NCBI GenBank assembly: GCA_903838355.1
Contig: CAILYC010000018.1
Location: 1-64,000 of the forward strand
DNA length: 64,000 bases
Direction of reading: 5' to 3'
DNA from: an uncultured Burkholderiales bacterium
GTDB lineage: Bacteria > Pseudomonadota > Gammaproteobacteria > Burkholderiales > Burkholderiaceae_C
Part shown: in pieces, positions 1-64,000 of the stretch
Layout: every line of letters begins with the position of its first letter
Numbering within the stretch: position 1 is the first letter of the stretch
Position numbers and translations under genes: made by a program
Notes under the pieces: generated by a model
Told to the model about the DNA's origin: nothing
Databases searched by the model: none
The model's input: only the letters and a program-made list of their open reading frames with translations

Positions 1-263
1 AACAGTTCCTCAATCCGGCTGTTGGGATGGGTCGGTAACCTGGTCAAGACATCGGTCATGTATTTCAAGGGGTCCAAGCCGTTCATTTTGGCGCTGTTGA
101 TCAAACTCATGACGGCGGCTGAACTTGTGCCCGATTGCTCAGAACCTAAAAATAAGAAATTCTTGCGTCCTAGCGCGATGGGCCTGATCGTGTTTTCCAC
201 ATGGTTATTGTCAATGGGAACTTGGCCGTTTCCTAAGAACGCCTTCAATTCCACCTCACACTG
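1..263 (-). pseudogene. IS66-family transposase (TnpC) C-terminal fragment, cut by the window edge and by the adjacent IS3-type element
   Basis: Reverse complement translates in frame to VELKAFLGNGQVPIDNNHVENTIRPIALGRKNFLFLGSEQSGTSSAAVMSLINSAKMNGLDPLKYMTDVLTRLPTHPNSRIEEL, a typical IS66 C-terminus. Confidence 0.85.
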
Positions 264-690
264 AAGTGGACCCCAAATTTAGGACAGCAGTTTAAGTGAG
301 ATACTGTTGTGATCTAAGGGGTCGAAATGAGTTTAATCAAGAAACGCAATGTGCACCCACCAGCATTCAAGGCCAAGATTGCTCTTGAAGCCATCCGTGG
401 AGCCAAGACCATCAATGAAATTGCCCAGGACTATGGCGTTCATCCTGTGACGGTTAGCCAGTGGAAAAAAGAGATGCAAGATCACGCCAAGAGCATTTTT
501 GAGGGCAAACGTGGCCCAGTTTCTGTTGCTGGCCGCAGCGCACCAGAGCGTTTGTATGGGGAAATTGGCCGTTTAAAAATGGAGTTCGATTGGCTCAAAA
601 AAAAGTCCGGAGTTTCTCCGTAGTGACAAGGCAGGGCTGGATTGGCCCTGAAGCAGAGTTGTCAATGGCTCGTCAGTGAGCATCGGCTGG
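262..690 (+). mobile_element. Degraded IS3-family element: left end, intact orfA, orfB reduced to a short remnant
   Basis: tgaagtggaccccaaatttaggacag at 262 resembles an IS3-type terminal repeat; orfA follows. After 623 a frame-broken orfB N-terminus is recognisable (QGWIGPEAELSMARQCEHRLV-like) and then stops. Confidence 0.7.
327..623 (+). CDS. IS3-family transposase OrfA (HTH)
   Basis: 98 aa ...FKAKIALEAIRGAKTINEIAQDYGVHPVTVSQWKKEM..., typical OrfA HTH. Confidence 0.85.
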   Translation: MSLIKKRNVHPPAFKAKIALEAIRGAKTINEIAQDYGVHPVTVSQWKKEMQDHAKSIFEGKRGPVSVAGRSAPERLYGEIGRLKMEFDWLKKKSGVSP

Positions 691-898
691 TGTAAGGGCC
701 TGCGTCGAGGCCCTTTTCCATTGCGTGGCCCGTTGGTTGGGTCCCCGTGCGCTGTGTATTTGGTTTTTATCAAATATCGGTTTGTTTTGGTGTGGGTAAT
801 GGCTTTTCCTGCCCTGCAATCCCTAAGCCAAAAAACCAAGTTGTCGGGTTTAAATGAATTCTAATGAATTCATTTCCCAGGCCGTGATCTTTGGTGGC

Positions 899-1903
899 TC
901 AAGGAACTGTGGCCTGTTGAATTTTTCCAATCCACCCCATTATGTGTTTGACCATGGGTTCAAGCGAATGGGGCGCGAAGATGTCGCCAGCCAAGACATG
1001 TTGATTTTCGCTTTCACTGTCGTCGACCCTGAAAAGTTCCTTGGATGTGCTTCCAAGGGCTTTGAATGCTTGCAAGGTCAAGGTGGGATCAACCACCTTG
1101 TCTTTTTCGCTGTAAAAAATCAACACGGGTTGTTTGAATTGCGATAAATCACTGTCTCTGACCTTCTTGGTCAATGCCATCATGGGAAAAAGAGCCTGGG
1201 TGGGATAAACCGTGGTCCAAGCCAGATTTTGGCGCGGGTCGGCAGAGGGTTGACCCCTTGAGGGTCCTTGGATGGCGTAGGCGATTTGCTCGCCCCAGGG
1301 CCAGTTGATCATTTCGGCGCGTTTGTCTTTGGGGCCAAAGTTGGGGGAGATGAACACATGGGCTGCCAAAGCGTTGGCATGCTCAGACAAGCCAAACCAG
1401 GTGGCCAGGGTAGAACCCGTCGAGCAACTGATGACCAAGACGTGTTCGCCGATCTTGCGACCGATGGCAACCGCCTCATTGACATCGGCCAACCAGTCTT
1501 GGATGCTGGCTTGCCCCAACTCGGCAGACCCTTGTCCGTGCCCGCTCAAACGCGTGTAAAAGGCATTGGCATGCAGGGCCTTGGCCACTTCACCCGTGAG
1601 CGGGGCTGTCTCTAATTTACTGGCTGAAAAACCATGGATGTAGACAACAGACCACGGCGTTTTGTCGTGATTTTTCGAAGACCAAACAATTTCTTTTTCT
1701 GTTCCCGCTCTCAAGTGAGCAAGCCCTTTTTCGCTTTTTTTGAGCCAAGCGTCCAATTCATGGGGGTCCTCTGGAATAGAGGCTCTGGCGCTTGGGGTTT
1801 CAGGGCCAAATGAATTTCGAGGGCCCCAAGCAAATAGCAGTGACAGCACGATCAATAAAGACATGCTCCATTTGAGCAAGGGCAAGATTTTGTGCTTATT
1901 CAT
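899..1903 (-). CDS. Alpha/beta hydrolase, exported or membrane-anchored
   Basis: N-terminal hydrophobic segment; VVYIHGFSASKLE, GHVLVISCSTGSTLA nucleophile-like motif; C-terminal SEKDKVVDP and NQHVLAG. Confidence 0.75.
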   Translation of the reverse strand: MNKHKILPLLKWSMSLLIVLSLLFAWGPRNSFGPETPSARASIPEDPHELDAWLKKSEKGLAHLRAGTEKEIVWSSKNHDKTPWSVVYIHGFSASKLETAPLTGEVAKALHANAFYTRLSGHGQGSAELGQASIQDWLADVNEAVAIGRKIGEHVLVISCSTGSTLATWFGLSEHANALAAHVFISPNFGPKDKRAEMINWPWGEQIAYAIQGPSRGQPSADPRQNLAWTTVYPTQALFPMMALTKKVRDSDLSQFKQPVLIFYSEKDKVVDPTLTLQAFKALGSTSKELFRVDDSESENQHVLAGDIFAPHSLEPMVKHIMGWIGKIQQATVP

Positions 1904-2430
1904 TGAGCAGCGGGGCGCTTATTTTTTTGAAGTTCAACAGTTTTGCAACTGGTCTTGGTGATTTTGTTGTTGGTGGATTTGAAGGTGAAGAGGTCGTGCG
2001 TGAGTGTATTGAGCTCAAAGGTGTTTTCATAGGGCAGGGCCGGGAAGACGAAGGTGATGAACTCATTGTTGCGCAGGTAGCTGCCCACAATGTTGTAGGG
2101 GTCTTTGCCCATGTCACTGGTGTCGTCTTTGGAGCCAACAAATACACGGCCGTCAAAAAATAAATAAACGTTGCTGGCGCATCGCCAGAGTTGCCCGTGT
2201 TGAAGGGCTTGGTAAAAGAGGCCTTGGACGATTTCTTTGTTCTCTTGCTGAATGGCGTCGTAGCGACGTTTGTCGTTGCCCGTGTCTTTGTACATAGCGT
2301 TGGCGTCTTGGGCCTGAGCTGTGACCCCCGCTTGCAAAGCGGCCAAGCACAAGGATGCCAGTGCCTTGAGTGCAAGAGACCCGCGCTTGCTAAAGAGCGG
2401 TCTCATCAGGGATTCTCGCCAAGCGAACAC
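1900..2430 (-). CDS. Hypothetical exported protein
   Basis: 176-aa ORF with signal-peptide-like N-terminus; overlaps the downstream hydrolase start by 4 nt. Confidence 0.55.
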   Translation of the reverse strand: MFAWRESLMRPLFSKRGSLALKALASLCLAALQAGVTAQAQDANAMYKDTGNDKRRYDAIQQENKEIVQGLFYQALQHGQLWRCASNVYLFFDGRVFVGSKDDTSDMGKDPYNIVGSYLRNNEFITFVFPALPYENTFELNTLTHDLFTFKSTNNKITKTSCKTVELQKNKRPAAQ

Positions 2431-2496
2431 TGCGCAACAAAGCTTGAAGCCCTGCGCTCAGGGGTGTTTGGGAAACATGAGGGACTTTCGCCAAGA

Positions 2497-2976
2497 TTAA
2501 TTCACCGCATCCAAGCTTTTGCCTTCAATGTGAACGGGCTTGGCGCTGATCAGGACAAAGGCGATGATGCAGACCTCAGTGCCTTTGTTGACCCAATTGT
2601 GAATGGTGCCGCGCTGAATGAGCACGTCTCCGGCTTTGAGCACTGTGATCACACCGTTGTCGAGCTCCATGTGGATCTCACCCGTGATCACCACTGCGTA
2701 ATCGATCGAGTCGGTGCGGTGGTTCCTGGGTGCCACGCCCGGTTCATAACGCACCACTCGAAACACCGTACCGTTGTCAACGGTGGTTTTGAAGGCTGTT
2801 TGGGTGGGGTCTTCAAACCCATCGTTGTTGACCGGAAAACCTTGGGTTGACCACACCACAGTGGAGGACTGGCCTGCACGAGGAGAAATGACGTTTTGAG
2901 AGATCTCATCGATCTCGACCTTGGCATGTCCGTTGTGGTCATGACCTGTGACGACGCGTCTGACTTGGAGGGTCAT
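2497..2976 (-). CDS. Cupin-domain protein
   Basis: YEPGVAPRNHRTDSIDYAVVITGEIHMELDNG...LKAGDVLIQRGTIHNWVNKG cupin motifs. Confidence 0.85.
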   Translation of the reverse strand: MTLQVRRVVTGHDHNGHAKVEIDEISQNVISPRAGQSSTVVWSTQGFPVNNDGFEDPTQTAFKTTVDNGTVFRVVRYEPGVAPRNHRTDSIDYAVVITGEIHMELDNGVITVLKAGDVLIQRGTIHNWVNKGTEVCIIAFVLISAKPVHIEGKSLDAVN

Positions 2977-3236
2977 GGTGTGACTTTCTGCGCTAAATTG
3001 GGCAAGGATTGAAAAACTTCTTTAATTCCAAGTCATGAGACTTTGAAAAACACTATTTTAAAGGCGAATGGGGGCGATCTGAGGCGGCCCATGGATGTGC
3101 GTTGTTTGGTTTTGGGCTAGGGGCAAGGTCAGAATGGGATCAACAAGGGCGCCATGGCTTTGAGCGCTGTGCACATTGCGCAATAGAATGCATCACGACT
3201 TCTCTCATTAGAAATTCTTTCCTTCAAGAGGCTGAC

Positions 3237-4226
3237 ATGTTTTCTCTCGCCCATCGCAAACTCCCGAGTTTTGTCCTACAGTTGTTGCTGGTCTTCATGG
3301 GCTTTTGTCTTCACGAGCAAGCCCGAGCGCAAGCCTGGCCCAGTAAACCCATCATTTTTGTGACCGCGGGTGCACCCGGTGACGGATTGGATTTGATCAC
3401 CCGCGTGTTTGCACAAAGCATGTCCAAAGCATTGGGTCAAAGCATTGTGGTCGACAACAGGCCTGGGGGAGGTGGCAAAATTTCCATGGAATACATCAAG
3501 AACGCCCATCCCGATGGTTATACCTTGGGTGTCATGTCTTTGAACAATTTGCCACTGGCTGCGGTCAATACCAAGCCACCCTACAACCCCAGCACTGATT
3601 TTCTGCCCGTGGGCCTGCTCTGCGACGCCATGGGCTGGCTGGTGGTGAGTGCGGACTCGCCCTTCAAATCGGTTCATGACTTGGTGACCTACGCCAAAAA
3701 CAATCCCGGTAAATTGAATTTTGCCAGTTCTGGTATCGGTAGCATTTTTCATTTTTATGGAGAATGGCTCAAACAACTGGCTTTGATTGACGCCACCCAC
3801 GTGCCTTACAAAGGCGAGGCGCTCGCCATGGCCGACATCGTCAGTGGTCGCGTGGACTACATGTTCGCCTCGGGTGCTGCCAAGCCTTTCGTCACCACGG
3901 GCAAGCTCAGACTCTTGGCCACAGGAGGGCCTGACCGCATGGCCGATTTCCCCAATAACCAGACCATGGTCGACGCCGGGTACCCTGAGTTTTCCATCAC
4001 GGGTTGGATCGGTTTGGTCGCCCCCAATGGGGTGCCCGCCGACATCATTAAAAAGCTCAACGCCGCAGCGCTGGCGGCTGCCTCAGACCCGAGTGTTAAA
4101 AAGACTTTGAGCACCTATACCTTCAACACCCTAGGTGGAACGCCCGAAGAGTTTGCCAAGCGAATTGCCATGGACATGGGGCGTTTAAGCAAAATTGGCA
4201 AGGCTGCCAACATCCAGCTCGACTAA
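3237..4226 (+). CDS. Tripartite tricarboxylate transporter substrate-binding (Bug) protein
   Basis: Signal peptide, WPSKPIIFVTAGAPGDGLDLITRVFAQSMSKALGQSIVVDNRPGGGGKI: Bug-family N-terminus; ATG at 3237. Confidence 0.9.
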   Translation: MFSLAHRKLPSFVLQLLLVFMGFCLHEQARAQAWPSKPIIFVTAGAPGDGLDLITRVFAQSMSKALGQSIVVDNRPGGGGKISMEYIKNAHPDGYTLGVMSLNNLPLAAVNTKPPYNPSTDFLPVGLLCDAMGWLVVSADSPFKSVHDLVTYAKNNPGKLNFASSGIGSIFHFYGEWLKQLALIDATHVPYKGEALAMADIVSGRVDYMFASGAAKPFVTTGKLRLLATGGPDRMADFPNNQTMVDAGYPEFSITGWIGLVAPNGVPADIIKKLNAAALAAASDPSVKKTLSTYTFNTLGGTPEEFAKRIAMDMGRLSKIGKAANIQLD

Positions 4227-4247
4227 AAAACAGATTTGAGGACCCTT

Positions 4248-5597
4248 GTGACTGTGAGCGAACACCAATTTGTCATGGAAGCCGCTCGGCACACGCCCAT
4301 TTGGGGGGTGTACGATGTGGTGGTTTTGGGGGGTGGGCCCGCGGGCATGGCCGCCGCAACCATTGCTGCGCGCCAAGGACTCAAAACCCTGCTCATCGAA
4401 CACTACGGTTTTTTAGGGGGCATGGGCACCGCCGCTGGGGTGACCAACTTTTGTGGTTTGCACGCCTTGGTGAACGGCCGCATCGTTCGGGTGGTCCAAG
4501 GCTTTGCCACCGAACTTTTGGCCCAGATCGATGCCTTGGGTGGCTTGAACGAGCCCCATTTGTTGTTTGGCGGGCGCATCGCGGCCCAGGCCTATGACAA
4601 TGCAGCCTACAAAATTGCCGCCGATCGCATCACCCGGGCTGCGGGGGTCGAACTGCTCTTTCATACCCGGGGTGTTGGTGTGACCATGCGAGACCCAGAC
4701 CACATTGAATCCATTTTGATCGAAAACAAGTCAGGGCGTTTCGCTGTGCTTGCCCAGCAATTCATCGATGCCTCGGGCGATGCAGACCTGGGCCACCATG
4801 CGGGGGTTGAATTTGAAAAAGGCACCAGCGCCAAAGACATGATGTACCCCACCAGCATGTTTCGCGTGAACGCAGTGCAAGCTGACTTGGCCGAGAAGAG
4901 CCTGGTGAAGATCGACGAGCTCATGGAGACAGCGCGTCGCTTGGGGACTCGGTTTTCAAGGCGCACCCCCATCATCAAACCACAAAAGCACAACACCGAG
5001 TGGCGCGCCAATGTCACGCAAGTGGCCAACGAGGACGGCACGCCTGTTGACGGCTGCAACGCACAGCAAGTCAGCCGTGCCGAGGTCTTGGGTCGAGAGG
5101 AAATCGCTTCTTTTATGCGGTTTTTAAAAGACTCGGTGCCTGGTTTTGAGTCCTCGTACTTATTGGAAATTGCCCCGCAGCTGGGAATTCGTGAAACGCG
5201 CCGCATGGTGGGCGTTTATCAGTTGAGCGAGAACGACGTGCTCGAGTGCCGTCACTTTGACGACAGCATCGGGGTCAACGCCTGGATGGTGGAGGAGCAC
5301 ACGGCTGGGGATGTTTTGTTCAAGTGGCCGCATGCTGGGACTGTTACGCCTTACAACCAATTGCCCTATCGAATGATATGCCCCAAGACCGTGGACAATT
5401 TGATGGTGGTGGGTCGTTGTGCTTCCATGACCCACGGCGGGCAGTCTGCAGCCAGAGTTTCGGGAGCTTGTTTTGTGATGGGGCAAGCCGCCGGTGTGGC
5501 CAGCGCCTTGGCCATCGAAGCGAGTGTTAGCCCCCAATCTGTTTCAGTGTCTTTGTTGCAGGAGCGGTTGTTGGCTCAAGGCGTATTTTTGGGTTAA
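4248..5597 (+). CDS. FAD-dependent oxidoreductase (FAD_oxidored-type)
   Basis: YDVVVLGGGPAGMAAATIAARQGLKTLLIE dinucleotide fold; C-terminal VVGRCASMTHGGQSAARVSGACFVMGQAAG. GTG start at 4248 is assumed. Confidence 0.8.
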   Translation: MTVSEHQFVMEAARHTPIWGVYDVVVLGGGPAGMAAATIAARQGLKTLLIEHYGFLGGMGTAAGVTNFCGLHALVNGRIVRVVQGFATELLAQIDALGGLNEPHLLFGGRIAAQAYDNAAYKIAADRITRAAGVELLFHTRGVGVTMRDPDHIESILIENKSGRFAVLAQQFIDASGDADLGHHAGVEFEKGTSAKDMMYPTSMFRVNAVQADLAEKSLVKIDELMETARRLGTRFSRRTPIIKPQKHNTEWRANVTQVANEDGTPVDGCNAQQVSRAEVLGREEIASFMRFLKDSVPGFESSYLLEIAPQLGIRETRRMVGVYQLSENDVLECRHFDDSIGVNAWMVEEHTAGDVLFKWPHAGTVTPYNQLPYRMICPKTVDNLMVVGRCASMTHGGQSAARVSGACFVMGQAAGVASALAIEASVSPQSVSVSLLQERLLAQGVFLG

Positions 5598-5996
5598 CTA
5601 TTTGAGTTGGCTTTTTGAGTTGGCTTCCAATCTCATCTCCATTGCGCAATCAATCTGCCGATGCTCAGTTGTGAAATCGTGCCGTCGGCGTTACCCGTGT
5701 ATCAAAAAACCGTTCATCTGGCATGCTGGCAATCCAGCACGGTGCGCCAGGCAGACCAGCAACTTCTGCACTGGGGGGGGCGGTGAGTGTGCCACTGCTC
5801 AATGTCAGCGTCTGTAGGGCTTTTTTGGCGGGGTCCAGAGAGTAAAACTTGCCGCTGCTCCTTGCCCATGCAAACGAAGGGTGGACAATGCTGCAACACC
5901 TGCGCCCCAACCAAAATGACGCCAGCTGAGCTGAAACTCACTTGAAAACATAAGGACTCCTGGATTAATAAATGGTATGGAGTCCTAAGCTTGAAT

Positions 5997-6028
5997 CCCT
6001 CATATATCCCTCATATATCCCTCATATG
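5997..6028. repeat. 12-bp tandem repeat (about 2.7 units)
   Basis: ccctcatatatccctcatatatccctcatatg. Confidence 0.85.
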
Positions 6029-6182
6029 CTTGCATTTTTTAAAATTAATACATCAATAACTATAATGTATTAATTTAAGCCTTGCGTGGCGTGAATTGAG
6101 CTCAAGGAATTGGCCACAGGCTCAGCGCCATAATTAAGCAGACAAGTCGTACATTAATCCGAGTGACTTTTTTCGCATTGGA

Positions 6183-7199
6183 ATGAACACCATGATCTTA
6201 TCTCGCGCCTTTCAATTTTCCTCTTGCGTCATTGCCTTGTTGGCAAGCCTTGGCGGTGTGGCCTATCCTCAAACGGCATGGTCACAAGACAAAGCGGGTG
6301 TCGCACCTGCATGGCCCATTAAAACCGTGAGGATGTTGGTCGGTTTCCCTGGTGGATCAACCCCCGACATGGTCGCCCGCACCTTGGCCGAGCCTCTCGC
6401 CAAGGCCTTGGGGCAGGCGGTGGTGGTGGACAACAAAATCGGGGCTTCAGGAAATATTGCCACCGATGCGGTGGCCAAGGCGAATGATGATCACACACTG
6501 GCTGTTGTCATCAATGGCAATTTGACCTCGGCCAAACTGCTGGACCCCAAATTGCCTTACGACCCCGCGCGAGACTTCACCTTTATCTCCTTGCTGGCCA
6601 CGTCCCCTTTGATTTTGTTGGCGCCAGCCAATTTTGCTGAAGGGCTCGAATTCATGCATCAAGCCCAGAGCAATGGCAATCAATGGAACTATGGCTCGGT
6701 GGGCAATGGCTCGGTGGCCCACCTCGGGATGGAGCTACTGAAGTCCAAGATCAGTGGGATGCAGGCGGTGCACATTCCTTACTCGGGCAATCCGCAGGTG
6801 ATCACTGCCATGCTGGGCGGTCAAATCCAAATGGCCTTGGTGCCCCCAGGGGTTGCGATGCCGCAAGTCAAATCTGGTAAATTGAAAGCCATTGGTCTCA
6901 CCAGTGCCAGAAGTCCTTTGGTGCCCGACGTCGCTTCCTTGTCAGAGTTCGGGGTAAAGGACTTTCAGCTTGAAGTCTGGACGGGTCTGGTGGCGCCCGC
7001 GGGTTTGTCGACAAGTGCGAAAGCACGCTTGAGCAGTGAGATCGCCCATATTTTTGCACAAGACGATTTCAAGCAAAAGCTGCTGGGTTTGGGCTGGCTG
7101 GCAGTGGGTTCGAGCAGTGAGGCCTTCAAAGCCCGTGTCCAAGAGGAGTCGCAGCAGTTGGGCAACATCATCAAGTTGCGCCAAATCAAGCTCGATTGA
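6183..7199 (+). CDS. Bug-family substrate-binding protein
   Basis: WPIKTVRMLVGFPGGSTPDMVARTLAEPLAKALGQAVVVDNKIGASGNIA. Confidence 0.9.
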   Translation: MNTMILSRAFQFSSCVIALLASLGGVAYPQTAWSQDKAGVAPAWPIKTVRMLVGFPGGSTPDMVARTLAEPLAKALGQAVVVDNKIGASGNIATDAVAKANDDHTLAVVINGNLTSAKLLDPKLPYDPARDFTFISLLATSPLILLAPANFAEGLEFMHQAQSNGNQWNYGSVGNGSVAHLGMELLKSKISGMQAVHIPYSGNPQVITAMLGGQIQMALVPPGVAMPQVKSGKLKAIGLTSARSPLVPDVASLSEFGVKDFQLEVWTGLVAPAGLSTSAKARLSSEIAHIFAQDDFKQKLLGLGWLAVGSSSEAFKARVQEESQQLGNIIKLRQIKLD

Positions 7200-7215
7200 T
7201 AGACGTGAGGTTTTG

Positions 7216-8634
7216 ATGAGTTTCAAGGATGCGCCTTTGGCTTTTGTCGACATTGAGACCACGGGCTCGAATGCGCAGCGCGACCGCATCACCGAGATTG
7301 CCATCATCACCTGGGACCACCAAACAATCAAGCGCTGGGAGCGTTTGATTGACCCTGGTGTGGGCATTCCTGAATTCATTCAGCGTCTGACCGGCATCGG
7401 CCCAGACCTGCTCGAGGGCGCACCTGCCTTCGAGGACTTGGCCCAAGAACTCTGGCAGGAGTTGGAGGGAAAGATCTTCATTGCCCACAACGCCAACTTT
7501 GATTACGGTTTCATCAAAGCAGCGTTCAAGCGTTTGGACATGGAGTTCAAGGCGCCGGTGCTGTGCACGGTGAAATTGTCGCGCCAGCTTTTTACATTGC
7601 AAGCAAGGCACAATTTGGACAGTTTGATTGCGGCCCACGGCCTCACCATTCACCAACGGCACCGCGCCATGGGTGACGCCGATGTGTTGTGGCAGTTCTG
7701 GCAGGTGTGTGAGCGCCACTTTGGCGCCGATGTGCTCGTGCAACAAATTGTTCAACAAACTCGCAAGGCTGCCTTGCCACCCCACATCGACCAGGCCCTG
7801 ATCGATGCCATTCCCGACGGGCATGGTGTCTATACCTTTTATGGAGACGAACACTTGCCGCTCTACATTGGCAAGAGCAAGACCTTGCGCACACGGGTTT
7901 TGAGCCATTTTCAAGGCGCCTTGACCAAGGCCAAAGAGATGAAGATCGCTTTGCAGGTCAAACACATTGAATGGATTGAAACAGGCGGGGAATTGGGGGC
8001 CTTGATCCTAGAGTCCCAGATGATCAAGGATAAGCTACCGAGCCTCAATGTCAAGCTCAGGCGCAGTCGCGAGTTGTGTGCTTGGGCCTTGTTGCCCGAT
8101 GAGAACGGATACCGCCGCGCCAAGATGCTTGGCGCGCAGGATCTGGATGTGGGCAAACAAGACCACTTGTATGGGCTCTTTGCCTCACAACGCATGGCCA
8201 AAAATGCGCTGAAATCATTGTGTCAACAGCACGCGCTGTGTGAAGGCTTGATGGGCTTGGAAAAGTTGGGCAAAGGGCAGCCTTGTTTTGCACACCAGCT
8301 CAAAAAGTGCCTGGGTGCTTGTGTGGGGGTGGAGTCCGCCGAGCGCTACAACTTGAGACTGATCACCGCCTTGAGCGCCTTGAAGGTCAAAACCTGGCCC
8401 TATCCTGGCCCCATCGGCATCAAGGAAGGTGAAGGCGTGCATGTGGTGGACCACTGGTTTTACATGGGTTATGCCAAAGATCCCAGTGACTTAGAAGACG
8501 TTTTGGGCCTTCAACGCCCCGATTTTGATTTGGACATTTACAAGATTCTTCAGTCCCATTTGCGCAAAATGCCCAAAGACCAGTTGGCGTTGTTGAGTCC
8601 AGCCCCTGTGCAGCAGGATTTTGAGACCTCTTGA
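7216..8634 (+). CDS. DEDD 3'-5' exonuclease (DnaQ-like) fused to GIY-YIG/UvrC-N-like nuclease domain
   Basis: FVDIETTGSNAQRDRITEIAI (ExoI), IAHNANFDYGF (ExoII), HRAMGDADV (ExoIII), then GVYTFYGDEHLPLYIGKSKTLRTRVLSHF (GIY-YIG). ATG at 7216; the ORF-track start at 7036 overlaps the preceding gene. Confidence 0.85.
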   Translation: MSFKDAPLAFVDIETTGSNAQRDRITEIAIITWDHQTIKRWERLIDPGVGIPEFIQRLTGIGPDLLEGAPAFEDLAQELWQELEGKIFIAHNANFDYGFIKAAFKRLDMEFKAPVLCTVKLSRQLFTLQARHNLDSLIAAHGLTIHQRHRAMGDADVLWQFWQVCERHFGADVLVQQIVQQTRKAALPPHIDQALIDAIPDGHGVYTFYGDEHLPLYIGKSKTLRTRVLSHFQGALTKAKEMKIALQVKHIEWIETGGELGALILESQMIKDKLPSLNVKLRRSRELCAWALLPDENGYRRAKMLGAQDLDVGKQDHLYGLFASQRMAKNALKSLCQQHALCEGLMGLEKLGKGQPCFAHQLKKCLGACVGVESAERYNLRLITALSALKVKTWPYPGPIGIKEGEGVHVVDHWFYMGYAKDPSDLEDVLGLQRPDFDLDIYKILQSHLRKMPKDQLALLSPAPVQQDFETS

Positions 8635-8667
8635 GGCGCCACATCGGACGGCCTGGATTGCACCCGT

Positions 8668-9465
8668 TCACAATCCCATGAGCGCAACAGCCCGGGTCCA
8701 TCCCGCCGACGCTGCTTTGATTTTGACAGGAAAACAATTAACGACAAAGCCGCTTGAGGGCAGGGCCTCTAAATTGTGGAGTTTCTCCAAGTGACAGTAA
8801 CCGATGTCACGCCCGGCTTTGTGGCCTTCCCAGATCAATTTCTTGTTGCCCGTGGCTTGCACTTTCTCATTGGTGTAGACAAAAGGCGCGTCCCAACTCC
8901 AGGCGTCAGTTCCAGTGAGCTTGACGCCACGCTCGAGCAAATACAAGGTCGCCTCTCGACCCATGCCGCAACCGGTGCTCACATAGTCGTCATGGCCATA
9001 GCGCTTGCCTGCGGCGGTGTTCACCACCACGATGTCCATGGGTTGGAGCTCATGGCCAATTCGCTTGAGTTCCTGGTCCACGTCCTGGGCCGTGGCCACA
9101 TAGCCGTTGCCGAAATGTCGAAAATCCAATTTCACCCCAGGTCTGAAACACCACTCGAGTGGGATCTCGTCAATGGTGATGGCGCGCTCAGCGTGACCAC
9201 TCGCGTGGTTCATGGTGGGGTGGAAATGGTAAGGCGCATCGAGGTGGGTGCCGTTGTGGGTGGTGAGTTGAATTTTTTCAATGGCCCAGCCCGCCGCATC
9301 GGGTAAATCTTCGGCCTTCAAACCCGGAAAGAAAGTCTGGATGCGGGCCACCGTCTCATCGTGCTGGAGGTACTCGATGTGAGGGCGCACAAAATCTGGA
9401 TCACTCTTGATGTCGTTTTCCAGGGGCATGGAGATGTCGATGATCTGTAGGCGTGAGAAGTCCAT
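8668..9465 (-). CDS. Cyclase family protein (kynurenine formamidase-like)
   Basis: LTTHNGTHLDAPYHFHP metal-binding motif typical of the family. Confidence 0.85.
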   Translation of the reverse strand: MDFSRLQIIDISMPLENDIKSDPDFVRPHIEYLQHDETVARIQTFFPGLKAEDLPDAAGWAIEKIQLTTHNGTHLDAPYHFHPTMNHASGHAERAITIDEIPLEWCFRPGVKLDFRHFGNGYVATAQDVDQELKRIGHELQPMDIVVVNTAAGKRYGHDDYVSTGCGMGREATLYLLERGVKLTGTDAWSWDAPFVYTNEKVQATGNKKLIWEGHKAGRDIGYCHLEKLHNLEALPSSGFVVNCFPVKIKAASAGWTRAVALMGL

Positions 9466-10424
9466 TAGTTTTTCTCCAATTTCATGGTTTTGACAATGTC
9501 CGAATTGGTTTTTGAGACCTCGGCCAGGCGTTGGTTGAAGGCTTGCGTGTTCAAGTAAGCTGGGGTTTGGGCCATGGTGGTGGCGGTTTTTTTGAATTCC
9601 TCTTCGTGGGTCACCTTGGCGCAGATGTCTTGGAGTTTTTCAACGATGGCTTGGGGCGTTCCAGCCGTGGCATAAATGCCATTGAGCCCGGGGGTGACAC
9701 TGCCCACGCCAAGCTGCGTGATGGTGGGTGCGTCGGGTGAGCCAGGCTGCTTTTCGCTCGAGAGCACGGCCAAGACCCGAAGATTGCGACCCGCAATGGA
9801 GGAAAGGGCAGGGGCTGCGAAATCAATGTCTCCTCCCAGGAGTTGTGGCAGCAGTTGACCATCGCCCCGGTATGGAATGGCGTTGAATTGGACACCCAGT
9901 GTTTTTTCGATGGTGCCCACCGACAAATGCGGCACGCTCCCAGTCCCCGCGTGACCATAGTTGAGCTTGCCAGGTGACTCCTTGGCGAGTTTGATCAAGT
10001 CGGCAAAACTCTTGATCGGGGACTCGTTTCTCACGGCAATGGCAAAGACGTTTTCAAACACCTGGCAGACCGGTTGGATCTTGTTGAGTTCAAAGGGCAT
10101 GGATTTGCTGAGAAAGGGCGCCACCACCAGTGGAGAAGCGGGTGAGAAGACCAGGGTATAACCATCGGGCGAGGCATTGGCCAGCGCACTGAACCCAACC
10201 AAACCCGCCGCCCCGTCTTTGTTCGTCACAATCCAAGTGGAGTTGGTGACCTTGGCGGCTTCACGGGCAAAGGCGCGCGCCATGGCGTCTACACCACCCC
10301 CTGCGGCGTAGGGCAAGATCAACTCCACCGTTTTGCTCGGGTAGGCGGTTTGCGCCCCAATATGCAGGGACAGGAGTTCCAGGGCGAGGCAGAACATGGA
10401 TCCCAAAAGGAGAGATTTTTTCAT
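9465..10424 (-). CDS. Bug-family substrate-binding protein
   Basis: AYPSKTVELILPYAAGGGVDAMARAFAREAAKV... Confidence 0.9.
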   Translation of the reverse strand: MKKSLLLGSMFCLALELLSLHIGAQTAYPSKTVELILPYAAGGGVDAMARAFAREAAKVTNSTWIVTNKDGAAGLVGFSALANASPDGYTLVFSPASPLVVAPFLSKSMPFELNKIQPVCQVFENVFAIAVRNESPIKSFADLIKLAKESPGKLNYGHAGTGSVPHLSVGTIEKTLGVQFNAIPYRGDGQLLPQLLGGDIDFAAPALSSIAGRNLRVLAVLSSEKQPGSPDAPTITQLGVGSVTPGLNGIYATAGTPQAIVEKLQDICAKVTHEEEFKKTATTMAQTPAYLNTQAFNQRLAEVSKTNSDIVKTMKLEKN

Positions 10425-10497
10425 ATGCTTGTTCTCGAGTTGAACGATGCAAACCGGTTTATTTTTTACGGGGACGCCATCAATCCATTATTGGACT

Positions 10498-12030
10498 TCA
10501 AGCAAAGCGCGTCAAGGGGACCAAACGAACAGGCCAATTGGGGATGCGTCGACAGCGTTCGAGCCAGCGCAAGATGTGGGGGTAGGCGCTCAAATCGGTT
10601 TGTCCTTCAGGGGCAGACTCCACGTAGGGAAAGCAGGCAATGTCGGCCAAGGTGGGGCGATTCAAGGCCAACCAATCGTGGTTTTGGAGTTGCTGCTCCA
10701 TCGCTTTTAATCCAACTTCACCAAAGGCCTGGGCTTTTTCAAGAGGACCCAACGTCCAGCGATCTCTCAATACGCCACGTCTGGCGTATTGCAGACCGCA
10801 TTGCAACTCGGTCGCCGCCAGCGACAGCCATTGGGTGATTTGGGCCATTTGCAGTGGGTCGCTTGGGTACCACTGGTGCCCACCGTATTGGCGTGCCAAA
10901 TAGATCAGACATGCCGCGCTATCCCACAGCACGGTACCGTTGTCATCAAGGACCGGCACCTCACCACGGGGGTTCAAGTTCGTGAAGGGTTCTTTTTTGT
11001 GTTCGTGCGCTTGAAAATCCATGAAGATGGGTTCGTAGTGAAGACCGATGAGGCCCATTAAAATCCGCAGCTTATAAGAGTTGCCCGAGACGTCGCCCAT
11101 GAAGAGTTTGAGGGCTGGGCGCTTGGACACGCGCATATCCCCAGAATGCTCATACCAGCGCATGGGCAGCATGCCACAATCCTCGTCCCCGCGGCCTTCA
11201 CGGCTGACTTTGTCAAAAAGGCTGAGCGCCATTTCGGCCATGGGCAAAGGTATGCCCATGCTTTGCGCCTCATCGAGCATCAAGTTGATGTCTTTTCTCA
11301 CTGAATTGACATCAAAGTTGACCGGGGCTATGGGCGTGCCGTGCAAAGCGTCGACCATCATCCCTAAGCGCAGTTTGAGTCCATGGGGCATGCCCGAGCT
11401 CTCGCCCATGATGTCCATGAGTCGCTCGGGTGAGAGTTGCAAGGGCTTGCAAAGCGACAAGGCCTCTCCAAAAGACTGCCAGCAAATTTGCATCATCAAA
11501 TTCATGGCCAGTTTCATGCGCGCGCCCGAACCCACTGGACCCAAATATTCGACCCGCCGGCACAGGGTGTTGAGAAGAGGCAGGGTGCGCTTGAAGTCGG
11601 CCTCTAAGCCGCCCGCCAAGCCAAAGAGTTGACCTGCTTTGGCCGGTCCCACCGTGCCGCCGACAGGGAAATCCATGTAGGCCGCACCGGTGGCCAAAAC
11701 AGCAGGAGCGAGTTGCTCATGAACCCGGGGTCTGACGGTGCTCATTTCTAAAAAGAGTTTACCTGGGGCCGCACTTTTGAGAAATCCATCCTGACCATGG
11801 TAGAGCGCGTGAATGGCTGCTTCATGGGTCAAGATCGTCATGATCAAGTCGCTCTTGTTCAACAACTCGCTGGGTGTCGTGGCCACTTGGGCACCCAAGT
11901 GGGTGAGGGCGGTCAATTTGGAGGGGGTCCGGTTCCAAACCGTGACCGAGTGGCCCAACAGCAAGAGTCTCTCGACCAAGGCACTGCCCATGCGGCCTGT
12001 TCCCGCCAGGCCTATCTTTAACTTGTCCAC
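10498..12030 (-). CDS. Fusion: beta-hydroxyacid (3-hydroxyisobutyrate-type) dehydrogenase + glutathione S-transferase
   Basis: N-terminus KIGLAGTGRMGSALVERLLLLGHSVTVWNRT and MDFPVGGTVGPAKAG; C-terminus LKLFMGDVSGNSYKLRILMGLIGLHYEPIFMDF...NPRGEVPVLDDNGTVLWDSAACLIYLA = GST. One uninterrupted 510-aa ORF. Confidence 0.85.
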   Translation of the reverse strand: MDKLKIGLAGTGRMGSALVERLLLLGHSVTVWNRTPSKLTALTHLGAQVATTPSELLNKSDLIMTILTHEAAIHALYHGQDGFLKSAAPGKLFLEMSTVRPRVHEQLAPAVLATGAAYMDFPVGGTVGPAKAGQLFGLAGGLEADFKRTLPLLNTLCRRVEYLGPVGSGARMKLAMNLMMQICWQSFGEALSLCKPLQLSPERLMDIMGESSGMPHGLKLRLGMMVDALHGTPIAPVNFDVNSVRKDINLMLDEAQSMGIPLPMAEMALSLFDKVSREGRGDEDCGMLPMRWYEHSGDMRVSKRPALKLFMGDVSGNSYKLRILMGLIGLHYEPIFMDFQAHEHKKEPFTNLNPRGEVPVLDDNGTVLWDSAACLIYLARQYGGHQWYPSDPLQMAQITQWLSLAATELQCGLQYARRGVLRDRWTLGPLEKAQAFGEVGLKAMEQQLQNHDWLALNRPTLADIACFPYVESAPEGQTDLSAYPHILRWLERCRRIPNWPVRLVPLTRFA

Positions 12031-12034
12031 TGCA

Positions 12035-13096
12035 TTATTCCTCTTCGATGTGGGCGATTTTGAAGATTTCCGCCATGTCTTTTAAGTAGGCACTCAAATA
12101 GAGCGTGAAATCGGTCGATGAGTTTCCCAATGGCTCATAGCCACCACCTTGTAAGAAATCAATCACCCGTTTGTCTTTGAGCGTGCTGGCAAAAGCGAGT
12201 TGGATGCGATCAACGACGGCCTTTGGTGTGGCCGCAGGCGCAAAAACGCCATGCCAAGCGGCCTCGTAGAGAAAGCCAGGAATGGCCGACTCGGCGATGG
12301 TGGGCACTTGCGGCAGTCCCGTCCAGCGCTTGGCGCCAGTGTAAGCCAAGGCCCGCAATTTGCCCGATTTGATGTAATTGAGCACTGTCGAAGGCGCAGA
12401 AAACGCCACTTGGATTTCATCGTTGCCAAGCAAAGCGGTCATCATGGGGGCGAGTCCTTTGTAGGGAACGTGCTGCATCTTGGCGCCGGACTTGGCATTG
12501 AGCAGTTCACCCAAGAGGTGCTGGCTGTTGCCGATGCCACCAGAGCCAAAGCGCACGGGTTTGTCGGTGTTGTGACTCGCCGCGATGAGCTCACCCAGTG
12601 TTTTGACGTTCACAGACGTGTTCACCAAGACCATGTACCCGGGCATGGTGGCCGCCAAGGTCACCGCTTTGAAGTCGCGCACCACATCAAAGGGGAGCTT
12701 TTTGCTGAGCAACTGATTGTTGGCAAAGGAGTTGGATGTGTAGAGCAAGGTAAGACCGTCACCAGGGGCATGCGCCAACAAGTCGCCGGCAATGATGCCA
12801 TTGGCCCCGGCTTTGTTGTCAATGATGATTTTGGCTTTGAGCTCGTGCTCTAGCGTCATCGACATCGCCCTCATGTTTGCATCCATGGAGCCTCCGGGCG
12901 GCTGTGGGATCAAGATGCGCACGGTGGGCTCTGACCCGGAGTCTGCGCTCAATGCAGAGTTTGCAAATAAGGGGCTGAGCCACAAGCCCAAAACCACGAG
13001 CATCGCCAAGCAGCTTGGCAAAGACCGACCTATTGTCAACAGTCTGGTCCCCAAGGGCCCAACCTTGAATGGGGCTCGATGAGGTGTTGTTGCCAT
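12035..13096 (-). CDS. Bug-family substrate-binding protein
   Basis: TVRILIPQPPGGSMDANMRAMSMTLEHELKAKIIIDNKAGANGIIAG. Confidence 0.85.
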   Translation of the reverse strand: MATTPHRAPFKVGPLGTRLLTIGRSLPSCLAMLVVLGLWLSPLFANSALSADSGSEPTVRILIPQPPGGSMDANMRAMSMTLEHELKAKIIIDNKAGANGIIAGDLLAHAPGDGLTLLYTSNSFANNQLLSKKLPFDVVRDFKAVTLAATMPGYMVLVNTSVNVKTLGELIAASHNTDKPVRFGSGGIGNSQHLLGELLNAKSGAKMQHVPYKGLAPMMTALLGNDEIQVAFSAPSTVLNYIKSGKLRALAYTGAKRWTGLPQVPTIAESAIPGFLYEAAWHGVFAPAATPKAVVDRIQLAFASTLKDKRVIDFLQGGGYEPLGNSSTDFTLYLSAYLKDMAEIFKIAHIEEE

Positions 13097-13111
13097 GGTG
13101 AGGCGACCCCC

Positions 13112-14035
13112 TTACCAGCCCTTGACTTCGCGATTTAGAAAACTCAATCCATGAAGACTTTTTTCAAGTCTGTTAAAGGATTCTGGGCTCAAGGGGTCAA
13201 GCGGAGGTCTCGCAATCCCGCAATCGCGCCCCATGATGTGCATGGCAGCTTTGAGACTGGCAAAGCCGTGGTGCTTCAAGAGTTGATAAAGGCTGGCAAT
13301 GTCTTCTTGCATTTTTCTCGCTTCAAAGTATTTCTCCGTGCGACAGACGCTAAAGAAGTCTTTGATGAGTTGGGGCGCAATTGCCGCCATGGGGGTGAGC
13401 ATGCTCTTGGCGCCCACCGCGCCGGCCGAGACCATGTACTCATTGCCGCTGAGCAACTGAAACTCAGGTCTCGTGCGCTGGACATTGGAGATGATGTTGA
13501 TCATGAACTGCCAGTCCATGCTCGCGTCGATGAGGCCAGCGAAATTGCTCGAGCTGTTGACCAACTGCAGCATCAAATCGGTGTTGAGCTTGGTGCCGCT
13601 CATCTCTGCAGGGGTGTAAAAGACATAAAACGCAATTTTCGCGGCCTTGGCCACCTGCGCAAAATGCTCGTGCACCATCGCCGCCGGTGGCGTCCAATAA
13701 TAGGGGGTGGTGCAGATGATGGCCCGCGCACCTTTCGATTGGGCGTAATCGGCGCGTGAAGCCGCAACACCTGTGGCGGCGTCGCTCACATGGGCCAAGA
13801 CGGGGACACGCCCGTTGACTTGCTTCATGACGAAATCAAAGTGAGCGCGTTGCTCGACATCGGACAAACTCACGGACTCGGCCACGTGCATGGGCGTTGC
13901 AATGGCCTCGGCGCCAGACCTCAGGTGAAACTCCAGCAGCTTTTCTAGGCATGCGTAGTCGATTTTGAGGTCGTCGGTAAACGGTGTGACAGGGGTGTGG
14001 ACGAGTCCAGGGATCAAGGTGTTCATGGTGTACAA
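13112..14035 (-). CDS. Dihydrodipicolinate synthase/N-acetylneuraminate lyase family protein
   Basis: GLVHTPVTPFTDDLKIDYACLEKLLEFHLRSGAEAIATPMHVAESVSLS. Confidence 0.85.
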   Translation of the reverse strand: MYTMNTLIPGLVHTPVTPFTDDLKIDYACLEKLLEFHLRSGAEAIATPMHVAESVSLSDVEQRAHFDFVMKQVNGRVPVLAHVSDAATGVAASRADYAQSKGARAIICTTPYYWTPPAAMVHEHFAQVAKAAKIAFYVFYTPAEMSGTKLNTDLMLQLVNSSSNFAGLIDASMDWQFMINIISNVQRTRPEFQLLSGNEYMVSAGAVGAKSMLTPMAAIAPQLIKDFFSVCRTEKYFEARKMQEDIASLYQLLKHHGFASLKAAMHIMGRDCGIARPPLDPLSPESFNRLEKSLHGLSFLNREVKGW

Positions 14036-14050
14036 ATTGGAAATATAAAC

Positions 14051-15034
14051 TCACCAGCCATGCGGCTCGGTGTCGAGGATGCCCAACTCTTCGAGTTGTT
14101 GAGCAATGAAGGCTTGGCGCTCTGGGGTGGCGGTGGGCAGCGGCGCTCGAGTGGGCCCCACGGGTCGACCCATGATCACCATGCCGCCCTTGAGTGAGGA
14201 CGGGTATTGATCGCGAAAGAGGTCCCACAGCTGCGCGAGCTTGAATTGAAGTTGACGCGCTTTTTCGCTCTCACCCTTCATGCAGGCGTCAAAGAGTTGT
14301 GTGCATAAATTTGGACTGATGCCGCCTGCTGAGGAGTAAGAACCCACGCAGCCCAAAGGCACCGAGGGGGCCAAGAACTCTACACCGGCGACAATCGCAA
14401 AATCGGGTCGAACCTTGAGGGCGGCGCGGGAAATCTCAACGAATTTTTCACTGTTGAAACTCGCCTCTTTCAAGGCTATCAAGTTGGGGAGTTTCTCGAG
14501 TAGACGCGTGATCAACTCACCATTGAATTCAATGCCTTCCAAGTAACTTGGCGAGTTGTAGGCAATCATGGGGATGTCAACGCTTTGGCCTAAGCGAACA
14601 TAATGCTTGAAGATCCCCTCCATCGAAGGGCTCCAAAAGTAGGGCGTGATCGCGATGATGGCGTCGGCACCAATTTGCTGGGCGTGCTTGGCCAAATCCA
14701 CCGAGTCCTCCACCGACAAGGCGCTCACATGGATGGACACGGGCACGCGCTTGGCAACCGACTTCACCGCCACTTCGGCCAATGATTTGCGCTCGTCAAT
14801 GGTGAGGTTCAAGGACTCACCCTTGTGATGTGGCCAAGAGATGGCTGTGGCGCCGGTTCGCACATGAAAGTCGAGCAACTTTTCAAAGGTTTTGGGGTCT
14901 GGACTGAAGTCATCCTTTAATGGAGTGACAGGGCTTTGCATTACGCCTTTGAACATTTGTGTCATGAGAAAAAACTGCCTATGGGTCAGGATATCAATGC
15001 AGCACGTGGGTGCTGGGTGAGCGATCAAATTCAA
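14051..15034 (-). CDS. Dihydrodipicolinate synthase family protein (second copy)
   Basis: GVMQSPVTPLKDDFSPDPKTFEKLLDFHVRTGATAISWPHHKGESLNLT; parallels the neighbouring gene. Confidence 0.85.
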   Translation of the reverse strand: MNLIAHPAPTCCIDILTHRQFFLMTQMFKGVMQSPVTPLKDDFSPDPKTFEKLLDFHVRTGATAISWPHHKGESLNLTIDERKSLAEVAVKSVAKRVPVSIHVSALSVEDSVDLAKHAQQIGADAIIAITPYFWSPSMEGIFKHYVRLGQSVDIPMIAYNSPSYLEGIEFNGELITRLLEKLPNLIALKEASFNSEKFVEISRAALKVRPDFAIVAGVEFLAPSVPLGCVGSYSSAGGISPNLCTQLFDACMKGESEKARQLQFKLAQLWDLFRDQYPSSLKGGMVIMGRPVGPTRAPLPTATPERQAFIAQQLEELGILDTEPHGW

Positions 15035-15301
15035 ATTGGGGAGAATGAATTTGACAAGCCTTTGAATTTAGCATTTTCTTCAGGGCAGACCCGTAGGTGA
15101 AATCCCCATTTGCTGGCGGATTTCCAGGGATGATTTTTCAATGGCCCCTCTTCACACCCCGCCACATGATCCACCATGGTCATCGTGTTGGCGCGACAGT
15201 GTGCAATGAGCAATGAATGAAAACAAGTGCTGGCGCTGGGCACAGTGCTGCCTTGTCATGCATGCGTTCAGTTCGAGCGCGTGAACCCGCTCAGTCGCGC
15301 A

Positions 15302-16576
15302 TCAGTGGGCGCGTGGGCCTTTGCAGCCTTGCAAAAAGAAATGCTCAATGGCGTAATGCGCTTGGTCTCTCAATTCGGTATCTTCGGCGTGCAGTTGGGC
15401 AATGGCACCGTGGATCATTTTTTGCGTCAAGCCTTTGCTCATGGCTTCGAGCACTTGACCAATGTCTTCTCCTTTTGCGAGCATTTTCTTGGCCCGTTGA
15501 ATTTCGAGCTCACGCCATTGATCGGTTTTTTGGTGCAAGCGTTGAATCAAGGGCACGTCGTCTCGGTTGTGTAGCCAATTCAAAAAACCGTGAACGCCTT
15601 CGTCCACAATGCTCTCGGCTTGGCTCACGGCGGCTTGTCGATTTTCTTTGCCGCTTTGCACCACTTGACTCAGGTGATCGACGCTGTAGAGGTAGACGTT
15701 TTTGAGCTCTTGAACTTGTGGTTCAATGTCTCTTGGAACCGCCAAGTCGAGCATGAACATGGGGCTGTTTTTGCGTTTTTTCAAAGCCGACTCCACGGCA
15801 CCCAAACCGATGAGGGGTAGGGTGCTGGCAGTGCAACTGATCACGGCGTCAAATTCGTGAAGTTTTTCGGGGATTTGTCCCAACGCGATGGCTTGTGCAT
15901 GAAAGCGTTGGGCCAGATCTTGGCCTTTTTCAAAGTTGCGGTTGGCCACCGTCATTTGCTTGGGGTGTCGAGCGGCAAAGTGCGTCATGCACAGCTCAAT
16001 CATTTCACCCGAACCCACAAAGAGCATGTTGACGCTTGAGAGATCTTCAAAGAGCTGTGTGGCCAAACGCACGGCCGCCGCGGCCATGCTGATGGAGTGT
16101 GAACCAATCTCGGTTGAACTGCGAACTCTTTTTGCCACGGAGAAGCTTCTCTCAAAGAGCTGGTTCAAGGTCGACCCCAAGGCGCCCGCCTCGCGTGCGG
16201 ATTGAACCGCGGTTTTGAGTTGCCCCAAAATCTGTGGCTCCCCCAGCACCATTGAGTCAAGGCCACTGGCCACGCGAAAAGCATGCCTTGCGGCCGAGTC
16301 GTGTTCGTGGGCATAACCATGGTCTTGCAAGGTGTTGGCGTTCACCCGGCCCAGTGAAGCAAACCAGTCTTTGGTCTGATCAAAATGACGGGGCTCCAAG
16401 GCGCAATACATTTCTGTGCGGTTGCATGTCGACAGCACAGTGGCTTCGGCTTGTTGGCCAAATTGATATTTAAAGTCTGCGAGCAGCGCCTTGACTTGGT
16501 CTGCGGCAAACGCAAACTGTTCTCTCACATCGAGGGGGGCGGTGTTGTGATTCAGCCCCAAAGCCCAAACGCTCAT
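15302..16576 (-). CDS. hemA: Glutamyl-tRNA reductase
   Basis: MSVWALGLNHNTAPLDVREQFAF...VLSTCNRTEMYC...SGLDSMVLGEPQILGQ. Start at 16576. Confidence 0.95.
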   Translation of the reverse strand: MSVWALGLNHNTAPLDVREQFAFAADQVKALLADFKYQFGQQAEATVLSTCNRTEMYCALEPRHFDQTKDWFASLGRVNANTLQDHGYAHEHDSAARHAFRVASGLDSMVLGEPQILGQLKTAVQSAREAGALGSTLNQLFERSFSVAKRVRSSTEIGSHSISMAAAAVRLATQLFEDLSSVNMLFVGSGEMIELCMTHFAARHPKQMTVANRNFEKGQDLAQRFHAQAIALGQIPEKLHEFDAVISCTASTLPLIGLGAVESALKKRKNSPMFMLDLAVPRDIEPQVQELKNVYLYSVDHLSQVVQSGKENRQAAVSQAESIVDEGVHGFLNWLHNRDDVPLIQRLHQKTDQWRELEIQRAKKMLAKGEDIGQVLEAMSKGLTQKMIHGAIAQLHAEDTELRDQAHYAIEHFFLQGCKGPRAH

Positions 16577-16737
16577 GTTTTTTCCCTTTAAGTCCTCAGC
16601 GCTCGGGGCTGGAGGCACTTGGTTGAACAATGATTGGACGTCAAACGGCCTGCGGCCAGTCTGGCTTGGTCACCCAGTGTTCATTCCAAGGGTTTATTCC
16701 AAGCATTTTTTTGTCCATCGAACTTGACAAATTTTTG

Positions 16738-16755
16738 TGTAATGATACATTGACA
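16738..16755. promoter_or_regulatory. Predicted PpsR/CrtJ site 1 (hemA-crtE)
   Basis: TGTAATGATACATTGACA = TGT-N12-ACA. Confidence 0.75.
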
Positions 16756-16763
16756 AACATGAT

Positions 16764-16781
16764 TGTCAAATTTTATTTACA
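16764..16781. promoter_or_regulatory. Predicted PpsR/CrtJ site 2 (hemA-crtE)
   Basis: TGTCAAATTTTATTTACA = TGT-N12-ACA; 8 bp after site 1. Confidence 0.7.
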
Positions 16782-16855
16782 AATGGGTTCTTTGTGCACA
16801 AAGAGCCCAGTTTGTGAGCGTGTTCAGTGTTTACCCTAGTCAAACAAAGGAATCA

Positions 16856-17779
16856 ATGATGGACATTCAAGCCCGAATCCAGCTCGCCATGGAGCATCAT
16901 TTCAAAGAAGTGCTTGTTGCTGGTACACCGCCGACGCTCAAAGCGGCAATGCTGCACGCGGTGTTCCCAGGTGGGGCTCGAATTCGTCCCCAATTGTGCA
17001 CGGCCGTGGCGATGGTGTGCGGCGAGGACAGTCCCTTGCTGACCGACGCGGGTGCGGTGGCCCTGGAATTGATGCATTGCGCCTCCTTGGTGCACGACGA
17101 TATGCCCGCCTTTGACAACGCCGCCTTGAGAAGAGGGCAAACCACGGTGCACGCCGAGTTCTCTGAGCCCATTGCGCTTTTGACCGGTGACGCTTTGATT
17201 GTGATGGCTTACCAGGTCTTGCTCAGTCTTCGCGGCAAGCAGCCTCAATGCGCGGGGTATGCCGAGCGGTTGCTCGAGATGATGGCCATCGTGAGCGAAG
17301 GGGTCGGGGCACCGCGCGGCATCGTGGCGGGACAAGCCTGGGAGTGCGAGACCAAGGTGGATTTGTGGCAATACCAGCGCGCCAAAACAGGCGCCCTTTT
17401 TTCAGCGAGCACCGCGATGGGGGCCGTGGCGGCCGGGGCCAATCCAGCGGCTTGGCATGTGTTGGGCGAGAGCCTGGGTGATGCTTATCAAATCGCAGAC
17501 GATATCAGAGACGTGATTGGTCACATTGACTTGATCGGTAAACCCGTGGGCCAAGACGCAGAACATGGCCGCCCCAGCGCCGCCCAGGCCCTCGGTCTAG
17601 AAGGCGCCAATGCGCAGTTCAAGCATTTAATTGACACAGCGGCCAAGAGTGTGCCCAACTGTGTGGGCCGCGACTTGCTTCGGGCCATGATCTTTAAGGA
17701 GTCTGAGCGTTTGGTGCCACAGCAGGCCTATCAGGATTATTTGAAGAACCAACAAAGCTCGCAGGTCAGCACCGTATGA
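16856..17779 (+). CDS. crtE: Geranylgeranyl/farnesyl diphosphate synthase (polyprenyl synthetase)
   Basis: GGARIRPQL, LMHCASLVHDDMPAFDNAALRRGQTTVH, DAYQIADDIRD; adjacent to crtF. ATG at 16856. Confidence 0.92.
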   Translation: MMDIQARIQLAMEHHFKEVLVAGTPPTLKAAMLHAVFPGGARIRPQLCTAVAMVCGEDSPLLTDAGAVALELMHCASLVHDDMPAFDNAALRRGQTTVHAEFSEPIALLTGDALIVMAYQVLLSLRGKQPQCAGYAERLLEMMAIVSEGVGAPRGIVAGQAWECETKVDLWQYQRAKTGALFSASTAMGAVAAGANPAAWHVLGESLGDAYQIADDIRDVIGHIDLIGKPVGQDAEHGRPSAAQALGLEGANAQFKHLIDTAAKSVPNCVGRDLLRAMIFKESERLVPQQAYQDYLKNQQSSQVSTV

Positions 17780-19050
17780 CTCTCAACATTGAGCTCGACG
17801 TTTATTCTTCCATGACAGACCCCTCGGGTTTGGGGCAGCCCCATGCTCAAGCGCCAACTTCGGTGCGGCACCAAGCCGACTGGCGCGAGCGCTTGCGCAG
17901 CACAGTGGATCGCTGGATGGTGTCACCGCTTTTGTACCGAGTGAGTGTGAGCACGTTTTTCACGCGGTGGTTTACCCAAAAGCGAACGCGCGAAGTCTTT
18001 GACTTGATGGCGGGTTTTGTTCATTTTCAGGTGTTGCTCAACTGCTTGCGCCTGGGGGTTCTAAGGCGGGTCCACGAGAGCCCTTGCACCTTGGAGGAGT
18101 TGGCGCAACAGCTGGGCTTGCCCATCGAGCGCCTGGATCGTTTGGTCTGGTCTGCGGTCGCCTTAAAGCTGGTCGATCAGCGCTCAAATGGGCGCTACGG
18201 CATTGGCCCCTTGGGCGTATTGGTGGTGAGTTACCCAGGCATCGAGGCGATGGTCGAACACAATGCGCTGCTCTATGCGGACATGGCCGACACGCCTCGA
18301 ATGCTCAAATCCCAAGCGGGTATTGAAGACGCGAAGATGCACCAGTATTGGCCTTATACCTTTGGGCAAGACGGTGTCACCGCTGAGCACAACTGCGAAC
18401 TTGAGCTCCCGCCAGAGACTCAAGCGCCGCGAGCCTCCCGAGCCTCGCTGGCCCCGCAAACTGAACGCTATTCGACACTGATGTCGGTGTCACAAAATTT
18501 TGTGATTCAAGAAATCACGGCAAGCTATGATTTCAGCCAGCATCAAACGGTCTTGGACGTGGGCTGTGGTCTGGGGCGTTTTGCCAGCACCTTGGCCCAG
18601 CAGCAGGGCGCACTCAGTCTCATGCTCATGGACTTGCCCGAGGTGGTGAAGCTCACGCAACGCAGTCACATGAACACCAATTACGTCTCGCGCATGAGTT
18701 TTGTCCCGGGCAGTTTTAAAACTGACCCCATCCCCATGGGTGCCGACTTGGTCACCCTGGTGAGAGTGGCCCATGACCACAGTGATCAAGATGTCGAGCA
18801 CCTGTTTAAAAAGATCCATGCCGCTTTACCGCTCAGGGGCAGACTGCTCTTGGCCGAGCCCATGGCCGATCCCAAAGGCGAGCGACAAGACGCGTATTTT
18901 CATTTCTATTTGATGGCCATGGGCGAAGGGCGGTTGCGAACCCCTCAAAAGCTCTCCAACATGATGCAACAAGCCGGATTTTCACGCATTGAGTTGCTGG
19001 CCAACCCCATGCCCACCCATGCCAGGATTTTGGTGGCCTACAAAACCTAG
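17776..19050 (+). CDS. crtF: Hydroxyneurosporene/demethylspheroidene O-methyltransferase
   Basis: VLDVGCGLGRFASTLAQQ SAM motif, O-methyltransferase C-terminus; between crtE and bchC. Confidence 0.9.
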   Translation: MTLNIELDVYSSMTDPSGLGQPHAQAPTSVRHQADWRERLRSTVDRWMVSPLLYRVSVSTFFTRWFTQKRTREVFDLMAGFVHFQVLLNCLRLGVLRRVHESPCTLEELAQQLGLPIERLDRLVWSAVALKLVDQRSNGRYGIGPLGVLVVSYPGIEAMVEHNALLYADMADTPRMLKSQAGIEDAKMHQYWPYTFGQDGVTAEHNCELELPPETQAPRASRASLAPQTERYSTLMSVSQNFVIQEITASYDFSQHQTVLDVGCGLGRFASTLAQQQGALSLMLMDLPEVVKLTQRSHMNTNYVSRMSFVPGSFKTDPIPMGADLVTLVRVAHDHSDQDVEHLFKKIHAALPLRGRLLLAEPMADPKGERQDAYFHFYLMAMGEGRLRTPQKLSNMMQQAGFSRIELLANPMPTHARILVAYKT

Positions 19051-19077
19051 TGTTTCCCCTAATGCTCATCTTGAATG

Positions 19078-19095
19078 TGTCAATTAACATTGACG
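19078..19095. promoter_or_regulatory. Predicted PpsR site 1 upstream of bchC
   Basis: TGTCAATTAACATTGACG. Confidence 0.7.
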
Positions 19096-19103
19096 CTAAC
19101 TTT

Positions 19104-19121
19104 TGTAAAAAGAGAATTACA
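19104..19121. promoter_or_regulatory. Predicted PpsR site 2 upstream of bchC
   Basis: TGTAAAAAGAGAATTACA; 8 bp after site 1, ending 2 bp before the bchC ATG. Confidence 0.6.
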
Positions 19122-19123
19122 CC

Positions 19124-20071
19124 ATGAGTGCACACGCGGTACTTTTTGAGGGACCTAAAAACATCAAGCTCAGTCCCTTGGACGTGGCCGAAATGGTCGA
19201 AGGGGACATCAAGATTGAGGTCTCTTACACAGGAATCAGCACAGGTACTGAGCGACTCTTGTGGGATGGCAGCATGCCGCCTTTTCCGGGCATGGGCTAC
19301 CCCCTGGTGCCGGGCTACGAGACAGTGGGGCGTGTGGTGAAAAACCATTCAGAAAAGCACTTCAAAGATGGCGAATACGTCTTTGTGCCAGGCGCCTATT
19401 CTTTCAAGAATGTTCACAATCTCTTTGGCGGGTCGGGCTCACAGCTGGTCGTGCCGGCCGACCGTGTGGTGCGGGTGGCTCAAGAGCACGCCAAAAATGC
19501 CACGCTCTTGGCCTTGGCGGCAACGGTTTACCACAGTGTGTCCAAGGGTGGCGCCATGAATCCGGCTCAACCGCCCGATTTGATTGTGGGTCACGGCATC
19601 ATGGGCAGATTGCTCGCGCGCATGACCGTGGCCGCTGGCATGCCTGCCCCGACCGTGTGGGAGATCAACCCCGCTCGGGCCACAGGTGCCCAAGGCTACA
19701 AGGTCATCGACCCTCGAGACGACACAAAGAAAGACTACAAGGCCATTTATGACGTGAGCGGTGACTCGTCCTTGCTCAACAAACTCATTGGTCACTTGGC
19801 CCCAGGTGGGGAGGTGGTGCTGGCAGGGTTTTACACCCAAGACCTCGCGTTCACCTTTGCCTCGGCTTTTATGAAAGAGCCTCAAATTCGGGTGTCTGCA
19901 CAGTGGAAAAAATGCGACCTGGACGCGGTCTCTGAGCTCATGAACACGGGGCGTTTGTCATTTGATGATTTGATCACCCATGACAGCGCGCCCGCCCTAG
20001 CGCAAACGGCTTATGAAACGGCCTTTTGCGATCCCCAATGTCTCAAAATGATTCTTGACTGGAGAAACTAA
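19124..20071 (+). CDS. bchC: Hydroxyethyl bacteriochlorophyllide a dehydrogenase
   Basis: GISTGTERLLWDGSMPPFPGMGYPLVPGYETVGRVV; followed by bchX. Confidence 0.95.
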   Translation: MSAHAVLFEGPKNIKLSPLDVAEMVEGDIKIEVSYTGISTGTERLLWDGSMPPFPGMGYPLVPGYETVGRVVKNHSEKHFKDGEYVFVPGAYSFKNVHNLFGGSGSQLVVPADRVVRVAQEHAKNATLLALAATVYHSVSKGGAMNPAQPPDLIVGHGIMGRLLARMTVAAGMPAPTVWEINPARATGAQGYKVIDPRDDTKKDYKAIYDVSGDSSLLNKLIGHLAPGGEVVLAGFYTQDLAFTFASAFMKEPQIRVSAQWKKCDLDAVSELMNTGRLSFDDLITHDSAPALAQTAYETAFCDPQCLKMILDWRN

Positions 20072-21093
20072 TGTCACAACCCACGAATTCAAACGCCAAG
20101 GTTCAAGAGCAGACCATTCAGTTCACACAGCGCTTGCGAGATGAAGCACACCATGAGCCCGACCAAGTGCATTCGGGTGAAGTCACCAAAGAAACTCAAA
20201 TCATTGCCATCTATGGTAAAGGCGGCATTGGCAAGAGCTTCACTTTGGCCAACTTGAGTTACATGATGGCCCAGCAAGGTAAGAAAGTCTTGCTGATTGG
20301 TTGTGACCCCAAAAGCGACACCACCTCCTTGCTCTTTGGTGGCAAGGCCTGTCCCACCATCATTGAAACATCGTCAAAGAAGAAACTCGCTGGCGAAGCG
20401 GTGAGCATTGGTGACGTCTGCTTCAAGCGTGACGGTGTCTTCGCCATGGAGCTCGGTGGGCCTGAGGTCGGTCGCGGCTGCGGTGGGCGTGGCATCATCC
20501 ACGGCTTTGAGACCTTGGAGAAATTGGGCTTTCATGAGTGGGGCTTTGACTATGTGCTGCTCGACTTTTTGGGAGACGTGGTTTGTGGTGGTTTTGGTCT
20601 GCCAATTGCGCGTGACATGTGCCAAAAGGTGATTGTCGTGGCCTCCAACGATTTGCAGTCGCTTTATGTGGCCAACAATGTCTGCTCGGCCGTGGAATAC
20701 TTTAGAAAGCTCGGTGGCAATGTGGGTGTCGCTGGCATGGTGATCAACAAGGACGACGGCACCGGTGAAGCCGAGCAGTTTGCCGAGCGTGCTGGGATTC
20801 CTGTGCTTGCGGCCATTCCCGCCAACGAAGACATTCGCAGAAAAAGTGCAAGCTACGAGATCATTGGGCGTGCCGAGAGCCAATGGGGGCCGCTCTTTGC
20901 GGATTTGGCGCAAAACGTGGCCGAGGCGCCTCCCCAGCGCCCCAAGCCCTTGAGCCAAGATGAATTGTTGTCTCTCTTTAGCGCCGATACGGTGGGTCGC
21001 AATGTGGTGCTGCAGCCAGCCACCGAAGTGGACATGCGAGGGGCGAGCGTCATCACCAAGCCCACACTGGAAGTGATTTACGACGAGGCGTGA
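20071..21093 (+). CDS. bchX: Chlorophyllide reductase iron protein subunit X
   Basis: [62 protein letters not shown]. Confidence 0.97.
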   Translation: MSQPTNSNAKVQEQTIQFTQRLRDEAHHEPDQVHSGEVTKETQIIAIYGKGGIGKSFTLANLSYMMAQQGKKVLLIGCDPKSDTTSLLFGGKACPTIIETSSKKKLAGEAVSIGDVCFKRDGVFAMELGGPEVGRGCGGRGIIHGFETLEKLGFHEWGFDYVLLDFLGDVVCGGFGLPIARDMCQKVIVVASNDLQSLYVANNVCSAVEYFRKLGGNVGVAGMVINKDDGTGEAEQFAERAGIPVLAAIPANEDIRRKSASYEIIGRAESQWGPLFADLAQNVAEAPPQRPKPLSQDELLSLFSADTVGRNVVLQPATEVDMRGASVITKPTLEVIYDEA

Positions 21094-21196
21094 GGCCTGA
21101 CTTTACGCCCATTCCTCACCCCCATTTCCCCACGCCACTTCACCACACCATTTCATCCAAGACCTCACCACGCCACAAGGTCAACAACACACTGCC

Positions 21197-22720
21197 ATGG
21201 ACACCAAGACCATCCCGATCAAAGCTGTGAGCGATATTCCCCTCGAGGGGGCTGCTTGTCACGCCCCTCAGGAGTCGATGATTTCTGCGGCCCAAGCCGC
21301 GGGAAAGGCTGAAATACTCAAGCGCTATGCCCTCGATTACCCCAAAGGCCCTCACGATCAACCCCAGAGCATGTGCCCCGCCTTTGGCTCATTGCGGGTG
21401 GGCTTGCGCATGAGCCGCACGGCCACCATCCTCTCGGGTTCCGCTTGTTGTGTCTATGGCCTCACCTTCACCTCGCATTTTTATGGCGCGCGCCGCAGTG
21501 TTGGCTACGTGCCCTTCAACTCCGAGACCTTGGTGACGGGCAAGCTCTTTGAGGATATCCGCGAAGCGGTGCACCAACAGGCCGATCCCGAAAAATACGA
21601 TGCCATCGTGATCATCAATTTATGTGTGCCCACCGCCAGCGGAGTCCCCTTGCAACTCTTGCCCAAAGAGATCAATGGTGTGCGCATCATCGGCATTGAT
21701 GTTCCAGGCTTTGGTGTGCCCACCCACGCTGAGGCCAAAGACGTGCTCGCGGGCGCCATGCTCAAGTATGCCCGTCAAGAGGTCATGAATGGACCCGTGC
21801 CCGCACCCAAAAGGGGGCGCCAAGCCTTGCCGACTGTGACCCTTCTTGGAGAAATGTTTCCGGCCGACCCCATGGGGATCGCACAATTGATTGAGCCCAT
21901 GGGTTTGGCGGTGGGCTCGACTGTGCCGACCCGCGAGTGGCGCGAGCTCTATGCCGCCTTGGACGGCAGTGTGGTGGCTGCCATCCACCCGTTTTACACC
22001 GCATGTGTTCGCGAGTTCGAAGCCGCTGGCCGTCCCGTGGTGGGCTCTGCCCCCGTGGGAGTCGAAGGCACCCACGACTGGCTGCAGCACATTGGCCAAA
22101 GTGTTGGCGTATCACAAGAAAAAATTGATGCGGCCCGCAACAAGTCGCTGGCCGCGATCCGTGGCGTGCTGGCGGCCAAACCGATCAAGGGTCGCATCAC
22201 CTTGAGTGGTTACGAGGGCTCCGAATTGATAGTGGCCCGTCTCTTGGTGGAGTGTGGTGCCGACTTGCGCTATGTGGGTTCGGCCTGTCCGGCCACGCCT
22301 TGGAACACGAACGACGCGGAGTGGCTCAAGAGCAAAGGCGTCCAGGTTCAATTCCGGGCTTCGCTCGAGCAAGACCTCGAAGCGGTCAAAGCCTATGAAC
22401 CGAATTTGGCCATCGGCACCACCCCAGTGGTGCAGTATGCCAAAGAGGCCTGTATACCATCTCTTTATTTCACCAATTTGATTTCTGCGCGCCCCTTGAT
22501 GGGGGTCGCGGGTGCGGGCTCCTTGATTCAGGTGGTGAATGCGGCCATTGGCAACCAACATCGCTTCAATCAAATGAAAGATTTTTTTGGTGCGGTGGGC
22601 CGCGGTGATGCTTCGGGCGTTTGGTCAGACAAGCCAAAAGAGCATCCCGAATTCAGGGCCGAGAACCGCCGCCAGATGGAGAAGAAAAACAAACAGCGCA
22701 AAGCGCAGGAGATGGGCTGA
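21197..22720 (+). CDS. bchY: Chlorophyllide reductase subunit Y
   Basis: [67 protein letters not shown]. Confidence 0.97.
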
Positions 22721-24228
22721 TGTTTGTCATTGACCACGACCGAGCCGGCGGCTACTGGGGAGCCGTCTATGTCTTTACCGCCATCAAAGGACTGCAAGTC
22801 GTCATCGATGGACCCGTTGGGTGTGAGAATTTGCCGGTGACCTCCGTGCTGCATTACACCGATGCTTTGCCTCCCCATGAGTTGCCCATTGTGGTGACCG
22901 GGTTGGCCGAGGAGCAGCTCGGTCGCGAGGGCACCGAAGGCGCCATGAAGCGCGCTCATTCAAGCCTCGACCCGGATTTGCCCTCGGTGGTGGTGACGGG
23001 CTCCATTGCCGAGATGATTGGTGGGGGCGTGACGCCAGAGGGCACCAACTTGATGCGGTTTTTACCGCGCACCATTGACGAAGACCAGTGGCAGTGTGCC
23101 AACCGGGCCATGTCTTGGTTGTGGTCCGAGTATGGTCTCAAAAAAGTGCCCAAACGCGCTCGCAAAGAGGGCGAGCGACCCCGTGTGAACATCATCGGCC
23201 CGTGCTACGGCACCTTCAACTCGGCCAGCGATGTCGCTGAGATCCGTCGTTTGGTGCAAGGCATTGGGGCGGAGATCAATATGGTCTTCCCGCTGGGTTC
23301 GCATTTGTCAGACGTCTCGCGTTTGGTTGAATCCGATGTCAACATTTGCATGTACCGCGAATTTGGTCGCTCCTTGTGTGAGACTTTGGATCGGCCATAT
23401 TTACAAGCGCCCATCGGTCTTCACAGCACCACAATGTTTTTGCGCAAGCTCGGGGAACTCACCGGTCTTGATCCCGAGCCCTTCATCGATCGTGAAAAGC
23501 ACACCACGTTAAAGCCCGTGTGGGATTTGTGGCGCTCGGTGACACAGGACTTTTTTGCAACAGCGAGTTTTGCTGTCGTGGCCAATGAAACTTACACACG
23601 GGGTCTTAAAAATTTTCTAGAAGTGGAGATGGGCTTGCCCTGTCGCTTTGCAGTGTCGCGCATGCCTGGACAAAAGACCGACAACGAAGAGGTCCGTCAA
23701 AAGGTCTATAAAGAGACCCCCCTCATCATGTTTGGCAGCTACAACGAGCGCATGTATTTGAGTGAGATTGGCGCAAGAGGTCCAATGCGGCCATGCTTCA
23801 TCCCGGCGTCCTTTCCTGGGGCCATTATTCGCCGCCACACTGGAACGCCCTTCATGGGCTACAGCGGGGCGTCTTATTTGGTACAAGAGGTCTGCAATGC
23901 GCTTTTTGATGCGCTGTTCAATATTTTGCCCTTGGGCACCGACATGGACCGCGCCGAATCAACCCTTTCTCGTGGGGTCGTGGCACCTAGCCAATTGCCT
24001 TGGAGCGAAGAGGCGCAAAGCTTGATGCGTGCGTGTGTCGGCGCGCAACCGGTGCTCGTGCAGATCTCGGCAGCCAAAACCTTGCGCGACACCACCGACC
24101 GGGCTGCCCTAGAAGCGGGTGAAAACGAGGTCAGTGCCGCACGACTTCTCGTCGTGGCCAAATCGTTTGGATGGGCGCCAGACGAGGACGCTGCAGCTGA
24201 GCATGAATCCAAAGGCGTGACGGCATGA
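22720..24228 (+). CDS. bchZ: Chlorophyllide reductase subunit Z
   Basis: [66 protein letters not shown] overlap with bchY stop. Confidence 0.97.
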
Positions 24229-24440
24229 GCCCCACGCCACAACATTTGAACCAAATCATGGGAGTGTGCTTCAACATCGCCGCCGATCGGACGCGACTTG
24301 AAGCCTCTGCCGAGCAATGCAGCAACGTTGGGTTGCGGCTGCCCAGGGTGCGCGGGCTGTGCGCGTCAATGGTCCAAGTGACCAATTTTCTTCAACAAGG
24401 AGCATTCATATGTCTAATCGGACGTCCATTTCCGGCCTGA
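24225..24440 (+). CDS. Possible 71-aa leader-like ORF between bchZ and pufB
   Basis: ATG overlaps the bchZ stop (ATGA) and the ORF runs over the pufB start; no recognisable PufQ signature. Confidence 0.25.
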
Positions 24441-24553
24441 CCGACGAAGAAGCTCAGGAGTTCCACCATTACTGGGTCCAAGGATTAGTGGGGTTTGTGG
24501 CTGTCGCTGCAATTGCTCACATGTTGGTCTGGGCATGGCGGCCCTGGTTCTGA
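24410..24553 (+). CDS. pufB: LH1 beta polypeptide
   Basis: [47 protein letters not shown]. Confidence 0.97.
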
Positions 24554-24587
24554 GTTTAGGTAAGTTTTTTTTCTGAGGAGTTTAACC

Positions 24588-24812
24588 ATGTCAAACGTGA
24601 TCAACGAAAGTCATCGATCCATTGCGCAAAAAGAGCGCTTTGGTGACATGCTGATGTTTGTGCCTTGCTTTGTGGTTTTGTTGGCCGTTGCTTTACTGGG
24701 TCAATTGATCGGTTTTCATTGGCGAACTTGGCTGAGTGGCGCTGAGGACTCACACAACATGGTCGTTGGCATCAAGACGGCGGTTTACACCTTTATGTCC
24801 CATATCAATTAG
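24588..24812 (+). CDS. Uncharacterised 74-aa single-TM protein between pufB and pufA; candidate RC-LH1 accessory subunit or divergent LH1-beta paralogue
   Basis: RBS gaggag 8 nt before [77 protein letters not shown]. Confidence 0.8.
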
Positions 24813-24822
24813 GAGAATAGCC

Positions 24823-25029
24823 ATGTGGAGAGTTTGGCGACTGTTTGATCCCTTGAGAGCCATGGTGGTACAGGGAATTTTTCTGTTTACGCTGGCAGCA
24901 ATGATTCACCTCATTTTGCTCAGTACCAACAAATACAACTGGTTTGATGGTCCTCGTGTGAAGCAGCCCGCTGCGGCCTCGGCGCAAAACGCACCCATGC
25001 CCACGCCCGCTGCTGTCACGAAGTCTTGA
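24823..25029 (+). CDS. pufA: LH1 alpha polypeptide
   Basis: [44 protein letters not shown]...; RBS taggag. Confidence 0.97.
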
Positions 25030-25054
25030 ACGACTGAGTTTTTTGAGGGTAGGG

Positions 25055-25103
25055 TGCAGGTACGCAGGCTTGGGTCTTGTCCCCCAAGTCTGCAGTACCT
25101 GCA
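25055..25103 (+). promoter_or_regulatory. Large pufA-pufL intercistronic stem-loop (20 bp with one bulged A)
   Basis: TGCAGGTAC-GCAGGCTTGGG / tcttgtcc / CCCAAGTCTGC-a-GTACCTGCA. Confidence 0.85.
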
Positions 25104-25170
25104 TTTTGTGAGTTTTTGGATTTGAAATTTCGTTGGTTTTTTGCTTGTGCAGGCAAAGGAGGGCTTTAAG

Positions 25171-25995
25171 ATGGCCATGCTGAGTTTTGAGAAAAAATAC
25201 CGAGTCCGCGGAGGCACCCTGATTGGGGGTGACTTGTTTGACTTCTGGGTGGGTCCATTTTTCGTGGGCTTTTTTGGTGTCACAACATTCTTTTTCTCAG
25301 TGCTGGGTACTGCCCTCATCTTGTACGGGGCGGCCATGGGGCCGACTTGGAATCTTTGGCAAATCAGTATCGCACCGCCTGATTTGTCTTATGGGTTGAA
25401 GCTCGCGCCCATGATGAAGGGTGGCTTGTGGCAATGGATCACGGTGTGCGCTTTGGGCGCCTTTGTGTCTTGGGCACTTCGGGAGGTGGAGATTTGTCGC
25501 AAACTCGGCATGGGTCTGCATGTGCCAGTGGCTTATAGCTTTGCGGTTTTTGCGTATTTCACCCTAGAAGTGGTGCGTCCAGTTTTGATGGGAGCTTGGG
25601 GACACGCCTTTCCCTACGGAATTTTTAGTCACTTGGACTGGGTCTCCAACGTGGGCTACCAATACTTGCACTTTCACTACAACCCCGCGCACATGATTGC
25701 GGTTACCTTTTTCTTCACCACCACTTTTGCATTGGCTTTGCACGGCGCTTTGGTGCTCTCGGCCACCAACCCCAAGCCTGGCGACGCGGTCAAGTCTCCT
25801 GAGCATGAGGATACCTTTTTCCGCGACATTGTTGGCTACTCCATTGGGACACTGGGGATTCACCGCTTGGGTTTATTTTTGGCATTGGCGGCAGTTTTCT
25901 TTTCTGCCGTTTGTATTGTCATCAGTGGACCCTTTTGGTCGCGTGGTTGGCCCGAGTGGTGGGGTTGGTGGTTGAACATGCCCATTTGGCACTGA
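25171..25995 (+). CDS. pufL: Photosynthetic reaction center L subunit
   Basis: [36 protein letters not shown]... ATG at 25171. Confidence 0.98.
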
Positions 25996-26079
25996 TGTTC
26001 TTGAACGCTCAAACAAGATAAATATCAACCTGGAAAGATGAGTATCGCACTCATTGTCAAAGCTTAAAGGAAGGTCAGC

Positions 26080-27057
26080 ATGCCCCAATATCAAAATTTA
26101 TTCACAACGGTCCAAGTCACTGGCCCTGTCAGTGATGGCATACCCTTGGGCCGTGCAAACGATCCGCGCTTGGGCAAACCGTTTTTGTTTCATTTGGCCG
26201 GACGCCTAGGCAATGCGCAAATTGGCCCAGTTTATTTGGGAAGTTTGGGCGTGGCGTCCTTGATCCTTGGCATCTTGTCGTTCAATATCATCGGCATGAA
26301 CATGCTCGCGTCGGTGAATTTTGATCCGGTTCAATTCATTCGTCAGTTGTTTTGGTTGGCCTTGGAGCCACCAGCACCCCAGTACGGCTTGCACATGCCG
26401 CCCCTCAACCAAGGCGGTTGGTGGCTGATGGCGGGCTTTTTTTTGACACTCTCGATTTTGCTTTGGTGGGCCAGAACCTATCGGCGCGCTCGTGAATTGG
26501 GCATGGGCACGCATGTGCCCTGGGCCTTTGTGGGTGCAATTTGGTTGTTTTTGGTGCTTGGATTGTTTAGGCCTGTTTTGATGGGCTGTTGGTGTGAGGC
26601 CGTGCCCTTTGGTATTTTCCCCCACCTGGACTGGACAGCGGCGTTTTCATTGCGTTACGGCAACTTGTTTTACAACCCATTTCATGCCTTGTCCATTGTG
26701 TTCTTGTACGGATCGGTTCTCCTTTTTGCCATGCACGGTGCCACCATCTTGGCGGTGAGCCGCTATGGTGGTGAGCGAGAAATTGAGCAAATTGTCGACC
26801 GGGGAACGGCGTCTGAGCGGGCCGCCCTCTTTTGGCGCTGGACCATGGGGTTCAACGCCACGATGGAGTCGATTCACCGCTGGGCATGGTGGTTCGCTGT
26901 GTTGTGTCCCTTGGTGGGCGGTATTGGCATCTTGCTCACCGGCACAGTGGTTGACAATTGGTATTTGTGGGCGGTCAAGCACGGTGTGGCCCCTCCCTAT
27001 CCGAATGTCTTTCCCAATGTGGTGGATCCCGCAATTTTGAATGGAGGCAAACCATGA
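26080..27057 (+). CDS. pufM: Photosynthetic reaction center M subunit
   Basis: [23 protein letters not shown]...[36 protein letters not shown]... Confidence 0.98.
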
Positions 27058-28097
27058 AGGCCATGACGTCTCGGTTTTTATCTTGGACACTTTTGGGTGC
27101 CGTGATTGTATTGAGTGGTTGCGAGCGCCCGCCCATGCTCAGTGAGCAGCACGGTTACCGCGGAACCGGTATGGTGCAGGTGAAAAATCCACGCACCCTG
27201 GAGGACCAAGCCGCCAATAACGTTGTCCCTTTTGCACTTCCACCCGCTCCCACTGACGGTCCAAGGGCGAGTCAAGTTTATAAAAACGTCCAGGTCTTGG
27301 GGGGCTTGTCTTCTGCCCAGTTCACCCGTTTGATGGTGTCCATGACCTCTTGGGTGGCTCCCAACGAGGGATGCGTTTACTGCCACAACCCGGCCAATTT
27401 TGCCGAGGATGTTAAGTACACCAAAGTGGTGGCGCGTCGAATGATTCAAATGACGCAACACGTCAACAGTGATTGGTCCAAGCACGTGGGCAGCACCGGG
27501 GTGACTTGTTACACCTGTCACCGTGGCAACAACATACCCCAGCAAGTTTGGTTCAAGAAGGACACCTCTCCCATGGGAGCAGACTTCATCGGCGACCGCG
27601 CTGGTCAAAATGAGCCCGCGCCCAGTGTTGGCCTGAGTTCCTTGCCCAATGACCCGTTCACGCCTTTTTTATTGGGCTCTGACGACATCCGTGTGGGCGG
27701 CACGACCGCGCTGCCCCACGACAACCGCCATTCCATCAAGCAAGCCGAATGGACCTATGGCCTGATGACCCATATGGCAACGTCACTGGGTGTGAACTGC
27801 ACCTTTTGCCACAATACCCGATCTTTCGTCAGTTGGGAGGGCAACCCACCTCAACGCGCCACCGCTTGGTATGGTATTCGCATGGCACGCGACTTGAATA
27901 TGCAGTATATGGAGCCTTTGCTCGCCACCTTTCCACAGCATCGTTTGGGTGAAACAGGAGACGTCGCGAAGGTTTATTGTGCGACTTGTCACCAAGGGGC
28001 GAACAAGCCCTTGTACGGCGCCAAAATGCTCGATTCCTATCCTGAGCTCAAAAGCATCACTTCAAGCGCTGCCGAGGTCAAAATATCGAAGCGTTGA
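27054..28097 (+). CDS. pufC: Reaction-center tetraheme cytochrome c subunit, lipoprotein
   Basis: Lipobox VIVLSGC; four CXXCH motifs (CVYCH, CYTCH, CTFCH, CATCH); ATGA overlap with pufM. Confidence 0.97.
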
Positions 28098-28134
28098 GTC
28101 CGTGTGGTTTGAATGTTGAGATCCTGTCAGAGAA

Positions 28135-28221
28135 CCATGGTAAAGAGCCGTGGTAAAAAGCCGTGGTAATGAGCCATGATAAAGCGCCATGATAAAGCGC
28201 CATGATAAAGCGCCATGGGGG
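28135..28221. repeat. 13-bp tandem repeat (about 6.5 units) downstream of pufC
   Basis: ccatggtaaagag ccgtggtaaaaag ccgtggtaatgag ccatgataaagcg x3 ccatggggg. Confidence 0.9.
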
Positions 28222-28363
28222 CACGTTTGTCTTCCCCATGGACCTTGGAGCAGATTTTATTTTTTTGGGCTCTAGAAGGCCCTTCTTGAAAGATCATTTT
28301 TGGTTTGACACCTGTTAAGCGTTGGGTGACTGGCGTTAAGGGTGGCGGTGATGATCTCAATTT

Positions 28364-29146
28364 ATGTCCAACCCCGCGTTTGATTCGAGCAAATCGCAAA
28401 CCACTTTGAATGGAGTGGTGGTGGTGGTGCTCTTTGATTTCTTGCCGCAACACCGCGCCTGGGCTTGGCTCAAGCTCATGCAAGGCACCCACGGGTTATA
28501 CAAAACCATGCCCGGCCTCTTGTTTGCCAAGGTCATGGGTTCAGGTGAAGGCGGGGGCTTTGGCCTGAGGCCGAGCTCGAGTCACCAGGGTTTGATTTTT
28601 CTATTTGATGGTTTGAAAAATGCGTGTGCATACTTGAATAGCCATGATCTTGAGCTCTACCGAGAAAGAGCCCGCGAGTGGTGGCAAGGTCTACTCGGGG
28701 TGAATTCGTGTCGCGGCAGTTGGAATGAACATGGCTGGCAAAGTCATGGCCTGTGGCCCAGTGGTCAAGCGCTCTGCACGAGCGGACCGGTCGCCTCTTT
28801 GACCCGAGGGTCGGTGCGAGCGTCCAAAGCAGTGGCCTTTTGGCGCTATGCGCCAGCGGCACAAAAGGATTTGAACCAAGCCCCTGGATGCACTTTGTCC
28901 ATGGGACTGGGTGAGGCACCCGTTCTCAGGCAATGCACTTTTTCACTCTGGAAAGACACCGAGTCCTTGGTCAATTATGCCCACAACGGTGCACACCAAA
29001 GAGCCATTGCTGCTGCACAAAAACATGGCTTCTTTACCGAGTCGATGTTCGTTCGAATGCAAGTGCTGCACATGCGCGGTCTCTGGGGTGAGCAAGCTTT
29101 TGACGCCAAAGCGCCCATGCTTGAGGCTTACGAGTTCACGCCATGA
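28364..29146 (+). CDS. crtA: Spheroidene monooxygenase
   Basis: VVVVVLFDFLPQHRAWAWLKLMQGT..., GLGEAPVLRQCTFSLWKDTESLVNYAHNGAHQRAI; next to crtD and crtC. Confidence 0.92.
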   Translation: MSNPAFDSSKSQTTLNGVVVVVLFDFLPQHRAWAWLKLMQGTHGLYKTMPGLLFAKVMGSGEGGGFGLRPSSSHQGLIFLFDGLKNACAYLNSHDLELYRERAREWWQGLLGVNSCRGSWNEHGWQSHGLWPSGQALCTSGPVASLTRGSVRASKAVAFWRYAPAAQKDLNQAPGCTLSMGLGEAPVLRQCTFSLWKDTESLVNYAHNGAHQRAIAAAQKHGFFTESMFVRMQVLHMRGLWGEQAFDAKAPMLEAYEFTP

Positions 29147-29255
29147 AGTGGATTGGGTTGGCCAGGTGTGGCTTGGTGTTGAACATTCACGTCACGCCCA
29201 ATTCGAACTTCGCGCGCCCCATGCTGAGCACGTATCCAAACCTCTCGAATCCAAC

Positions 29256-30860
29256 ATGACCCAAGTCGCCTCAGCAAAGCCCTCTGCCTTCAAAACACCC
29301 CAGGTGGTGGTCGTGGGCGCGGGCATGGCGGGCTTGGTGAGCGCATTGCTGCTGGCCAACGCTGGAGCCCACGTCACCGTCTTGGAAGCGCAAGAGGAGG
29401 TGGGTGGCAAAATTCGCCAACTCTGGCCAGGTGCTGCCCAAGGTTCTCCTGAGCGCGACAGGCCTGGTATTGACAGCGGCCCGACGGTGCTCACCATGAA
29501 GTGGGTGTTTGAGGAGATTTTTGCTGCAGTGGGTTTGCATTTCGAGCGTGAGCTCAGATTGTCACCACTCGACGTTTTGGCCAAGCACGCTTGGAGTGCC
29601 GATCACGGTGAAGCGCAACTCTCACTCTATGCCGACCCCACTCGCAGCAAGGAGGCTGTGGCCGAGTTTGCCGGTGCGAGAGAAGCCGAACGTTTTCAAC
29701 ACTTTTGTCGCTCTGCCAAGGCGCTCTATGGTGCACTGGAGGGCAGCATCATTCGTGAGGCTGAGCCGAGCATGAAAAAATTGGCCCTCTCTTTGGGGCC
29801 AAGGGGTTTGGCCCTGTTGGCGGGGATCGGTCCCATGCGCAGTTTGTGGCAAAGCCTCGGGGGCTATTTCAAGGATCCGCGGTTGCGCCAACTCTTTGCT
29901 CGCTATGCCACCTATTGTGGCTCCTCTCCTTGGGCCTCGCCCGCGACCTTGATGTTGATTGCCCAGGTTGAAATGGACGGTGTGTGGTCACTCGACGGGG
30001 GCATTCGGTCCTTGGCGGCAGTGCTCGAGCGCGTGTGCCGCGAGCTTGGCGTTGTCTTTAAATTTCAAACCCGTTGTACCGACATTGAGCTCCAAGGGGC
30101 CCGAGTGTGCGCAGTGCGCACCGACAGTCAAGACAGACTCGCCGCACACGCGGTGGTCTTCAATGGCGACATCCAAGCCTTGCACGCAGGACTCTTGGGT
30201 GGGGCGGCACAAAGTGCCATGAGGTCCAAGATGGCGCGTGGGGTGGTGCGGTCATTGTCCGCGGTGACATGGAGTATGAAGTGCCGTGTTCTTGAGGAGC
30301 GTTTTACCCTTGAGCGGCACAATGTCTTTTTTCAGGACCCATACCAGCACGAGTTCAACGACATCTTCACGCACCAGCGCTTGCCGCAAAGCCCAACCGT
30401 TTATGTTTGCGCCCAAGCGCGTGGCGTAGGCTCTGTGAGCCCCGAGCTTGAGACTGGCGTGGTTTCAGAAAAAAAAGAACCCCTATTTTGTTTGATCAAT
30501 GCCCCTGCCACGGGTGACACCCAGGCTTGGACCCCCAAGGAGTTAGCAGCATGCGAGACAGCCACCTTTTCTCTCCTTCAGCGCTGTGGCCTATCACTGC
30601 AAATGGCGCCAGAGCTCACGATTCAAACGACGCCCAGGCAGTTTCACCAACGCTTTCCCGCAACGGGTGGGGCGCTTTACGGTCAGGCCACCCACGGCTG
30701 GATGCAGGTGTTTTCCAGGTCCAAGGCGAGCACGCCGATTTCGGGTCTTTTTCTGGCAGGGGGCAGTGTGCACCCGGGGCCGGGCCTGCCCATGGCGGCG
30801 CTGTCGGGGCGCATGGCGGCAGAGGCCGCGATGGCGCACCTCGGTTTGACCAAGCGGTAA
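29256..30860 (+). CDS. crtD: Methoxyneurosporene dehydrogenase (carotenoid 3,4-desaturase)
   Basis: [85 protein letters not shown] at 29256. Confidence 0.92.
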   Translation: MTQVASAKPSAFKTPQVVVVGAGMAGLVSALLLANAGAHVTVLEAQEEVGGKIRQLWPGAAQGSPERDRPGIDSGPTVLTMKWVFEEIFAAVGLHFERELRLSPLDVLAKHAWSADHGEAQLSLYADPTRSKEAVAEFAGAREAERFQHFCRSAKALYGALEGSIIREAEPSMKKLALSLGPRGLALLAGIGPMRSLWQSLGGYFKDPRLRQLFARYATYCGSSPWASPATLMLIAQVEMDGVWSLDGGIRSLAAVLERVCRELGVVFKFQTRCTDIELQGARVCAVRTDSQDRLAAHAVVFNGDIQALHAGLLGGAAQSAMRSKMARGVVRSLSAVTWSMKCRVLEERFTLERHNVFFQDPYQHEFNDIFTHQRLPQSPTVYVCAQARGVGSVSPELETGVVSEKKEPLFCLINAPATGDTQAWTPKELAACETATFSLLQRCGLSLQMAPELTIQTTPRQFHQRFPATGGALYGQATHGWMQVFSRSKASTPISGLFLAGGSVHPGPGLPMAALSGRMAAEAAMAHLGLTKR

Positions 30861-30895
30861 ATTCAGGTGGATACTTGTGGTGGTACATCGACGCC

Positions 30896-31786
30896 ATGAG
30901 CGAAGATGGTGAGCATGGATTGAGCCTGATCGCCTTTGTGGGAAGTGTTTTCTCACCCTATTATGCCAAGGCTTTGCGGCGTGGCCTGCAGCCCGACCCC
31001 GAAAACCACTGCGCCCTCAATGTGGCCCTCTACACGCCCCGGGCCCATTATTGGAGCATGACCGAGCGCCCCAAGGCCAGTGTCCAACGCTCTTGCGAGG
31101 CGTTTGTCATTGGCCCCTCGTCGCTGCACTGGGATGGGCAGGCACTCCATGTGGACATTGACGAATGGTCCGTGCCCATTCCCAGACGTCTCAAAGGCCG
31201 CGTGAGCGTCTACCCCGAACAGTTGTTCGATTTCTCCACGCCACTTGACCCCAAGGCTCGGCACCACTGGGGGCCGATTGCGCCTTTCGCGCGAGTAGAG
31301 GTGAAGATGCAATATCCCGCACAATCGTGGCGAGGACACGGCTATGTCGACTCCAATGAAGGGGTGGAGCCCATTGCAAAGTCTTTCACACAATGGGACT
31401 GGAGTCGTGCCCACATGGGGGATGGATCGAGCACGGTGCTCTACGATTGTCAGTTCCATGAAGGCGAAGACCAACTCTTGGCTTTGCGTTTTTTAAAGAG
31501 TGGACAAGTGGAGCCCTTTGTGGCCCCCCCACGTCAATCCATGTCCAAGACCGCCTGGGGCCTTGAGCGCAGACTCAGGAGCGATCAGCGCTTGGGAGTC
31601 AACCATTGTCTTGAAGACACGCCGTTTTATCAACGCGCGATCGTGCGCAACCAATTGCTGGGCGAGTCGGTTGAGAGTTTTCACGAAACCCTCAATGCCC
31701 AGAGGTTTGACAGCACCTGGGTGCAGGCCTTGCTGCCTTGGCGCATGCCGCGTCTTTATGCTGCGCCGAAATCATCACGCCGTTAA
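30896..31786 (+). CDS. crtC: Hydroxyneurosporene synthase (carotenoid 1,2-hydratase); true start probably upstream
   Basis: GGYLWWYIDAMSEDGEHGLSLIAFVGSVFSPYYAKA; first in-family ATG at 30896, but the conserved GGYLWWYIDA precedes it. Confidence 0.88.
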   Translation: MSEDGEHGLSLIAFVGSVFSPYYAKALRRGLQPDPENHCALNVALYTPRAHYWSMTERPKASVQRSCEAFVIGPSSLHWDGQALHVDIDEWSVPIPRRLKGRVSVYPEQLFDFSTPLDPKARHHWGPIAPFARVEVKMQYPAQSWRGHGYVDSNEGVEPIAKSFTQWDWSRAHMGDGSSTVLYDCQFHEGEDQLLALRFLKSGQVEPFVAPPRQSMSKTAWGLERRLRSDQRLGVNHCLEDTPFYQRAIVRNQLLGESVESFHETLNAQRFDSTWVQALLPWRMPRLYAAPKSSRR

Positions 31787-31812
31787 AACCAGGCTTGGCG
31801 AGCAGGCCCGCG

Positions 31813-32886
31813 CTAGGGTTTGGGCGAGATGTTGCCCAGTTTCGCGTCGTCTGCGAGTCGTCGCTCAATGAGTTCGAGCACCCACTCCACCCGCTCGGGA
31901 AAACCGCGGTTGGGAAAGCCTTCGTGTTTGAGCCCATAGCGCGTGCACTGCTCTTCACAGGCTTGCACCAAGTAGGCAATGGCCTTCAAGGGGGGAGGCG
32001 GCACTTTGGGGGTGACAATCCAAGGCGCTTGCAGTTTGGCTTGGCACAGTAGCCAGAGTTTTCGAGCAAAGGGCACCACGCTGCGCTGCGTGATGGAGTC
32101 GAGTTTTTGCGCGCGCAAATTCTCACCGATCTCGGCGTATATCAAGCGCGCTGACAATATTGCTGCCCGGTACTCGGGGGCCAAGTCGGCGACTCCCACG
32201 CTTGACCTCTCGTACAATCGATCGGCTTCGTCCAAGAGTTTGCCCACGACAGCTTGAATGCCAGGGGTGAGCACTGGGTTTTTGAGCCACTCGAGGTGAT
32301 CAATGCCCTCAAGGTGCAGCCACTCGATGGGTAAATAAAGTCGCCCGTTTCTAGCATCTTCACCGACATCGCGCGCGATGTTGGTGAGCTGCATGGCCAC
32401 CCCCAACTCACACGCCCTCGCCAAGGTGCTCGTATTTCTGGCCCCCATGATCCAGCTCATCATGGCGCCGACACTCCCGGCCACCCGCGCGCCATAGTCG
32501 TGCACGGATTCCAGTGTGGGGTAAAACTGCGCTTGCGTGTCCCAAGCAAAACCCTCCATCAGTGCATCAAGCAAGGCTCTGGGTATTTTGAATTGGTGCA
32601 CCACATGAGACAAGGCGTGGTCCTCGATCAAATCGACGGGATTTTGTGCATAAATCAAGTCCAAGCGATGCTGGAGTTCTTCTAAGCTTTTCTTCGGTTC
32701 GGGGGCATCGTCGACCAAATCATCGGCCACTCGGCAAAAGGCGTAGAGCGCAATGGAGGCCTGGCGGACTTTTTTGGGTAGAAGTTTACTGGCCGCAAAA
32801 AACGTCTTAGACCCCCCCTTCATGAGGGTGACGCATTCATCGAAGTCGCGCAGGCTCGCCGCGTTTTGATCGTAGGGCTCAAGCAC
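31813..32886 (-). CDS. crtB: Phytoene synthase
   Basis: SKTFFAASKLLPKKVRQASIALYAFCRVADDLVDD; GVAMQLTNIARDVGEDARNGRLYLP. Confidence 0.96.
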   Translation of the reverse strand: MLEPYDQNAASLRDFDECVTLMKGGSKTFFAASKLLPKKVRQASIALYAFCRVADDLVDDAPEPKKSLEELQHRLDLIYAQNPVDLIEDHALSHVVHQFKIPRALLDALMEGFAWDTQAQFYPTLESVHDYGARVAGSVGAMMSWIMGARNTSTLARACELGVAMQLTNIARDVGEDARNGRLYLPIEWLHLEGIDHLEWLKNPVLTPGIQAVVGKLLDEADRLYERSSVGVADLAPEYRAAILSARLIYAEIGENLRAQKLDSITQRSVVPFARKLWLLCQAKLQAPWIVTPKVPPPPLKAIAYLVQACEEQCTRYGLKHEGFPNRGFPERVEWVLELIERRLADDAKLGNISPKP

Positions 32887-34429
32887 AGGGGATCACCTTC
32901 TCCAGCGCTTTGGCCGACATCAAGACACCTGGCACACCCGCGCCTGGATGGGTGCTGGCACCCACCATGTAGAGGCCTTGGATGTCTTCGCTTCGGTTGT
33001 GAGGGCGAAAAATGGCACTTTGGGTGAGAAGAGGCTCAAGCCCAAAACCTGCCCCTTTGAAGGAGTACAAGCGATTTTGAAAATCCAGCGGCGTGGTGAC
33101 CTTTGAGGTGATGATGTGTTGCCCCAAGTTCTCAAGGACGGTGGCCTCAAGGTGGTCTTGGATAGACTGGCGAAATGACTCGCTGATCGCGGGCCAATCG
33201 GTGCGACTGTCCAAATTGGGGACAGGCGCCAAGACGTAAAAGGTGTCGCAGCCCGCTGGCGCCAAGGAGGGGTCGGTGGCGGTTGGGCGATGCAGGTAAA
33301 GGCTAAAGTCTTCAGACAAATGGTGCTTTTTGAAAATGTCATGCAGGAGTGTTTTGTAGCGCTCGGCGAGCACCATCATGTGGTGGGGGACATCGGGGTA
33401 GGTGCGATTGGTACCAAAGTACCAAACAAAAAGCCCCATGGAATAGCGACCTCGATCAATGCGCGCGTCACTCCAGTGTTTGCGGTGCTCGGGTGCAATC
33501 AGGTGCTTGTAAGTCCAAGCCGAGTCGGTGTTGCACACCACAATGTCGGCGTCAATTCGTTCCCCCTCGGCGTTGTGTCGCTTGGACGAGTCCACGCCAG
33601 GTGTCCACTCAGGGGGCTCCAACGCCACGCCACAAGCCTTGCCGTCTTCGATACAAATGCGCTTGACCGCAGTGTTGTAGCGAATGGGCACCTTGAGGTG
33701 TGCGAGCAAACCCACGAGGCCCTTGACCAATGCCCCGGTGCCGCCCATGGGGGAGTGAACCCCCCAGGTCTTTTCCAGGGAGTGGATCAAGGCATAGGCC
33801 CGGGTGACGCTATAGGGGTTGCCGCCAATGAGCAGGGGGTGAAAACTAAAAGCCACCCGCAGCAAGGGGTGTCGGATGTTCTCGGCCACCAAACTGTAGA
33901 GGCTCTTCCATGCCCGCATTTTGACAAACGAGGGAAGGGCCTTCAAGAGGTCTTTGTAGCTATCAAAGGCCACGTCGCCCATTTCCTCAAAGCCCAGGCG
34001 TTTGCATTGATCTGCGGCTTGCATCAGCCGATGGTAGCCGGCAATGTCATTGGCATCAAACTTGGCTATTTCTCGGCACATGGCCTCAGTGTCATCGCTA
34101 TAGTCAAAGGTCTCACCGTTGTAGAAACGAATTCGGTAAAACGGTGACATTTTGATGAGATCAATTTCATCGGCCATGCGTTTGCCGCACAAGGCCCAGA
34201 GCTCCTCCAAAAGAAAGGGAGCGGTGATGATGGTGGGTCCTGCATCAAAGGTAAAGCCATCTTGGTGGTGAACATAGGCCCGACCGCCGGCAGCGTCGAG
34301 TTTTTCCAGCACTTCAACGTCATAGCCCTTGACGCTCAGGCGTATGGCACTCGCCAGTCCACCAAAACCAGCACCAATGACCACGGCTTTGGGCCTGAGG
34401 CCCTGGTGTTTTGATGAAGCGTTCAGCAT
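32879..34429 (-). CDS. crtI: Phytoene desaturase
   Basis: KAVVIGAGFGGLASAIRLSVKGYDVEVLEKLDAAGGRAYVHHQDGFTFDAGPTIITAP; GLYMVGASTHPGAGVPGVLMSAKALE. Start at 34429 preferred over the ORF-track start 34645. Confidence 0.95.
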   Translation of the reverse strand: MLNASSKHQGLRPKAVVIGAGFGGLASAIRLSVKGYDVEVLEKLDAAGGRAYVHHQDGFTFDAGPTIITAPFLLEELWALCGKRMADEIDLIKMSPFYRIRFYNGETFDYSDDTEAMCREIAKFDANDIAGYHRLMQAADQCKRLGFEEMGDVAFDSYKDLLKALPSFVKMRAWKSLYSLVAENIRHPLLRVAFSFHPLLIGGNPYSVTRAYALIHSLEKTWGVHSPMGGTGALVKGLVGLLAHLKVPIRYNTAVKRICIEDGKACGVALEPPEWTPGVDSSKRHNAEGERIDADIVVCNTDSAWTYKHLIAPEHRKHWSDARIDRGRYSMGLFVWYFGTNRTYPDVPHHMMVLAERYKTLLHDIFKKHHLSEDFSLYLHRPTATDPSLAPAGCDTFYVLAPVPNLDSRTDWPAISESFRQSIQDHLEATVLENLGQHIITSKVTTPLDFQNRLYSFKGAGFGLEPLLTQSAIFRPHNRSEDIQGLYMVGASTHPGAGVPGVLMSAKALEKVIPCA

Positions 34430-34542
34430 GGTGAGTTCAAAAAAAGGGGTTTGTTCGGATGACGCGTGGTGTCGGCATTTGGCCAAACCTGGGCGATGAA
34501 GGTTGGGGCTGTAAAGACCCTCCTGCACCTGATGGCCCAGAT

Positions 34543-34580
34543 GACCTTCATGGCCTTCATGGCCTTCATGGCCTTCATGG
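34543..34580. repeat. 9-bp tandem repeat (4 units) at the puhE-crtI junction
   Basis: gaccttcat ggccttcat ggccttcat ggccttcat gg; puhE stop TGA lies in the last unit. Confidence 0.9.
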
Positions 34581-35456
34581 GGCGTCGACGCCGGAGCCAC
34601 CAATGAGTCGAGTGTGCGCCATGGGGATGACAATGTTCTCTTCAAGGGTGGGAACGGTGCAGCCCAGCTTCTCGGGGTTTGGGCAGACGGTCTTGTTCGA
34701 TTTGAGCGCCCAATTCCAGACCCGCTCGAGCGAGTAGGGAATCATCATCAAAACATGCTCCAAGATCGCAAGTCCCAATAAACTCGCCAGCAAAACCCAC
34801 TGAGACGTGATGCTCACCTGGCCCGCAAAGGCCTGCCAGATGAGGCCAAGCCAACTGACAATGGACACGCCCAGGGTGCAGTAGAAAAACACCCCCACGG
34901 GTTTCTTGCGGAAATAACTCCCCAAGTAAGCCAGTTGCGTGGGTAGATACTGCTCGCCCACTTGCGGGACGCCAAAAAACAAATTGAATTTCGAGCTCAG
35001 TCGCATGAGCCACAGCAAGGCAAAGGTGCACAAGGCCGTGTGATTGGGGTTGCCCATTTGAAGAGCGATCAACAACAAAAAGTTAAGAACGAGGGCGAGC
35101 TCGTGGTGCCAAATCACTTCAACCGACTGCTTGAACCGTCCGCCAAGGGGTAAATGATCTTCAAGTGCCGTTTTGCGTGGCCCAGAAATCCAACCCGTGA
35201 GAAAAGCCAACTCATGCCAGCCCCAGATCACAATGGTGCTGATGAAGCCCAAATAGGCATTGGCCACGGAGTTGTCTTGCATCGACTGCACGCAAAAGAA
35301 TAGTGCACCGATGCTCAGGAGTGTCCACCCCCCCCTCGCCAGGGCAAACCACGCCTTGGGCAGTCTCACCAAGAGCAAGATGATCCCCGTGCCAAACCAC
35401 CACGACACCAAGGCAATCAGTGCGGGTTCAATGATGAGGCTGACGTAATCTTGCAT
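34575..35456 (-). CDS. puhE: Putative photosynthetic complex assembly protein PuhE (DUF3623-like)
   Basis: Multi-TM ORF in the acsF-puhE order; WWFGTGIILLLVRLP..., WGWHELAFLTGWISGPRK. Confidence 0.85.
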   Translation of the reverse strand: MQDYVSLIIEPALIALVSWWFGTGIILLLVRLPKAWFALARGGWTLLSIGALFFCVQSMQDNSVANAYLGFISTIVIWGWHELAFLTGWISGPRKTALEDHLPLGGRFKQSVEVIWHHELALVLNFLLLIALQMGNPNHTALCTFALLWLMRLSSKFNLFFGVPQVGEQYLPTQLAYLGSYFRKKPVGVFFYCTLGVSIVSWLGLIWQAFAGQVSITSQWVLLASLLGLAILEHVLMMIPYSLERVWNWALKSNKTVCPNPEKLGCTVPTLEENIVIPMAHTRLIGGSGVDAP

Positions 35457-35474
35457 GGGCGCGAGTGCGGTGCG

Positions 35475-36590
35475 TTACCAAGAAGGCACTAGTCGCACTT
35501 GTTGAGGGAGCTTGGATTTGATGACAGGGATAAAGTAGAGCTTGGCGAACTCAATGCACGCTGACAAGGCCACCCCCCCTTGTTTGATCTTGTTCAACAG
35601 TCCGCCTTGAATCTTGGCTTGTGTCATGGTCATCGACAAGGTGGTCAATTTATCCAAACTCACTTTGAATTGAGGGTGATCAATGTCAAGGAGGATGGGA
35701 AAGACTTGGCGTGAAATCTCAGACGTGATGCGAAACACTTCAAAATCGTACTCTGTGGATTTGAAGCCCATGGCGTCGTGCAAGGCCGGTCGGGTATGGT
35801 CGCGCACATACATGGTGGCATACACCGCAACCAAGAAAAACCGAATCCACCAGACGTTGATGCCTTGGAGTAGTTTGGGGTTGGCGCGCATGATCAGTGC
35901 AAAAGATTCGCCATGGCGAAACTCGTCATTGCACCATCTCTCAAACCAGCGAAAGATGGGGTGAAAGCGCTTGTCGGGGTGTCTCTCCAATTGGCGAAAG
36001 ATGGTGATGTAGCGTGCATAGCCAATTTTTTCCGAAAGGTAGGTGGCGTAGAAAATGAACTTGGGTCGAAAAAAAGTGTAGGACTTGGATTTTTTCAACT
36101 CCCCCAGGTCGATACCGAAATTGAAATCCTTGAGCGATGAATTTAAAAACCCCGCATGACGTGACTCGTCACGCGCCATGTAGGTCATGAGTTTTTTGAT
36201 GTCAGGGTTGGAGACATTTTTTCTGACCTCGTTGTACAAAATGCAGCCCGAGAACTCGGAGGTGAGCGAGCCGATTAAAAAATCATAGAACTCTTGCTTT
36301 AATTTCTCATCGAGCTTGGCCATCAAAGTGTTCACCTCCTGGGCAAAATCGGCGTCTCTTTGAAAGTGATCGTGGTTGTTGTCGCCCTCATACTCTTGCA
36401 TCATGAGGTCCCACTCTTGGCGCACCGAGCTCACGTCGAGTTTGTTCATGGCGGCAAAATCGGTGGTGTAAAAACGCGGTGAAATCACGGTGTTGGTGAG
36501 CGCTCTTTTGTTGGCGTCGGCGGCCGACTCCACATGGCTCACGAGCAACTGGGTGAAGTCAGTTTCCATGAAGGCGGTTTGGGCGTTCAT
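35475..36590 (-). CDS. acsF: Mg-protoporphyrin IX monomethyl ester aerobic oxidative cyclase
   Basis: [43 protein letters not shown] di-iron motifs. Confidence 0.96.
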
Positions 36591-37168
36591 TGGTTTTCCT
36601 TTGAGGTATTGGTGTGTGAGATCGTGGTGACGCTTGGAGAAGTTGCTTGGGCGCACGCCTGAAGGATCTTGACAAAGACAGCAAGGTTGTCGGGTCCAAA
36701 GGCTTCGAGGTCAATGCCATGGTGGGTGAGGGTGTCGGTGATGGAGAGATGTCCATCTTGGTGAAGTGCCAATTCGAAGGGTGCCTCGGGACTCAGGTGG
36801 CGGACTTTTCTGTCTCTCGCAAGGGCCCTCAAGGTTCCCCTTAAAAAGCCTTGCTCACCTGAAAAACGCAGGCTTGACTCTCCAGTGAGACCGGGTTTTG
36901 TTGGCGTGGGCAGCACCTCGATCAAGATGTCGCCATTGGGATCATCTTTGAACACGAGTTGCTCGGTCATGACCGAACGCGCAGAGTCTACAGTTTCCTT
37001 GCTGCTCCATTGCGTGACACAGGTGACATAAAAGAGCGTGGCCAGCATCACCGCCAACATCATTAGAAAATGACGCCACCCAATGGGTCCTGGGACCGGG
37101 GAAGCCTTGGGGTATTGGCTGGGTGGTTGAGAATTGGGCAAGGCGAATTCAATCATGGCTTTAAGCAC
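36587..37168 (-). CDS. puhC: Photosynthetic complex assembly protein PuhC
   Basis: One TM, small C-terminal domain ([16 protein letters not shown]), between puhB and acsF. Confidence 0.85.
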
Positions 37169-37856
37169 TTTCCATCACGGTCTTCATCGAGGGGGAGACT
37201 GAAGTGCTTGGGTGAGTTGGCTGCGCTGGGGATGGACTGAAACTGCTCGGTTGTGCGTCTGTCCCTTCTCGCGTGGCGATTAAGGCCGTCCAAGCTGACT
37301 TGAGGATTTGGGCACACCGAACGCCATCTTTGATGCAACGCAAGGTCGGTTCTGGGTGATTGAGCACCCAAGGCCGGGCATGGGGCCACAGGTGTAGCCA
37401 AGCGATGCGATCGGTTTTTTTGAGATTGAGACTGATGTCTGAGCTTGCGTCTTTCCTGTGCAACTCCTGCGCACCAACGATTTGGTGCAAGGGCAAATTG
37501 AAGGTCAAACTAAAGACCACGCCCACGCGCATGACCAAGCGTTTGTTGGTGAGGGTGTACATGCTCGCTCTGGCACTCATCCAGGCCCAAGCGGCCAAGC
37601 TGCCCAAGGTGAGGACAACGAGCGAGAGCGTGATCAGCATGGGCTTGAAGCTCATGACCTCGTCTTGCCCGCTCAAATAGCTCGCTTGCAGTGCAAGCAT
37701 GAGCGCGAAATACAGGCTCAAACTCTTCAGGTGAAAGGCGTGCACCCCCAAGGCCTTCCAGTCGGGTGAGCCTTGCCACAAGATCTTTTCGCCCTGGGGT
37801 AGCTTTTCAGGTAAACCCAACTGCGCTTCGAACTCGTGTTCGTGGGTGGCTTTCAT
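37161..37856 (-). CDS. puhB: Photosynthetic complex assembly protein PuhB
   Basis: LPQGEKILWQGSPDWKALGVHAFHLKSLSLYF; TNKRLVMRVGVVFSLTFNLPLHQIVGAQ. Confidence 0.92.
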   Translation of the reverse strand: MKATHEHEFEAQLGLPEKLPQGEKILWQGSPDWKALGVHAFHLKSLSLYFALMLALQASYLSGQDEVMSFKPMLITLSLVVLTLGSLAAWAWMSARASMYTLTNKRLVMRVGVVFSLTFNLPLHQIVGAQELHRKDASSDISLNLKKTDRIAWLHLWPHARPWVLNHPEPTLRCIKDGVRCAQILKSAWTALIATREGTDAQPSSFSPSPAQPTHPSTSVSPSMKTVMESA

Positions 37857-38614
37857 ACCAAGGGCTCCTGCCGCTCAGGCGTGGCGTAGAGTGTGCCCGC
37901 ACCGTAATAGGCGCAGATTTTTTCTTCTTCCAAGCGGGTGATTTGCTCAGGGTTTTTAAGGGCAGGGACATTTTCAAATTGCGCTGCCAAGAGGGCGTTG
38001 ACGTGAATGTTGAAGCGGTTGATCAAAGAGAAGTTCACCGGCAGCAAGACCGTTTTGCCGCTCTTTAAACTCACCTCGATGTAGCGAAACAGCATCTCCA
38101 TGCGGTCCACCCACAGGTCTTTGACTTCACCCACGGGCTGCTCTTTCGCGTCATAAACCATGAAACCCCTGGGGTCGTTGTCTTGATGGGCCACGCCATG
38201 CTCGGGGGCGGCGCGAAGCGGCACAATTTTGGGGTGACCGTGGGGGTCTTTTTCAACAATGTCCTCCCGTGCGGCCCAAGCGCCGGGTCCCATCCCCGAG
38301 GTCAAGGGATCTCCCTTGGGCTCTAAGGGGGCGCCCAGCCAGCCGTGAGAGGGCGTGAAGGCATATTGGCCGTCGGGGCGGTTCACATCAGGGATCTTGA
38401 TCTCGCGCCCGTCTTCGAGCTTGTAGGTGACTGGGTCGGGCAAGCCGGGCCAGCCGATTTGAAGGGGTCCGTTTTCTCGGCCGTTGTCCAGTGGATAGCC
38501 CTCTCGGTGATTCTCTCGCAAGAGGTAGTAAATGATGCCCGCAAAAAATGCCCAAAAGAGGTACAAAACGATTTGTGCAACATCAATGTATTGGGTGATA
38601 GCGCCCGTTTCCAT
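37853..38614 (-). CDS. puhA: Photosynthetic reaction center H subunit
   Basis: METGAITQYIDVAQIVLYLFWAFFAGIIYYLLRENHREGYPLD... Confidence 0.97.
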   Translation of the reverse strand: METGAITQYIDVAQIVLYLFWAFFAGIIYYLLRENHREGYPLDNGRENGPLQIGWPGLPDPVTYKLEDGREIKIPDVNRPDGQYAFTPSHGWLGAPLEPKGDPLTSGMGPGAWAAREDIVEKDPHGHPKIVPLRAAPEHGVAHQDNDPRGFMVYDAKEQPVGEVKDLWVDRMEMLFRYIEVSLKSGKTVLLPVNFSLINRFNIHVNALLAAQFENVPALKNPEQITRLEEEKICAYYGAGTLYATPERQEPLV

Positions 38615-38651
38615 AAGCTCATCTCCTAAGGTTGAGATTGATAAAAAATGT

Positions 38652-40088
38652 TCAATTGGGCAACTCCGCCAGTCCAAATGTCAGGGGTTGCGAGATTGCG
38701 CGGTGGCTTTTTCTGGACAAGGGGCTCATCGCCACCAGTGCAGCAAAGAGGAGAAGCATCTCCAGTACAAACACCAAGCCGTAGCCACTGGATGGGTTCA
38801 TCAGTGCCTCACCGAGCACGCCACTGTTGGCAAAACCGGTGAACACATCCTTCAAGACCCCTCCCACAGCCATGGACAAGCCAGAGGAGGTTGCCTGAAC
38901 GGCACCCCAGGCTCCCAGGACCATGCCGGTCATGGCTTTTTCTGGCATTTCCATGGCAATGATCAGCATGCCTACGGAGAACATTCCCCCACCAAAGCCA
39001 ATCAATGCCGTGCCCAAGCGAAACAACCAAGCCGAGTCCATGGGGGAGGCCAGCAGCACGCAGGCAAATCCAGGCAGGCCCATCAAGAGTCCAATGGCCG
39101 AAACCCTGCATGCATCGAGGCCTTTGCCCATGAGCTTGGCGGCAAAGGCAAAGGCAATGAGGGAGCCTGCTGCGGACAATGCCGTGAGGGTGCTGGTGAA
39201 GCTCACGTTCAAATGCAACACTTCACCACCAAAGGGCTCCAAAATGATGTCTTGCATGCTGAAGGCGCAAGAACCGATCCCCACGGACCACAAAAATCGC
39301 TTCATGTTGGGCAGCAAGATGAGTTGTTGCCAGTTCTTGGAAAACCCACCCTCCTCACGTGCACCGCGCTTGGTCTGGCGCGCTTCTTGTTTCCAAAGGG
39401 CCGCCAAATTCATGGCTCCCACCAACAAGGCACTTCCTTGTACCACTTGGACCAATTTCGTGGAGGTGAAGTCTTTTAAAATCCAACCCAGCAGCGCGCT
39501 CCCAATGATCAAGCCCACCAGCATGGCGCTGTGGAGCAAGGCCACGACGCGGGGACGTTTGTGAGGACTGGCCAAGTCGGTGGCCAATGCCAGCCCCGCA
39601 GTTTGTGTGGTTTGCATGCCTGCACCCACGAGCAAAAACGCCAAACAGGCCCCCACTCGCCCCACCCACAGGGTCTGAACGGTGGTGTCGTTGAGCAGCA
39701 AAAGGGCAAAGGGCATGATGGCCAAGCCGCCAAAAAGAAAGATGTTGCCGATCCACAAATAAGGCAGTCGGCGAAGACCCAAGGCCGAGGGGTGAGTGTC
39801 GCTTCGGTAGCCGATGAGCGCGCGCAGTGGCGCAAACAGCAAAGGGATTGCCACCGACAAGGCCACCCACCAAGCAGGGACACCCAGCTCGACAATCATC
39901 ACCCGGTTGAGCGTGCCCACCAAGAGGGCCATGGTCATGCCAATGGCGGTTTGAAACAGGCACAAACGCAAAAGACGCGGCAGTGGCAACTCCGCCGATG
40001 CGGCATCGGCAAAGGGCACATAACGAAGCGCGAAAATGCTGAGTTTTTGGCGCAACAACATGGGCAGCTTGATCATTGGCGCACCCAC
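38652..40088 (-). CDS. lhaA: LhaA/PucC-family light-harvesting assembly MFS protein
   Basis: GTLNRVMIVELGVPAWWVALSVAIPLLFAPLRALIGYRSDTH; upstream of puhA. Confidence 0.9.
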   Translation of the reverse strand: MGAPMIKLPMLLRQKLSIFALRYVPFADAASAELPLPRLLRLCLFQTAIGMTMALLVGTLNRVMIVELGVPAWWVALSVAIPLLFAPLRALIGYRSDTHPSALGLRRLPYLWIGNIFLFGGLAIMPFALLLLNDTTVQTLWVGRVGACLAFLLVGAGMQTTQTAGLALATDLASPHKRPRVVALLHSAMLVGLIIGSALLGWILKDFTSTKLVQVVQGSALLVGAMNLAALWKQEARQTKRGAREEGGFSKNWQQLILLPNMKRFLWSVGIGSCAFSMQDIILEPFGGEVLHLNVSFTSTLTALSAAGSLIAFAFAAKLMGKGLDACRVSAIGLLMGLPGFACVLLASPMDSAWLFRLGTALIGFGGGMFSVGMLIIAMEMPEKAMTGMVLGAWGAVQATSSGLSMAVGGVLKDVFTGFANSGVLGEALMNPSSGYGLVFVLEMLLLFAALVAMSPLSRKSHRAISQPLTFGLAELPN

Positions 40089-40822
40089 TCCCAGGCTTGT
40101 GAGGTGTAAAAGCCGCGAGACACTCGGGTGGTCTGGCCTTCACGCCACCCCCGGGTGACAATGGTTTTTTCAAGGGCTTGGCGTATCCTTTGCTGGGACA
40201 CGGGTGCCAGGGTGGGTGAGCGGTCCGAGCGTGGGAAGAATCGTCCCATGCCGTGTGCCAAAGCGAGCAAGGGGTTGCGCGGTGGGAAGGTGAAAAGGAT
40301 GGCTTTTCGGGTGCGCTCGCTCAGTGCTTGAATGCCACCAATGAGATCGGGCGCATCGTAATGGATCAAGGAGTCCATGCCCACCACATAATCGAACTCA
40401 CCGTGATCTGGGTCAAGCATGTCGCCACTGGCGAATTCGACACTGCCCCGGGGTAGTTCTCCTGGTTGCCTTGGGGACAAGGGCGCAAAGGAGGCGTAGC
40501 GTTGTTGGGCGACTTGGATCAAATTGGCCGACAAGTCAATGGCCAAGACCTGGGCGCCGCGCTCGACCGCGCACAAAGCCAATGCACCGGTGCCACAACC
40601 AGCGTCCAAGAGCCGCATGCCGCTCATGTCCTTGGGCAGCCAAGACATGAGGGTGTCGCGCATCTCGTCTCTTCCTGCACGAACGCTTGAGCGGATGCGC
40701 CCAACCGGATCGGTGGAGGTCAAACGCTCCCAGGTTTTATTGGCGGTGCGATCGAAATAGTGCTCAATCTCGCCGCGACGTTGCAAATAAGCTGGATTGG
40801 ATGGGTTCATGTTCGTGCTCAA
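40073..40822 (-). CDS. bchM: Mg-protoporphyrin IX methyltransferase
   Basis: RRGEIEHYFDRTANKTWERLTSTDPVGRIRSSVRAGRDEMRDTLMSWLP, LLDAGCGTGALAL. Confidence 0.95.
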   Translation of the reverse strand: MSTNMNPSNPAYLQRRGEIEHYFDRTANKTWERLTSTDPVGRIRSSVRAGRDEMRDTLMSWLPKDMSGMRLLDAGCGTGALALCAVERGAQVLAIDLSANLIQVAQQRYASFAPLSPRQPGELPRGSVEFASGDMLDPDHGEFDYVVGMDSLIHYDAPDLIGGIQALSERTRKAILFTFPPRNPLLALAHGMGRFFPRSDRSPTLAPVSQQRIRQALEKTIVTRGWREGQTTRVSRGFYTSQAWEWVRQ

Positions 40823-40854
40823 AACTCAAGGTGGAAAAGCCGTTTCTGTCGGGT

Positions 40855-41775
<921 letters not shown>

Positions 41776-41821
41776 TTAGGGTTTTGGGGGCGGGTAGAGG
41801 AAGTCATCGCTTGGTCAGCTC

Positions 41822-43504
41822 TCAGCGGCTAAAGTGTGCTTTGGCATCGTACAAAGTCTCGACGGTGATGTTGATCACGCCCGTTTCTTTGGCAAATTTC
41901 TCGGTGTTGCGTTTGGCTTTGCCACGGACAAAAAATGGAATTTTTTTGAGTTCTAGTTGTGCGTCTAGGCTCCAAACCTGAACCAAGTCATGCATTTTTT
42001 GTTCTCCACTGGGGCTGGCAAGGGGCGTGTCTTGTGGCGCTCCATAGGGATCGAGCACCATGGCGGCTTGCAAGGCTTGTGCGGGCTCTATAGCCTCGTC
42101 GTGCAGGGCTTTGCTTGCAAGGGATTTTTTTGCGCCGCCCAAATGCGACGGGGCCGATTCGTCATTGAATTCAAAGTCCTCTCGGAACATGCCAAGCAGG
42201 TGCTCTTCTAAGCCCATCATCAAGGGATGAACCCAGGTGTCAAAGAGCACATTTGCGCCTTCAAATCCCATTTGTGGCGCGTAACGCGCCGGAAAATCTT
42301 GGACGTGCATGGGCGCTGAAATCACGGTGCAAGGAATGCCGTGGCGCTTGGCGATGTGGCGCTCCATTTGGGTGCCCAAAATCAGTTCAGGGTGCAATTC
42401 CGCGATTTGATCTTCAACCTCCAAGTAGTCGTCGGTGATCAATGCTTTGATGTTGTAGAGGGCTGCGGCTTCTCGGATATCGCGGGCAAACTCTCGGCTG
42501 TAGGTGCCCAGTCCCACCACGTGAAACCCCATCTCTTCATGGGCCACGCGTGCAGCGGCAATGGCGTGGGAGGCGTCACCAAAGATGAACACCCGCTTGT
42601 TGGTCAGGTAAGTCGAGTCCACCGACGCCGCATACCAAGACGCATGCGATCGCGCTGACAAAGCTTCAATCAAGGCTTCATTGACTGGCAAATGGGCCAG
42701 GGTCAACACCTCTCGGATGAAAGCGATGGTGCCGCGGTGCCCAATCGGGATGGTTTTGGTGAAAGGTTGTTTGAACTCTCTCTCAAGCCAAGACGCCACG
42801 GTGTGGGCCGTCTCTGGATAAAGCACCACATTGAAATCGGCCTGGGGCAGGCGTTCAATGTCGTTTACACTCGCGTTCAGTGGCGCGACAACGTTCACGC
42901 GCACCCCCAAGTCGCTCAACAATTTGCTGATTTCGACCACGTCGTCGCGGTGGCGAAATCCAAGGGCTGTGGGGCCGAGCAGATTGCAACTCGGGCCCGT
43001 GGGTTTCTCACCCGCAGAGCTTGGCTCTTGAGGTTGACCTTGGGGTTGGATTTGGAGTTGATGGCGCTTGAGAAGATGCCTCACCAAATGATAAAAACTC
43101 TCCGCACAACCCCAGTTTTCTTTGCGTTGGTAGGCTGGCAAATCGAGTGGAATCACGGGGGTGTCAAGATGCAGACCCAGTGCCAATCCCCCCGGGTCGT
43201 CTTGGATGAGCTCGGCCGTGCAAGACGCACCCACCAAGAGGGCGTTGGGTTTGAATCGCTCATTGGCTTGAAGGACAGCGTCGATAAAGAGTTGCGCCGT
43301 GTCACCCCCAAGATCTCGTGCTTGAAAGGTGGTGTAGGTCACGGGCGGGCGTCTGGGTAAACGCTCGATCATGGTGAACAGCAAGTCCGCATAGGTATCG
43401 CCTTGCGGTGCATGCAAAACGTAATGAACATCTTTCATGGAAGTGGCCAAACGCATCGCACCGATGTGCGGGGGGCCTTCGTAAGTCCAGAGTGTGAGTT
43501 GCAT
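41822..43504 (-). CDS. bchB: Protochlorophyllide reductase subunit B
   Basis: [49 protein letters not shown]. Confidence 0.97.
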
Positions 43505-43555
43505 AGAGTTGAGGCGGGCGTTTGGGTGTTGGTGTGAAGAGGGGGGTGAGTGGTT

Positions 43556-45429
<1,874 letters not shown>

Positions 45430-45483
45430 GGGCTCGTTGGATGGGTTCTCACAGGGCTTTACTTTATGCTTGAAGCTTTGCGG

Positions 45484-45501
45484 TGTCAACTTAAATTGAC
45501 G
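45484..45501. promoter_or_regulatory. Predicted PpsR site, bchF-ppaA divergent region
   Basis: TGTCAACTTAAATTGACG. Confidence 0.7.
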
Positions 45502-45630
45502 TTGAATTTGTATTACATGTTAGGGGTTTTCACTAGTATTGATGCGTCATTTTTATTGGACACTGTTGGCACACAACTGGCCCGTGTTCTTGCAATCGAG
45601 TTGGATTGACAAGTTCAATGAGCCCATCCG

Positions 45631-46788
45631 TTGAGCAAAAACATTGATGACTTGGAGCACATCGAGAGGGAACAGTACTTGAATCAACCCCATTTGTCCC
45701 ACCTGTTCACGTCCCTTTTGAGCGAAATCATCCCTGGCTTGGTTCGCTTGAGTGCGCACGCCGATGGGACTGAGCAGTGCCTTGCTGTATCGCCTGCGAC
45801 GTCCACCCTGTCCACAAGCCCCACTCTCTCCACTGCACCCGTTGCCTCTCATGTCCTTACACTCGTCAATCAGTGTCAACACCCGTCAGCTTCAGAAGCC
45901 AACCCCTCATTGGATTTGACGGTCCATGTGGAGCAATGCTCTGCGGCGTGTTTGCAATTCAATGCCGAAGAGTTCATGGCGTTTGCACAAAACACGGTGG
46001 CAGCGGGCTTGGACATCGAAGTGTTTTATTTGGACGTGATCCCGCAGACCGTTCGCTTGTTGCACGATTTGTGGGCGCGCGATGAGATAACCTTTTTGGA
46101 TGTCACCCGGGCGACTTGGGTTGTCAAGCGCTTTGTGTTGTTGGGCGGCTCCGAGTTCGTTCACCCCGATGTTTTGACGCTCGCGCCTGCGGTCCATCGC
46201 TTTCAAGCCATGGTCTGCATGGCATCAGGCTCCCAACACACCCTGGGGGCCTTGTTGGTGTCTCAGTACCTGCAAAGAAAAGGCTGGAATGTCATTCCAG
46301 GCTTTGACCGCTCTGAACAAGAAACACTTCAAAGGGTGAGCACTCAGTGGGTGGATTTGTTTTGTGTGAGCGCCTCCACCAGCAGTGATCTGCCAGGTCT
46401 GAAGTCCTTGATCAAACGCGTCAAGTCCATGTCTAAAAATAAAAACATTCAGTGCTTGCTCGGCGGCCCCGTGTTGGCTTGGGAGCCTGAGTTGCAAAAT
46501 CAAATGGGTGTGCATGGGCTTTGCCACAATGTTCGACAGGCGCATACGTTGGGGCTCAATCTTGTTCAGGTGCACCGCAAGGCGAGGAAACTCAATGCCT
46601 TGACGGCCACTGAGTTGGGCCAGACGCAGACTCAAGCCTTGCGCGAGGCCTTCATCGATCCATTGGCCAAGCCGAAACGGGGGGCTATCCAAAGCCGAAA
46701 ATCCCCAAATTTGCCCAAGTCCAATGAGATCAATGGCGTCGAGCGTGAAAGCTTGCAGCCTATGCGATTGCTTCAAAGGGTCGGGTAA
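45631..46788 (+). CDS. ppaA: PpaA/AerR-type cobalamin-binding regulator
   Basis: GSQHTLGALLVSQYLQRKGWNVIPGFD B12-binding-like motif; next to ppsR. TTG start uncertain. Confidence 0.85.
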   Translation: MSKNIDDLEHIEREQYLNQPHLSHLFTSLLSEIIPGLVRLSAHADGTEQCLAVSPATSTLSTSPTLSTAPVASHVLTLVNQCQHPSASEANPSLDLTVHVEQCSAACLQFNAEEFMAFAQNTVAAGLDIEVFYLDVIPQTVRLLHDLWARDEITFLDVTRATWVVKRFVLLGGSEFVHPDVLTLAPAVHRFQAMVCMASGSQHTLGALLVSQYLQRKGWNVIPGFDRSEQETLQRVSTQWVDLFCVSASTSSDLPGLKSLIKRVKSMSKNKNIQCLLGGPVLAWEPELQNQMGVHGLCHNVRQAHTLGLNLVQVHRKARKLNALTATELGQTQTQALREAFIDPLAKPKRGAIQSRKSPNLPKSNEINGVERESLQPMRLLQRVG

Positions 46789-47010
46789 AACAACACCTGG
46801 GTAATGAAAAAAGTAACATTGTTAGACATATTTTGCTGTAAATTAACCCTTACTTGTAAATATTATTTATAATAAAAAAAATGAGTTTGGCGGACAAAAG
46901 TTGTTAAAAAATTGTTGATAGAACATGGATCTTTAGGGTTTGTACTAAAAATGGCGCTCTTTGGAACGGACATGGTGCGCATGAGCCGGTGTGCTTTCTG
47001 TCAGGTATTT

Positions 47011-47028
47011 TGTCTATTAACATTGACG
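47011..47028. promoter_or_regulatory. Predicted PpsR site upstream of ppsR
   Basis: TGTCTATTAACATTGACG. Confidence 0.65.
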
Positions 47029-47058
47029 CATGTGCGCGTCAAAACGGGTTGAGTTGAT

Positions 47059-48480
47059 TTGAAAAACGTGCTCGAAATACCACAACAGTTCAACTTGTCC
47101 GAGTCCTTGGTCATGGGGTTGGCTGACTTGGTGGTGGTTTTACAAGCCAAAACTCACCAAGTGCTCTCAGTCAAGACCAAGGGACTTGAGCTCGGACGCA
47201 TGAAACTCGACGGTTGGGTCGGTGTCAATCTCTCTGAGTGGACGCAAGCCGATTCCGTTGATAAATTCAAGGGCTTGCTCAAAAACCCCACCCATCTTGA
47301 AGACTTTGTAGCCAAGGGTGCTGATTTTCAGTGGCGGCATATCAACTTCTTGTCACCCAGCAAATTGTCGGCGCCTTTTTTGATTCATTTGTTCAAGTTT
47401 CATAACGACGAACAGTTGGTCATGATCGGGCGCGACTTGGGTTCCGTGTCCAAGATGCAACAAAAACTCATGGACACGCACCGCTCGATGGAGCGCGACT
47501 ATTTGAGACTCAGGCACACCGAGTTGCGTTACAAATTGTTGTTTGAAGCCGCCTCTGAGCCGGTCTTGATTGTGGACTTGTCCACCAGGAAAATCGTTCA
47601 AGCCAACGCGTCCGCGGCCAAGGCTTTTGCGCTGAGTGACGCCAAAAAATTGGTGGGCATCGAGTTTTCTCATTGCTTTGAGAGTGTTCAGCGCGAAGAA
47701 ATCGAATCCATGCTCAGTTTGGCCCAGACTGCAGGCAAAACCAATCCCGTCAAGGCCAAGGGCATTGCCTCAGGGCTAGAGTACACCGTCGCCAGCGACT
47801 TGATTGTGCAAGAAGGTGGCGCGCAACTCATGGTGCGTTTGGGCTCGACATTGTCTTCTTCCCCCACAATTTTGGACAAACCCCTCCAAGCGTGGTACAC
47901 CGAAGGCCTGCAAAAAGCGCCCTACGGTTTTGTTGTGACCGATGCTTCGGGTCAGCTCTTGAGTGCCAATGAGGAGTTCATGTCCCTGACAGGTGCAATT
48001 TCTGTGTCCCAAGTGGTGGGCCAGCATTTTGAGTCTTGGCTTGGGCGCGGTGGGGTGGATTGGGGTGTCATGGTCAACAATTTGAAGCAATTGTCGAGCT
48101 TTCGAAACTTTGCCACCGAGCTGGTGAGCCAGTCGAACTTGACCCTGGAAGTGGACATTTCAGCTTGCCTCTTGTCGGGCAATGACAAGCGCTATGGCTT
48201 TTTTATCCGTGACGTTCATCGCTTATCGCAAACTGGACCGGTGTCTTCTAGCAGCATGGCTGGATCCGTGTCACAACTGTCTCAACTCGTGGGTCGCATG
48301 CCGATGAAAGACATCGTGGGTGAGACCACCGATATGATTGAAAAAATGTGCATTCAGTCAGCTCTCGAGCTCACACAAAACAATCGCGCATCTGCGGCCG
48401 AAATGCTGGGGCTCTCGCGCCAAAGTCTCTATATCAAACTGCACCGCTACGGCATTACCGAGCCCAGCGACAAGCCCTGA
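47059..48480 (+). CDS. ppsR: PpsR/CrtJ photosynthesis repressor (PAS domains + Fis-type HTH)
   Basis: C-terminal ALELTQNNRASAAEMLGLSRQSLYIKLHRYGI; PAS segments; MCIQSA Cys just before the HTH. Confidence 0.95.
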   Translation: MKNVLEIPQQFNLSESLVMGLADLVVVLQAKTHQVLSVKTKGLELGRMKLDGWVGVNLSEWTQADSVDKFKGLLKNPTHLEDFVAKGADFQWRHINFLSPSKLSAPFLIHLFKFHNDEQLVMIGRDLGSVSKMQQKLMDTHRSMERDYLRLRHTELRYKLLFEAASEPVLIVDLSTRKIVQANASAAKAFALSDAKKLVGIEFSHCFESVQREEIESMLSLAQTAGKTNPVKAKGIASGLEYTVASDLIVQEGGAQLMVRLGSTLSSSPTILDKPLQAWYTEGLQKAPYGFVVTDASGQLLSANEEFMSLTGAISVSQVVGQHFESWLGRGGVDWGVMVNNLKQLSSFRNFATELVSQSNLTLEVDISACLLSGNDKRYGFFIRDVHRLSQTGPVSSSSMAGSVSQLSQLVGRMPMKDIVGETTDMIEKMCIQSALELTQNNRASAAEMLGLSRQSLYIKLHRYGITEPSDKP

Positions 48481-48505
48481 GCTTGATGATTGTTCAATTT
48501 GACAC

Positions 48506-49891
48506 TCAAACATGCGAACCCTGAACGCCTCTGAGGGTCTCTTTGTGAGCTTCTTTGTGGGTATTTGGGGTGACCTCATGGGCCTCAGGCTTTAAATCGT
48601 AATCTTGGGCCAAAAGCCAGATGTGATCGGGCAGCATGTGTTTCATGCGCGCAGGTTGCTCACGCCTTAAGTGAACAATCGATTCGATCGCTTTCATCTC
48701 CACCCTTGTCCTGGCAAATTCAAGACCCCTGGGCCCCAATCGCGGCATGATCCATGAGACGATGGGCCTGAGCCAATTGGGCATTTTCCGAAGCGGCAGT
48801 CCACCGGCGGCGAGCTCCACATTTTTTTTAAAGCCCAGCACCGCCGAGTGTCTTTTGCCAGCACTGCCCGTCTTTTTCAGTTGCACCTCATCGCCCAACA
48901 ACGATAGCAATTGTTGTCCTGTTTGGTTTCGCACAATGATCCACTGCTCGCCTTCCCCCCCCATATAGCCCACTGTGATGTCGGCCAGCACATTGGTGTA
49001 GTCCACGCACGTGCGGCAAGTCAAGGGAAAAAAGTCCTTGGGCAAGTCCGAGAGCGGCAACTGCAAAAACGGAATTTCTTTTGTTCCGCCGTTTTGAAAC
49101 CGCAACTCCACGTGGTAGTTGGCCTTGAACTCCAAGTAGGTGACCTCCTGCGGGGCAGGCGTGATCAAATTGAGAAACTGATGGAAATTCTCTGTGGTGG
49201 TATTGTCGGAGCAAGGGGTGCCAATGACATAAATTTTTTCAAACCCAAGCGTTTTTTCAAGCGCCCTCAAGGCGTAAACCTGGCAAGGAATGCCAATGAC
49301 GGCCAAGCGCTTGTAGCCCTTGCTTTGCGCGGGCTCGAGCAAGGACAAGAGCGGCGCATAGCCCATGCGCATGCCGCGGGCCTTTTTCATGTCCTCGGGC
49401 TTGTCAATCAAAATGGGTGAGGGGCGCCAGCGGTCATTGGAGTCGGCCTCCATGGTGAGCACAGCATCCACGACTTTGTTTTGTAGCAAGATTTCTGCAA
49501 TGCGCGTGGTGATGCCACTCCACTGTGCTCCCGCACTCGCTTGCTTGAGACTGGCCTTGTGCATCTGAATGAACGGCCCAAAATGCAATTCGTCTGGGCG
49601 ACTGGGGTCTCTTCGCCGGCCGTGCACACGCTCTTCCAAGCCGGGGTACTGGGGTTGTATGAATTGACACGCGCTGGCACAACGCTTGGGGTCTGAGGAG
49701 CGCGATATGCCGCAATCCGTGCACAAGCCCCGGTGTGGAGCGGCGGCTGAATCTGGCTGTGTCTGTGGGACTGGGCGGGGGGCGGCAGAGTGATTCATGT
49801 TGTCATGGGCGGTCTTCCCACGCCAAGTTTGGATTCTCAATGCGTGGGGGTGGTTGGAGGCGTTAAATTTAATTTGAATACAAAAATACAC
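48506..49891 (-). CDS. bciB: 8-vinyl reductase, BciB type (F420-hydrogenase beta-subunit family)
   Basis: CTDCGISRSSDPKRCASACQFIQPQYPGLE; IGIPCQVYALRALE; IYVIGTPCSDNTTTENFHQFL; FPLTCRTCVDYTNVLADITVGYMGG. Confidence 0.88.
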   Translation of the reverse strand: MYFCIQIKFNASNHPHALRIQTWRGKTAHDNMNHSAAPRPVPQTQPDSAAAPHRGLCTDCGISRSSDPKRCASACQFIQPQYPGLEERVHGRRRDPSRPDELHFGPFIQMHKASLKQASAGAQWSGITTRIAEILLQNKVVDAVLTMEADSNDRWRPSPILIDKPEDMKKARGMRMGYAPLLSLLEPAQSKGYKRLAVIGIPCQVYALRALEKTLGFEKIYVIGTPCSDNTTTENFHQFLNLITPAPQEVTYLEFKANYHVELRFQNGGTKEIPFLQLPLSDLPKDFFPLTCRTCVDYTNVLADITVGYMGGEGEQWIIVRNQTGQQLLSLLGDEVQLKKTGSAGKRHSAVLGFKKNVELAAGGLPLRKMPNWLRPIVSWIMPRLGPRGLEFARTRVEMKAIESIVHLRREQPARMKHMLPDHIWLLAQDYDLKPEAHEVTPNTHKEAHKETLRGVQGSHV

Positions 49892-49941
49892 ACCTTGTTT
49901 CTTTTTTCCATTGTATTGAACTTTGTTTGACTACAAAATAG

Positions 49942-49959
49942 TGTCAACTACTATTGACA
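49942..49959. promoter_or_regulatory. Predicted PpsR site, bciB-bchG divergent region
   Basis: TGTCAACTACTATTGACA. Confidence 0.75.
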
Positions 49960-49988
49960 TCGTATTGTGTAAAGCTAAGAATGCTGAC

Positions 49989-50864
49989 ATGACCGTTCCC
50001 AAGCTGAGTGCCGTTGCCGAGCTCTTCAAACCCATCACCTGGTTTCCGCCCATGTGGGCGTATGCCTGCGGTGTTGTGTCGACCGGTTTGTCCATCACAG
50101 CGCATTGGGGTCTATTGCTGTGGGGCATCATTTTGGCCGGTCCCATGGTGTGTGCTTGCAGTCAAGCCAGCAACGACTGGTTTGATCGCCATGTAGACGC
50201 CATCAACGAGCCCAACCGACCGATTCCCTCAGGGCGCATGCCGGGACAATGGGGGCTTTGGCTGGCCATGCTTTGGACGGTGCTCTCGCTGCTGTGGGCT
50301 TGGTGTCTGGGGCCTTGGGCCTTCAAAGCGGCCGCCTTGGGATTGGTGCTCGCTTGGGCCTATTCCGCACCGCCTTTGCGTTTCAAACAAAATGGCTGGA
50401 TTGGGAACGCCGCTTGTGCGCTGAGCTACGAGGGCTTGGCCTGGCTGACTGGGGCCGCGGTGATGCTGGGCAACCAATTCCCCGCCAAAGGGATCGTCAT
50501 CTTCGCCTTGATCTACAGCTTTGGCGCGCACGGCATCATGACCCTGAATGATTTTAAAGCCATTGAGGGCGACCGCTTGATGAACGTGCGCTCCTTGCCG
50601 GTCTTGATGGGCGCGAAAGCGGCCGCCTGGATGTCGAGTTTGATCATGACTTTGGCACAGTGGTCGGTGGCCTTGCTGCTCCTGCAAGGGCACATGGACA
50701 AGAGCGCTTTGGCCGTATTTTTGTTGTCTCTGTGTCAATGGCCGCTGATGTTCAAATTCATCAAGGACCCCGTGAGCAAAGCGCTCTGGGTCAGTGCTTT
50801 TGGCGTGCCCCTGTATGTGAGCGGCATGATGGTGAGTGCCTTTGCACTGAGGAGCATGGTGTGA
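49989..50864 (+). CDS. bchG: Bacteriochlorophyll synthase
   Basis: LFKPITWFPPMWAYACGVVSTG, CSQASNDWFDRHVDAINEPNRPIPSG. ATG at 49989. Confidence 0.96.
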   Translation: MTVPKLSAVAELFKPITWFPPMWAYACGVVSTGLSITAHWGLLLWGIILAGPMVCACSQASNDWFDRHVDAINEPNRPIPSGRMPGQWGLWLAMLWTVLSLLWAWCLGPWAFKAAALGLVLAWAYSAPPLRFKQNGWIGNAACALSYEGLAWLTGAAVMLGNQFPAKGIVIFALIYSFGAHGIMTLNDFKAIEGDRLMNVRSLPVLMGAKAAAWMSSLIMTLAQWSVALLLLQGHMDKSALAVFLLSLCQWPLMFKFIKDPVSKALWVSAFGVPLYVSGMMVSAFALRSMV

Positions 50865-52429
50865 ACAGCGTCCAAAGCCCAACAAGCCCAACAAGCCCAT
50901 CCGATTCGGCGGCTTGGCGCAATGTGGCTTGCCTGGGGCTCGTACAAGCTTGTATGGGCGCGGTGGTGGTGACCACCACCACGACGCTCAACCGTGTGAT
51001 GGTGGTGGAGCTCAACCTTCCTGCCGTGCTGCCGGGCTTTTTGATTGGCATGCACTACCTCGTTCAAATCGTGAGGCCTCGAATGGGTTTTGGGGCGGAC
51101 CAAACCCAGCGCTTCACGCCCTGGATATTGGGGGGAATGGTCACCTTGAGTTTAGGAGGCGTGTTGGCCGCCTTGGCCACCACCTGGATGGGGGCACACC
51201 TTGTGCTCGGTGTTCTTTGTGCTGTGGTGGCGTTTGGCTTGATTGGCGTGGGGGTGAGTGCCTGCGGCACCACCTTGCTTGTCTTGCTCTCCAAGGGAGT
51301 TGGAGAGCACCAACGGGCCACCTCGGCCACCTTGGTGTGGACCATGATGATTTTTGGTTTTGCGCTCACCTCGATCCTAAGTGGTAAGTTCCTCGACCCG
51401 TTTACCTTTGATCGACTCTTGGGCGTGAGTCTGGTGGTGAGTGTGCTCACCGTTGTCATCAGTAGCCTCGCCATGTGGGGACTCGAGGGTCGTTTGCTCA
51501 AGCGAGAGACCATCGTTGCTGAGGATTTGCCTGTTGGGCATTCGGCGGTCGTTCCTGAAACAAGCCATGCAACACGTTCAGAGGGGGAGTCTCATAGTGA
51601 GAAACATCAGGCCTTCAAACAAGCGTTGAAGATGCTATGGTCTGATGCCCAGGCTCGGCTTTTTACGTTTTTTGTCTTTAGCTCCATGCTGGCCTACAGT
51701 GCCCAAGACTTGATTTTGGAGCCCTTTGCGGCTCTCATTTATCACTACACACCAGGACAAACGACGCAACTCTCAGGCACCTTGCATGTCGCCGTGTTGA
51801 TCGGGATGCTACTCTTGGCTTTGATGGGTAGCCGCTGGGTCAAAGGCCGCTGGGGCCGAGTGTCAACTTGGATGGTGCTTGGCTGCTTGCTCTCGGCCTT
51901 GGGGATGTTCGGTCTTTGCACCGCCGGCTTCTTGGGCAGTGTCTCACCGGTTTTGCCCCTACAACCCGTGCTTTGGGTCTTGGGCGTGGGCAACGGCCTG
52001 TTCTCCATTGCCGCCATCAGCACCATGATGCGCTTGGCCACGCAACCGAGTCCAAGGCAGAGCCTATCGAACAATGGCTTCATTGCCAACAAAGGCAGTG
52101 TCAAACCCGGTCTCAGAATGGGTTTGTGGGGTGGAGCTCAAGCGCTGGCCTTTGGATTGGGGGGACTGTTGGGTACAGGGGCCAGTGACCTGTCGCGCCA
52201 CTGGGTGGGCAACCCTTCTTTGGCTTACGCCAGTGTTTTTGCATTGGAGGTCGTGATGTTTTTGTGTTCGGCCTTCATTGCTTGGAGAGTCAAAACGATC
52301 CGCCCTGAAGACCCTGCGCCAGAGCATCTAGAGGCCTCAGCGCTGGAGGCCTCAGGCGCCTGGCCCCTTCGAGGTGAGGTTCGTGTAAGTTTCAAAGCCA
52401 GTTCAAATCACACATTAAACGCAATCTAA
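50861..52429 (+). CDS. PucC-family MFS protein (Orf428/bch2-like position)
   Basis: TTTLNRVMVVELNLPAVLPGFLIGMHYLVQIVRPRMGFGADQTQ; between bchG and bchP; GTGA overlap with bchG stop. Confidence 0.88.
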   Translation: MNSVQSPTSPTSPSDSAAWRNVACLGLVQACMGAVVVTTTTTLNRVMVVELNLPAVLPGFLIGMHYLVQIVRPRMGFGADQTQRFTPWILGGMVTLSLGGVLAALATTWMGAHLVLGVLCAVVAFGLIGVGVSACGTTLLVLLSKGVGEHQRATSATLVWTMMIFGFALTSILSGKFLDPFTFDRLLGVSLVVSVLTVVISSLAMWGLEGRLLKRETIVAEDLPVGHSAVVPETSHATRSEGESHSEKHQAFKQALKMLWSDAQARLFTFFVFSSMLAYSAQDLILEPFAALIYHYTPGQTTQLSGTLHVAVLIGMLLLALMGSRWVKGRWGRVSTWMVLGCLLSALGMFGLCTAGFLGSVSPVLPLQPVLWVLGVGNGLFSIAAISTMMRLATQPSPRQSLSNNGFIANKGSVKPGLRMGLWGGAQALAFGLGGLLGTGASDLSRHWVGNPSLAYASVFALEVVMFLCSAFIAWRVKTIRPEDPAPEHLEASALEASGAWPLRGEVRVSFKASSNHTLNAI

Positions 52430-52434
52430 AAGAA

Positions 52435-53637
52435 GTGGATACACAAATGGATACAACCTATGACGTGGTGGTGGTGGGTGCAGGACCCGCGGGTGCAACC
52501 GCGGCCAATGAGTTGGCGCAAAATGGGCATCATGTGCTCATGCTCGATCGCATGGGCCGCATCAAGCCTTGTGGGGGTGCCATTCCTCCACGCTTGATCA
52601 AAGACTTCGAGATCCCCGACCACCTCCTGGTGGCCAAGTCACGCAAAGCACGGATGATCTCGCCCAAAGATAACCGGGTGGACATTCCCATCGAGGGTGG
52701 CTTTGTCGGCATGGTCAACCGCAATGAGTTCGACGAGTGGCTCAGGCAACGCGCTGTGGGCCACGGTGCGCACCGTGAGCAAGGCACGTTTGAGCGTTTG
52801 ACGCAGGACATGGACGGTGTGCGGCGGGTTCATTTTGGTGTGCGTGATGGCCGTGATGGGATGCAGATGAAAAGTGTGCGCGCGCGCTTTGTCGTTGGCG
52901 CCGATGGTGCCAAGTCTGAGGTGGCCAAGCAAGCCATTGAAGGGGCAGAAAAAACCAAATACGTCTTTGCCTATCATGAGATTGTTAAAGCCCCTGCGGC
53001 CGATCCCAGTCACGACCCCGATCGTTGTGATGTGTATTACCGTGGCTCCTTGTCTCCCGATTTCTACGGCTGGGTCTTTCCCCATGGCGACACCATGAGC
53101 ATTGGCACGGGCAGCGCCGACAAGGGCTACTCCTTGAAGTCGGCCGTGACGCGTTTGCGGGAAACTGCAGGTCTTGGTCACGTGGAGACCTTGAGGAAAG
53201 AGGGCGCTCCCATTCCGATCAAGCCCTTGCCCAAATGGGACAACGAGCGCGATGTGGTTTTGGCAGGCGATGCCGCTGGCGTCGTTGCGCCCGCTTCAGG
53301 TGAGGGCATTTACTACGCCATGGTGGGTGGTCGTTTTGCCGCAGAAGCGGTTCGAGAGTGCTTGCTGAGTGGCAACCCCCAAAAGCTCAAGCTCGCGAGA
53401 AAGCGCTTTATGAAGCTGCATGGCCAAGTCTTTTGGGTGCTCGGGATCATGCAGTATTTCTGGTACATCAACGACAAACGCCGTGAGCGTTTCGTCAAAA
53501 TCTGCGAAGACAAGGACGTGCAAAAACTCACCTTTGACGCCTACATGAACAAAGAGTTGGTCAGAAAAGACCCGATGGCGCATGTGAGAATCTTTTTCAA
53601 AGATTTGGCACATTTGTTTGGAATGATTCGCACCTGA
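52435..53637 (+). CDS. bchP: Geranylgeranyl diphosphate/bacteriochlorophyll reductase
   Basis: YDVVVVGAGPAGATAANELAQNGHHVLMLDRMGRIKPCGGAIPPRLIKDFEIPD. GTG 52435 or ATG 52447 start. Confidence 0.96.
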   Translation: MDTQMDTTYDVVVVGAGPAGATAANELAQNGHHVLMLDRMGRIKPCGGAIPPRLIKDFEIPDHLLVAKSRKARMISPKDNRVDIPIEGGFVGMVNRNEFDEWLRQRAVGHGAHREQGTFERLTQDMDGVRRVHFGVRDGRDGMQMKSVRARFVVGADGAKSEVAKQAIEGAEKTKYVFAYHEIVKAPAADPSHDPDRCDVYYRGSLSPDFYGWVFPHGDTMSIGTGSADKGYSLKSAVTRLRETAGLGHVETLRKEGAPIPIKPLPKWDNERDVVLAGDAAGVVAPASGEGIYYAMVGGRFAAEAVRECLLSGNPQKLKLARKRFMKLHGQVFWVLGIMQYFWYINDKRRERFVKICEDKDVQKLTFDAYMNKELVRKDPMAHVRIFFKDLAHLFGMIRT

Positions 53638-53658
53638 TGCATTCGTTGTATCCGGTGG

Positions 53659-53691
53659 TCTCAGGTTGCCTCCGGTTGCCTCCGGTTGCCT
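53659..53691. repeat. 10-bp tandem repeat (3 units) between convergent bchP and bchD
   Basis: ggtctca ggttgcctcc ggttgcctcc ggttgcctaa. Confidence 0.85.
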
Positions 53692-53746
53692 AAGGCCTCA
53701 CCCAGGCCTGGATCCTGCACACTCTGCTCCTTGGACGCGACCTCTC

Positions 53747-55660
53747 CTAGGCTTGAATTTCCTGGAGTGTCTTGACGGTGCTGGCCATGCGTTGGCTGTT
53801 GGCGAGAGGCAAAGGCACATAATTCGCCCCCATGGCGCGAGCAATGTCTTGGCCTTGTGGGTCAGGCCGAGCCGAGGTGTCGAGCCAAATCGACTGAAGT
53901 GCGCTTGCCTTACACTGCTGTGCCCAAGACAAGGATTGCGCTTTGGCAATCGGTCTTGAGCCCACGCCGTCCAAGGTGACATTGGCGCGTCCATCGCTCA
54001 AGACCACCACCGTGGGCGTCATGCCGCGTTGGCGCGCTTGCAGCGACGTCTCCAAGGCGAGTTTGATCGCACTGGCGAGTGGTGTGCCGCCCCCTCCCGG
54101 GAGCGATTGCAGTTCTCGCTTGGCGCGAACGAGCGAGCGGGTGGCGGGGAGTTGAAGTTGCGCACTCTTGTCCCTGAAGCTGATCACGCAAATGTGGTCT
54201 CGCCTGGCGTAGGAGTCTTTGAGCAGCAACTCCACGGCACCTTTGGCCTCGGCAAGTCGCTCTAGTGCCGCTGAGCCCGATGCGTCGATGCAAAAAATGA
54301 TGCAACTCTCGCTTTTTTGGGCAAATCGTTGAATATGAAAATCCTCAACTCGGATTTGCAGCCTCTTGACCCCAGGCCCTGTTTTTGCGGTTGAGGTCGC
54401 GCCACTTGACGTCGTCGACTCGCGTATTTTTTGTCTTGGTGCAGCATGTCGCAAGGTGGCCAAGACATGCAGGCGTTTGCCATTTTGCGGCAATCCTTTC
54501 ATGGGGGGCAAGGGGCGACCCTTTTGTGCCCCTTTTTGCACTTGACCCATGCGCCCCGACGCGCTTTTTTTCGCCAAACGCTGACCCTGTGCGAGTTGAT
54601 TCAAAAGCCCAAGGGGCAGGGTGGCCAAGGCCGACTCAAGGATGGTGCTCTCCAGGGACTGAACCTGGGGGTTGGATGGATCAGGCGGATCGGTCTGATC
54701 CGCACGATCGGGGGGTGGGGCCTCGGACAGTTGGGGACCTGCGTCTGAGTCTGAGTCTGAGTCTGCTTCAATGAGGTCCGGTTCATTGGCGCTTTGGGCT
54801 TTTGGTGGCTCTGCTTGTTCTGGCGGTGGATTTGTGGATGCGTCCTCGGGCGCAGACTGCGGCTCGCTGGGTGCCGGCATCCCCTTGGCCCTGGGCGTGA
54901 GAACGACTCGGGCTGCGCGCCCCATGTCCTCGGCACTGACCGCCTGAGCGCCTCTGAGCACGGCAAAGACACTGGCCAAGCGAGCGGCATACCATGGGGC
55001 TCTGAGACTTTCAATGGCAAAGCCCATGGCCAACTCACAAATGTCGCGCAACTCAGTGTCAAGCAATGAAAACCGCTGGATGTCCGCTTGATAGGCGCGT
55101 GAATCGATTTGCAGGGTTCTCTCGACCCGCTCGAGCAGGTCCAAGGTCTCGAGCGAAGGCTGGTCCTTGGGGTTGATTGTGGTGAGATCCAACCAGATGG
55201 CCAACTGCTCAGCCAAGCCAACGGCCAAAGTGGGCTCCTCGGGCAAGGATTCATCGATAGCCACCAAACCAAAGTGGGTGTCTTGGGTGTCATGACCGAA
55301 ATGTGCATGCACCAGACCCGTGTCGAGCACTTGGGTCAAGATGGAGGCGCTTTCTGGAGGCAGTCGCTCGGCCATGGGGCAGATCAAGATGTGTCCCTTG
55401 GTTTGCGCCAAAACCCCTTGTTGCTTAACCGGATGACCGAGTTGCAAGGTCTTGGCCAAGTCCAATCCACCCAAGAGACGCTCGGCGTCAATATTGCTGG
55501 GAATTTTGATCACGTCGCGTCGCAAGGCCTTTAACCCAAGGAGCCAATCTTCGCGAACCGGTCCCAATGGTGCGCGCAGCCAGATGCCTTTAAGCCCACG
55601 GGGGTCCACTGCCAGTGCGGCCAGGGCCCAGAGTGCATCATCCAAGGCCAAGCTGCTCAT
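53747..55660 (-). CDS. bchD: Mg-chelatase subunit D
   Basis: Acidic/proline linker plus VWA domain: CIIFCIDASGSAALERLAEAKGAVELLLKDSYARRDHICVISF. Confidence 0.96.
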   Translation of the reverse strand: MSSLALDDALWALAALAVDPRGLKGIWLRAPLGPVREDWLLGLKALRRDVIKIPSNIDAERLLGGLDLAKTLQLGHPVKQQGVLAQTKGHILICPMAERLPPESASILTQVLDTGLVHAHFGHDTQDTHFGLVAIDESLPEEPTLAVGLAEQLAIWLDLTTINPKDQPSLETLDLLERVERTLQIDSRAYQADIQRFSLLDTELRDICELAMGFAIESLRAPWYAARLASVFAVLRGAQAVSAEDMGRAARVVLTPRAKGMPAPSEPQSAPEDASTNPPPEQAEPPKAQSANEPDLIEADSDSDSDAGPQLSEAPPPDRADQTDPPDPSNPQVQSLESTILESALATLPLGLLNQLAQGQRLAKKSASGRMGQVQKGAQKGRPLPPMKGLPQNGKRLHVLATLRHAAPRQKIRESTTSSGATSTAKTGPGVKRLQIRVEDFHIQRFAQKSESCIIFCIDASGSAALERLAEAKGAVELLLKDSYARRDHICVISFRDKSAQLQLPATRSLVRAKRELQSLPGGGGTPLASAIKLALETSLQARQRGMTPTVVVLSDGRANVTLDGVGSRPIAKAQSLSWAQQCKASALQSIWLDTSARPDPQGQDIARAMGANYVPLPLANSQRMASTVKTLQEIQA

Positions 55661-55746
55661 GGTGCACTAAGCGTGGTGAGGGAGGCTTTGTAGAAGGCAT
55701 TCATCATATCGGGGATCATGGTGCTGATCATGGCGTAGTTCACGGC

Positions 55747-55794
55747 CTTGTTGACGGTCTTGTTGACGGTCTTGTTGTCGGCCTTGTTGACAGC
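55747..55794. repeat. 12-bp tandem repeat (4 units) in the bchI-bchD spacer
   Basis: cttgttgacggt cttgttgacggt cttgttgtcggc cttgttgacagc. Confidence 0.9.
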
Positions 55795-55822
55795 TTTAAT
55801 TTCGAATTGAAACGCATCGCTC

Positions 55823-56848
55823 TCAAATGCCCAGTTCGTCGAGAGCACGCTCCACACGCGCAGCCGAGCCAGTGTCGTCCAAGGGGTCGCGTCGGAGTCG
55901 ATGGCACAGGGCCATCGGGGCGATGACCTTCAAGTGCTTGGCCTCAACTTTTTTGTCGCCTTCAAGCGCCGCGTAGGCGCGTGTCGCCCTCATGAGGGTG
56001 AGCTCAGCCCTCAAGCCGTCGGTCCCCAGGGTCAAGCACAATTGCGAACAAAGGCGCAAAAAGTCATCGTCCAATGCGACTTTGTCCAAGCGCTTTCTGG
56101 CCTTGATGATCTTGTCGCGCAAGGCCTCATTGGCCGCTTGCCACTCTTGTTGAAATTGAGCGGGATTTTTTTCAAAGGCATCGCGACGCTTGATCACCAA
56201 GATGCGCTCGTCGAGGTCTTTGGGGGTTCTCACCTCTACACACAACCCAAAACGATCGAGCAACTGGGGCCTCAATTCGCCTTCCTCTGGGTTTCCGCTG
56301 CCCACCAAAACAAAGCGAGCTGGGTGGCGCACACTCAAACCCTCGCGCTCGACCAGGTTTTCTCCTGAAGCCGCCACATCAATCAAGAGGTCGACCAAGT
56401 GGTCTTCCAGCAAATTGACCTCATCAATGTACAAAAAGCCTCGGTTGGCTTTGGCAAGCAATCCCGGTGAAAACGATTTGACCCCAAGACTCAGTGCCTT
56501 CTCCAAATCCAAGGCTCCCACGACTCGGTCTTCGGAGGCGCCCAAGGGCAAATCCACCACCGGCACGCTCACCGTTTCGCTGGGCACTGTGGCGTGGGTG
56601 CCTTTGAGTTTCGCGCACTGATCACACGCCGACGTGTGGTCCTTTGGGTCGCAGCCATATGGGCAGTGTTTCACCACTTTGATGGGGGGCAGCAAATCGG
56701 CCAAGGCCCTCACCGCCGTGGACTTGCCCGTGCCGCGATCCCCCAGTGCCAAGATACCATTGACACTGGCATCAACCGCCACGATTTGAATGGCGGTCTT
56801 CATGTCGTGTTGACCAACGATGGCGGAAAAGGGAAAGGGTATGGCCAT
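55823..56848 (-). CDS. bchI: Mg-chelatase ATPase subunit I
   Basis: FPFSAIVGQHDMKTAIQIVAVDASVNGILALGDRGTGKSTAVRALADLLP. Confidence 0.97.
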   Translation of the reverse strand: MAIPFPFSAIVGQHDMKTAIQIVAVDASVNGILALGDRGTGKSTAVRALADLLPPIKVVKHCPYGCDPKDHTSACDQCAKLKGTHATVPSETVSVPVVDLPLGASEDRVVGALDLEKALSLGVKSFSPGLLAKANRGFLYIDEVNLLEDHLVDLLIDVAASGENLVEREGLSVRHPARFVLVGSGNPEEGELRPQLLDRFGLCVEVRTPKDLDERILVIKRRDAFEKNPAQFQQEWQAANEALRDKIIKARKRLDKVALDDDFLRLCSQLCLTLGTDGLRAELTLMRATRAYAALEGDKKVEAKHLKVIAPMALCHRLRRDPLDDTGSAARVERALDELGI

Positions 56849-56985
56849 GATCTAAATGGGGAAATGAAAAATGTCGGCCGTGTGTCTAGGCCGGCTATGA
56901 ATGTGCGGGTAAACAGGATATTGGTGCGGGGAGTTGTAACGATCAGAAACCCGTCGCACCCTTTGCGCTTGGCCTTGAGCGTCTT

Positions 56986-59900
56986 TCAATAAACACCTTC
57001 CAAACGGTCTTCAAGCTCTTCGCTGGCGAGTTTGAGTTGCTCGAGCATCTCTTCAGTGGGTTTCCAATAATTGCGCTGTGATGCTTCAAGTAAGCGGTTG
57101 GTCAAGCGCATGGAGGCAGTGGGGTTGAGCTCGGCGAGACGCTGCCTCATCTGGGCATTGAGCACAAAGGTCTCGGTGATTTGTTTGTAAACCCAAGGTT
57201 GGACTTGGCCTGTGGTGGCTGACCAGCCCATTGTGTTGGTGAGGTGGACCTCAATTTGCCTCACCCCTTCAAAACCGTGCTTGAGCATGCCCTCGTACCA
57301 TTTTGGGTTCAAAATCCGCGTGCGTGTTTCGAGATCGACTTGATCCGACAGCGACCTCACTTTACCCTCGCCTCGGGTTTGGTCGCCTATGAAGACGGGC
57401 TTACTGATGCCGCCATTGGCTTGTTGAACCGCTTTGGTGATGCCACCCAAGGTATCAAAGTAGTTGTCAATGGTGGTGACACCGAGTTCTACAGAGTCGA
57501 GATTTTGGTAGGTGAGTTGCACATCGGCCAGGGCCGACTTCAAGATGCCCGCATTCTTCACGGCCATTCCATCGACCCCAAAAGCGAACCCTTTTCTTTG
57601 TGTATAGGTCTCGCCCAATTCGTTCTCATCGGACCAAGCACCACTCTCTATCAAGTTGTTCACATTGGCGCCATAGGCGCTGTCGGCGTTGCCAAAGACT
57701 CTGAGGGCTGCGGTGGGTAAATCACAGCCATGGGTTTGCATATAGGCCAAGGCGTGTTTTCTGACAAAGTTTTGCTCCAAGGGTTCATCGGCACTGGCGG
57801 CCAATAAAGCGGCTTCGGCCACCAGTTTGATTTGTAGCGGCATCAAGTCGCGGAAAATCCCCGACAGGGAAATGACCACATCAATCCTAGGGCGACCGAG
57901 TTCTTCCAGCGTCATCAGACTCGCACCCACCAAGCGGCCAAAGCTGTCAAAGCGCGGTTTTGCGCCGTAGAGTCTGAGCACCTGGGCGATTTGGGCGCCT
58001 TCGGTTTTTAAGTTGTCACTGCCCCACAGCACCATGGCAATTGACTCGGGCAAGGGTTGCCCATCTTCACAGAAACGCTTGAGCAGTTTCTCCGCTTGGA
58101 GGGCGCCATCCTTGACCGCATAGGCGCTTGGGATGCGAAACGGATCAAAGCCGTGGAGGTTTCTGCCGGTGGGCAAAATTTCCGGCTTGTGGATGATGTC
58201 TCCCCCTGGGGCGGGGCGGATGTACTTGGCGTCCAGGGCTCTCAAGATACCGTTGAGTTCAGCGTTCTCATTGAGCAGTTTGCTCGAACTCAGGAGCTTG
58301 TCGATCTTGGTGCGGTGAAGCTCGTCGTTGGGCAGTTGAGCGAGTTTCAACACTTGTTCTGCACTCGTGTTGCGTGCAATGGCCTGAACGGCCTCCAAGG
58401 GCAAGTCGCCATCAAAACTGGCTTCGGCCATGATTTTTAGAAATTCGAGCTTTTCCTCAGGCGTTGAGACTTGGCCCAAGACATGCAAGCCGTTCGGGAT
58501 GAGAGAGTACTCGAGTTCTAAAATCTTGCGCATGAGTTTTTGAATGTGTTCATCGACCAAGGCAAGGATTTGGGGTGTGAGGGCAGCGGCTTCATCGATC
58601 CAGAGCGGCTTTGGCGGCAACAAGTCCAATTCGGCGGCTTGCGATTGGACCATGAGAGCGAGTTCTTTTCTCTCTTGGAGTTGATCGATTTCAAGGGTTC
58701 TGTAGCGCTCAAGACCCTCTTTCAAATCGAGAAGCCCGGTGTAGAGTCCCGACTCGGTCATGGGCGGCGTCAAGTAGCTGATCAAGGCGGCTCCCGAGCG
58801 TCGCTTGGCGATGGCGCCTTCGGAAGGGTTGTTCGCCGCGTAAAGGTAGAAGTTGGGCATCTCGGCAATCAAACGATCAGGCCAACATTGGGCTGTTAAA
58901 CCGTTTTGCTTACCGGGCATGAACTCAAGGGCGCCATGGGTGCCAAAGTGAAGCACGGCATTGCTTTTGAAGTCTTCTCTGAGAAAGCGGTAAAACGCCG
59001 AGAAGGCATGGGTGGGTGCAAAGCCCTTTTCAAACAAGAGTCGCATGGGGTCACCCTCATAACCAAACGAGGGTTGAATGGCGATCAAAACATTGCCGTA
59101 TTGTTTACCCAATACAAAAATATGGGAGCCATTGTTGAGTTGTTTGCCAGGGGCCGCACCCCACTGGGCTTCAATTTCTTTGAGGTGTTTTTCACGCCGG
59201 ACATGGTCCTGGGTGGGGATGAGGGTGTGCACATTGGCGTCGGCACCGTATCTTTTGGCATTGCCATGCAAAATGTCTTGCTGCAGTTGCTCCACATCGC
59301 TTGGCATGTCGATGGCGTAGCCTTCGCTTTTGAGCTTCAATAGGACTTGGTAGACCGATTCAAACACCGCGAGGTAGGCGGCCGTGCCGATATTGCCCGC
59401 ATTCGGTGGGAAATTAAAGAGCACCACCGTGACTTTCTTGTTTTGCCGCTGGGTGCGTCGCAACTCTACGAGCTTGGCCACGCGCAGCGAGAGCATGGCC
59501 GTTCTCTCGGTGCAGGTGAACATGTCTTGTTCGACTTGATTTTTGGTGAAGGTGCATTCTTTGTGGCAGCCTTTGCAGGTCACGCCTTGTGCACCAGGTC
59601 GCCCCCCAAACACCATGGGTAACACCGCGCCATCGAGCTCAGGGATGGCGATCATGATGGTCGACTCAACCGGCAAGAGTCCGCGTTGCGAGTCGCCCCA
59701 TTGGTCAAGTGTTTGGAATTCCACAGGGTGCGCTGCAATGTAGGGGACATCGAGCGTGGCTAACATTTCTTCGGCTGCATGGGCGTCGTTGTAGGCCGGA
59801 CCGCCGACCAAGGAGAACCCAGTGAGTGAGATCACGGCATCGACCAAGACCTCGCCGTCTTTGATGAAAAATTCTTTGATGGCGGGTCTGGCATCAAGTC

Positions 59901-60789
59901 CAGCGGCAAACGCTGGGATGACTTGCAGGCCCTGGACCTCAAGGGCCGCAATCACTGCATCGTAGTGTTCAGTGTTGTTGGCAAGCAAGTAGGAGCGCAG
60001 CATCAAGACGCCCACACGGCCTTTGCTCTTGTCTTTGTTCACCACATTGGGCAAGACACTGGATTGGACTGCCAAGCGCGGCTTCATCCTCGGATGATAG
60101 ACACCCACTTCAGGATATTCAAACGGTGTCTCAAAGGTGAGTTTTGAAAAGAATGCACGGTTCTTTTCTTGCAAGCCCGTGCCATAACGCGAGGCCAAGT
60201 AGAGCACCATGTTGAGCATGTTTTCTTCTGAACCCCCAAGCCAGTACTGCAGGCACAGGAAGTAGGCCCGCATGTCTTGGGCAGTACCAGGAATGAAGCG
60301 CAGGAGTTTGGGGACACGCTTGAGCATCTTCATCTGACGCTCACCTGAGCTGCCATCTTTTTTGCTGGTGTCGCCTTTGAGTTTTTTGATAAAGGCCATC
60401 GGACCCGACGCGGGTTTGCCCATGTCGAATTTACCGATTTTGGTCAGTTTCACCACCTCAGCGGCCGAGATGGCACAGACCATCGCGTCGCACTGCTCAC
60501 GCCGGGCTTTGAGGTCGTCGATGATTGGCAAATATTGGTCTTCTATAAACAACATACCGACAAAGATAATATCGGATTGATGAATGTCTTGTTTGAGTTT
60601 GTCCAAGACTCGGGGGTCTTTGGTGTATTCTGTGGCCGAGTAAATTTTTAAGCTGATAGAGGGGGCTATCTTTTTCAAAGACTCGATGCTTCGTTTCACG
60701 GCACTGTTCAAATGCGTGTCCATGGTCACGAGCAAGACTCTCAAGGCAGGAGTCTTCAAATGCAGTGATTCTTGATGATTCATTTGCAA
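56986..60789 (-). CDS. bchH: Mg-chelatase subunit H
   Basis: 1267-aa CobN/BchH: HFGTHGALEFMPGKQNGLTAQCWPDRLIAEMPNFYLYAANNPSEGAIAKRRSGA. Confidence 0.97.
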   Translation of the reverse strand: MQMNHQESLHLKTPALRVLLVTMDTHLNSAVKRSIESLKKIAPSISLKIYSATEYTKDPRVLDKLKQDIHQSDIIFVGMLFIEDQYLPIIDDLKARREQCDAMVCAISAAEVVKLTKIGKFDMGKPASGPMAFIKKLKGDTSKKDGSSGERQMKMLKRVPKLLRFIPGTAQDMRAYFLCLQYWLGGSEENMLNMVLYLASRYGTGLQEKNRAFFSKLTFETPFEYPEVGVYHPRMKPRLAVQSSVLPNVVNKDKSKGRVGVLMLRSYLLANNTEHYDAVIAALEVQGLQVIPAFAAGLDARPAIKEFFIKDGEVLVDAVISLTGFSLVGGPAYNDAHAAEEMLATLDVPYIAAHPVEFQTLDQWGDSQRGLLPVESTIMIAIPELDGAVLPMVFGGRPGAQGVTCKGCHKECTFTKNQVEQDMFTCTERTAMLSLRVAKLVELRRTQRQNKKVTVVLFNFPPNAGNIGTAAYLAVFESVYQVLLKLKSEGYAIDMPSDVEQLQQDILHGNAKRYGADANVHTLIPTQDHVRREKHLKEIEAQWGAAPGKQLNNGSHIFVLGKQYGNVLIAIQPSFGYEGDPMRLLFEKGFAPTHAFSAFYRFLREDFKSNAVLHFGTHGALEFMPGKQNGLTAQCWPDRLIAEMPNFYLYAANNPSEGAIAKRRSGAALISYLTPPMTESGLYTGLLDLKEGLERYRTLEIDQLQERKELALMVQSQAAELDLLPPKPLWIDEAAALTPQILALVDEHIQKLMRKILELEYSLIPNGLHVLGQVSTPEEKLEFLKIMAEASFDGDLPLEAVQAIARNTSAEQVLKLAQLPNDELHRTKIDKLLSSSKLLNENAELNGILRALDAKYIRPAPGGDIIHKPEILPTGRNLHGFDPFRIPSAYAVKDGALQAEKLLKRFCEDGQPLPESIAMVLWGSDNLKTEGAQIAQVLRLYGAKPRFDSFGRLVGASLMTLEELGRPRIDVVISLSGIFRDLMPLQIKLVAEAALLAASADEPLEQNFVRKHALAYMQTHGCDLPTAALRVFGNADSAYGANVNNLIESGAWSDENELGETYTQRKGFAFGVDGMAVKNAGILKSALADVQLTYQNLDSVELGVTTIDNYFDTLGGITKAVQQANGGISKPVFIGDQTRGEGKVRSLSDQVDLETRTRILNPKWYEGMLKHGFEGVRQIEVHLTNTMGWSATTGQVQPWVYKQITETFVLNAQMRQRLAELNPTASMRLTNRLLEASQRNYWKPTEEMLEQLKLASEELEDRLEGVY

Positions 60790-60824
60790 AGCCGTTTTGT
60801 TTTAAGAATAAAATGAACACAAAC

Positions 60825-60842
60825 TGTAAACATATGTTGACA
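60825..60842. promoter_or_regulatory. Predicted PpsR site upstream of bchH
   Basis: TGTAAACATATGTTGACA; near-match TGTCGGCCTCATTTTACT follows at 60851-60868. Confidence 0.7.
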
Positions 60843-61078
60843 TTAGAATATGTCGGCCTCATTTTACTTACAGGGAAAACCCTAGGCAACTTTGTTTTTT
60901 TGTATCTTTTTTGAATCCCCTTGGGATGAGGTTTTTCCGTCCTTCAGATAAGATTGAGGGAGAGCTTTCAAGCTCGACTTCTGCGTCTTGTGCTGTCAGT
61001 GGATTGGACTTGCTTGAATAGGACGAGCTACACGAAGCTTGGGTCAAGGTTGGTGCTGTGTTGACGTCGGGGGGGTGA

Positions 61079-61999
61079 ATGCAAAAGATTTTAGGGTGGG
61101 GTTGCTTGATTTTTTTGGGTTTGCTTTTTATGATATTTTTTACCCCCGATCTCAATCGCCATGACTTGGAGGCGACTTACGCCCAGGCGCCGAGTCAATT
61201 CATCGAGGTCAAGGGTTTGAGGGTTCATTACCGTGACACTGGGGATAAAAACAGATCCACTATCGTCTTGCTGCACGGTTTTGGTTCAAGCCTGCACACT
61301 TGGGACGCTTGGTCGGGCGTTCTTGAAAAGAACCACCGAGTGGTTCGTCTGGATTTGGCGGGATTTGGTCTCACCGGGGAGAGTCCAGACCACAATTACA
61401 GCGACGCGGCCGATACCGAGCGTTTGTCGGAATTTTTAAACGCATTGGGTGTGTCTGACTGCATTTTGCTGGGGCATTCCATGGGTGGGCGAATTGCTTG
61501 GAACTTTGCCAGCACCTATCCCGAGCGCATTCGCCGCCTGGTGCTCATGGCCCCAGACGGTTTTCCGGTGTCTGGTCAAAAACTGGGTGAAAAGCCCTAT
61601 GACTTTGGTCGGCTCGCTGACCTGATCCAAGTCGTCATGCCCAAGTTTCTGGTCAAAAAAAGCTTGGAGCCAGCTTTTTTCAATGCTGAGAAGGTCTCGG
61701 ACGGCTTGCTCAATCGTTATTACGATTTGCTCAGAGCTCCCACGGTTCGGCGCGCCATTTTGGACCGTATGCGCCAAACAGTGAACTCCGACCCCGTCGC
61801 GCGACTTCACCGCATCACTGCGCCCACGCTCTTACTCTGGGGTGAGAACGACCCGATGATCCCCAGCAGCAACAGTGTGGATTATCAAAAGGCGTTGAGC
61901 CATTCGCAAACGGTGATTTTGCCCAAAGCGAGCCATTTGTTGCAAGAAGAAAATCCCCAATTGGGGCTTGCTCGTGTTTTAGAATTCATCAATCCTTGA
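61079..61999 (+). CDS. Alpha/beta hydrolase (membrane-anchored; BchO-like role possible)
   Basis: N-terminal TM; VLLHGFGSSLHTWDAW, LLGHSMGGRIAWNFA, LLWGENDPMIP. Confidence 0.85.
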   Translation: MQKILGWGCLIFLGLLFMIFFTPDLNRHDLEATYAQAPSQFIEVKGLRVHYRDTGDKNRSTIVLLHGFGSSLHTWDAWSGVLEKNHRVVRLDLAGFGLTGESPDHNYSDAADTERLSEFLNALGVSDCILLGHSMGGRIAWNFASTYPERIRRLVLMAPDGFPVSGQKLGEKPYDFGRLADLIQVVMPKFLVKKSLEPAFFNAEKVSDGLLNRYYDLLRAPTVRRAILDRMRQTVNSDPVARLHRITAPTLLLWGENDPMIPSSNSVDYQKALSHSQTVILPKASHLLQEENPQLGLARVLEFINP

Positions 62000-62069
62000 G
62001 CGCATCGTGGCCCCCCATATCAAGGCCTCTTGAACACTCAACCGTTTTCCAATCCAAGAGACCCTTGAC

Positions 62070-62552
62070 ATGAAATTTCTACAGCGTTGGCAGTCCTTGA
62101 TCATTGCATGCCTATTGAGCGTTGGTTTTGCATTGGGGGGAGCTTTGCTCACCAACTTGGACAGTTGGTACTTCAATTTGAACCAGCCCAGTTGGAAGCC
62201 ACCGGATGCGGCATTTGGATTGATTTGGAGTTTGATTTTTTCGTTTTGCGCCGCTGCCGGCTGGTTGTCATGGAACTCGGCGAAGCTGCAAAAAAATAAA
62301 TATATTTATCTCTCCCTGTATCTGATCAATGGGGCCCTTAATGAAGTCTGGAGTTTCTTGTATTTCCAGATGCATCGCCCGGATTGGTCACTGTGGGAGT
62401 GCAGTCTTTTGGGGCTCTCAATTGTCGCTTTGATGATCACTCAATGGAAAGACTCCAAGTTGGCCTCCTTGTTGGTGGTGCCCTATTTGATCTGGGTCTG
62501 CATTGCCGCTGAATTGAACTGGCAAACAGTGGTGCTCAACGGTTTTTTGTAA
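62070..62552 (+). CDS. tspO: TspO/MBR family tryptophan-rich protein
   Basis: NQPSWKPPDAAFGLIWSLIF, NGALNEVWSFLYFQMHRPDWSL. Confidence 0.93.
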   Translation: MKFLQRWQSLIIACLLSVGFALGGALLTNLDSWYFNLNQPSWKPPDAAFGLIWSLIFSFCAAAGWLSWNSAKLQKNKYIYLSLYLINGALNEVWSFLYFQMHRPDWSLWECSLLGLSIVALMITQWKDSKLASLLVVPYLIWVCIAAELNWQTVVLNGFL

Positions 62553-62587
62553 TCGGGTTTTGCTCGGTCTCTAGCGAGCTTGAGCGA

Positions 62588-62716
62588 TCAAATCATGCTG
62601 ATCAGATAAGCGAGCGTGAAAAAACCGCAAAAGGCCACAAACAAAGCGCTCACAAAGATCAGTGCTTTGTTGTCCACAAATTTTCTAACTTTATTCAGTG
62701 TCATGAGTGAGTTCAT
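62588..62716 (-). CDS. 42-aa single-TM small protein
   Basis: MNSLMTLNKVRKFVDNKALIFVSALFVAFCGFFTLAYLISMI with aggacc RBS upstream (aaaggacctcaaATG). Confidence 0.5.
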   Translation of the reverse strand: MNSLMTLNKVRKFVDNKALIFVSALFVAFCGFFTLAYLISMI

Positions 62717-62821
62717 TTGAGGTCCTTTGAATTGTCGTGATTGGCTGAGAGGCTTGGTCAAGGTTCGTGGTGAACGATCGTTTTCGAAAAAGGGGAGCAA
62801 GCAATGTTGAAGAAAATTTTA

Positions 62822-63085
62822 TGTTTGCGCTGGCCTTTGTGGCCATTCTTTTTGCGGTTTACAAGTTGAGTGTCCTTGTCGGATTGCCTCTATACCCTTA
62901 TGGCTGGTCTTATTCTTGATCCCCATCTTGGGGCTCATTCCTGTGTACCAATACTTCGAGCAAAAACAAATCAGTGGCTACAAGTCCATCTTTTATCGAC
63001 TGGGCTCTACACTCAAGAGCAAATCAATTCAATGACCCCAAAAGAGGTAGAAATGAATTGGCTAAATAGCCGCAACAACTTCTGA
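62822..63085 (+). pseudogene. Possible frameshifted small membrane-protein gene
   Basis: Hydrophobic protein-like stretches in three frames: MFALAFVAILFAVYKLSVLVG; IPLWLVLFLIPILGLIPVYQYFEQKQISGYKSIFYRLGS; GLYTQEQINSMTPKEVEMNWLNSRNNF. Confidence 0.35.
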
Positions 63086-63145
63086 CCGCCACCTCTACAA
63101 ACTAGCGAAGTGGTCCACCCAGGAGACACAGAAGTGTGCGCGTCT

Positions 63146-63259
63146 TTACTTGATTTGTCCGGGGTAATCTCTGCGCAAATTGCTGCGGTGAAATTGATTG
63201 AAAATCCAAAACAAGCAAGCCACGACCCACATAATAAAGAGCAACGTTGTAGTGTGCAT
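63146..63259 (-). CDS. 37-aa single-TM small protein downstream of the PucC-family gene
   Basis: aaaggaaaagaaATG; MHTTTLLFIMWVVACLFWIFNQFHRSNLRRDYPGQIK. Confidence 0.45.
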   Translation of the reverse strand: MHTTTLLFIMWVVACLFWIFNQFHRSNLRRDYPGQIK

Positions 63260-63319
63260 TTCTTTTCCTTTAATAAAGTGACACAAATGATTATCGCAAA
63301 ATTTTAAAAAAAACTAGGC

Positions 63320-64000
63320 TCACCCCGTTCGAGGCCATTTTTTCATGAGTGGCACCATGGTGATCATGGTGATGGCCAGCATCGCAATTTCAATAGAATA
63401 GACCATATCATAGCCAAAGGGTGCTTGATAATGCGAATCTAACAAGTCTCTGATCACCCCTCCAGCGGCAATGGCCACCCCTGCCGCCGTGGCTTGAACG
63501 GCGCCCCAAGCACCAAGCGCCAAGCCGCTTTGACCAGGAGGTGCGAGGTTCATGGTTGCCGTGAGCGTGCCGTGTCCAAACAGACCTCCACCAAAGCCAA
63601 TGGCACAGATGCCAATGGCAAACATCAAGGTCGATCCCACCGTGGCAGAAAAAATGACTGCCAAGAAAGCAGGAATGCCACAAAAGGCGCCAATGCTGGC
63701 CATGCGAAACGGATCAAATCCTTTGCTGAGGACGTTGGACGCCAGTGAAAAGCCAAACAGTCCCCCCAAGGCCAAGGTGGCGGTGAGGGCTGTGGTGGCG
63801 CCCACGCTCAAGTGCAGAATCTCTCCACCATAGGGCTCTAGTAAAATGTCCTCCATGCTGAAAGCCATGGTTCCCAAGCCCACGGCAACCAAGCGCCGAA
63901 TGGCTTGGCCACCCTGACAAAACCGCGTCCATGATTCTTGAAAAGTTTCACCCTTGGGCCGTTGACTCAAAGGCACACGAACTCGGCTTTCTTGTTTCCA
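63320..64000 (-). CDS. PucC/LhaA-family MFS protein, C-terminal part (continues beyond window)
   Basis: FSMEDILLEPYGGEILHLSVGATTALTATLALGGLFGFSLAS; GLALGAWGAVQATAAGVAIAAGGVIRD; parallels lhaA (QDIILEPFGGEVLHLNVSFTSTLTALSAAGSL). Confidence 0.9.
   Translation of the reverse strand, partial: WKQESRVRVPLSQRPKGETFQESWTRFCQGGQAIRRLVAVGLGTMAFSMEDILLEPYGGEILHLSVGATTALTATLALGGLFGFSLASNVLSKGFDPFRMASIGAFCGIPAFLAVIFSATVGSTLMFAIGICAIGFGGGLFGHGTLTATMNLAPPGQSGLALGAWGAVQATAAGVAIAAGGVIRDLLDSHYQAPFGYDMVYSIEIAMLAITMITMVPLMKKWPRTG

What the first reader, a model, noticed from the sequence alone, without database searches (positions are those of the whole stretch)
24588..24812. Uncharacterised 74-aa single-TM protein encoded between pufB and pufA: possible divergent LH1-beta-like or PufX-like RC-LH1 subunit
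Seen: the ORF has a strong RBS (gaggag, 8-nt spacer), the same strand, and sits 34 nt after pufB and 10 nt before pufA. Ungapped alignment on the C-terminal WRxW gives beta ...[17 protein letters not shown] vs ...[20 protein letters not shown]. Both begin MSN, but the His that ligates BChl in LH1-beta is Gln here, and a ~25-aa tail ([24 protein letters not shown]) is added. Established: pufB and pufA are normally adjacent, and small single-TM subunits (PufX, protein W, protein U/S, gamma) shape LH1 rings in other lineages. Inference: an accessory RC-LH1 subunit, perhaps arisen from pufB duplication and retuned to a structural or quinone-channel role.
Basis: partly seen in the sequence, partly recalled or inferred. 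Interest (0 to 1): 0.85.

Follow-up and report, generated by a model that had tools for sequence, protein, structure and literature searches.

The report
Pigment-less LH1-beta paralogue in puf operon
Between the two antenna-protein genes of a freshwater photosynthetic bacterium lies a small conserved gene, already listed in the literature as an ORF of unknown function, that proves to be a copy of an antenna subunit which lost its chlorophyll-binding residue but kept an extra tail, so it probably shapes or helps build the core photosystem.

Summary
The ORF is real: 74 aa, strong RBS, pufB-34 nt-ORF-10 nt-pufA. It is under purifying selection (dN/dS about 0.15-0.22). It occurs between pufB and pufA in 39 of 47 pufL-bearing genomes of a 400-genome Burkholderiales sample, and was not seen there in any other order sampled. 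It is not new as a gene: it matches ORF2 of Rubrivivax gelatinosus and ORF74 of Roseateles depolymerans by position and description; ORF74 is co-transcribed with pufBA and its function is unknown. New here is what it is. Profile comparison, a tree and gene content indicate a duplicate of a tail-bearing ("long") LH1-beta. The BChl-ligating His was replaced in all 65 distinct proteins (mostly Gln), while the periplasmic tail (PGAE...[13 protein letters not shown]) became its most conserved part. ORF74-bearing operons have a tail-less PufB without exception in the loci examined. ORF74-less Burkholderiales have either a long PufB with a similar tail (6 genomes) or a PufQ-like gene upstream of pufB (3 genomes). 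The most likely role is a pigment-less, beta-like structural or assembly subunit of RC-LH1 that supplies the tail in trans. A PufQ-type role is the main rival. No structure, proteomics or mutant was found.

The parts
24410..24553 (+). pufB, LH1-beta, 47 aa, short form ending WRPWF; BChl-ligand His37
   Evidence: NCBIfam NF040862 1.2e-22, Pfam PF00556 6.6e-11
24575..24580 (+). Shine-Dalgarno gaggag of ORF74, 7-nt spacer
   Evidence: sequence; SD:anti-SD duplex -8.1 kcal/mol, as strong as pufB -7.5 and pufA -7.3 in this window
24588..24812 (+). ORF74 (ORF2): pigment-less LH1-beta paralogue, 74 aa
   Evidence: conserved family, synteny, dN/dS, profile-profile match to LH1-beta
24645..24719 (+). 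transmembrane segment, residues 20-44; Gln39 at the position of the BChl-ligating His, invariant Ala35
   Evidence: helix 3-48 in AF2 model, pLDDT 82-84 over residues 21-40
24720..24809 (+). W45-R-x-W motif and C-terminal tail (residues 45-74), the most conserved part; helix 58-73 predicted
   Evidence: majority residue 0.87 for 45-53, 0.77 for 60-74 against 0.37 for 1-19
24823..25029 (+). pufA, LH1-alpha, 68 aa
   Evidence: NCBIfam NF040861 6.7e-18
25050..25108 (+). strong RNA hairpin between pufA and pufL, probably protecting the pufB-ORF74-pufA segment
   Evidence: -41.1 kcal/mol, z -4.7 for 25028-25120; strong folds after pufA in all 65 loci tested
25171..25995 (+). pufL
   Evidence: tblastn synteny

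Best explanation
ORF74 is a paralogue of a long LH1-beta polypeptide. SHOWN by sequence: homology to LH1-beta, loss of the BChl-ligand His, retention of the tail, co-occurrence with a tail-less PufB. REPORTED for Roseateles: co-transcription with pufBA. INFERRED: it inserts like beta (N-in, C-out) and packs against alpha/beta chains at the LH1 ring. Without a BChl ligand it makes a non-pigmented position in or on the ring. Its conserved periplasmic tail makes contacts that in long-beta species are made by every beta's own tail, perhaps to the alpha C-termini and the RC cytochrome. Its use would be to shape, seed or leave open the ring during RC-LH1 assembly, probably at fewer than 16 copies per RC. 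Beta-derived origin about 0.9 likely; structural or assembly role in RC-LH1 about 0.55; a permanent ring subunit about 0.4.
For: hhalign of 65 cleaned ORF74s to long beta: prob 99.2, E 2.4e-19, 66 columns; still 1.9e-16 against long betas of other orders only; segment-wise column shuffles reach score 24 against 95; alpha control prob 12%. Profile hits LH1-beta chains in the PDB, best E 8e-14, and the neighbouring PufB in many genomes. NCBIfam pufB model matches 11 of 31 members weakly, best 3.8e-5. Tree: ORF74 one clade 100/99 inside the beta+ORF74 group 98/98. Every ORF74+ locus examined has a short PufB; ORF74-less, PufQ-less Burkholderiales (G065, G288, G318, G214, G200, G821) have a long PufB with tails such as GIKAAVYNVVPYAFMG. 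G088 is an intermediate: short PufB plus an ORF74 with a long-beta type tail. No His at residue 39. Co-transcribed with pufBA and among the strongest induced loci in Roseateles (PMC10037100).
Against: Beta origin does not prove residence in RC-LH1: the PufQ-like group is also similar to long beta (E 1.7e-14) and to ORF74 (2.5e-14). No PDB chain is a member and no proteomic or mutant evidence was found. The RBS and transcript would allow near-stoichiometric synthesis, which fits a low-copy subunit poorly. The tree has only 76 columns and many unresolved forks, and the AF2 model is weak (pLDDT 65). The tail-split pattern may rest on few evolutionary events.
Confidence: 0.55

Rival explanations
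1. ORF74 is the Burkholderiales functional counterpart of PufQ: a small single-TM protein that steers porphyrin/BChl supply or antenna assembly and is not part of the mature RC-LH1.
For: PufQ or PufQ-like genes of similar size lie between bchZ and pufB in many alpha- and gammaproteobacteria. No ORF74 locus examined has one, and ORF74-less genus g69 has one. hhalign ORF74 against PufQ-like E 2.5e-14, prob 98. PufQ is puf-encoded, single-TM, with a conserved C-terminus, and affects BChl/haem flux (PMC5725709).
Against: Different gene position; the tree puts ORF74 with beta, not PufQ-like, at a 98/98 branch. Canonical PufQ matches weakly (prob 77) and no Pfam PufQ match above cut-off was found in the window's genome. 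Six Burkholderiales have neither gene at the puf locus, so the slot is not obligatory. PufQ's C-terminus is predicted cytoplasmic, beta's is periplasmic.
Confidence: 0.25
2. ORF74 is a stoichiometric outer LH1 subunit comparable to the gamma chain of Blastochloris, one per alpha-beta pair, packing between betas and tuning stability or absorption.
For: Lies inside the pufB-pufA segment ahead of a strong hairpin, with an RBS comparable to pufA and pufB; a beta-like helix could pack on the ring.
Against: The gamma-like chain of Rhodopila has only 22 residues and runs antiparallel to beta (PMC9640540); a third stoichiometric polypeptide is not mentioned in the papers read; median SD strength is somewhat lower than that of pufB and pufA.
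Confidence: 0.12
3. The ORF is mainly a translational spacer or relic duplicate without its own function.
For: Tight spacing before pufA; N-terminus variable.
Against: dN/dS 0.15-0.22, highly conserved C-terminal half, near-constant length, kept in 39 of 47 phototrophs.
Confidence: 0.04

Closest known systems
ORF2 of Rubrivivax gelatinosus / ORF74 of Roseateles depolymerans
   Same: same position directly upstream of pufA and after pufB, about 74 codons, lacks the alpha-type BChl His; ORF74 co-transcribed with pufBA (PMC12817894, PMC10037100)
   Different: nothing evident, but identity was judged from published position and description, not by sequence alignment; the published comparison was with PufA2 only, and the beta origin is not stated in the papers that could be read
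LH1-beta (PufB), long form with C-terminal tail (for example PDB 8z81_B, 7xxf_B; G214 PufB)
   Same: co-linear helix, WRxW motif, PG.(E)G....GVKxA tail
   Different: no BChl-ligating His, no EEAxEFH N-terminal motif, tail far more conserved, separate gene beside a short PufB
PufQ and PufQ-like puf genes
   Same: similar size, single TM, conserved C-terminal helix, non-His at the ligand position in most, mutually exclusive in the loci examined
   Different: upstream of pufB rather than between pufB and pufA; separate in the tree
PufX, protein W, protein U/Y, gamma (accessory RC-LH1 subunits)
   Same: small puf- or LH1-associated TM polypeptides; possible analogous role
   Different: no sequence match found; different gene positions

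Membership tests
LH1-beta (PF00556 / NF040862) | match to curated model above cut-off | tested here: not met
   no LHC hit for the window protein; weak sub-threshold hits in some members
LH1-beta (PF00556 / NF040862) | His that ligates BChl | tested here: not met
   0 of 65 distinct ORF74 proteins
LH1-beta (PF00556 / NF040862) | common ancestry and fold: single TM with WRxW | tested here: met
   hhalign E 2.4e-19 with shuffle controls, tree, W45 invariant
LH1-beta (PF00556 / NF040862) | presence in the LH1 ring paired with alpha | not testable with these tools
   needs MS or cryo-EM
PufQ (PF05398) | match to curated model | tested here: not met
PufQ (PF05398) | gene between bchZ and pufB | tested here: not met
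PufQ (PF05398) | profile similarity | tested here: inconclusive
   PufQ-like prob 98, canonical PufQ prob 77; tree separates them
PufQ (PF05398) | interaction with ferrochelatase / BChl flux | not testable with these tools
   experiment needed
PufX | sequence match and gene after pufM | tested here: not met
   no Pfam PufX hit; gene lies between pufB and pufA
gamma chain of Blastochloris / Rhodopila | sequence similarity and packing between betas | not tested
   sequences not compared

The most novel reading that the evidence does not exclude
In most phototrophic Burkholderiales the LH1-beta polypeptide was split in two by duplication: a tail-less pigment-binding PufB and a pigment-less, tail-bearing ORF74 that acts in trans as a new RC-LH1 subunit, leaving a non-pigmented beta position that sets ring closure and quinone passage.
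Probability: 0.3. Interest if true: 0.82.

Novelty: new variant of a known kind. Interest (0 to 1): 0.6.

Why it matters
How closed or open LH1 rings let quinones through, and which small subunits shape them, has been worked out lineage by lineage (PufX, W, U/Y, gamma); no betaproteobacterial RC-LH1 structure was recognised in these searches. A widespread, strongly transcribed beta paralogue without a chlorophyll ligand is an obvious candidate subunit there. It also gives a 30-year-old unknown ORF an origin and a direct test, and suggests that PufQ-like proteins may be LH1-beta derivatives too.

Tried and rejected
Pfam and NCBIfam scans of the single protein gave only insignificant hits (DUF6512, MgtC). 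Membership in PufQ proper was considered because of the complementary gene content and rejected on position, Pfam and tree, though kept as a functional rival. Counting all order-level hits as ORF74 was wrong: G065, G288, G318, G200 and G214 proved to be long PufBs and G105/G223/G254 plain PufBs, so the count was corrected to 39 of 47. Two long betas had slipped into the first ORF74 alignment; the key comparison was repeated without them, which weakened E from 2e-26 to 2e-19. Nagashima 1994, Suyama 2002 and Kasalicky 2018 are not held, so an earlier remark on similarity to beta cannot be excluded. A fold search was not run because the model is of low confidence and mostly one helix.

Full report
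OBSERVATION. The ORF at 24588-24812 is present as described: 74 aa, ATG, SD gaggag with a 7-nt spacer, 34 nt after pufB and 10 nt before pufA. pufB and pufA score above the NCBIfam cut-offs, whereas the ORF matches no curated family.

CONSERVATION. tblastn found orthologues in 29 of 37 same-genus genomes and in several other families. Loci recovered show the order bchZ-pufB-ORF-pufA-pufL, continuing to pufM and pufC where the locus extends, with length mostly 74-75 aa (71-78) and an RBS. In 400 Burkholderiales genomes pufL occurs in 47. The ORF74 profile matched 49, but inspection showed that five matches are long PufBs and three plain PufBs. The corrected figure is 39 of 47 phototrophs; two further matches (G183, G309) lie beside a pufB in assemblies where no complete pufL was found. 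A few of the 39 were judged by profile score alone. In class- and phylum-level samples no gene was seen between pufB and pufA. Median dN/dS is 0.15-0.22 in three clades, against 0.11-0.14 for pufB. The gene is therefore real and selected.

ALREADY IN THE LITERATURE. PMC12817894 (2025) describes ORF2 of unknown function upstream of pufA in Rubrivivax gelatinosus, citing Nagashima 1994, and compared it only with PufA2. PMC10037100 reports that pufA, pufB and ORF74 of Roseateles depolymerans are co-transcribed as the major 1-kb puf transcript and are the loci most affected by starvation and by loss of the SP70 sigma factor. I take ORF2 and ORF74 to be the same gene from position and size; their sequences were not aligned here.

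WHAT IT IS. A profile of the family retrieves LH1-beta chains from the PDB (best E 8e-14) and often the neighbouring PufB. After removing two long betas that had been misgrouped, hhalign gives E 2.4e-19 to long LH1-beta, 1.9e-16 to long betas from other orders only, 6.9e-9 to short betas, and prob 12% to alpha; 60 segment-wise column shuffles reach a score of at most 24 against 95. In the tree ORF74 is one clade (100/99) within the beta+ORF74 group (98/98), although only 76 columns are available and many forks are open. The position of the BChl-ligating His is Q54/S5/K2/T2/R1/L1 in 65 distinct proteins. Ala35 and Trp45 are invariant. The WR..PGAE segment and the C-terminal helix are the most conserved parts, the N-terminus and a short linker the least. 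AlphaFold predicts a long helix 3-48 and a tail helix 58-73 with modest confidence.

TAIL AND GENE CONTENT. Every ORF74-bearing locus examined has a PufB that ends within about three residues of WRPW. Six ORF74-less Burkholderiales without a PufQ-like gene at the locus (G065, G288, G318, G200, G214, G821) have a PufB with a tail of about 28 aa, for instance G214 ...WRPWLPGSEGYTSMYEGIKAAVYNVVPYAFMG; in most of them it closely resembles the ORF74 tail. The other three ORF74-less genomes (G105, G223, G254) have a short PufB and a PufQ-like gene upstream. G088 looks intermediate: short PufB plus an ORF74 whose tail is of the long-beta type. The simplest reading is duplication of a long beta followed by complementary loss: PufB lost the tail, ORF74 lost the pigment. 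The direction of change is inferred.

HOW IT MAY WORK. The RBS is of similar strength to those of pufA and pufB in the window, and a very stable hairpin follows pufA, as in all 65 loci tested; appreciable synthesis is therefore likely. A beta-like helix with no BChl ligand could occupy or flank a ring position without pigment and contact alpha, beta or the RC cytochrome through its tail. Whether it is a permanent subunit, an assembly factor or a PufQ-type regulator cannot be decided from sequence. PufQ-like proteins are themselves similar to long beta (E 1.7e-14), so beta descent alone does not settle the function.

VERDICT. The accessory-subunit idea is plausible but unproven, and the gene itself was known.

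Noticed in passing
L114:3460-3684, L117:3561-3785, L108, L147:599-847, L129, L103:455-688: A family of PufQ-like ORFs between bchZ and pufB in gammaproteobacteria, Methylobacterium-type alphaproteobacteria and one Burkholderiales genus (annotated 'hypothetical' in Thiodictyon). It matches both canonical PufQ (prob 83-88) and long LH1-beta (E 1.7e-14), suggesting PufQ may descend from LH1-beta.
   Followed up: partly
L154 (G214), L155 (G200), L160 (G065), L158 (G821): LH1-beta polypeptides in some Burkholderiales carry a C-terminal tail of about 28 aa absent from most relatives.
   Followed up: yes
L156:2790-3030 (G088): ORF74 with a long-beta-like tail (GVRKAANSVIPLMFM) beside a short PufB, an apparent intermediate.
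   Followed up: partly
window 28131-28218: 13/26-bp tandem repeat of about 7 copies just downstream of pufC.
   Followed up: no
window 25050-25108: Very stable hairpin between pufA and pufL, -41 kcal/mol for the surrounding 93 nt.
   Followed up: partly
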